Part shown: positions 1 through 29,753 of the stretch, one piece after another | Layout of the letters: every line of letters begins with the position of its first letter | Numbering within the stretch: position 1 is the stretch's first letter | IMG/VR virus record: IMGVR_UViG_3300042569_003749 | Span: 1 to 29,753 of that record | Length of the DNA: 29,753 nucleotides | Source of the DNA: a virus | Reading direction: 5' to 3' (one strand) | The notes under the pieces: model-generated | Seen by the model: the letters and a program-made list of their open reading frames with translations, nothing else | Databases searched by the model: none | Told to the model about the DNA's origin: nothing | Made by a program: the position numbers and the translations under genes

Positions 1-1101
1 ATGGCGTTCTTGGTCCGCAAAAAGCGGTCGCCGTTCTGGTATGTGCGCTACCGGGATATCGACACCCAGCGGTGGCGCGATGAGAATCTGAAGCTGCGCG
101 TCGATTGCCCGAAGGATTCGGCCAAGGCCGTGAAGGAGGCGGCGCGCCGGACCTCTCAGGAGGCCATCGTCAGACCGAACAGGGGAGGGGATTTCGTCGA
201 GTGGGTTCCCACCTACCTGAGCGACCATTACAAGAACCAGCGCACTCTCCTGCGATCCCGATACTTCTGGAGCACCGTCCATGTCTTCCTGCACGAGCAG
301 GGGATCCGCATGCCGAGCGAGGTCACCTACAAGCATGCCCAAGCCTACCTCGACTGGAGGAAGGGGGCCGGAGGGGAGCATGCCAGCCACAACACGGCCC
401 GTGCCGAGTTGAAGTTCCTCAGCTTCCTCATGAGTGAGGCGATCAGGCGAGGGCTGGCCGAGACGAACGGCCTCGCCCTGGCACGAGTCCCGATGACCCC
501 CCCGAAGGAGAAGCGCGAGATCACCACAGCCGAGATCACCGCCGTGAGGCAGGCCCTGCGCGACCAACCCGGATGGATGGCCACCGCCTTCGAGCTTCAG
601 CTTCACCTCGGCTGCCGCTTCTCCGAGACCCGCATCCCCATGGATCGGATCGACCTGAAGAGCAAGACCATCCAGATCCGCGATGCGAAGCGGCAGGAGG
701 GAGATGCGAGGAAGTGGTTCAGCGCGCCGATCAATGACCAGCTTGCCAAGTTCCTCAAGGGCATCACCCCCCATGACGGCCACACCCTGCCCGAGATCGA
801 GCGGACGATGAACCGAGACTTCAACCGGGTGCTGGGCCGTGCGGCTAATGGATTGACGAGTCATTGTCTGCGGGTCTCCTTTATTTCACGGCTCCATCGA
901 GCCGGGCTCTCCGAGAGCGAAGCGATGCGACTGGTGAATCACTCGACGAGGATGGTCCACCGGCTCTACTCGAAGCTGAACGTCGAGGACGCACGGCTCG
1001 CGATGAAGCGGGTGCCGCTGCCCCCGCCTCCGCCGCCAAAAAAGCGCGCACCCAGCGCAGGGTCGTCTTCTTCCCGAAAAAAGGGCAGCCACGCCGCTTG
1101 A
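1..1101 (+). CDS. int: Tyrosine recombinase (phage integrase)
   Basis: Site-specific recombinase of the phage integrase family, expected to integrate and excise the phage DNA. It has 366 residues. An N-terminal basic stretch (WYVRYRD, residues 13-19) and a SAM-like core-binding region (about 65-155) precede the catalytic domain. The catalytic set is visible with standard spacing: Arg206 in GCRFSE, His288-x-x-Arg291, His314 (NHS) and nucleophile Tyr323 in RLYSKL (23 and 9 residues apart). The last 25 residues are a Pro run followed by a Ser/Lys-rich tail, probably a dispensable extension. The ATG is the first base of the window, so an upstream start cannot be excluded, but the N-terminus looks complete. 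Its 3' end overlaps a convergent minus-strand gene by 221 nt. The attachment site is not identifiable here. Confidence 0.95.
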   Translation: MAFLVRKKRSPFWYVRYRDIDTQRWRDENLKLRVDCPKDSAKAVKEAARRTSQEAIVRPNRGGDFVEWVPTYLSDHYKNQRTLLRSRYFWSTVHVFLHEQGIRMPSEVTYKHAQAYLDWRKGAGGEHASHNTARAELKFLSFLMSEAIRRGLAETNGLALARVPMTPPKEKREITTAEITAVRQALRDQPGWMATAFELQLHLGCRFSETRIPMDRIDLKSKTIQIRDAKRQEGDARKWFSAPINDQLAKFLKGITPHDGHTLPEIERTMNRDFNRVLGRAANGLTSHCLRVSFISRLHRAGLSESEAMRLVNHSTRMVHRLYSKLNVEDARLAMKRVPLPPPPPPKKRAPSAGSSSSRKKGSHAA

Positions 1102-1189
1102 GCGAGGAGAGTTCCGTCTGGCTCATCCCGACAAGCGGGGCGAGGGCCTTGGGAAACTCCAGCCGGTCGAGGTCGATCATCGTGTTCAT
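881..1189 (-). CDS. Winged-helix DNA-binding protein, possible excisionase
   Basis: A 102-residue ORF. Residues 10-52 look like the small winged helix of excisionases and Nu1-type proteins: a helix-turn-helix around LAPLVGMSQTELSSLKRRG, a wing PFFGKKT, then a closing helix WVRAFLA. Residues 55-102 are low-complexity Ala/Ser/Arg and probably disordered. The gene starts 18 nt after the RHH gene upstream on the same strand, so the two form a small operon running towards the integrase. It overlaps the integrase 3' end antisense by 221 nt (881-1101). The overlap begins opposite the low-complexity integrase tail and runs into its catalytic region. The domain call is by eye. The position beside int suggests a recombination directionality factor, which is inference. 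It could also be a minor regulator. Confidence 0.5.
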   Translation of the reverse strand: MNTMIDLDRLEFPKALAPLVGMSQTELSSLKRRGCPFFGKKTTLRWVRAFLAAEAGAAAPASSRAVRPRRSASSRAGGPSSSSDSPVASLRSRRARLDGAVK

Positions 1190-1207
1190 GAGGGGGACGT
1201 TGATTTT

Positions 1208-1438
1208 TTAGGAGACGGCTTGATCGGCGGGGTCGAGGTCTTCCAATCCTTCGTGGATCATGGCGTGGGCTTTTTCCACGATTGGAAGACCGGCTGTGAT
1301 GGCCTGACGGAGCAGTGCCGATTCGGAGATGCCGGTGAGCTTTTTTAGGGCCTCCGAGCGGGACGTGATTTCTTCGGGGAGCTTGATATTCACTGAGGTC
1401 ATACGTGTTTTGCTTATGGAGTTGTAGTCATTTTGCAT
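1208..1438 (-). CDS. Ribbon-helix-helix (CopG/Arc-like) regulator, leftward
   Basis: Small DNA-binding protein of the RHH fold. The strand TSVNIKLPEEI is followed by two helices (SRSEALKKLTG and SESALLRQAITAGL), which is the CopG/Arc pattern. The longest form has 76 residues from an ATG at 1438. The Met at 1402 (MTSVNIKLPEE) gives a more typical 64-residue RHH protein and may be the real start, since neither has a convincing Shine-Dalgarno. It is divergent from another RHH gene starting at 1495, and inverted repeats lie in the shared control region. It probably represses its own promoter or the divergent one (inference). The winged-helix gene follows it on the same strand. Confidence 0.75.
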   Translation of the reverse strand: MQNDYNSISKTRMTSVNIKLPEEITSRSEALKKLTGISESALLRQAITAGLPIVEKAHAMIHEGLEDLDPADQAVS

Positions 1439-1504
1439 ACCAGATGCAATAAAAAAGATGAGAAAAAATCATTTTGTGTTTAAGGTGTTGTCAAATGACT
1501 ACAA
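1422..1504. promoter_or_regulatory. Divergent control region with nested inverted repeats
   Basis: The segment between two divergent RHH genes is A/T-rich compared with the window. A perfect 12-bp inverted repeat has arms TTGTAGTCATTT (1422-1433) and AAATGACTACAA (1493-1504); each arm overlaps the start region of one gene. Inside lies a second inverted repeat TTGCAT-N5-ATGCAA (1433-1438 and 1444-1449). RHH repressors bind short symmetric boxes as dimers of dimers, so these are candidate operators for autoregulation. A TTGACA on the minus strand (1494-1489) could be a -35 element for the leftward gene, but no good -10 follows at 16-18 nt. Confidence 0.55.
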
Positions 1505-1734
1505 AAAGACCCAGCCCGACCACTGTTCGATTGCCAGAGATTGTCCTTGCAAGGGTGGACCAGATCGTGACGCGCACAGGAAAAAGCCAACATGCCGTTT
1601 TGCTCGACATTGTGGACGCGGGGCTGCGAGAGATCGAAGAGGGCCGTTACAACCCGTATGCAGTACCCTACCCTCTCACCGAGGTCAGATCCCTCCGGGC
1701 GGCTGAGACACCGAAAAAATCACGAACCCAGTGA
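1495..1734 (+). CDS. Ribbon-helix-helix regulator, rightward
   Basis: A 79-residue RHH protein. The basic N-terminus (MTTKRPSP) leads into the strand TTVRLPEIVLARV and then helices VDQIVTRTGKSQHAVLLDIVDAG, the usual Arc/CopG layout; the tail (about 55-79) is polar. The ATG at 1495 is preferred over the in-frame one at 1474 because AAGGTG lies 7 nt upstream and the extra residues (MCLRCCQ) do not fit the fold. It is divergent from the RHH gene at 1208-1438, and the two start regions share an inverted 12-bp sequence, suggesting mutual or autoregulation. A role in the lysogeny decision is inference. Confidence 0.75.
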   Translation: MTTKRPSPTTVRLPEIVLARVDQIVTRTGKSQHAVLLDIVDAGLREIEEGRYNPYAVPYPLTEVRSLRAAETPKKSRTQ

Positions 1735-1781
1735 TTTTATCCTTTCCCGACGGGCTACCTTTGTAGAACAAATGCACTCTT

Positions 1782-2048
1782 ATGAATAGCGTATTCTTTC
1801 TAGCCGATGCCGGTGGGGCCTTTGCGGCTCTAGGGGTCTTTGGGATCCTGGCCGCCGTGGTGGTGGGGTTGCTCTATGCCCTCTTCCCCCTGATCGTCAT
1901 GTGGCAGCTCGGCGGGGTGAAGCAGCGGATCGACCGGCAGCGCACTGAGGAACTGAAGGCTCTCAAGGGTGCCACCGAGGAACTTCAGCGTCAGAACGCC
2001 CTCACCCGCCAGCTTCTCAGGGCCTACGGGCACGAGCCGGAAGCGTAA
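1782..2048 (+). CDS. Small membrane protein with coiled-coil tail
   Basis: Family not recognised; 88 residues. A long hydrophobic segment at about residues 13-42 (rich in Ala, Val, Leu) should span the membrane, and the remainder is a charged, heptad-like helix (about 46-80) probably in the cytoplasm. No Shine-Dalgarno is obvious. It lies 47 nt after the rightward RHH gene on the same strand and is followed immediately by an 18-bp palindrome. A superinfection-exclusion or other lysogenic function is conceivable but not shown. Confidence 0.6.
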   Translation: MNSVFFLADAGGAFAALGVFGILAAVVVGLLYALFPLIVMWQLGGVKQRIDRQRTEELKALKGATEELQRQNALTRQLLRAYGHEPEA

Positions 2049-2066
2049 CTTCTACACGTGTAGAAG
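2049..2066. repeat. Perfect 18-bp palindrome CTTCTACACGTGTAGAAG
   Basis: Perfect self-complementary sequence starting at the base after the stop codon at 2046-2048. Its core TACA-CG-TGTA matches the TACA-N2-TGTA dyad known for BlaI/CopY-type repressors. The same core is embedded in a 30-bp palindrome at 19771-19800, and a diverged copy lies at 25790-25807. There is no T-run beside this copy, so an operator is more likely than a terminator here. Confidence 0.6.
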
Positions 2067-2091
2067 CGGGGACGGGGGTCTCGGACGAGGG

Positions 2092-2115
2092 CACAAAAAA
2101 AGATTATTTTTTGTG
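2092..2115. repeat. 9-bp A/T-rich inverted repeat (CACAAAAAA / TTTTTTGTG)
   Basis: Perfect 9-bp arms (2092-2100 and 2107-2115) separated by 6 nt, lying directly against the -35 box of the putative promoter at 2116. As RNA it could be a weak terminator for the upstream gene. Its location also suits an operator. Confidence 0.45.
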
Positions 2116-2144
2116 TTGACGAGAAATCGGCGCGGCATTATGGT
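2116..2144 (+). promoter_or_regulatory. Putative sigma-70-type promoter
   Basis: TTGACG (2116-2121), a 17-nt spacer and TATGGT (2139-2144). The -35 matches 5 of 6 and the -10 matches 4 of 6 consensus bases. A start near 2151 would leave a leader of about 60 nt before the gene at 2211. The rest of 2067-2210 shows no coding signal. Confidence 0.5.
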
Positions 2145-2210
2145 GACTCCAGAAAGTGAAACTACTTCCTGCCGCCGGGGGCCACCCGGAACAACGAAAA
2201 CAACGATAAA

Positions 2211-2645
2211 ATGAAAATTGGAAACAAAGTCAGAATGACCGCCGAAAACTCAAACTGGGTTGTCGGAGAAACAGGAACAATAACCGAGATCCTCGAAGGA
2301 GGGGGAAAGGTTGTCTTAGCTTTCGACGGACGCGAGGACGACTACACGGCGTTTGTCGGCGATTTTGAAATGCTAGGAACGCCAACTCGCCAGCAGCTCC
2401 TCGACCTCATAGAAACCACAGAGGGAGGCGTCTCCCTTGACTACCAAACCTGCAACAGCTTCCGATCAACGCCATTCAGACTCTGCAATGCAGGTGGAGA
2501 CGTTCTCCTGTCCGGCGAACTCGACATGACTACCGACGAGCACGGATTCTTAAGTGAGTTCACCGAAGCCCTCTTCGGGGAGTTTCGCGACGACCTCGCC
2601 AGCGTCACCGAATACAAGAGCCTCGTGGCTGGAATTAAAGCCTAA
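2211..2645 (+). CDS. Hypothetical protein with SH3-like N-terminus
   Basis: Family not recognised; 144 residues. Residues 1-55 have the rhythm of a small SH3/KOW-like beta barrel (GNKVRMT, VGETGTITEI, KVVLAFDG, FEML). Residues 57-144 form a mixed alpha/beta acidic region without a known motif. Local G+C is lower than in the surrounding genes, consistent with recent acquisition. A promoter lies 67 nt upstream, and the following ORF starts 5 nt after the stop, so this is likely the first gene of a three-gene unit. Confidence 0.65.
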   Translation: MKIGNKVRMTAENSNWVVGETGTITEILEGGGKVVLAFDGREDDYTAFVGDFEMLGTPTRQQLLDLIETTEGGVSLDYQTCNSFRSTPFRLCNAGGDVLLSGELDMTTDEHGFLSEFTEALFGEFRDDLASVTEYKSLVAGIKA

Positions 2646-2650
2646 GCACC

Positions 2651-2932
2651 ATGAACCCTACCATTATTGGCCCCGCCCACCCCACCGGATCATTTTCGAA
2701 GTCGCCCATGCGTAGAAAGGAACTCTGCACGGAATCCTCAACCCTTCTGGAGAGAGAACCCGCTGGCAATTTTAGGACGATCCCGGCGGGAGGAACCGAT
2801 GCAAGAGAGTTTTGGAACTCCATCCCTGAACAGCATAAAAGGAGGGGCAAGAATAACGCCCGGCAAATCTCACGGGCGGCCCGGCGAGTCTATGCCTGGA
2901 TTTTCCAATGCGAGAACTTGCACGAGGCATGA
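2651..2932 (+). CDS. Hypothetical small basic protein
   Basis: A 93-residue ORF with no recognised domain. Its second half (SIPEQHKRRGKNNARQISRAARRVYAWIF) is a strongly basic predicted helix. Support comes mainly from context: the ATG lies 5 nt after the previous stop, and its TGA (2930-2932) overlaps the ATG of the next RHH gene as ATGA, a pattern repeated through this genome. Another frame (2667-3095) is also open here, so the call is tentative. Confidence 0.35.
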   Translation: MNPTIIGPAHPTGSFSKSPMRRKELCTESSTLLEREPAGNFRTIPAGGTDAREFWNSIPEQHKRRGKNNARQISRAARRVYAWIFQCENLHEA

Positions 2933-3114
2933 GCGAATCATCTTCCGTAAAACGTGGACGGCCTCCTCTCCCTGCCGGGGAGGGGGCGGCGTCTCACCTC
3001 CATGTGAGGGTGAGTCGAGAGCAGAAGGCCGCCTATGTCCGGTCGGCTGTGAAGGAGAAAAAAAAGCTCTCGGAATGGGTGACAGGTCAGCTTGACCGGG
3101 CTTCAGGACGCTAA
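2929..3114 (+). CDS. Small RHH-like DNA-binding protein
   Basis: A 61-residue protein with a basic GRPPLP N-terminal arm, a short strand HLHVRVSREQ and two helices (QKAAYVRSAVKEKK, LSEWVTGQLDRAS), as in small RHH proteins. The start at 2929 is chosen because it forms an ATGA overlap with the upstream stop; an in-frame ATG at 2908 would add 7 residues. Its stop overlaps the end of the convergent endolysin gene by 4 nt (3111-3114), so the two transcription units meet tail to tail. Confidence 0.5.
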   Translation: MSESSSVKRGRPPLPAGEGAASHLHVRVSREQKAAYVRSAVKEKKKLSEWVTGQLDRASGR

Positions 3115-3674
3115 TCCCTCAGCCAGTTCCTTGATGAGTGGACCTGCCGAATAAGGCGGCGCTTGGACCAGATCCCTCCCCCATCTCGGTCTGCCGCTGA
3201 TCCGGCGGCGGCCTCGGGGCTGGTATTGGCCTCGACGGTAACGACCGATTGCCTCCCCCACTGCCGGACGAGTCCGACATGGGCGACACGCCCCCTCGAG
3301 GTGAAGTAAATGCCGAAGGGATCCCCCGGGCGGGGAGTCGCACCACCCCTCTCCCTTGACCATGTGGGACGGGTCACCCAATCGGGGGACCATGCCGAGC
3401 ACGGGACCAGGGAGGCGAGGCCCGCGCGATCATAGGACCAGTAGCAGAAGGCCGCGCAGTATGGGTCCCCTTTGCTGTTTCCTGTAGAGGCTAGGATGGC
3501 CTCGATGATTGGGCCGTCGTTTTTTCCGGTAGCTTCTCGAGTCCCGATGTGCGCGAGAGCGGTAGAGAGAATTCTTTTGCGCGGTTCTTCGCTCTCCGTC
3601 GCAGTTCCCTGGCAAGCTCCAAGGTCGGGAAGAAGCGCAACCAGGAGGATGACGGCGAGAAGCGCACGGCTCAC
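3111..3674 (-). CDS. Endolysin: secreted CHAP/NlpC-like peptidoglycan hydrolase
   Basis: A 187-residue lysis enzyme. The GTG start at 3674 is chosen because it overlaps the upstream stop as GTGA and begins a signal sequence; longer readings run out of frame through the holin-like gene. Residues 4-20 form a hydrophobic export segment ending LGAC (Cys21), so it is either a lipoprotein or a signal-arrest form. The catalytic domain shows the Cys-His pattern of NlpC/P60-CHAP peptidases: Cys73 in DPYCAAFCYW, His132 in RVAHVGLV and polar Glu148/Asn150 in VTVEAN. It should cleave peptide bonds in peptidoglycan after export. It is the last gene of the long minus-strand tail/lysis operon. The exact family is uncertain, the hydrolase call is firm. 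Confidence 0.8.
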   Translation of the reverse strand: MSRALLAVILLVALLPDLGACQGTATESEEPRKRILSTALAHIGTREATGKNDGPIIEAILASTGNSKGDPYCAAFCYWSYDRAGLASLVPCSAWSPDWVTRPTWSRERGGATPRPGDPFGIYFTSRGRVAHVGLVRQWGRQSVVTVEANTSPEAAAGSAADRDGGGIWSKRRLIRQVHSSRNWLRD

Positions 3675-4036
3675 AGCGGGACGAGTTTCAGCGCTAGCAG
3701 AAAAAGGCCCAGCATGAGGGCAAATGTGACCTGCGTGGCATACCACTTCTCCCGGGGCGAGAGGGCCTCGAACCATTCCGTGAGGCGTCGGTCTGCCGCC
3801 TTGTCGATCGAGGTGAAAGCGATCTGCCAGGAGAGCCAGGCTACGAAGACAGCCCAGAAGCTCAGGACCGTGGAGAGCCCGAGCCACTGGAGGTATCCGG
3901 CATCGAAGACGCCTGCCGTGGGGTCATAGGCACGCAGGAGAGCGGGGAGTGCAAGGTAGGCGCATAGGGCCAGAATGCCGGCCAGAAGACCCTGCCATGA
4001 GGAGAGCCAGCGTCGGAGGGGGCGTAGGAAATTCAC
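3671..4036 (-). CDS. Holin-like membrane protein, three predicted TM segments
   Basis: A 121-residue protein with hydrophobic segments at about residues 17-36, 46-72 and 103-120, joined by a charged loop (SIDKAADRRLTEWFEALSPR). The position directly before the endolysin, with a 4-nt overlap, and the three-TM topology suit a class I holin that releases the endolysin. The sequence itself is not recognised as a named family. The start is GTG with no Shine-Dalgarno; three 9-nt repeat units (AGGGATGAA type, 4037-4063) lie just upstream. Confidence 0.6.
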   Translation of the reverse strand: MNFLRPLRRWLSSWQGLLAGILALCAYLALPALLRAYDPTAGVFDAGYLQWLGLSTVLSFWAVFVAWLSWQIAFTSIDKAADRRLTEWFEALSPREKWYATQVTFALMLGLFLLALKLVPL

Positions 4037-4064
4037 AGGGATGAAGGGGATGAAAGGGATGGGT

Positions 4065-4178
4065 CTAGCGACGGAAGCGGCTCAGGAAGTCACCGATCTC
4101 TGGGGAGAAAGCGATCAGGATGAACATCGCCAGCACTCCGAGCGCGACGGATAGGAAGCAGATGATGGGGTCGCTCAT
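4065..4178 (-). CDS. 37-aa single-TM protein in the lysis cassette
   Basis: Tiny ORF starting ATG at 4178, overlapping the stop of the spanin gene as ATGA. Residues 4-25 (PIICFLSVALGVLAMFILIA) form a membrane helix, followed by a short charged tail ending RFRR. Coupling to the spanin and the place before the holin-like gene suggest a second holin, antiholin or lysis accessory protein (inference). A longer reading of the same frame (to 4496) is antisense-like and non-hydrophobic, so it is not used. Confidence 0.6.
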   Translation of the reverse strand: MSDPIICFLSVALGVLAMFILIAFSPEIGDFLSRFRR

Positions 4179-4558
4179 AGCGCGAGACGAAAGCCCATGC
4201 GGATGGCAAGCCAGCCAGCGACGGAGGCCAAGGTGAGGGCGGCGAGTCCACGCCACATCCAGAGTTCCTTGAGGGCCTTGACTTGCTTGACCTGCCAGTA
4301 AGTCACATCGTTGTGAGCCTGATGGAGGGCGGTGGATTGATCGGCTACGGCCTGCTCGTAGGTAGTGACAGCCTGCTCGAGGGCGGAGAGGGCTGGCACT
4401 CCTGCCGGGGTGACATGGGGCCGAAGCTTCTCGATGCCTGTCTTGACCGCGACGACGGAGGGGGCGACGTAACGGGGTTGGGGCTTGGCGGCACAACCAA
4501 GGAGGAAAAGCTGAAAGCTGAAAGCTAAAAGCGAAAGCGGGAGTGTCGCATGCTTCAT
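4175..4558 (-). CDS. Candidate unimolecular spanin (lipoprotein with C-terminal TM)
   Basis: A 127-residue protein. An N-terminal lipoprotein signal ends LFLLGC with Cys22 as the lipid site. A helical periplasmic region (about 38-100) contains a heptad-like stretch, and a membrane helix at about 104-122 is followed by a short basic end. Lipidated N-terminus plus C-terminal TM is the topology known for u-spanins such as phage T1 gp11, which fuse the inner and outer membranes at lysis. This implies a diderm host. It overlaps both neighbours by 4 nt (ATGA). Part of the signal peptide is encoded by heptanucleotide repeats (4507-4537). Family assignment rests on topology and context. Confidence 0.7.
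   Translation of the reverse strand: MKHATLPLSLLAFSFQLFLLGCAAKPQPRYVAPSVVAVKTGIEKLRPHVTPAGVPALSALEQAVTTYEQAVADQSTALHQAHNDVTYWQVKQVKALKELWMWRGLAALTLASVAGWLAIRMGFRLAL
4507..4537. repeat. Heptanucleotide repeats inside the spanin signal peptide
   Basis: Consecutive 7-nt units AAAGCTG, AAAGCTG, AAAGCTA, AAAGCGA and a partial fifth. They lie within coding sequence on the opposite strand and encode the hydrophobic core LLAFSFQLFLL. Confidence 0.7.
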
Positions 4559-4767
4559 TTCATTAGAGAATGCTTGAGGCCGTCGAAGATATACCCGGCG
4601 AGGGCTCCAATCGCGGCGGCGAACCCGATCATGTGCGAGCGGGTATTCTCCAGGTGCTTCAGCCGCTCGTCATGTTTCTCGAAAGAGACGCGGAAGTTGT
4701 TCTGGTTGTCCAAGACCACATCCAACTTGGTTTCCAATCGGACAAGGCGTTCAAAGTCGTCGCTCAT
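4555..4767 (-). CDS. XhlA-like coiled-coil/TM lysis accessory protein
   Basis: A 70-residue protein. Residues 5-45 form a charged coiled coil (FERLVRLETKLDVVLDNQ), then one membrane helix (about 46-62, MIGFAAAIGALAGYIF) and a short basic end. This is the architecture of haemolysin XhlA-type proteins that sit beside holins. It overlaps the spanin gene by ATGA and is the first membrane gene of the cassette. There is no Shine-Dalgarno; upstream are 7-nt repeats (4781-4808). Confidence 0.65.
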   Translation of the reverse strand: MSDDFERLVRLETKLDVVLDNQNNFRVSFEKHDERLKHLENTRSHMIGFAAAIGALAGYIFDGLKHSLMK

Positions 4768-4780
4768 GGGACTGAGGGAA

Positions 4781-4808
4781 AATGAAGAATGAAAAATGAT
4801 GAATGATG
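4781..4808. repeat. Intergenic heptanucleotide repeat (AATGAAR/AATGATG x4)
   Basis: Four tandem 7-nt units: AATGAAG, AATGAAA, AATGATG, AATGATG. They fill most of the 49-nt gap between two minus-strand genes and form the leader of the XhlA-like gene. Confidence 0.7.
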
Positions 4809-4816
4809 AAACGGGA

Positions 4817-5077
4817 TCAGGACTGAGCCAACTGTTGAACGAGTTGCTTGATCTGCTCTTGCGCTTCGGGAGGAAGCGTTGCGGCGAGGTTGAAGAAGGC
4901 GGCGTTCTCCTGCTTTACGCGCTCCACCTCGGCGGCATCGTAGGAGGCTAGAACTTCCTCCACGCGAGCGAGTAGGTAGGCTTCTGGCGTGGTCTGCTCG
5001 GCACCCTCGGCGGCGTTGAGTCGGGCGACGAGGGCGTTGAGGCCGGAGAGTTTGTCGGGGGAGATGGTGATTATCAT
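4817..5077 (-). CDS. Hypothetical small helical protein
   Basis: Not recognised. It has 86 residues: a beta-like start MIITISPDKL, then amphipathic helices (LNALVARLNAAEG, PEAYLLARVEEVLASYDAAEVERVKQENAAFF, PPEAQEQIKQLVQQLAQ). It starts 4 nt after the stop of the gene before it in the fibre-lysis operon. No signal peptide or TM segment. A structural accessory or fibre-assembly role is possible from position only. Confidence 0.65.
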   Translation of the reverse strand: MIITISPDKLSGLNALVARLNAAEGAEQTTPEAYLLARVEEVLASYDAAEVERVKQENAAFFNLAATLPPEAQEQIKQLVQQLAQS

Positions 5078-5081
5078 GGCT

Positions 5082-5279
5082 TTATAGGAGTGCTGTTCCC
5101 CCGTCCGAGGGGTGGGTGTGTGTTTGTGCTGAAGGCTCGTTCTGCTTAATCGCGGCGGCTAGGGTCTCGATGGCGGTCTGTATGGAGCAGAAACCGCTTC
5201 GCGATATTTGGTTTAGGTTGCGTGGCTCCAGCGCTTCGGAGAGGAGTTGGAGGGCTTGGGCGGGTGTCATGTTGTTCAT
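5082..5279 (-). CDS. Hypothetical small protein downstream of the tail fibre
   Basis: A 65-residue ORF, not recognised. It has a helical first half (TPAQALQLLSEALEPRNL, IQTAIETLAAAIKQ) and a polar His/Thr-rich tail. The start is ATG at 5279, 3 nt after the fibre stop; a second Met at residue 4 is also possible. Packing between two coupled genes on the same strand supports it as real. Confidence 0.6.
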   Translation of the reverse strand: MNNMTPAQALQLLSEALEPRNLNQISRSGFCSIQTAIETLAAAIKQNEPSAQTHTHPSDGGTALL

Positions 5280-5282
5280 AAA

Positions 5283-7112
5283 TTAGGCGAGGGTCAGGGA
5301 GGCGGAGCGCACGGTTCCATCGGTGCCGCGCATCTTGAAGGTGATGGAAGTGTCGTTGGTCTGTTCTATGACGAGATCCCCGTTGCTGGCTGGGGTAACG
5401 GTTGTAGCGATGCCGCTTCGCTGAATCACGTTGCGAACTCGCAGATCACGGAAGGTTCCAGCCGTGCCGTTGTTGATTTCAACGACTCCTGCGGCATTGC
5501 GGGAGAGTGCCGTGTCCGGGGCAACCTGAGTATTAGTTCCCGGAACCCACCCAAGCGGCTTCGTTGAAACAAGCTGACAGCCATAGTTAGTGTCGAATGC
5601 TCCGCTTCCAGAAACTCCACAGGAATTGTTTGCTTGAAAACGGCCACTATTAAACGAGCCCATGAGAAATGTTGACCAGAAGTTAATAATTCCACTAGCG
5701 GCGTTGATCTGCGTCGTCCTAGCCGCCCCCGTGCCGCCTGCTTCGGTGCCGATTTCAAGGACGTTGCTGTTCCAGCGCATGAAGCCACGCTCGAAATTTG
5801 TCAGGCCAGCGTCCGTGTAGTTATACAGGCGGAATGTCTGTGGCACTGGCGTTCCAGCCGTGCCGCCATTTCGAAGGGCAAGCGTGTTCGCTGCGTCACG
5901 GGCGAGGAAGAGATCACGAGTTCCTTTTGCGTAACCGTTTGTCCAAGTGTATGCGCCTCCTGCTGGCAAACGGACAAAGGACACCGAACCAGAAGAACCC
6001 TCAATAGCGAATCGCTCAAAGTTCGGAACGCCAAGCGATAATCCGTAGGTCGGGCTAGTGTCCCACCTAGTAAAGATCGCTCCGTTCTTATCGACATTGA
6101 ATCGGCTAGTTCCTGCGGTCTGGACGTCGAATAGCAAACTCGACGCATTGCTTGCGGTGTCGGTGATGTTGAGCAGGATGCCCCTTGCTGCACCCGTCGT
6201 GTTCCATGTGCCGCTCAGGTTCAGAAGCGGAGTCGTGTTTGCTCCCGTAACGCTGTAGGAAGCAGTCAGGGCAGACGTATTCGCCGCTGCCGTGATGGTC
6301 TGGCCGACCGAGAAGAAGTTATTGATGTTGTCGAGCGAGACGTTGGATGAGAGTCGCGCGTCATCAAGAGTGCCGCTGGTCAGTAGCGATGCGTCCGTGG
6401 AGGCTGATGGGATTGTCGGCTTGTTGAGGATCTGGGCGAGGCCGCTTGTCGCGTTCCAGTCCGAGTTGACCTGGGCGGCTGGGATTGTGGGCTTTCCAGA
6501 AAGATCAGCGTATGAACCACTGGTGGCCACGCTGGCAAGACCCGTGACATCTGCCGAGGAAAGCGTGACTGCTCCCGTCTTCCCTGCGACTGAAGAGACG
6601 CCAGTCACAAGCGCGGAGATTGCAGAGGAGACGCTTGAAGTCGTGGCGAATCCTTGTGCCGTGACCCATGCCTGGGTGGCGTAGCTGGAAAGCGTGGAAG
6701 CGAGAGCGGAGACGGCTCGGGCGGCGGTGAAGTAGAGGTTGGTTGCGCCTTCAGGAACGGCGTCGGTCGAGCCGGGTGAAGAAGTCATCTCGACGTAGGA
6801 AGATCCCGACCAGCGATATGTCTTGTTCGATCCCGTCGAGACGTAGATTTTCCCTGTCTCTCCCGTCGCTGGGAACGCCGCAATCGTGGCAAATTCCAGC
6901 ACGTCGTCCACATAGCTCGGAAGCTGGGAGGCGGGGACGGTGCCGCCGACCAGTGTCGCGTAGTCCCCCGAGGGCTGCTTCCCGTCAAGAGCGGTCTGGA
7001 GCCCTGAGACGTCGCCACGATCCCCTTTATCCCCCTTGAGACCCGGTGCGCCCGTGCGAAGAACGGTCTGAAGGTTCGGGCGGGGGATGATGGTGACTTG
7101 GAGGGTGCTCAT
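5283..7112 (-). CDS. Tail fibre protein with collagen-like segment
   Basis: A 609-residue fibre. Residues 21-35 are five Gly-X-Y triplets (GAP GLK GDK GDR GDV), a collagen-like trimerisation element common in phage fibres. Then come Ser/Thr/Ala-rich repetitive beta segments (DAVPEGATNLYFT, SYATQAWVTAQGFATT, SVAGKTGAVTLSSADVTGLA) of a type common in phage side fibres. The C-terminal half is unique and probably holds the receptor-binding region. No S74 intramolecular chaperone is seen. Segments near 5560-5700 are more A/T-rich, suggesting module exchange at the receptor-binding end. It starts 9 nt after the upstream stop. Confidence 0.85.
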   Translation of the reverse strand: MSTLQVTIIPRPNLQTVLRTGAPGLKGDKGDRGDVSGLQTALDGKQPSGDYATLVGGTVPASQLPSYVDDVLEFATIAAFPATGETGKIYVSTGSNKTYRWSGSSYVEMTSSPGSTDAVPEGATNLYFTAARAVSALASTLSSYATQAWVTAQGFATTSSVSSAISALVTGVSSVAGKTGAVTLSSADVTGLASVATSGSYADLSGKPTIPAAQVNSDWNATSGLAQILNKPTIPSASTDASLLTSGTLDDARLSSNVSLDNINNFFSVGQTITAAANTSALTASYSVTGANTTPLLNLSGTWNTTGAARGILLNITDTASNASSLLFDVQTAGTSRFNVDKNGAIFTRWDTSPTYGLSLGVPNFERFAIEGSSGSVSFVRLPAGGAYTWTNGYAKGTRDLFLARDAANTLALRNGGTAGTPVPQTFRLYNYTDAGLTNFERGFMRWNSNVLEIGTEAGGTGAARTTQINAASGIINFWSTFLMGSFNSGRFQANNSCGVSGSGAFDTNYGCQLVSTKPLGWVPGTNTQVAPDTALSRNAAGVVEINNGTAGTFRDLRVRNVIQRSGIATTVTPASNGDLVIEQTNDTSITFKMRGTDGTVRSASLTLA

Positions 7113-7121
7113 CTGGTTCCG

Positions 7122-7493
7122 TTAGGCTCGGGAGGTGGCGGCGATGACGGGGATGAGCGTGAGGGGGACGACATTGAGGTCGCGGCCATCCGGGAGTGTG
7201 ACAAAGACATCATGCGCCCAACCCGACTCGCAGGGGCTGGCGGGGATGACTGCTGTCTGGGCCTGATTGAGCGAGAGGGTCGCCTTGCCGACGGCGGTGA
7301 CACTGACTGAGAAGGTGGCCAGCACGGAATCCGAGGCCGGGGTGCGACGAAGCTGGGCGCGCCAGATCGCCCCGGTCAGGTCGACAGGGGTGACCACTCC
7401 ACTCTCCGAGCGCTCGGAAACCTCCAGCCCGTAGCTGTAGTCAGCCGTCTGGACAATGGGATCTAGCGTCGTGGTGTCGGTGTCGCAGCTCAC
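7122..7493 (-). CDS. Hypothetical tail-tip/baseplate-type protein
   Basis: A 123-residue beta-rich protein: ADYSYGLEV, DLTGAIWRAQLRRTPAS, ATFSVSVTAVGKATLSLNQAQTAVIPAS, GWAHDVFVTLPDGRDLNVVPLTLI. The pattern (polarisation statement, slope region, ...G-W-x-x-D-V) recalls the small Ig-like proteins placed next to phage fibres, possibly the fibre attachment site. It has a GTG start, with TTTGACA 13 nt before it. It lies immediately upstream of the fibre in the operon. The specific role is inferred. Confidence 0.65.
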   Translation of the reverse strand: MSCDTDTTTLDPIVQTADYSYGLEVSERSESGVVTPVDLTGAIWRAQLRRTPASDSVLATFSVSVTAVGKATLSLNQAQTAVIPASPCESGWAHDVFVTLPDGRDLNVVPLTLIPVIAATSRA

Positions 7494-7559
7494 ATGGTCG
7501 CAGCCGTGTCAAAAGGTATCGCCGGTGGGCGATAGCTTAGTCATTCGAGGCTCATGTCA

Positions 7560-7739
7560 TCATGTGGCCGAGAAGTCCCGAGTCATTAGACGAGGGATGC
7601 CTGATTCGGGAGAATCGGCAGACCAACAAGCCGTCAGCAGACGGCTCAGCGGGAGAAGATTCACCATGAAGGCTTGAGTCCAATCATCCCCGTTGGGAGG
7701 GCCGGGGGGATCGTCTCTCCATAGGATGTCTCTCTTCAT
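7560..7739 (-). CDS. Hypothetical 59-aa protein coupled to the glycosyltransferase
   Basis: Short ORF starting at an ATG whose first bases overlap the glycosyltransferase stop as ATGA (7736-7739). It is not recognised. The N-terminus is charged and Pro-rich (RDDPPGPPNGDDW) and the middle amphipathic (QAFMVNLLPLSRLLTACW). The overlap is the main evidence; an upstream in-frame ATG at 7784 would extend into the enzyme gene. The 66 nt after it (7494-7559) hold the TTTGACA box of the next gene. Confidence 0.5.
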   Translation of the reverse strand: MKRDILWRDDPPGPPNGDDWTQAFMVNLLPLSRLLTACWSADSPESGIPRLMTRDFSAT

Positions 7740-8785
7740 ACCGAGACGAAGGGCTGCGGCCTCTGGCGTAGATGACCCCGGCACTCCCCATCCTGCTCAT
7801 GGTAGGCGCGGAAGTGGGTGATCTCGGTCTTTCCGTCCCGTTCCTGCCGCTTAATGTGATCGCAGACGAGGTGCGGGACACAGGCGATGCGGAGGGCGGC
7901 TGGATGCCAGCGGGACCAGCAGAGGAAAAGATCCTGAGTCCCCCTGCCCTCATAGCCCGTGAAGTCGGAGTGTGCGAGCGCGGCCTTGGATAACAGGGTG
8001 CAACCTAACCCGCACCAATCAGAAGGGACGACTGCCCCGATGCCGATGCCAGGATAAGCGAAGTCCATCCATCCTCTGCGGCGATAGCCCTTGGCATTCA
8101 ACTCAAAGACGTTTCCTGTAGGCGGCGACTTCTTGATCCATTCGCGCAATCTGACCATGCGCTTGCCTTCCTTCTCGCCCGTCTTCTGAGCCGCTTCCGC
8201 TTCCCTTGCATTGGTTGGTGGCTTGATTGCCTTCAGTCGTTCCTCGCATTTCTCAAGCAGGAGCTTAAGGCGGGGCTTGAGATTCCTCTCCTCTGGAAGG
8301 AAATCCTCGGCGATCTGATGCTGGGGAGAGCCGAACCCTCCAAGGAACAACCCATTCGGGTAGGTAGCAGCGGCGATGTCGTAGTAGGGACGGCCATCGG
8401 CTTGCGGCATGGCAAGAGTCCATTCCAGAACACGGAGGCCGTGCGCCGGAACGATGGTATCACTCTCAACGACCCAGCATTGGTCAGCGCGGATCTTGCG
8501 AGCAAAGGCGAATCCTGCCCCTTGCAAGGCGGCAATGCGGAGTTGCGCCGCTTCCTTGTAGTCCTTGGCATCATCCGCAAAGGGATGCTTCAGCACGGAA
8601 ACCTTCCACCCCTCGGGTAGCTCTCTCTTGGCAATCTCTGCGGCGGCTTCCCCTTCCTTGCTCTCATCCGTCGAAAATATGAAATGAGCCTCGTCGTGGT
8701 GAGCGGCGGCGGCGGCTATAGCACGAACGCATTGAGGCCATGCGTGAAGGTAGCCCTTGGTGGCGGCGGTGCAGATGGCTATCAT
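7736..8785 (-). CDS. Phage glycosyltransferase-like protein (GT-A type)
   Basis: A 349-residue enzyme-like protein. Residues 1-25 (MIAICTAATKGYLHAWPQCVRAI) and the DEAHFIFSTDES segment resemble the nucleotide-sugar binding start of GT-A glycosyltransferases. Residues about 103-113 (CWVVESDTIVP) carry a DxD-like acidic site, and GYEGRGTQDLFLCWSRW (about 275-291) resembles the late catalytic acidic motif (G-x-D). CDHIK and HFRAYHEQ near the end supply possible metal-binding His. The predicted role is glycosyl transfer to host surface polymer or virion protein. It sits between two host-recognition genes in the tail operon. Donor and acceptor are not deducible. The call is from motif pattern. Confidence 0.7.
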   Translation of the reverse strand: MIAICTAATKGYLHAWPQCVRAIAAAAAHHDEAHFIFSTDESKEGEAAAEIAKRELPEGWKVSVLKHPFADDAKDYKEAAQLRIAALQGAGFAFARKIRADQCWVVESDTIVPAHGLRVLEWTLAMPQADGRPYYDIAAATYPNGLFLGGFGSPQHQIAEDFLPEERNLKPRLKLLLEKCEERLKAIKPPTNAREAEAAQKTGEKEGKRMVRLREWIKKSPPTGNVFELNAKGYRRRGWMDFAYPGIGIGAVVPSDWCGLGCTLLSKAALAHSDFTGYEGRGTQDLFLCWSRWHPAALRIACVPHLVCDHIKRQERDGKTEITHFRAYHEQDGECRGHLRQRPQPFVSV

Positions 8786-8797
8786 TAAAACACTGTT

Positions 8798-10270
8798 TCA
8801 AAGATAATAATATGGCAAAAACCGATTTAACTCCGATCCAGCATCACGAAATTCATATAACTTCCTTGCTATAATACCAGTGCCGCAGACTAAAGGAGTG
8901 GGGAAAAATACCGAAACCGCATCCGCCATCTGTCCGATCAAGTGATCCGCAATTGTACCGTAAATTGTGCTGTAAGACCCCGTGGATAAAGCGTTCCCGC
9001 TAGTCCCAACAACAGCACAGGCTCCTGCCGGTAGGTTTTCTAAGTTGTTGAATACTGTATAATCGCGGTTAAACTCAGGCATTCCTCCTAGAATAAAATA
9101 ACTGGCATCCCTCTGATCATACCAATTCAAGTATTTACCAAACCGTGACGTAAAAGCTGGATATGATTCCGAGGTCGTAAGCATCATTGATCCGCTGGAT
9201 GTCTTCACGCTACTTGTCACCGTGTTTGCTGAGTCGGCGTTTCTGCTGTCGGTAACACTCCAAGTTGAGAAGCAATTCCCCACACTATTGAAAGAAACAG
9301 TGATCGTTGTGTAGTCATCAGACCCAATGGCATCAAATCCACCCGTGGCGTTAGTGGTTGCAGTAACTACTGAAGAGGTTCCCACTGGATAAGGAATCAG
9401 GTTGTTAAGCCTCCCACCAGCTACATGGCTCCACTTAGGAATGGTCACTTCTGCACTGCCAGTATACCAGAGCGCACCCGAAGATTTATCCCTCGTATTA
9501 AACGGAATGCTTGGTATTTCAGCCTTGAATATCGGAACATTTTGATAAATTCTAAACCCCGCCTGCAACATATCCACCGCACCAGGGAAGCTGTTTCTAC
9601 CAACTGCAGTATTAAAGGTAACTGTGCCACCAATTCCGAACCCCCTGTAATGATACGGGGGAGTCGAGACTGTGTTTATTGGAAACCTATCCGTTGCCGC
9701 ACTCTTAGAAACCGTTGAAATTACAGAAACGCTCGGCATAAGATTATAACCTACACTCACAGGCACGTCTGAATTATAATAAGTAAATGAAGGGCGCGAT
9801 GTAAAACTTGTCGTTGTGAAGCATTCGCTTAGCTGTATCCACGAAGGGGACGAAATAATTGCCAGAACCTCCCCAAAACCTGCGTAATAGCTGACAATCG
9901 GTTGGTTCTCTCCAGTTTCGCTTGTTTCAAAGTCGGTGTAAGCAGGGATCGTCTTAGCAAATGTTCCATCTGGATAATACCAATCAAAACCCATCTGGGT
10001 TGTGGTGCTAATGCCCACCTGTGTCCTTGAGACGTAAGTAGAAGCTAAGGTCGTCACTCGTTCATATGAAGAGTTGGAGGTTGCAACTGTAATTTCTGAA
10101 GCTGAATTTGTGGAAGTTGTCCAAACCGAATAATTTCCCTCGGTAGTCGTTGTCTCGCTGGAGTTATAGGTAAGTGTCTCTACCATCGTGTTGACTAACT
10201 GATATATTTGTATACCCCAGTCGGTATAAACCTCTCCAACAAACATGGGAGGGCCAGCAACGCTAATCAT
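8798..10270 (-). CDS. Large beta-rich virion protein, possible receptor-binding protein
   Basis: A 490-residue protein with no recognised domain. It is rich in Ser, Thr, Tyr and Val with many short beta-like segments and few charges, as in tail spike or tip proteins. Its DNA is clearly more A/T-rich than the flanking genes, which suggests acquisition by exchange. The start ATG at 10270 overlaps the previous stop as ATGA. Position after the tape measure and before the fibre, together with a neighbouring glycosyltransferase, suggests host surface contact (inference). Confidence 0.7.
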   Translation of the reverse strand: MISVAGPPMFVGEVYTDWGIQIYQLVNTMVETLTYNSSETTTTEGNYSVWTTSTNSASEITVATSNSSYERVTTLASTYVSRTQVGISTTTQMGFDWYYPDGTFAKTIPAYTDFETSETGENQPIVSYYAGFGEVLAIISSPSWIQLSECFTTTSFTSRPSFTYYNSDVPVSVGYNLMPSVSVISTVSKSAATDRFPINTVSTPPYHYRGFGIGGTVTFNTAVGRNSFPGAVDMLQAGFRIYQNVPIFKAEIPSIPFNTRDKSSGALWYTGSAEVTIPKWSHVAGGRLNNLIPYPVGTSSVVTATTNATGGFDAIGSDDYTTITVSFNSVGNCFSTWSVTDSRNADSANTVTSSVKTSSGSMMLTTSESYPAFTSRFGKYLNWYDQRDASYFILGGMPEFNRDYTVFNNLENLPAGACAVVGTSGNALSTGSYSTIYGTIADHLIGQMADAVSVFFPTPLVCGTGIIARKLYEFRDAGSELNRFLPYYYL

Positions 10271-10860
10271 GACACGATCAGGTTGTACCAGCGATCAACT
10301 CCAGGAACGCCTACGGGAGGTGTCGTTAACTTGTCGGTCTGGATCGCCAGCGATGAACTAACCACGGGATTGCCATTGCCAATCGTCCGAAACGCTTTCC
10401 CGTCCTTGGTAAGGCCAAAGACAAACTTCACCTCTGAAGGCAATGCCGATGGGATGAGAGTTGGGGGCGAAGGAGGGTTTGAATCTGTAAGGATTTCTGC
10501 CGCCGTAATCTTGGTTCCATCCGTGCTTAACTTGCAGATGAAATAGGTGAGTGTGTCGTTGATTGTGAACTCGGTAAAGATATTCGACGGGATAATGCCA
10601 GCCACCAAGCCGGGGACGATGGTCGCCTGGTCACCGCTGGTGGCGGATGAAAGCTGGATGTCGAAGGGCTGAAGAGCAGGCTTAGACGATCCACCTCCAT
10701 TGATCGAGAGTGAGAACCCACCGCGTGATGCGGTGTAGCTGTAGCCGACACCCGGCTGGATCTCCCGAGCGCGAAGCTCGGCATCCAGCCACACGGCGAA
10801 GCGATCCCATGCGGCAGGAGTCAGCTCTCCTCCACTCTGAAGCCGTGGGCAACGGGACAT
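10267..10860 (-). CDS. Hypothetical tail protein
   Basis: A 197-residue protein. A helical N-terminal part (LTPAAWDRFAVWLDAELRAREIQPGVGYSYTAS) is followed by a beta-rich region with hydrophobic strands (EFTINDTLTYFICKLST, EVKFVFGLTKDGKAFRTIG). The ATG at 10860 (MSRCPRLQ) is preferred over one at 10938, because the earlier start would run 76 nt back into the upstream gene, whose stop is at 10863. A tip or distal tail role is inferred from the order. Confidence 0.65.
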   Translation of the reverse strand: MSRCPRLQSGGELTPAAWDRFAVWLDAELRAREIQPGVGYSYTASRGGFSLSINGGGSSKPALQPFDIQLSSATSGDQATIVPGLVAGIIPSNIFTEFTINDTLTYFICKLSTDGTKITAAEILTDSNPPSPPTLIPSALPSEVKFVFGLTKDGKAFRTIGNGNPVVSSSLAIQTDKLTTPPVGVPGVDRWYNLIVS

Positions 10861-10862
10861 GA

Positions 10863-11549
10863 CTAGTTGGCTGTTCCGTAGACCGTCGGCTCCCACCCAC
10901 CCTGTCCGCTGGCCCGATACTCTTGGGTCACGCGCCACTTCCCGTCGATCAAAGCAACGGCATTCATTCCGGTGAGCATCCAGTTCCCCCCGCTGGGCAG
11001 TGCGGGTGCATTGGTGAGACCCGTGGCGATCTTCCCGATCTCACTCATGCTGGGCAGAGTTGTCTGATCGGCGGTGATGGAGAGGGTGATCGATGGCTTC
11101 AGCACCGAGTCCTGCCCCTTGAGGATCAGACGGGCGTAGGCGGCCAGCCCTGTGGAGCCAGCAGCCGGATCAGTGTATTTACTCCAACTCTCGGTTCCAT
11201 TCTCGCAATTCTGGATGATCTTATGTGCATTCGCATCCAAGGCCCAAGGTTGTCCTGATGCAAATTTCCAGAAGCTCTTCAGCGGTTCGCTCGAGGTGGT
11301 CGTGTGGATTTCGTAGTTCCAAGTCTGTGAGGAACCACCGCCGCCGCCGCCTCCACCGCCGCCTGTCGTGTCGCCGTCAGAATCGTAGGTGAGGCGATAG
11401 ACCCCCTCGGCGAAACTCTTGGTGACGTTGAAAGAGCCGCTCGGGACCTCTGGAAATGCACTCAGGCTCTCGACGGTGGTCGTGGTGATGAATCGCCCAA
11501 GGTTGGATGACCACTTCGATGAGGTGGAGACTGTGGTTTCGGCTGGCAT
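10863..11549 (-). CDS. Hypothetical tail protein with polyglycine hinge
   Basis: A 228-residue protein following the tape measure gene, in the place usually held by a distal tail or tip component. The N-terminal 60 residues are beta-like. A run of ten Gly (about 63-72, after DGDTT) forms a flexible hinge to a second domain of 150 residues (WNYEIHTTTS to the end). No known motif. The homopolymeric Gly tract is repetitive at DNA level and could vary in length. Confidence 0.65.
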   Translation of the reverse strand: MPAETTVSTSSKWSSNLGRFITTTTVESLSAFPEVPSGSFNVTKSFAEGVYRLTYDSDGDTTGGGGGGGGGGSSQTWNYEIHTTTSSEPLKSFWKFASGQPWALDANAHKIIQNCENGTESWSKYTDPAAGSTGLAAYARLILKGQDSVLKPSITLSITADQTTLPSMSEIGKIATGLTNAPALPSGGNWMLTGMNAVALIDGKWRVTQEYRASGQGGWEPTVYGTAN

Positions 11550-11569
11550 GATCGTGCGATGGTCGGGGG

Positions 11570-13165
11570 TTAGTAGGCAGGCGCGAACTCGGCCATGACG
11601 GGCGACATCATGCCCTTGGCCAAATTCTGGTTGATCGATTGCAGGAGGCTGGTCTGCCTCTTGTTCTCCTCGAGGATGGGGTTGCTCCCCCCGCCGACTG
11701 AGATGCCGCCGCCTCCGATCTTGGCAAGGGTGTCGGCGAAGATGGACTGCTTGGCTACCTGGCCGATCTCGGCCCCGTTGAAGGTGCTCTGGGCGGTGCT
11801 GCGACCGGCGTTCTCGACTCGGGCGGCGGCATTGGCGGCTGCCCCGGCGTCATAGAGGGTACTAATCAGGCTGTCCAACTCCTGACCGCTTCCTCCTCCG
11901 AATAGATCGACGCTCTGGAACTTCTTCGCAAAGTCGGAAGCGGCAAACCCAATCGCGTTGGCGACTTGCTTCCTGAAGTTCTGATTGACGGTCTGCAGCT
12001 TGTCGTAGCCATTCGCTCCCTGCTGCATCGAAAGGTTGCGGAACTCGGCGGCCTTCTCGTCAATCGCGTCAGCTCCCTTGCCGATGGAACCTCCGATCAG
12101 GGGGATGTTCCTCATCTCGTTGACCAGCGAGGCAACCCCTCCCAGCAGGCCAGCATTGAAGGAGTTCACAAAGGACATGAGCGTGTCGCCGAGACCTGTC
12201 CAGAAACTGGTTTCGTTGATCGCGGCCAGCCCGGAGGTTAAAATCGTGGGGATGATCGCCATCTGGGCCGGAATCGAACCAAACAGCGCATAGATCCCCC
12301 CGGCCAGAAAGTTGATCGCATTCTCAAAGGCCACTTTCAGGTCGAGCCAGATCAGCCTCCCGATCTGCCCCTGCATGAGTGCCTGGATCAATACGGAGAC
12401 CACTCCGCCGACATCCTTTCCAGCGGAGGCCAGATCCAGACGCTCAAAGGCGGCGACCGCCGCATTCAACTGAGGAACGACCTGACTGCCCACTCCGACA
12501 AAGAAGCCAGTGACCTTGCTCCCACTCCTGCCGAGCGCATCACTGGCCCGGTCAAATGTGGCGGCATTCTCCCCCAGTAATCGGGCGGTCTCGGAGATAT
12601 TCCCGGCCTCCTTGAAATTCGGGTCCATGAAGACCTGAAGCAATTCGCCGCCGCTCTTACCAAAGAGGGCCATGGCCGCTGCCGACCTCTCCACACTATT
12701 GGGAAGCTGTGAGATGGCATTGCCGATCTGGGCGAAGGCCTGACCGCTGTCCATGGATGCTAGGCTCTGAGGGTCGAGGCCGAGGGACTTCAGCACATCG
12801 CCCTCCTTGCCCCCTCCGACCGCAGAGGCTAGGGCCTTCTGCATTTTATTCACCGCAGGGCCGAGCTTCTCGGCATCGACCCCGGCATCCTTGAACGCGA
12901 GCCGAAGGCCGTAAAGTGACTCGACGGCGACGCCAGTCCGATTCGAGAGATCGACCATCTCACTCCCGAGATCAAGGGCACCTTTCATCCCGGCCATAGA
13001 AGCCCCGATAGCGGCAATGGATGCAGCCGCTCCGGCCATCGCGGCGGTATTGATGGCCCCGAGGCCGATGGATCCGAGTTTCTTGGCGGCGGCACCGACT
13101 TGGGAAAAGGCCCCTAGGACGGCATCTTTCCCCGTTACGCCAATGCTGACAGATACGTCGCTCAT
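11570..13165 (-). CDS. Tail tape measure protein
   Basis: A 531-residue protein that sets tail length and is ejected during infection. The N-terminal part is helical and Ala/Gly-rich (VTGKDAVLGAFSQVGAAAKKLG). The typical tape-measure segment LGSEMVDLSNRTGVAVESLYGLRLAFKDAG follows at about 66-95, then MALFGKSGGELL (about 165). A long hydrophobic stretch lies at about 255-330. By the usual 1.5 A per residue this predicts a tail near 80 nm. It is shorter than in many siphophages. TTTGACA lies 16 nt before the ATG, and a GGGAG Shine-Dalgarno is also present. Confidence 0.9.
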   Translation of the reverse strand: MSDVSVSIGVTGKDAVLGAFSQVGAAAKKLGSIGLGAINTAAMAGAAASIAAIGASMAGMKGALDLGSEMVDLSNRTGVAVESLYGLRLAFKDAGVDAEKLGPAVNKMQKALASAVGGGKEGDVLKSLGLDPQSLASMDSGQAFAQIGNAISQLPNSVERSAAAMALFGKSGGELLQVFMDPNFKEAGNISETARLLGENAATFDRASDALGRSGSKVTGFFVGVGSQVVPQLNAAVAAFERLDLASAGKDVGGVVSVLIQALMQGQIGRLIWLDLKVAFENAINFLAGGIYALFGSIPAQMAIIPTILTSGLAAINETSFWTGLGDTLMSFVNSFNAGLLGGVASLVNEMRNIPLIGGSIGKGADAIDEKAAEFRNLSMQQGANGYDKLQTVNQNFRKQVANAIGFAASDFAKKFQSVDLFGGGSGQELDSLISTLYDAGAAANAAARVENAGRSTAQSTFNGAEIGQVAKQSIFADTLAKIGGGGISVGGGSNPILEENKRQTSLLQSINQNLAKGMMSPVMAEFAPAY

Positions 13166-13208
13166 GCTATAGCTCCCGTGCTGTCAAACAGGCTTGATCA
13201 GCCGCCGA

Positions 13209-14108
13209 TCAAAATGGTGCCGACGCTTTTTTCAGGGCTTCCTTAATTTCTTTTCCTAGAGATCGGTAAAACTTCTGGCGGGAGATCCTGATGGCTTCCT
13301 TGTGATCCGTAGGACGAAGAGCTTTGTCAGCCCATGGGAGCCTATTTACCAATGTGATCTTGGGTAGATCATTGGTGGCATTATCACTTACCGAGTGAGG
13401 AACGGCTGATGCATGCCGCTTAACCCACGCAGGAATGCCGCGAAGCGCATCCTGCACATCAGCCTTGACAGAGATGGCACAGGCCGCCCATGCGGCCTTG
13501 GTCAGCCCCACTAGCTTCTGTTTCTCCTTGATGTATTTCTCCAGATCGTTGGATTTGTAGACGACGATGCGTGTCTGCCAGTTCTTACGAACCCGTCCAT
13601 AGTCATTGCGAGTTCGCTTGTGGATAGATCTATCGACAGTTGGATCAACCTTTAGATTTGAGAACCCCTCGGATGATGACAGCAAATCCTGAAGGGCCGA
13701 CATCCCGAGTCTTGAAGTCTTCTTGGTTATCCGCTTCTGCTCTTTTCTACGATTCTGAATCCTGTTTCCACCATCTATCGCGGCAATGATGGCATCGCGG
13801 AGTTCAAAGTCCCTGACAATAACCCTTTTAACAACTTCCCTTAGACTTTGCTTTGTTCTGCCGTGAAGAGTTTTAATCGGGGCCGCAGGCGTATAGACTC
13901 GGAGAATATCGTTTTGAGTGGCAATCTCCCCCTTTTTCTTTGCTTCATTGTTCCGGCCATAAGGGGGGACGGAGTAAGCTAGGTTGACAGCCATGAGTCT
14001 GGCACTCCGGCGAAGGGTAGAGGCCACGCATTTACCAGTAGCCTCCTTATACTTCAAAAGTCGTTTTTGAAGCTTTTTGTCGTCAATCTGAACTTTTGGC
14101 GTGGCCAT
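13209..14108 (-). CDS. Basic phage morphogenesis protein, function unknown
   Basis: A 299-residue Lys/Arg-rich protein without TM segments. Features include RRSARLMAVNLAYSVPPYG (about 33-51), a long basic helical middle (RRKEQKRITKKTS) and GLTKAAWAACAISVKADV...GIPAWVKRH (about 200-230), the kind of motif seen in phage virion-assembly proteins. DNA composition is more A/T-rich than the flanks. It lies between the plus-strand ligase insert and the tape measure. It could be a minor tail or tail-completion protein, or cargo. TTTGACA lies 16 nt before the ATG, with AAAGAGGT as Shine-Dalgarno. Confidence 0.6.
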   Translation of the reverse strand: MATPKVQIDDKKLQKRLLKYKEATGKCVASTLRRSARLMAVNLAYSVPPYGRNNEAKKKGEIATQNDILRVYTPAAPIKTLHGRTKQSLREVVKRVIVRDFELRDAIIAAIDGGNRIQNRRKEQKRITKKTSRLGMSALQDLLSSSEGFSNLKVDPTVDRSIHKRTRNDYGRVRKNWQTRIVVYKSNDLEKYIKEKQKLVGLTKAAWAACAISVKADVQDALRGIPAWVKRHASAVPHSVSDNATNDLPKITLVNRLPWADKALRPTDHKEAIRISRQKFYRSLGKEIKEALKKASAPF

Positions 14109-14191
14109 ACCTCTTTCAACCCCCTGTCAAAGCTGGAAATCATTTGATTTCTATTATTTACAAAAACCCTTTTTCATGGGATCTTTAACCC

Positions 14192-15049
14192 ATGAACTTC
14201 TCCATATCAGAGCCGATGCTGGCGGCGAATTTCCATATCTTCGCCGGGGTGGAATTGCCCTTTCTGGCCTCCGCAAAATATGACGGGATCAGATGCCTGA
14301 TCGTGGAGCGCGAAGGACGACCCGCAGCCGTCACCAGAACGATGCGCCCGATCCCGAATGTGGCCACACGCCGATGGCTGGAGGAGAACTGTCCTATCGG
14401 CTTCGATGGGGAGCTTGTCGTCCGGGGGGAGGATTTTCATGGAACCTCTTCCGCGATTATGAGCCGAAACGGGAAGCCCGATTTCCTCTTCGCCCTCTTC
14501 GACTATATCGACCCGAAGAGTGCCGCCCCCTTCTCGACTCCATTCTGCGAGAGAATCGCCCGACTGGATGACCTTCTCTCATCGCTCAACCTTGGGGGCC
14601 GTGTGCATCGAATCGAGCAGACGACCATCGTGTGCATCACGCAACTTGATGACCTGATGGCTCATGCGCTGGCGGATGGACACGAGGGCCTTGTCCTTCG
14701 CCGTCCTGATGGCATCTACAAGACGGGACGCTCCACCTCCGAAGAGGGGTTGATGATGAAGCTGAAGCCCCAAGAGGATGCGGAAGCCGAGATCGTGGGA
14801 TTTGAGCCAGAACGAACGGATCTCTTCACGCCTGACCGCCTTGGAGCATTCTCCGTGAGGCTCCTGAGTGATCCGTCCATCCGCTTCCATGTCGGGACGG
14901 GACTCTCCGACCGCCAGCGTGGGGAGTTCTGGAATCGGAGAGAATCAATGCGCGGGAAGATCCTTCGCTTCAGTTACCAATCGCGGGGGATGAAATCCGC
15001 TCCACGCTTCCCTGTCTTCCAAGGAATCCGAGATGAATCAGACATCTAA
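14192..15049 (+). CDS. ATP-dependent DNA ligase
   Basis: A 285-residue enzyme that seals nicked DNA using ATP. Motif I KYDGIR has Lys29 as the adenylated residue. Other nucleotidyltransferase motifs are FDGELVVRG (about 71-79), FALFDYID, EGLVLRRPDGIYKTGR (about 168-183) and LMMKLKP (about 188-194). The C-terminal part fits a small OB-fold domain. Length matches the minimal phage/bacterial Lig class. The gene is on the plus strand inside a minus-strand tail operon, with its own downstream RHH gene overlapping by 17 nt, the layout of an independently expressed moron. The 83-nt divergent gap (14109-14191) is A/T-rich and must hold its promoter, which I could not define. Confidence 0.9.
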   Translation: MNFSISEPMLAANFHIFAGVELPFLASAKYDGIRCLIVEREGRPAAVTRTMRPIPNVATRRWLEENCPIGFDGELVVRGEDFHGTSSAIMSRNGKPDFLFALFDYIDPKSAAPFSTPFCERIARLDDLLSSLNLGGRVHRIEQTTIVCITQLDDLMAHALADGHEGLVLRRPDGIYKTGRSTSEEGLMMKLKPQEDAEAEIVGFEPERTDLFTPDRLGAFSVRLLSDPSIRFHVGTGLSDRQRGEFWNRRESMRGKILRFSYQSRGMKSAPRFPVFQGIRDESDI

Positions 15050-15215
15050 GCGCGGAGGATGGAGGCCGGGGGCAGGCCGTAAGAAGGGAAGTGGAAAAGG
15101 CCGTGTCTCAGTGACTGGATCTCTATCCATGCCGAGAGAGATGTGGGAGAGGCTGGATGCCATGAGGGGGAGCATCTCCCGAGGGAAATGGCTGGCCTCA
15201 AAACTTCTCAAATAG
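15033..15215 (+). CDS. Small RHH-like DNA-binding protein behind the ligase
   Basis: A 60-residue protein with a basic flexible arm (GGWRPGAGRKKGSGKG, AT-hook-like), a strand RVSVTGSLSMPREM and two helices (WERLDAMRG, SRGKWLASKLLK), in line with an RHH fold. It overlaps the ligase end by 17 nt, so it is translationally coupled. Its stop overlaps the end of the convergent tail chaperone extension by 8 nt. It may regulate the ligase unit or assist the enzyme on DNA (inference). Confidence 0.6.
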   Translation: MNQTSKRGGWRPGAGRKKGSGKGRVSVTGSLSMPREMWERLDAMRGSISRGKWLASKLLK

Positions 15216-15441
15216 GTTCATCCTCCCCCGTGTCAACTGCCGCAAAGGCCAGCAACTCGCCGATCTGGACATCGGCAGGGGCCGACTCCCTCACCGTCCA
15301 GACATCGTGAGAGCGCAGCGCGGCGTGGTAGTAGGCATTCACCCGGTAGACAGGCATCTCCAGAATCGCCTCCTCACTGAAGCCCCCTTCCTTCGCCAAG
15401 GTGAAGACCAAGGCCGCAAGGGAAGGAGGCTCGATTAGTTT
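15208..15441 (-). CDS. Tail chaperone extension (gpT-like), made by -1 frameshift
   Basis: The -1 frame continues for 76 codons after the slippery site, ending at 15208. The frameshifted product would be about 204 residues: residues 1-127 of the upstream chaperone, Lys, then LIEPPSLAALVFTLAKEGG and on to GEDEPI. The frame has no credible start of its own, since the ORF's first 30 residues are antisense-like overlap with the upstream gene. In lambda and many other siphophages such G and GT proteins bind the tape measure during tail assembly. This arrangement lies between tail tube and tape measure genes, as expected. Confidence 0.75.
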   Translation of the reverse strand, partial: KLIEPPSLAALVFTLAKEGGFSEEAILEMPVYRVNAYYHAALRSHDVWTVRESAPADVQIGELLAFAAVDTGEDEPI

Positions 15442-15444
15442 GGG
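15383..15444 (-). promoter_or_regulatory. Programmed -1 frameshift signal (CCCAAAC plus stem-loop)
   Basis: The heptamer C CCA AAC (15444-15438) fits X XXY YYZ in the zero frame and is followed directly by the TAA stop. After 8 nt comes a 14-position stem: left arm CCTCCTTCCCTTGC (15429-15416), 19-nt loop, right arm GCGAAGGAAGGGGG (15396-15383). Thirteen of fourteen positions pair, two as G-U. Slipping one base back enters the open frame ending at 15208. Confidence 0.8.
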
Positions 15445-15821
15445 GGTGCGGTCTCCGAGGAAGAAGATGAGGGCTTCGGAATGACCTCGACAGCCGTCTC
15501 CTTCTCCAGCCCCGTGACGACTACGAACCAATCGGCTGCGGCCTTCAGGTCGTCGTCACTCACCCCCTCGAGGAAGGCATCCTTGTCCACAAGGTAGGCT
15601 GACTTGTTCAGGGTATTGAGAGCCACCCGCTCAATCGGGGCGGCGAGCAGGTAGATGAAGGCAAAAAGGATCTCCTCATTCCGATCGGCATCGTCGATGT
15701 CGAGCCAACGCAGGATGCGAGAGAGCTTCAGCTTGATCCGGTTCGAGTAGGGGCGAACCTTCACCCCGGCGATGATAGGCTCCTCGGCGTAGAGGCGTTC
15801 GTTGAGTGTTTCCTCGCTCAT
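15435..15821 (-). CDS. Tail assembly chaperone (gpG-like)
   Basis: A 128-residue protein, start MSEETLNERL at 15821, 4 nt after the previous stop. It is largely helical and acidic (YSNRIKLKLSRILRWLD, RNEEILFAFIYLLAAPIERV, DDDLKAAADWFVVVTG), with a low-complexity Ser/Pro end (KPSSSSSETAPPN). Size, acidity, location between tail tube and tape measure, and the frameshift signal at its end fit the G component of the G/GT chaperone pair. Sequence alone would not identify it. An in-frame extension to 15926 is antisense-like and not used. Confidence 0.75.
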   Translation of the reverse strand: MSEETLNERLYAEEPIIAGVKVRPYSNRIKLKLSRILRWLDIDDADRNEEILFAFIYLLAAPIERVALNTLNKSAYLVDKDAFLEGVSDDDLKAAADWFVVVTGLEKETAVEVIPKPSSSSSETAPPN

Positions 15822-15825
15822 AACA

Positions 15826-16275
15826 TTACAGCTTGGCAATGAGCTTCTGCCGCTCGGCCTCGGTGGCATTCGCCGGGATGTAGGCGGCACGGCCTCCACG
15901 GGTGACCTTGATCGTCGGGGAGGCATTCTTGATCTGATCGCGGAGCGAGTTGACGTTCTCCATGAGGCACTTCATGAAGCTGATGGGGTGGTCGGGATTC
16001 CCCGCGATCCATTCCCTGTCCTGGTATCGCTTCAGGAACTCGGCCTGACTGACCTTCTCCCCCGAGAAGGCGCGAAACTCGATCTCGGCATCCTTGAGCA
16101 ACCAGACAACCGTGCGCCGGGGCTTGCCGTCAGACCCCTGCTCGATGGTGTCGAGGTAGCCATTCTCACCGAGGGAGCCGCCCGAGGTGAGTGCCGCCGC
16201 GACGGCGTGGGTATTGGCAGAGGAGAGTGGGTGCTGGTGATCGACCAGCACGGAGAGCTTTTCGTTGGTATTCAT
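15826..16275 (-). CDS. Hypothetical tail-region protein
   Basis: A 149-residue protein, not recognised. It is mixed alpha/beta: VLVDHQHPLSSANTHAVAAALTSGG, PRRTVVWLLKDAEIEFRAF, then helical KVSQAEFLKRYQDREWIAGN and a basic end (TEAERQKLIAKL). It lies between the tail tube genes and the tail chaperone on the same strand with short gaps (about 35 and 4 nt). A tail assembly role is inferred from position. Confidence 0.65.
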   Translation of the reverse strand: MNTNEKLSVLVDHQHPLSSANTHAVAAALTSGGSLGENGYLDTIEQGSDGKPRRTVVWLLKDAEIEFRAFSGEKVSQAEFLKRYQDREWIAGNPDHPISFMKCLMENVNSLRDQIKNASPTIKVTRGGRAAYIPANATEAERQKLIAKL

Positions 16276-16310
16276 CGGTTTATTCGAGACTGTTAGTGGC
16301 GTGATGGCTG

Positions 16311-16640
16311 TTAGGCCGTGGCTGCGGGGAACTGCTTCCCGCTATACTTCCACGAGGCGAAGTCGTCGTTCTTCTCGGTCTTGCTGAAGGAATCGATGAC
16401 GATGATCCCTCCCGAGATGGTGGAGGGGATGTTCGAGGAGGCCACTCCTAGCGTGATCGAAGGGTAATCGCCCGATCCCTCCACGGAGAACTCTCCGGTC
16501 GGGTCAATTAAGGCAGCGGCAGAGAAGGCTCCGACACGATCCTTCAGTACCTTGGTCTCGACCTTGCGCGATGTGGTGACCTTGGAGATGGTGCCGGAGG
16601 TGAAGGAAGAGATTCCGATGGCGGCGGTGACGGCTGGCAT
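16311..16640 (-). CDS. Tail tube-like protein 2 (paralogue of the preceding gene)
   Basis: A 109-residue beta-rich protein: MPAVTAAIGIS, VETKVLKDRVGAF, GEFSVEGSGDYPSITLGVA, GGIIVIDSFSKTEKNDDFASWKY. It aligns along its length with the product of 16674-16991: same MPA...IGIS start, same charged strand then Gly-rich turn, same late D-x-F-x-x-W-type end. Tail tube (major tail) proteins are beta-sandwiches in this genome position. One of the two is probably the tube, the other a variant or cap. The call is from position and fold pattern. Confidence 0.55.
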   Translation of the reverse strand: MPAVTAAIGISSFTSGTISKVTTSRKVETKVLKDRVGAFSAAALIDPTGEFSVEGSGDYPSITLGVASSNIPSTISGGIIVIDSFSKTEKNDDFASWKYSGKQFPAATA

Positions 16641-16673
16641 GGTGGGTGGTCGGTTAGGGGTGGTGGGTTGCTC

Positions 16674-16991
16674 TTAGCTCCACTTCATGGCCTCAAGGCT
16701 GAAGTCGGGGAAATCCTCGTTGGACTCATCCACGGAGACGGAGGTGACGACCGCTGTGCCGGAGGTGACATTGGCATTGGCAGCCACAAGCGTGAGCGCA
16801 GGAGCACCCTTGCCCTTGACCGAGATCTTGGTCTCGGTGAACGGAAGCACTCCGACCTGCTTGGTAACTCCGCTCGAGTCCCTGATCGTCTTGATCTCCT
16901 TGGACTCGTCCTGAGTCACCTCAGTGATGACGCAGCCAGTGGGCGCGGAGATGAGTGACTGAAAAGCTGTGGAGATTCCGATGGCAGGCAT
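16674..16991 (-). CDS. Tail tube-like protein 1
   Basis: A 105-residue beta-rich protein: PTGCVITEVTQDESKEIKTIRDSSG, TKISVKGKGAPALTLVAANANV, TAVVTSVSVDESNEDFPDF. The paralogue 16311-16640 follows 33 nt downstream. Both lie between the tail terminator and the chaperone pair, where the major tail protein is expected. It is small for a tube protein but within the range for minimal ones. It starts 1 nt after the stop of the 28-codon ORF. Function is inferred from order and secondary-structure pattern. Confidence 0.6.
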   Translation of the reverse strand: MPAIGISTAFQSLISAPTGCVITEVTQDESKEIKTIRDSSGVTKQVGVLPFTETKISVKGKGAPALTLVAANANVTSGTAVVTSVSVDESNEDFPDFSLEAMKWS

Positions 16992-16992
16992 A

Positions 16993-17079
16993 TTACTTGG
17001 AGGGCTGGGGTTCGGGAGCAGGGGCGGGTGATTTCACGACATCCTTCTCGAGGATGAGGGGGTTGGGCTTCTCGCTCAT
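16993..17079 (-). CDS. 28-aa proline-rich small protein
   Basis: ATG at 17079, TAA at 16995-16993, just 1 nt before the next start. The product begins MSEKPNPLILEKDVVKS and ends in alternating Pro-Ala/Pro-Glu, probably disordered. It fills the gap between the tail terminator and tail tube genes exactly. TTTGACA lies 14 nt before the ATG, as for other genes here. No function can be given. Confidence 0.5.
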   Translation of the reverse strand: MSEKPNPLILEKDVVKSPAPAPEPQPSK

Positions 17080-17095
17080 GGAAGTGTTGGAGATG

Positions 17096-17509
17096 TCAAA
17101 CGGACTCCGAGACGCCGAGCACGGCCTCGACCTCAGCGACCCATGAGTTCGCGTCCTGGCTTGTCTTGGTTCCAGTTGACCAGACTCCGCAGAATGCCGG
17201 AGTGCCGCTGACGCTTGGCCAGTTGGCTGTAAGAGAGGTGGAGGTCAGGGCGGTTGCCAAGCCATCGAGCACGGCATCGAGATCGTATAGCGCGGAAGCT
17301 CCCAACAGGGCCGGGGAGACAACACGGATGGTCACGGGGGCCTTCCAGAGATTCCCAGCCACATGGTCAACCGAGACCACAGAGACGATGAGGGCCAGTC
17401 TGCCCGGCTCCATTTCCTGGTAGCTGGTCCCGCAATAGATGGCGGTGGTCGGGAAGGCCGATGCGCCCAGCGCGGACTTCAGAGCGGATTCAATGGAGAG
17501 AGGATTCAT
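17096..17509 (-). CDS. Tail terminator-like protein
   Basis: A 137-residue protein. A helical start (SIESALKSALGASAF) is followed by beta strands (TTAIYCGTSYQEM, GRLALIVSVVSVDHVAG, APVTIRVVSPAL) and a helix LYDLDAVLDGLATAL, then two strands. This order (helix, long strands, amphipathic helix) and its place between head-tail joiner and tail tube resemble lambda gpU-type tail terminators. The ATG is 2 nt after the upstream stop. Identification is by pattern and position only. Confidence 0.6.
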   Translation of the reverse strand: MNPLSIESALKSALGASAFPTTAIYCGTSYQEMEPGRLALIVSVVSVDHVAGNLWKAPVTIRVVSPALLGASALYDLDAVLDGLATALTSTSLTANWPSVSGTPAFCGVWSTGTKTSQDANSWVAEVEAVLGVSESV

Positions 17510-17511
17510 GT

Positions 17512-17832
17512 CTAGGGTAGCTCAAGAGATAGCAACCACTCGGGGTGCGGGTCGGTGATGTCCTTGACCTCAACGATGATGAACTGCTCGCCATCCACGG
17601 TGATGAGGCTCCCGGAACGAGGAATGACCCGGAGCGCACTCTTGCTGAAACGGATGGTCGTGTCGGACTCGATCGTGAATCCGCCATCGCGCAGGGTCTT
17701 GGCGTCCCGGGTGGGAGGCTTGGTCGCGCGGAATCGGATCCCCTCGTAGACGCAGGGGTGGCCGTAGGCTTCCAGGCGTAGGGCGGCACCCCGCCGGGCG
17801 AAGGAGCGCAGGTTCTCTCGGAGGAGGCTCAT
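17512..17832 (-). CDS. Head-tail joining protein (gpFII-like)
   Basis: A 106-residue protein. A basic N-terminus (MSLLRENLRSFARRGAALRLE) precedes a small beta barrel including FTIESDTTIRFSKSALRV, GSLITVDGEQFIIVEVKDITDP and the ending EWLLSLELP. The motif 'dG..f.I..V....p...l.l.l' is typical of the head-closure/attachment proteins of the lambda gpFII kind. It is the first gene after the capsid-proximal terminator, on the tail side. Moderately sure. Confidence 0.6.
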   Translation of the reverse strand: MSLLRENLRSFARRGAALRLEAYGHPCVYEGIRFRATKPPTRDAKTLRDGGFTIESDTTIRFSKSALRVIPRSGSLITVDGEQFIIVEVKDITDPHPEWLLSLELP

Positions 17833-17846
17833 GGGAAGAAAAGGTG

Positions 17847-17867
17847 AAAGGCTAAAGGCTAAAGGCT
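17847..17867. repeat. AAAGGCT heptanucleotide repeat x3
   Basis: Three perfect tandem AAAGGCT units, followed by a partial fourth (GAAGG) and preceded by a related purine-rich stretch. It lies 14 nt upstream of the head-tail joining gene. Confidence 0.75.
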
Positions 17868-17920
17868 GAAGGAGAGTCGAGGGCCAGAACGTGGAGCATC
17901 GGGAGCTGGGAAAAGAATGA

Positions 17921-17961
17921 AGAAGGCCCCGCGAGGAACCAGAACCTCAGCGGGGCCTTCT
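17921..17961 (-). terminator. Terminator downstream of the capsid gene
   Basis: Perfect 12-bp stem AGAAGGCCCCGC (17921-17932) with GCGGGGCCTTCT (17950-17961), extended by an inner GAGG/CCTC pair. On the minus strand it is followed by TCATTCTTTTCCC, a moderate T-tract. It is expected to end or attenuate capsid transcripts. Confidence 0.7.
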
Positions 17962-17994
17962 CGGGGCGCATGAGCAAAGTGCTTGCCTCCCTGT

Positions 17995-18020
17995 CCGGGC
18001 CCCGCTGTCGCGGAGCCCGG
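17995..18020. repeat. GC-rich hairpin just after the capsid stop
   Basis: CCGGGC and CCGC pair with GCGG and GCCCGG around a TGTC loop, with one C-A mismatch (10 bp). There is no T-run, so it probably stabilises the capsid mRNA 3' end or aids the nearby terminator. Confidence 0.6.
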
Positions 18021-18035
18021 TGTCAGGAGGGTAGC

Positions 18036-18893
18036 TTAGGCGGCGGCCACGATGAGTCCCATCGTGCCGGAAGTAATGCCCTTGGCGGCACCAAGCATGA
18101 GCTCGGCACTCGCAATGATGGAGCGGCTGACGGTATCGGCCCAAACGTTGTAGTAAACGTTCAGTCCGAGCTGCTCGAGCATCACCACGTCGCTGACGAG
18201 CATCTGGCCGCGGATGTGGTCCAAGGTCGGCGAGGCGGCGGCAATACCAACCGCAGAGCGGTCGCAGGCAAATCCGACCAGGCGGGTCTGACCTGCGAAC
18301 TGATTGGCATAGTAGATGCCCTGGTCGAAGCCGTAGGAACCGGCCTCAAGCTTGAGCGAGGTGGTGCTGGTCGGGATGAGGTTGGAGTAGATGGTCGAGG
18401 AGACCACCAGACCCTTGCGTGTGCTCTTGCTGACCGATGCCCAGAGCTTGGCCAGCTCGCCGTCGGCAAGCTTGGTCGTGGTCGTGGCCGGAGTAAGGAC
18501 CGCCGCGCCGAAGTTGGCGACGGTGATCGGGGCGGTCACGGTCTTCCAGATCTCGTCGGCGAGCGCATCGAGGTTGGTGTCGATGAGGTCCTCGAGCTTG
18601 TGACCGTTCTGGAGGTCGGAAAGCTCCACGCCGAAAGGCTGGTAAATGTGGTCAAGCGCGACCTCGGTTTTCCCCACGGTGCTTCCACCGATGGAGTTGA
18701 AGGTGGTCGGGTTTTTCTGGGTGGCGGATCCGGACGTGACGAGACGGACGCTGACGGTCTCCTTGGCCTTCTTTACGGCGGCAGAGAAGTCGGTGGAGAA
18801 GAGGCTCAGAGGAGCGAGGCGGTTAGCCAAGGTTTTCTGAGCGCGATCGCTGATGGCATTGGCCACCAGTCCTGCATCGATGCTGTTGGGCAT
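18036..18893 (-). CDS. Major capsid protein
   Basis: A 285-residue protein forming the head shell. It begins with a helical N-arm (SIDAGLVANAISDRAQKTLANRL). Coat-protein-like segments follow: ETVSVRLVTSGSATQKNP, TEVALDHIYQPFGVELSDLQNGHKLEDLI (about 77-105), the spine-like helix DTNLDALADEIWKTV, RKGLVVSSTIYSNLIPT and DHIRGQMLVSDVVMLEQLG. It fits an HK97-fold capsid by length and composition. It follows the scaffold gene by 62 nt and is followed by strong hairpins and a terminator, as for an abundant product. The exact capsid family was not resolved. Confidence 0.8.
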   Translation of the reverse strand: MPNSIDAGLVANAISDRAQKTLANRLAPLSLFSTDFSAAVKKAKETVSVRLVTSGSATQKNPTTFNSIGGSTVGKTEVALDHIYQPFGVELSDLQNGHKLEDLIDTNLDALADEIWKTVTAPITVANFGAAVLTPATTTTKLADGELAKLWASVSKSTRKGLVVSSTIYSNLIPTSTTSLKLEAGSYGFDQGIYYANQFAGQTRLVGFACDRSAVGIAAASPTLDHIRGQMLVSDVVMLEQLGLNVYYNVWADTVSRSIIASAELMLGAAKGITSGTMGLIVAAA

Positions 18894-18955
18894 GGTAGTG
18901 GGTTAGGTTGGGGTTGGGGTGCTTGGCTTTCCTAAAGCTGGATTGCTCTTGGAAA

Positions 18956-19558
18956 TTATTTGCGCCCGGCGCGGGCCGCGAAGATGGCGCTCTTGTGCTC
19001 GGCGTATATGCGCTGTGCCTCCTTCTTGTCTCCCGCCTCGACGGCGGCGAGGTAGGCGGCGTAGGGATCGAGCCCGGCGGCAGCGCTGGGCTCTCCGGCT
19101 CCGGCGGAGACGGCGGCCTTCGGATCCACCCCGCGGATCGCGCAGAGCTGCTCGAGGCGGGTGACATTCTCCTCGGCTCGCGCGGCCTTCTCGGAGGCCT
19201 CGGTGCGGGCCAGTTTCTCGGCCTCAAGCTCGCCGCGAACGGTGGCCAGCTCGTTCTTGAATCCGGTGGCCTCGGTGACGGCGGCCTCGAACTGGCCCTT
19301 GATCTGGTCGCGCTCGCCAGTCAGCTGGGCAACGCGGCCGGTCAGCTCGGCATGGGAGGCACGGATCTCATCGAGCTTGGCCGTCGCGGCCTTGAGTGTG
19401 CGGGGGGCCTCTTCCTGATGGGAGGGCTCTCCGGCGGGCTCGCCAGCGGGAGGGACGACAGACTCACCGGCGGGAGGAGTGTCCTGGGGTGCGGCGGCGC
19501 CGCCAGCGTGATCGTCCTTGGAGAGGAAAAGCAGGGAACGGAGAAGGTGTTTGTTCAT
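18956..19558 (-). CDS. Capsid scaffolding protein (candidate)
   Basis: A 200-residue, highly charged protein. Residues 20-52 are Pro/Ala/Glu-rich and disordered. Residues 53-133 form a long continuous coiled coil (TAKLDEIRASHAELTGRVAQ, ERDQIKGQFEAAV, LEAEKLARTEASEKAARAEEN). The C-terminus is a basic short helix (SAIFAARAGRK), a typical capsid-binding element of scaffolds. It lies immediately upstream of the capsid gene and next after the protease and tRNA block. TTTGACG lies 14 nt before the ATG. Confidence 0.75.
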   Translation of the reverse strand: MNKHLLRSLLFLSKDDHAGGAAAPQDTPPAGESVVPPAGEPAGEPSHQEEAPRTLKAATAKLDEIRASHAELTGRVAQLTGERDQIKGQFEAAVTEATGFKNELATVRGELEAEKLARTEASEKAARAEENVTRLEQLCAIRGVDPKAAVSAGAGEPSAAAGLDPYAAYLAAVEAGDKKEAQRIYAEHKSAIFAARAGRK

Positions 19559-19770
19559 GTGGTTTTGGTGTGCGTCAAAGCGGCCTTGTCAAACAAGGCC
19601 GTGGGAACGGCCGCGTAAGACTGCCGAAGGCAGCCCAAGCAAAGCGCAGGGCGGCACCGGTCGCCGGGAGGCGACTGCCGTCAAATCGACAAGGCAGTCG
19701 AGGGTCGCCGTAACGGATGCGAAGCAACGGCCGGGATAGCCATCGGCAGACAAACAAGGCCCAGAAAAAA
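19559..19770 (-). promoter_or_regulatory. Structured leader of the scaffold-capsid transcript
   Basis: A gene-free stretch of 212 nt between a strong terminator and the scaffold start. It contains at least three perfect hairpins: CGGCCTTGT-caa-ACAAGGCCG (19581-19601), CTGCC-gaa-GGCAG (19621-19633), and a composite CGGCA + GTCGCC-ggga-GGCGAC + TGCCG (19652-19680). An 11-bp direct repeat CAAACAAGGCC occurs at 19590-19600 and 19751-19761. A capsid promoter must lie here if the terminator is efficient, but no good -10 was found. It could be a regulatory leader or small RNA. Confidence 0.45.
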
Positions 19771-19800
19771 CCCCTTCTTCTACACGTGTAGAAGAAGGGG
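19771..19800 (-). terminator. 30-bp perfect palindrome acting as terminator
   Basis: Two 15-nt arms (outer CCCCTTCTTC, inner TACAC) are perfectly complementary. On the minus strand it is followed at once by TTTTTT, giving an intrinsic terminator just beyond the tRNA. Its centre is the same CTTCTACACGTGTAGAAG found at 2049-2066, so it could also bind the same regulator. Confidence 0.8.
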
Positions 19801-19807
19801 CGGTAAC

Positions 19808-19882
19808 TGGTGGCAGGGGTGGGAATCGAACCCACTATCTCCTCCTTATGAGGGAGGCGACTTACCGGTTGTCTTCCCTGGC
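19808..19882 (-). tRNA. tRNA with anticodon CAU (Met, or Ile2 if modified)
   Basis: Full cloverleaf on the minus strand: acceptor GCCAGGG (19882-19876) with CCCTGCC (19818-19812), discriminator A and encoded CCA. D-arm GAC/GTC, anticodon stem CCTCC/GGAGG around CTCATAA (anticodon CAT), short variable loop, T-arm GTGGG-TTCGATT-CCCAC. Oddities are a C-C mismatch at acceptor pair 2-71 and A instead of the usual U8. Its 5' base directly follows the TAA of the protease gene, and a terminator lies 7 nt beyond its 3' end, so it is probably processed from the packaging/head transcript. CAU cannot separate elongator Met from lysidine-type Ile2 by eye; the anticodon stem lacks the initiator GGG pairs. 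Confidence 0.85.
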
Positions 19883-20761
19883 TTAGATTTTTCCCTTCCC
19901 CAAGGCCGCGAAGAATGCGGAGGCGGATGGCCACTGCGCGTCGATGAGATTGGCGGCAAGCGCTCCCTTGCCCCGGAAGCTCTGCCCCTGCATGGTGGCG
20001 CTCTCAATGGCGCGGTTGCGGGTGACGTCGGAGGTGAAGCTGCGGTAGTCCTCGTCGACCCGTGACTGGATCCAGGCTGACTCCTCGGGGCTGAGGGGAT
20101 TCCCCTCGAGGCCCATGGCCTTCATGGTCCCGGCCTTGAAGAGCTCGAGGCTGACGCCCATCTTGCTCATGTACTCGGTGTAGTCGTAGAGCGCGACATA
20201 GACGCCGATGCTGCCGACGTCGGCCGTCGGGGTGGCATGGATCTCGGAGCACTGCGCTGCCAGCCAGTAGGCGGCGCTGCAGCAGCTGTCGTCGGTGAAG
20301 GCGATGAGGCGGCGGGTCTTCCCCAGCTGGCGGAGCTGTCCGGCGGCCTCGGGGATGCCGGTGATGATGCCGCCCGGGGAGCGGAACCAGAGGATGACGG
20401 TCGATCCCTCGGGGCTCTGCTCGATCTCGCCGATGATCTCATCGACGTCGACGGGATCCATGTACCACTTCTCGCACTCGCTCCACGCTCGGCCGAGCAC
20501 TCCCCAGGGGAGGATGACCTTGCACCCCTCGGGCAAAGCCGGGATGTCGGGCAGCTCGTCGCAGGCGCAGCAGCCCTCTTCATTCACCGGGGCGTAGCCG
20601 GCACGGGGCTTGAGCTCCGGGCGCCCCACATCGGCGCGGGCCTTGATCTGCTCGCCGCTCAGGGTCAGGCGGGTGAACATCCGCAGGGCATCCCTCCGGA
20701 TCGCCCAGGGCTGGGCCATGAGTCGGGTGAGGAGATGGAGGGAGGGGCTGGAGGTCGTCAT
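19883..20761 (-). CDS. Prohead protease, S49 (SppA/gpC-like) family
   Basis: A 292-residue serine peptidase that should cleave scaffold and other head proteins during maturation. S49 features: VILWFRSPGG (about 122-131), nucleophile Ser162 in DDSCCSAAYWLAA, TADVGSIGVY (about 179-188), and general base Lys214 in KAGTMKAMG. The N-terminal extension (1-80) includes a Cys cluster (EEGCCACDE, about 61-69) that is unusual. It is shorter than lambda gpC, with the scaffold encoded as a separate gene. It starts 12 nt after the portal stop. Its stop touches the tRNA 5' end. Confidence 0.9.
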   Translation of the reverse strand: MTTSSPSLHLLTRLMAQPWAIRRDALRMFTRLTLSGEQIKARADVGRPELKPRAGYAPVNEEGCCACDELPDIPALPEGCKVILPWGVLGRAWSECEKWYMDPVDVDEIIGEIEQSPEGSTVILWFRSPGGIITGIPEAAGQLRQLGKTRRLIAFTDDSCCSAAYWLAAQCSEIHATPTADVGSIGVYVALYDYTEYMSKMGVSLELFKAGTMKAMGLEGNPLSPEESAWIQSRVDEDYRSFTSDVTRNRAIESATMQGQSFRGKGALAANLIDAQWPSASAFFAALGKGKI

Positions 20762-20773
20762 GGGAAATGGGAG

Positions 20774-22342
20774 CTAGGAGATGGAAGCTGGGGAAGGATC
20801 AGCCGGATCGGTGATGGCGGCGGTCTTTCCGGAAAACTGCTCGCGGATGAGGCTGGCCAGCTCAGGGTGCGCGTCCATGGCGGCCTTGAGCTTGGAGGCG
20901 AAGCGGACTTTCTCAGCAATGACTTCGTCTTCGACATCCTCGGCATCCCGGCCCTGCATGCCGTGGTAGTCGCTCCGGGACATATTCCCGTCGGCCAGTC
21001 GCTGGTCGTAGAGCTTTCCCTCACGGGCGACGTCGACGGTGTCGTCGGCAGGCATGATGATCTTGACCTTCCACCAGTCGGCGGGGATCCCGCCCTCGAC
21101 GTCGTCGAACCGGCCGGAGGCGATGCGCTGCCAGGTCCAGTATGTGACCCAGCGCTTGCAGAACTGGTCGCGCAGCTGGAACTGGCGGATGGTGTTCTTG
21201 ATGCGCTGCACCCTTTTCTGAACAAGACGCACGAGTGTGCCCTGTCCGAGCCCGGCCAGCCCGAAGACGTATTCCTCGGGATAGAGCGTGGCCTGGGCGA
21301 AGCCGCGCAACATGTGCTGCAGGAAGTCGGTGGTCGAGGAGGCGCGGTTACTCTCGATCACCTTCATGTCCTGTCCGGCGGGGAGATCGGCCACGTCGAC
21401 TTCGCTCTCGTCGAGGGAGGTGATCTTCTGGACGATCATCTTCCCACCGGCCGGTGAGTCGATCTCGACGGCATCGGCCCCCGGCAGTAGCGGGGCAAGT
21501 CCATCGCCGTCCTCTTTCTTGGTGATGGCGTAGGCCAGTCGGGTCCGCATGAGGGTGCCGCTGATCTCGGCCCGCTCGATGTCGTCCATGCTGAAGAGCC
21601 GGGAGGCGACACAGGCCAGTCCGCTCATGCCGCGCTGCTGGCCATTCCAGAACTGGTCGTGGAGGTGGAGGACGTCCTCGGCATTCACATCATCCCATGC
21701 GGTCCCCTCGTCGTTCTTCAAGAAGCGGTACTGGATGGGCCTGCCGAAGCGGTCTGCCATGATGCCGTCGTTCCACTTGTCCTGAGGCCGATCGGTCTTG
21801 GCGTTGGCGCACTGCCAGGTGTTCACGAAGTGGCAGAACGGTGGCAGCGTCGCCATCACCGGCCTGAGGAACTGCGCGAATATCTCGCCGTAGAGTCGGA
21901 TGCTCCGGCGGATCAACAGCTGCGCACTGTAGAAGCTCTCGCGCCCGGCGGCGTGGAAGTAGCGGGGATCGCCGCACTCGTTATCGAAGGCGTCCGTGGC
22001 GGCCTTGTTGAAGGCCGGGTTGCTGGTGATCCAGCGGGGCCAGAGCCCGGAGTCCGCTTCGTCGAGCGAGAGGCCATCCACGACGGCCCGTACGGCAGGG
22101 ACGTTGTTGTAGAGCCAGTTGGCCTTTTTATTGATGATCTCCCGGGTTGCCACGGGCATCTGCTTGGCGGAGTCGAGAGTCGGGAAGTAGAAGAAGCCCC
22201 GGTAGCCGCTGCGCTTCGCCGCGGCGAAAGCCCCGGAGAAGTCTCCCATGGAGGCCTTCCCACGGACGGTGGCTGTCTCTGGATTGCGCACGCGGCGGGG
22301 CTGTTTGATGGCCTTGGCGCGGGAGGATGATGGCTTGGGCAT
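20774..22342 (-). CDS. Portal protein, lambda gpB-like
   Basis: A 522-residue protein forming the dodecameric DNA channel at the capsid vertex. It shows the lambda-portal pattern: basic N-terminus, NKKANWLYNNVPAVRAVVDGL (about 70-90), SFYSAQLLIRRSIRLYGEIFAQFL (about 135-158), DVNAEDVLHLHDQFWNGQQRGMSGLACV (about 218-245) and a helical wing region with RLVQKRVQRIKNTIRQFQLRDQF (about 375-397). The C-terminal 50 residues are acidic/polar. The gene order TerL - small gene - portal - S49 protease matches lambda A-W-B-C. Confidence 0.9.
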   Translation of the reverse strand: MPKPSSSRAKAIKQPRRVRNPETATVRGKASMGDFSGAFAAAKRSGYRGFFYFPTLDSAKQMPVATREIINKKANWLYNNVPAVRAVVDGLSLDEADSGLWPRWITSNPAFNKAATDAFDNECGDPRYFHAAGRESFYSAQLLIRRSIRLYGEIFAQFLRPVMATLPPFCHFVNTWQCANAKTDRPQDKWNDGIMADRFGRPIQYRFLKNDEGTAWDDVNAEDVLHLHDQFWNGQQRGMSGLACVASRLFSMDDIERAEISGTLMRTRLAYAITKKEDGDGLAPLLPGADAVEIDSPAGGKMIVQKITSLDESEVDVADLPAGQDMKVIESNRASSTTDFLQHMLRGFAQATLYPEEYVFGLAGLGQGTLVRLVQKRVQRIKNTIRQFQLRDQFCKRWVTYWTWQRIASGRFDDVEGGIPADWWKVKIIMPADDTVDVAREGKLYDQRLADGNMSRSDYHGMQGRDAEDVEDEVIAEKVRFASKLKAAMDAHPELASLIREQFSGKTAAITDPADPSPASIS

Positions 22343-22354
22343 AACGGGTGATGG

Positions 22355-22681
22355 CTAGAGCCAGACGCGCACTCCGAGGCGGCGACGCGGGGCGATGGCC
22401 GGGGCGCCGAAGGCTACGGCGTCGAAGGAGGCGTCCAACTCGGCACGACGCGCTAGCAGGGCGCGGATGAGGATCTTCTGGTCGAAGTTCTGAATGCCAC
22501 TGTGCCCGCCACCCTCGTAGTTCAGCGAGGTGATGAGCGTGGCGCTGAGACCCTCGTTTGCGACGCGGTCGTACTCGGCCTTCCAGTCTTCGGGAATCTC
22601 CCCTCCCCCAAGGCTGGCAAGGGTCGGGAACTGCAGTCGGTAATGCGCAATGGCAAGCTGAAAATCGTCGGCGGAGGGCAT
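22355..22681 (-). CDS. Small head protein at the gpW position
   Basis: A 108-residue protein. The ATG at 22681 (MPSADDFQ) is chosen; the longer frame begins at a TTG that lies within a TTTGACA box. It has a helical start (SADDFQLAIAHYRLQFPTL), a middle polar segment, then NFDQKILIRALLARRAELDASFDAVAF and a basic end (APRRRLGVRVWL). Position between TerL and portal equals lambda gpW, the head-tail adaptor, and size is similar. Sequence similarity is not evident by eye. Confidence 0.65.
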   Translation of the reverse strand: MPSADDFQLAIAHYRLQFPTLASLGGGEIPEDWKAEYDRVANEGLSATLITSLNYEGGGHSGIQNFDQKILIRALLARRAELDASFDAVAFGAPAIAPRRRLGVRVWL

Positions 22682-22711
22682 GCAAGCAAGACCGCGTGTC
22701 AAAGGAGGCCA

Positions 22712-24643
22712 CTATCCCTCTGAGACCGGCTGAGGGGAGGTTCCAAGCTGCTGCTTGCGGGTGAGGAAGCGGAGGCCGGTGATGATGTCCTTGACGCAGT
22801 CTCCGTAGTGGTTGGCCCCGGGGCGGTCGTTCCACCGGGTACGGCCATCCTCGTCGCGCAGGAGCTCCTCGGCACAGAGCTCGGCCACGAACTCGGCATC
22901 CTGTCCGACATCGGTCGGGAACCAGATCCGGAACCGGCGCTTCTTGAGACCCGCGATGTAGAGGGTGTCCTTGGCATCGCGGTCGTTGTAGGTGAGCTCC
23001 TTGAGGTTCCGCTGGTAGGTCGGCACCTGGTGGTAGCTCCATGCCTTCACCGAGCGCGCGGCCGCTCCTCCGAGTCCGGCCGTCGGAATGAGGCGGCGAC
23101 CAGGAACGGCGAGGCAGGCCTTGTAGACATCGCTCTTGCGGAACTTCGCATCGATGAAGCCGCAGCTGATCCGGAAGGGCTTCCCGTCGGGGCCGGGCCA
23201 TGTCTTGGAGTTGATGATGTCGGCGATGGAGGAGGGGTCGATTTCCTCGCCCCAGTCGATGATGGCCACGTCCTCGAGGTTATCCCCGACGGCGCCAAGC
23301 GACCACTTGGCGTAGTTCCCTCCGACGTCTGCTCCGAGCACAAGCGCACGCGGCACAAAGGGGACCACTCCACGGCGGTAGGGCTGGCAGGTGTCGCCCT
23401 CGCTGGCACCGGCGATATTGGCAAGGATGTCGGCTTCCTTGGTGGTGTTCACCTCGTTGGCAAATGGGAGGCCGAGGCGGTGGTTGTAGAATTTGGCGAT
23501 GCCGTCGCCGCCTTCTTTCTTGGCGTCCAAGTAGTCGAGCACGAGGTGGCCGATCGAGGAGGCGCGGTCGCTGGAAAAGAGATCGCTGATCTGCTGGCTG
23601 ATGCTGCCCGGCGAGCCGTGCGAGGTAGGCATCCACCATGCCGTCTGCATGAGGGAGCGCTTGGCCGGCTCGTCGATCCGGTGCTTGCAGGAGGAGCAGG
23701 AGAGGTAGGACTCGTCGAGGATCCGGAGCTTGTCCCATTCCCCGAGCGGGGTGCGGCAGTGGTCGAAGACGATCTGGGAGGTGGTGATGGTGCGGCGCTG
23801 TCCCTCCGGGTAGGGCGTCGGCAGCAGGACGGTGCGGCCGGATGGGTGGCGGACCTCGAGGAGGTTCTGGAAATCCATGACGGTCTCGATCGTCTGCTCG
23901 AAGAAGGAGGGCCACTGCACGTGCCCGCACGACGGACAGCGGAAGAAATAGTGCTCTTGGTTGCCGCGCTGGTAGGCTTTATGAATCGGTCCGTTGGCAA
24001 GCTTGGGCTTGGAGAGGTTAATCTGCAGTCCGTCCTCGCTGGTCTTTCCACGGGAGGCCATCTCGCGAACGGTATTCTTTGCCCCGTGCTCTTCGATTTC
24101 ATCCAGGACGCGGAGCGGTGTCTGCTTGTTGGCGTACTTGCCGGTCGAGAATGAGCCGATGAACCAAATCACCATGTCGCGGAGCCGCGCCACGTAGGTG
24201 CCGACGTCATCGTCATCTCCGGTGAAGATCGTCGGATCGATGTCGGCAAGCGACGGGATGAGGCGATCAACGATGTTCTTGGCCTCCTCACGGGTATCGA
24301 TGCCGTAGAGCACGTTGCAGGGATCGTATTTACAATGCCACCGGATGATGTTCAGCGCGGCTTCGGAGAGTCCCGCCTGCGAGGCTTTCATGGCCGTGTA
24401 CTCAACAACCTGTACCCAGATCCACTCGCCACGGCCCCATGACCAGCAGGGCATCACCAGCTCCCGGGCAACCTCTTGCAGCCGGCGGGTCCATGGCGTT
24501 TTGACGGATCGGTATGGACCGGCCTCGGCAGCATCTTTTGAAACAAGCCAGACGTTGGTGTCCGCCCATTCCCAGATGCTCTCGGGAGGCAGCTCCTGGA
24601 AGGCCCGGGCGAAAGCCTCAGGCAGGATGTTGCTCTGAAACAT
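22712..24643 (-). CDS. Terminase large subunit, GpA family
   Basis: A 643-residue DNA packaging motor and nuclease. The ATPase part carries a GpA-like P-loop-equivalent segment AMKASQAGLSE (about 84-94) and Walker B PLRVLDEIEEHG (about 176-187). Two Cys pairs (CPSCGHVQW near 238 and SCSSCKHR near 308) form the zinc-binding region found in GpA proteins. The nuclease domain starts near ALVLGADVGGNYAKW, with further acidic residues in IIDWGEE and CGFIDAKF. It makes the enzyme that cuts concatemers and fills proheads. It overlaps TerS by 26 nt. Confidence 0.95.
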   Translation of the reverse strand: MFQSNILPEAFARAFQELPPESIWEWADTNVWLVSKDAAEAGPYRSVKTPWTRRLQEVARELVMPCWSWGRGEWIWVQVVEYTAMKASQAGLSEAALNIIRWHCKYDPCNVLYGIDTREEAKNIVDRLIPSLADIDPTIFTGDDDDVGTYVARLRDMVIWFIGSFSTGKYANKQTPLRVLDEIEEHGAKNTVREMASRGKTSEDGLQINLSKPKLANGPIHKAYQRGNQEHYFFRCPSCGHVQWPSFFEQTIETVMDFQNLLEVRHPSGRTVLLPTPYPEGQRRTITTSQIVFDHCRTPLGEWDKLRILDESYLSCSSCKHRIDEPAKRSLMQTAWWMPTSHGSPGSISQQISDLFSSDRASSIGHLVLDYLDAKKEGGDGIAKFYNHRLGLPFANEVNTTKEADILANIAGASEGDTCQPYRRGVVPFVPRALVLGADVGGNYAKWSLGAVGDNLEDVAIIDWGEEIDPSSIADIINSKTWPGPDGKPFRISCGFIDAKFRKSDVYKACLAVPGRRLIPTAGLGGAAARSVKAWSYHQVPTYQRNLKELTYNDRDAKDTLYIAGLKKRRFRIWFPTDVGQDAEFVAELCAEELLRDEDGRTRWNDRPGANHYGDCVKDIITGLRFLTRKQQLGTSPQPVSEG

Positions 24644-25316
24644 TGGTGAGGTTACGGAAAATGTGTTCTTCCTGAGAGCGCACCCGCTCGATCGCGGTGA
24701 CGACTTTGGCTTTCAACTCCTCAGCCACATCGGGAATCTGTTCGAGCACCATGCGGACCATGTTCTCTCGCATGCTCTTGAGCATCCTGACCGCGGAAGA
24801 GGCGTCCTTCTCGACGACGTCCCGCCGGATCAGCAGGCCGCGTTGCTTGGCCGCCTCGCGCTCCGAGGCCTCGGCCTTGCGCAGCGCGTCCAGTGCCTTC
24901 TCATGTTTCTTGAGGAGTCCATCGACTTCCCCACCGAGTCGGTAGGCACGCTCTAGCTGGGAGTAGACCACCGCCACCAGGGCCCGGGCCTGCACTAAAG
25001 CAGCACCCTCGTTGAGGTTGTACTCTGACAAATCGATAGACTCGACCGGCATCACCGGCATTGGAGCTTTCGGCTCGAGATCCTTGCAGGCCTCGAGGAC
25101 GGAATCGGGCACTCGCCAGGTCTTGTGCTTTGCCCACCATTCCTTGAAAGCCAGTGGCTCGTCAAGAGGGCACGGATCCCCGACTTCCTCCCCATCGGCG
25201 AGCCACCGGCGTACCGTCCTGGTCGTGGCGCCATACCGATCGGACCACTCCTTCAGTTTCTCAGAAGGGATGCCACGGCGGAGGGGCTGGCCGCTCAACT
25301 GTAGATTTTCGACCAT
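24618..25316 (-). CDS. Terminase small subunit (Nu1-like)
   Basis: A 232-residue DNA-recognition subunit. The N-terminal winged helix (EKLKEWSDRYGATTRTVRRWLADGE, about 19-43) resembles Nu1-type domains. Then follow a Pro-rich linker and a long helical region (AALVQARALVAVVYSQLERAYRL, ASEREAAKQRGLLIRRD, VRMLKSMRENMVRMVLEQIPD) for oligomerisation and TerL binding. It is the first gene of the packaging operon, after the iteron-bearing region that may also hold cos/pac. TTTGACA lies 13 nt before the ATG and no Shine-Dalgarno is seen. Confidence 0.85.
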   Translation of the reverse strand: MVENLQLSGQPLRRGIPSEKLKEWSDRYGATTRTVRRWLADGEEVGDPCPLDEPLAFKEWWAKHKTWRVPDSVLEACKDLEPKAPMPVMPVESIDLSEYNLNEGAALVQARALVAVVYSQLERAYRLGGEVDGLLKKHEKALDALRKAEASEREAAKQRGLLIRRDVVEKDASSAVRMLKSMRENMVRMVLEQIPDVAEELKAKVVTAIERVRSQEEHIFRNLTNVSEQHPA

Positions 25317-25789
25317 ACCCCTAGGGCCGTGTCAAAATGACAGGAAAAAAAGCGGCGTTCTTGTCGAGAATCTGCGTCGAGTGCGCTCAACCGACATAGT
25401 AGGGGACGGAATAGAAAAGATTCCTTTGATTTTGAAGGAAAACGGGACGGGACGGGGAATGTGACGAGCGATTTCGGGAAATCCGTCAGCGACGGCGATT
25501 TCATAAAATCAGTTACTACCCTATTTCCTCCTTCACTATCCCAGTGAATCTCCAAGACTTTGGAGAACAATGATTTAAGAGTGGGATAGTCTTGTGGGAA
25601 TGTCGTTGATACTGGGAAAGTCGAGACGGCCGCGGCGGCTCAGGTCGTGGCCCGATGAGGCGATTGGGTGCGGAATGGGATAGTCGAGGCGGCCTATCCC
25701 GGGCCTCAGTGGGATAGTCGAGTGGGATAGTCGCACGGACCTCGAGGAGGCCCGGACGGCCGCAATGAATCGATGGGTGAGCCAGGGCG

Positions 25790-25807
25790 CTCTACACGTG
25801 GAGAAGG
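25790..25807. repeat. Diverged copy of the TACACGTG palindrome
   Basis: CTCTACACGTGGAGAAG keeps the CTACACGTG core and matches the 18-bp palindrome of 2049-2066 at 15 of 18 positions. It lies between the iterons and the end of the helicase gene. Confidence 0.45.
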
Positions 25808-25835
25808 AGCAGCGACATGATGCCGATCAATAGGA

Positions 25836-25871
25836 AGGCCCTGTGCATGGCCTAAACCTTACACAGGGCCT
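25836..25871. terminator. Hairpin after the replication operon
   Basis: Perfect 10-bp stem AGGCCCTGTG (25836-25845) with CACAGGGCCT (25862-25871), 16-nt loop, 21 nt beyond the helicase stop. On the minus strand it is followed by TTCCTATT, a weak T-tract. It is a likely terminator for the replication operon, though possibly inefficient. Confidence 0.5.
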
Positions 25872-25892
25872 GTCCTTTCACTATCGGCTATC

Positions 25893-27560
25893 CTACCCCT
25901 CCACCAGCTCAACCACAAAGCTGCGCCAGTTCTTCGATCCTCGGCGGCCGAAGCGTACCTGCCCCACCCCGTCGACGGCCCAGACCTGCCCGGCCTCGTT
26001 ACCGAGGATCCTGCCCATGCTGATCCTGCTGGCCCTTGTCAGCTTCTCATCACGGCGCTCGATTTTGTCTACGAAGAGGTCGTTGGCCTCACAGAGCTCG
26101 ATCACCCGATCAAACTCAAACTCGGCCGCCTTCGCTGCCTCCTCATCATGGGGGCGCTCATCATCCGACTCGGCCGCCTGGATCTTCTCCACGAGCTCGA
26201 GGGCCAGCAGGCGCACCAGCGTCTTCATGTCCTTGGTCTCATCATCACCGGCCACGACCGACTCAGAACGATCGAGGGGATCGGGAAGACCGGCCGCATG
26301 GCAGATCCCTCCAACCAGCCGGGACCAGGACTCGAAGGAGGCAAGGGAGCGCGGGCCCGCAGGCCTGCCCGATTTGTCCCAGTGCCGCACCAGCGACCAG
26401 ACCGCCGAGAGGATGTCAGCCCTCACCTCGGGACGCTTCAGCCATGCATCGTTGATCACGCGGTCGAAAGTCCTGCTCGAAATGTCTACCTGCTCGGTGA
26501 AGAGCTCACAGAACAGGGTACGGCGATCGGCATCACGGTCCACGTTCGGGTGATTAGCCGAGATGTAGATGACGCTCTGCTTGGGAACCTCGAAGCCCAT
26601 CTGCCCACCCATCCGGCGGCCCTTCCACGAGGGCTGAGTCACCCACATGTCCATGGCAGGCGATGCCAACCGCCGCTTCGTATTGTCGAAGAAGAGATAG
26701 GCCTCATTAGCCAGCGCCTCGGTGTCGAGGAGCTTGCGCAGCTCATCCTCATCCTTGCCGAAGAGTATCGACGACGCTTTCCCGTACAGAGCCCAGAGGA
26801 TTATCTTCACCAGGAGAGACTTGCCACTGCCCTGACGATTGGCACAGAACAAGAACATCGGGATCAGATCCTCACGCTCGAGCATCCCCAGGGTGAAGGG
26901 AGTCAGCAGCGCCGCGATGAAGACCGAGAGCGCCTGCGAGACCCCGCGCTCATCGCGGCCCGGCATCGGGAACGCGGCCGTCAGATTCGCCAGGAAGGTC
27001 ACCGCCTCCTCCGCAGGCATCTCCCGGTACCTGATGTCACTCCCCATGGTCAGAATCCCCGTCTCATGGTCAAAAGAGTCCGGCTGCAGCAGATCGAGGA
27101 CACCATTGGCACGGAGAACCGGGCACGGGACCATATTCACCCGCCAGATCTCCCGCTGCTGATCCTTGAAGTGAGGCGATGCCAGGACACTCTTTGCGTG
27201 ATCCTTCTTCATCGACTCCTTGATCTTGACGAACTCCTCCCCCGACTTCTCCAGCCGGTGAAGGTACGCCAGCTTCTCCGCGTAGGTGAGGAAGGTATCG
27301 GGATCCAGCCTCTCAAGGCGATTGTGCCGCCGGTCCAGATACACGGGCAGATCCCCGCGGACATAGACACCATTTGTCGAGCAGACCTGCCCCAGCTGGC
27401 GGGCAAACTCGCTGATGTAGACATTGCGGCCCGGCAGACGGATCGGCGGCAGCGAGAGGACCGGATCATGACCGGCCGCTGGCACCTCGGGAGCCTCGGG
27501 AGCGTCGATCACACCAGCCGCCTGCAGGACCGCATTGGTTAGGTCGGCTTGGTTACTCAC
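25893..27560 (-). CDS. AAA+ / SF3-like replicative helicase (D5-like)
   Basis: A 555-residue ATPase expected to unwind DNA at the phage fork. The GTG at 27560 (MSNQADLT) is chosen because GGGGAGG lies 6 nt upstream; it overlaps the previous stop by 8 nt. Residues 1-200 form an N-terminal region with hydrophobic strands and no clear motif. ATPase motifs: Walker A FCANRQGSGKSLL (Lys at about 247), Walker B AYLFFDN (about 287-293), sensor-type YISANHP (about 332-338) and DADRRT (about 343-348) as an arginine-finger candidate. The end is a helical domain. It stands downstream of the primase in the same operon, so it is likely its partner. Confidence 0.8.
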   Translation of the reverse strand: MSNQADLTNAVLQAAGVIDAPEAPEVPAAGHDPVLSLPPIRLPGRNVYISEFARQLGQVCSTNGVYVRGDLPVYLDRRHNRLERLDPDTFLTYAEKLAYLHRLEKSGEEFVKIKESMKKDHAKSVLASPHFKDQQREIWRVNMVPCPVLRANGVLDLLQPDSFDHETGILTMGSDIRYREMPAEEAVTFLANLTAAFPMPGRDERGVSQALSVFIAALLTPFTLGMLEREDLIPMFLFCANRQGSGKSLLVKIILWALYGKASSILFGKDEDELRKLLDTEALANEAYLFFDNTKRRLASPAMDMWVTQPSWKGRRMGGQMGFEVPKQSVIYISANHPNVDRDADRRTLFCELFTEQVDISSRTFDRVINDAWLKRPEVRADILSAVWSLVRHWDKSGRPAGPRSLASFESWSRLVGGICHAAGLPDPLDRSESVVAGDDETKDMKTLVRLLALELVEKIQAAESDDERPHDEEAAKAAEFEFDRVIELCEANDLFVDKIERRDEKLTRASRISMGRILGNEAGQVWAVDGVGQVRFGRRGSKNWRSFVVELVEG

Positions 27561-28080
27561 TGGAAGCCTCCCCAATTGAGCCTTCGATCGCTTCTAGCTT
27601 TTTCTCAAGTTCTTCAACTTCCGCATAGTTAGCATTCCATGTCTTTGTAATTTCAAGTGCCCGGCGTGCAATCCTGCAGAGCTTCTGTTTTTCGGCTTCT
27701 AAGTGTTCCGAATGAGCATCGGCTTCCGTAAGAGCAGCGTAGCGTTCGTCTAGCCATCCCCGCGCGTCTTTAAGCTGCTCCTTGGTCTTGTTGTGCGCCT
27801 CGCGCTCGCGGCAGAGCTCCGATCTCTGCTCATTTTCTGGATAAAGGAAGCTAATCACCGACCCGCAAGCTCGCTGCTTCAAGATTGCCTTTCCTGAGGG
27901 GGTTGGATATCCGGAAACATAAATCGGCTCAGACCCGCAGTGAGGGCATGTGTTGGGAATCACCGGTCGACTTTGGGGACGTGATCCCGTGCAGAGTTCT
28001 ACGTCATGAATCGTAATTTTTCCGGAGAATGGGTCTTTTACTTGCGCACCGCACTTTGGGCATTTCGTTTCGTCGCTCAC
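27553..28080 (-). CDS. Zinc-ribbon coiled-coil protein
   Basis: A 175-residue protein. Two Cys pairs at the start (CPKCGAQ about 7-13, and CPHCGSE about 45-51) with further Cys at about 30 and 72 form one or two zinc ribbons. From about 80 to 170 a long charged coiled coil follows (REREAHNKTKEQLKDARGWLDE, HLEAEKQKLCRIARRALEI, EVEELEKKLEAIEG). It has a GTG start overlapping the primase stop as GTGA. Codon composition is more A/T-rich than the neighbours. It may bind DNA or bridge primase and helicase; no function is demonstrated. Family not recognised. Confidence 0.7.
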   Translation of the reverse strand: MSDETKCPKCGAQVKDPFSGKITIHDVELCTGSRPQSRPVIPNTCPHCGSEPIYVSGYPTPSGKAILKQRACGSVISFLYPENEQRSELCREREAHNKTKEQLKDARGWLDERYAALTEADAHSEHLEAEKQKLCRIARRALEITKTWNANYAEVEELEKKLEAIEGSIGEASSE

Positions 28081-29327
28081 TTCGCACCTCCTACCATCAG
28101 ATCCCCGATCTCTCGGGCAGCAGACTTGCAGACAGGTGACTGGGAAGCCACATGGGAGAGACGGCGATGGATGGCCCGCATCTCATGAGCCGGGAGATCC
28201 ATCAGCTCCAGGCCACGGGAGCGCACCAGCCCCTCGAGGGTGGCGACGATGTCGCGGCGCGGGATCATCTCGCAGATCGGCCGCGGAGCGGGCTCGCGGC
28301 AGACATAGAGCAGCTTCTGGAGCTGCGGACGGGGGAATGGTAGATAGGTTTTTTTCATTGGTTTTTCAGAGTCATGCGATTGCTCCACCACGTCCTTGCC
28401 CAGGCGCAGTGAATTAGGGAGCCGTGTCAAGCGGACCCCGGAGAGAGCGCCACGATCGGCGCCGAGAGTGACGAGCCCCTTGAGGATCGCGGCCTTGTTC
28501 CGATCCCAGTCGGAGGCATTCACCGCATCCACGCGGATCAGCACGTGGATCGAGCGGCCGCCGCTCGTGTAGATGGCGGCGATCCTGAGCGGCAGCTGGA
28601 CGACGGCACCCATCCAGTCCCGGGCATCAGCCTGATCGGATTCGAGCACCAGATAGCGCCACGCCACCACGCACTCGGCGATCCGACGGGAGAGCTTCGA
28701 GGGATCCTTGCCGCGGGGATTCACACGGGCCACCCCGTCTACCGGCTGAGCCAGATACCAGACCCCGCGAGGCCCCTCCAAGGGTAGCTCCTTGACATCC
28801 GGCCAGAGCGCATCCACTTGGGAGTACTCATTTAGGAAGATCAGCACCTTCTCCCCGCGCTCAGGATAGTACAGGGCCGATAGGAACTCATGGGTCGAGC
28901 AGCATGTCGGATCAAGATCCGAGCGATCGGCAAGCCAGGCGGCATTCACCTTGTCCACCCAGGGAGCGGCAAAGCGGGCCAGCTTTGCGGCGTCGAAGGA
29001 GGGAGCAGGCTCCGCCGGCCGCGCGGCCGGGAGCGATCCCGGCGCATGATGCGGCGTGTAGGAGTCGGAGTCCTTCAGCAGATAGCCCGTTGAGGAAGTA
29101 ACCGTGTTGACCTTGTGCAGCAGCTCATGCTCCTTCCAGGGAGGAGAGCAGCGCTCATTGTACTCCCGCAGGATGGCAAGGGCATCCTCCTTCGAGAGAG
29201 CGAAGCCATCGACGAGCGCCTTCGCCACGGCGAAGGTCGCCGCGTGACCATTGGCACCCGAGACGGCCGCATCCATCTTCGAGACATACTTCTGGGCCCG
29301 TTCATAAACCGAGAGCTTGGCACTCAC
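28077..29327 (-). CDS. Archaeo-eukaryotic-type DNA primase (PrimPol-like)
   Basis: A 416-residue replication protein. Residues 24-75 (HAATFAVAKALVDGFALSKEDALAILREYNERCSPPWKEHELLHKVN) resemble the helical PriCT-type domain often fused to phage primases. The catalytic part shows the AEP pattern: acidic YLVLESDQAD with Glu229/Asp231, SGGRSIHVLIRV (about 255-266) with the motif II His, and LTRLPNSLR (about 300-308) as motif III. It should synthesise primers for phage replication. The GTG start at 29327 is supported by AAGGAGGT 6 nt upstream and by a GTGA overlap with the 38-codon ORF. Order of domains and motif I spacing are by eye. Confidence 0.8.
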   Translation of the reverse strand: MSAKLSVYERAQKYVSKMDAAVSGANGHAATFAVAKALVDGFALSKEDALAILREYNERCSPPWKEHELLHKVNTVTSSTGYLLKDSDSYTPHHAPGSLPAARPAEPAPSFDAAKLARFAAPWVDKVNAAWLADRSDLDPTCCSTHEFLSALYYPERGEKVLIFLNEYSQVDALWPDVKELPLEGPRGVWYLAQPVDGVARVNPRGKDPSKLSRRIAECVVAWRYLVLESDQADARDWMGAVVQLPLRIAAIYTSGGRSIHVLIRVDAVNASDWDRNKAAILKGLVTLGADRGALSGVRLTRLPNSLRLGKDVVEQSHDSEKPMKKTYLPFPRPQLQKLLYVCREPAPRPICEMIPRRDIVATLEGLVRSRGLELMDLPAHEMRAIHRRLSHVASQSPVCKSAAREIGDLMVGGAK

Positions 29328-29440
29328 AGCACGACCTCCTTGCGACCACAGCGCTCACACTCGATGATCGTTGAGCGGAAGTTCTTCGAGTGAAATGCCC
29401 AGAAATGCCCCCGGAACAGACAATGAAGCCAGCGGAACAT
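29324..29440 (-). CDS. 38-aa small zinc-knuckle-like protein
   Basis: ATG at 29440, 1 nt after the upstream stop, and TGA overlapping the primase GTG. The product starts MFRWLHCLFRGHFW, is rich in aromatic and His residues, and ends IIECERCGRKEVVL. Cys7 and His residues plus Cys-x-x-Cys (28 and 31) could hold a zinc ion. The exact fit between its neighbours and the motif support a real gene. Function unknown. Confidence 0.6.
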   Translation of the reverse strand: MFRWLHCLFRGHFWAFHSKNFRSTIIECERCGRKEVVL

Positions 29441-29441
29441 A

Positions 29442-29753
29442 CTAGCGGCCCTCCTCATGCTGCAGCTCGAGGAGCCGGTCATAGGCGCGGGCAGCTTCTA
29501 GGAATAGCCCTACCACCATCTTGGGAGGCTTCTCCCCTCGACGTATCGCCCCCCACACAGCAGTCCCGGCCTCTGCCAGATCCTTGGCCACCTGCTGCCA
29601 CTCCGAATCCTTCAGCACCGAGGCACGGCCGTGCTCGAACCCATGCTGGAACCTCTCCATCGCATCGATCGATCCATCTCCGCGGGGGCCTAGCCACCGG
29701 ATCCCTTCCGTCTTCCAGATACGCTTCCAGAGCGGGTCTTGATCGGCGCTCAT
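29442..29753 (-). CDS. Hypothetical protein at the right edge
   Basis: A 103-residue, mostly helical protein: KRIWKTEGIRWLGPRG, DAMERFQHGFEHGRASVL, SEWQQVAKDLAEAGTAVW, MVVGLFLEAARAYDRLLELQHEEGR. No motif is recognised. Its ATG is the last codon of the window on this strand, so upstream sequence and a longer start cannot be assessed. It leads the visible replication operon, followed by the 38-aa ORF and the primase. Confidence 0.6.
   Translation of the reverse strand: MSADQDPLWKRIWKTEGIRWLGPRGDGSIDAMERFQHGFEHGRASVLKDSEWQQVAKDLAEAGTAVWGAIRRGEKPPKMVVGLFLEAARAYDRLLELQHEEGR

Follow-up and report, generated by a model that had tools for sequence, protein, structure and literature searches.

A divergent pair of ribbon-helix-helix genes, apparently exchanged as a unit, beside the integrase gene of a virus

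We describe two small, divergent ribbon-helix-helix (RHH) genes and the DNA between them in a virus record of 29,753 bp, the whole of which was analysed and is called the window throughout. The pair lies beside genes for a tyrosine integrase and a winged-HTH (wHTH) protein, and the features of the locus, in window coordinates, are as follows:

1–1101, plus strand: tyrosine integrase gene (Pfam Phage_integrase, E 2.2e-8; PHROG 1 integrase, E 2.8e-36)
881–1189, minus strand: gene for a winged-HTH protein, a candidate excisionase, downstream of RHH1 and overlapping the 3' end of the integrase gene
1208–1402, minus strand: RHH1, 64 aa from the start common to relatives (76 aa from an ATG at 1438); Pfam RHH_1, 19.9 bits
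1422–1433, no strand: left arm of a 12-bp inverted repeat, candidate operator on the RHH1 side
1433–1449, no strand: repeat TTGCAT-5-ATGCAA, at chance level
1493–1504, no strand: right arm of the 12-bp inverted repeat, candidate operator on the RHH2 side, holding the RHH2 start codon
1495–1734, plus strand: RHH2, 79 aa; Pfam RHH_1, 17.1 bits; AF2 model made
1669–1731, plus strand: C-terminal tail of RHH2, YPLTEVRSLRAAETPKKSRTQ, kept in most relatives while the rest of the gene is exchanged
1760–1773, plus strand: TTTGTAGAACAAAT, before the next gene and independent of the cassette
1782–2048, plus strand: small gene downstream of RHH2 for a putative membrane protein (hydrophobic stretch by eye)

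The initial annotation read both divergent genes as RHH genes, and this is borne out by profile and fold, though both proteins score below the Pfam RHH_1 cut-off of 20.5 bits. A class I RHH profile that includes both window proteins matches CopG-family chains (E 1.5e-4), and the AF2 model of RHH2 (pLDDT 76.1, two helices) has RHH domains as its nearest structures, namely those of PutA (Z 4.8, rmsd 1.8, 44 aligned) and NikR (Z 4.6, rmsd 2.6, 47 aligned), followed by CopG (Z 4.4, rmsd 2.8, 45 aligned) and Arc (Z 4.2, rmsd 2.5, 43 aligned). The window pair belongs to the ribbon-helix-helix superfamily on these grounds. RHH1 is 62–69% identical to its counterparts in three relatives (L008, L009 and L050; related loci carry L numbers), and the RHH classes I to III used here are a grouping by eye. 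None of nine RHH proteins from relatives reaches the Pfam cut-off, seven giving weak RHH-type matches and two (RHH2 of L010 and of L015) none, so that several are RHH by eye and alignment. For the class II RHH1 of L010, the ORF56 model scored 25.7 bits, short of its cut-off of 50, and class III (L048, L049) was called RHH by eye, with nothing relevant in NCBIfam for the L048 pair. INPHARED gave no match to RHH1, RHH2 or the RHH1 of L016. The RHH2 tail is conserved at the protein level in the distant L016, L017 and L050, and not in L014 or L015. A hairpin (AAAATCAC-7-GTGATTTT, window 1716–1738) spans the RHH2 stop codon and is a possible weak terminator; it was not called by the promoter-region scan and is imperfect in some relatives.

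Between the two genes, the arms TTGTAGTCATTT (1422–1433) and AAATGACTACAA (1493–1504) are complementary at 12 of 12 positions across a 59-bp spacer, which confirms an earlier description of a perfect 12-bp inverted repeat with one arm in each gene's start region. A perfect arm of at least 12 appeared in 29 of 20,000 dinucleotide shuffles of 1388–1509, and the repeat is a real one that chance would seldom produce in its own region. The whole window holds four perfect repeats of at least 12 with a spacer of up to 100 (mean 0.23 in 30 shuffles), so the 12-bp repeat alone is not unique, and it is its placement at two gene starts that stands out. RHH2 starts inside the right arm (ATG at 1495). From the RHH1 start common to relatives (1402), the left arm is about 20 bp upstream; with the further upstream ATG at 1438 as the start, this arm would fall within the RHH1 frame. 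With up to two mismatches allowed, the arm has one more site in the window, at 8556 (two mismatches). The second inverted repeat that had been reported as nested inside the first, TTGCAT-5-ATGCAA, is present at 1433–1449, but it shares one base with the left arm and was equalled in 2,007 of 5,000 shuffles, which is chance level. No sigma-70-like promoter was called in 1150–1900 by the promoter scan. Scans for a second copy of the window's own cassette returned none, a weak negative (one scan also missed L008 and L009, and another had no positive control).

Several other features of the window were recorded. A second perfect 12-bp inverted repeat (1237–1248 and 1280–1291) lies within the RHH1 coding region. 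The palindrome TTCTACACGTGTAGAA occurs at 2050–2065, 19778–19793 and 25790–25805, twice exactly and once with two mismatches; the TTCTACACGTGTAGAA copy at 19771–19800 is followed by a T run on the minus strand and is terminator-like, and a tRNA-Met gene lies at 19808–19882 on the minus strand.

The domain-like part of the wHTH protein is its N-terminal ~55 aa, the remainder being antisense to the 3' end of the integrase gene. Searches of Pfam, PHROG and NCBIfam gave no match for it, only chance-level rows. The AF2 model of the first 60 residues is predicted as a winged HTH (pLDDT 86.7), for which Foldseek returned no match at E <= 0.001. Fold comparison, in which all scores were middling, ranked packaging proteins (Z 6.5, rmsd 1.2, 47 aligned; Z 5.8; Z 5.3) and BldC (Z 5.0) above the excisionases, namely the KpR49 excisionase (Z 4.7, rmsd 5.0, 57 aligned), TorI (Z 4.3, rmsd 4.5, 59 aligned) and RdfS (Z 4.2, rmsd 4.5, 51 aligned). 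The place and size of the gene fit a small winged-HTH excisionase, or RDF, encoded next to its integrase. It was aligned beside the integrase in 10 and 11 sequences, and it stands there also in four chromosomal relatives (L033–L036, integrase 43–46% identical) and in L029, each with a tRNA-like attP core ~120 bp upstream of the integrase gene. Because it accompanies the integrase in chromosomal loci with such a core too, we infer that it is a candidate excisionase of the adjacent integrase. Integrase relatives at 33–36% identity (L037–L039) gave no wHTH match, and the integrase query returned one weak match only from INPHARED.

An attP-like region was also seen in L008–L014 and L016–L018 (for example L012 5834–5990), with the tRNA-like core CCTGTGGTGTAACGGTA ~120 bp upstream of the integrase gene. 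The core has one mismatch in L018, and in six loci (L008, L009, L010, L012, L013 and L016) it is flanked by two pairs of GTGRAAC repeats; by eye, the letter on the integrase side (A or G) seems to track the integrase N-terminus.

Integrase and wHTH scans yielded the distinct viral records L008–L018 and L048–L050, making 15 with the window; L051 and the terminase-scan loci L002–L007 stand outside the 15, and the latter had no match to integrase, wHTH or RHH queries in the stretches compared. The same layout, with the integrase gene facing oppositely oriented wHTH and RHH1 genes and RHH2 diverging from RHH1, is found in 14 of these 15 viral records (window, L008–L017 and L048–L050, some RHH calls being by eye) and is absent in L018. 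L010 and L011 share one cassette, and the DNA between the genes is 97–98% alike in L013/L014 and in L016/L017, so the number of distinct cassettes is about nine or ten. In L029, a divergent RHH-like pair, without family match, lies ~1.4 kb from the integrase gene, and no RHH pair was seen by eye in ~2.3 kb of the chromosomal relatives L052–L055 (ORFs of 45–140 aa, ATG or GTG starts). The genome collection contained a single relative, a Spartobacteria MAG (integrase 43% identical), a hint only that the host of the virus is perhaps among the Spartobacteria or Verrucomicrobiota.

Identity along the locus was compared with the window as reference. Six relatives (L008, L009, L010, L012, L013 and L014) are 90–95% identical to it in the integrase core and 76–92% in the N-terminal part of the wHTH gene, against 39–63% in the RHH1 body, 41–47% in the intergenic DNA and 33–45% in the RHH2 body; in the RHH2 tail, identity is back up to 71–83% in the first five of these and stands at 43% in L014. 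L008 and L050 are 61% identical in integrase and 54% in the wHTH N-part, and their cassettes are 80% identical in RHH1, 81% in the intergenic DNA, 82% in the RHH2 body and 75% in the tail. Since these two cassettes are more alike than their backbones, the intergenic DNA travels with both genes, and the pair with the DNA between is a unit of exchange. As judged by these alignments, both RHH genes and their intergenic DNA are replaced together, and the integrase and wHTH genes are conserved.

Paired repeats were sought in 11 cassettes, with 400 shuffles each. Strong paired sites were present in four: the pairs of the window and L048 are inverted (16 of 18 in L048), and those of L012 and L013, two related cassettes, are direct (L012: 13 bp, 75 bp apart; L013: 11 bp, 74 bp apart). 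No significant paired repeat was found in the other seven (L008, L050, L009, L010, L015, L016 and L029). L049 retains the RHH2-side element of L048 and part of the RHH1-side element. L008 and L050 both retain GTAGTGTTTTGGCTTA at one side and GTGTCAAA at the other, a weak site footprint because the whole stretch is so similar (81%). Cassette motifs were searched for elsewhere in the window, L008–L010, L012–L014, L016 and L017, where patterns of at least 8 bases had no exact match outside the cassette save AGTGTCAAAA (L008 10084) and TGTAGTCA (window 7436 and 9310). Matches with two mismatches before the next gene in L012, L013, L016 and L017 are the site of a pattern, TTTGTANNACRAAT, found at the position of window 1760–1773 in eight of nine aligned loci and one base off in L016. 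The window's own version at this position, TTTGTAGAACAAAT, is similar to the site on the RHH1 side in L016 and L017.

The initial annotation recognised no CI or Cro and suggested that the two RHH proteins could form a lysogeny switch. The former observation agrees with the searches of 13 records, possibly incomplete, in which S24 was found in none and HTH_3 over its cut-off in none, with weaker HTH_3 matches in five; no classical CI-type repressor was found by these searches. By its coordinates, the weak match of L008 falls in the early stretch, on the minus strand and ~1.4 kb upstream of the integrase gene, and a gene in a like early stretch of L012 has sub-threshold HTH matches only. The pair might then be a master lysogeny and immunity switch replacing CI/Cro, with one RHH protein repressing the early lytic operon directly and hypervariability reflecting heteroimmunity, and the position of the cassette adjoining the integrase gene and its exchange in the manner of an immunity region agree with this. 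The early region, which with its promoter lies outside the window record and was compared in relatives, argues against direct action. L009 (class I) and L010 (class II) have cassettes only 37–42% identical, but no letter differs between them in twelve consecutive 150-nt stretches (L009 4051–5850, 1,800 bp) at the beginning of the early operon, and over locus 5751–5905 their identity is 99%; a 36-aa early gene, with a Shine-Dalgarno-like sequence by eye, starts at L009 5753. Different cassettes beside a letter-identical early start make a cassette-specific operator at the early promoter unlikely there. Near the early start, cassette motifs have only two-mismatch matches, at L010 5976 and L008 5833 (integrase arm repeats) and at L012 5553 (inside an early gene), besides one 6-base motif match in L009, and no switch operators were found at the early promoter in these relatives. 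The early leader carries a palindrome-like sequence of its own, GTGTGAWTCCTKCACAC, in L008–L014 (three mismatches in L016/L017), whatever the cassette. A direct lysogeny switch of the CI/Cro kind is not supported, the suggestion of direct action on early genes does not stand up to the L009/L010 comparison, and we consider a master switch improbable. The sequence GTGTGAATCCTTCACAC (L009 5782–5798), just upstream of the 36-aa gene and independent of the RHH cassette, is a perfect palindrome in L009–L011, with a near form in L008 and L012–L014.

Two further explanations concern the repeat itself. It could be the autoregulatory operator of a toxin-antitoxin locus with an RHH antitoxin, in keeping with a weak score of RHH1 under a RelB-like antitoxin model (22.2 bits; cut-off 50) and with the many antitoxins among the fold neighbours of the RHH2 model. 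Both divergent genes are RHH genes, however, the layout persists in relatives whose RHH proteins are unrelated, and five neighbouring products have no Pfam toxin family match; we rejected the toxin-antitoxin locus as very improbable. The exact 12-bp repeat could instead be a coincidence, the real operators being shorter or different, as in the relatives that have no strong repeat. The seven cassettes of 11 without a significant paired repeat would fit this, as would the three other perfect repeats of at least 12 bp in the window and the overlap of the right arm with coding bases. Set against these are the shuffles of the region (29 of 20,000) and the like two-site placement in L012/L013 and L048, and coincidence appears unlikely to us.

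The reading toward which we lean is that the RHH pair and the ~90 bp between its start codons form a self-contained regulatory cassette, with local self- and cross-repression and with the wHTH (excisionase) and RHH2 transcripts as outputs. RHH dimers would bind paired sites, one in each gene's start region, which in the window would be the two 12-bp arms, and once bound would shut both putative divergent promoters, so that each protein would repress its own gene and the other. The RHH1 transcript would lead into the wHTH gene, which likely encodes the excisionase of the adjacent integrase, and the RHH2 transcript would lead toward the small membrane-protein gene. In a prophage, RHH2 would be dominant and the RHH1-excisionase transcript silent, and RHH1 would favour the other state. 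The putative membrane-protein gene (1782–2048) has tblastn matches in L008, L009, L012, L013, L014, L016 and L050, and none in L010, L011, L015 and L017; after RHH2 in L010 and L017, another small gene, by eye with a zinc-ribbon and a hydrophobic stretch, seems to take its place. Control by the pair of itself and of its neighbours, through the wHTH and RHH2 transcripts, is predicted to be more likely than direct control of early genes, and such local control could still affect lysogeny via excision. We put forward only as a doubtful generalisation that in CI-free temperate phages an exchangeable RHH pair with its own operators gates excision, not the early promoter, and sets lysogeny and specificity between phages, a swap of RHH bodies with a kept RHH2 tail giving new specificity and the same output.

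Like CI/Cro switches, the locus encodes a divergent pair of DNA-binding proteins separated by operator-like DNA; unlike those switches, it has RHH instead of HTH proteins and no S24 peptidase was found, and the early region of relatives does not change in step with the cassette. It shares with CopG-family and ORF56-type RHH repressors small RHH proteins, with a class I profile that matches CopG-family chains, and differs from them in its arrangement, a divergent pair of RHH genes next to the integrase gene of a phage. To our knowledge, RHH repressors in temperate phages are mainly secondary players, as with Mnt and Arc of P22, which are both RHH proteins with divergent overlapping promoters. 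Among the open-licence papers listed by literature searches, none was seen to describe a divergent pair of RHH genes serving as the main lysogeny switch. In P22, the small repressors Mnt and Arc of the immunity I region are described as controlling a local gene, ant (PMC2629481, PMC8022706), and the region is described as in high flux between related phages, with "ten types in sixteen genomes" (PMC2629481). The window likewise has two small divergent RHH genes, paired candidate sites and a region exchanged between phages. It differs in that neither an antirepressor nor an antisense RNA was recognised here (the wHTH, 1782, 2211, 2651 and 2908 products have no Pfam or PHROGs match to an antirepressor family), in that the cassette lies beside integrase and wHTH genes and not in a late operon, and in that P22 has a separate main repressor and none was found here. 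Membership of the P22 type is not claimed because no ant was recognised; in outline, the cassette resembles P22 immI, which appears to be its closest precedent. What the present loci add to that precedent is a divergent RHH pair that recurs as a rapidly exchanged unit beside the integrase gene, in phages without a recognised CI. Each natural cassette comes with proteins and intergenic DNA of its own; together they offer a ready set for studying how repressor specificity and operators change jointly, and they bear on the maintenance of lysogeny in little-studied phages, which perhaps infect Verrucomicrobiota.
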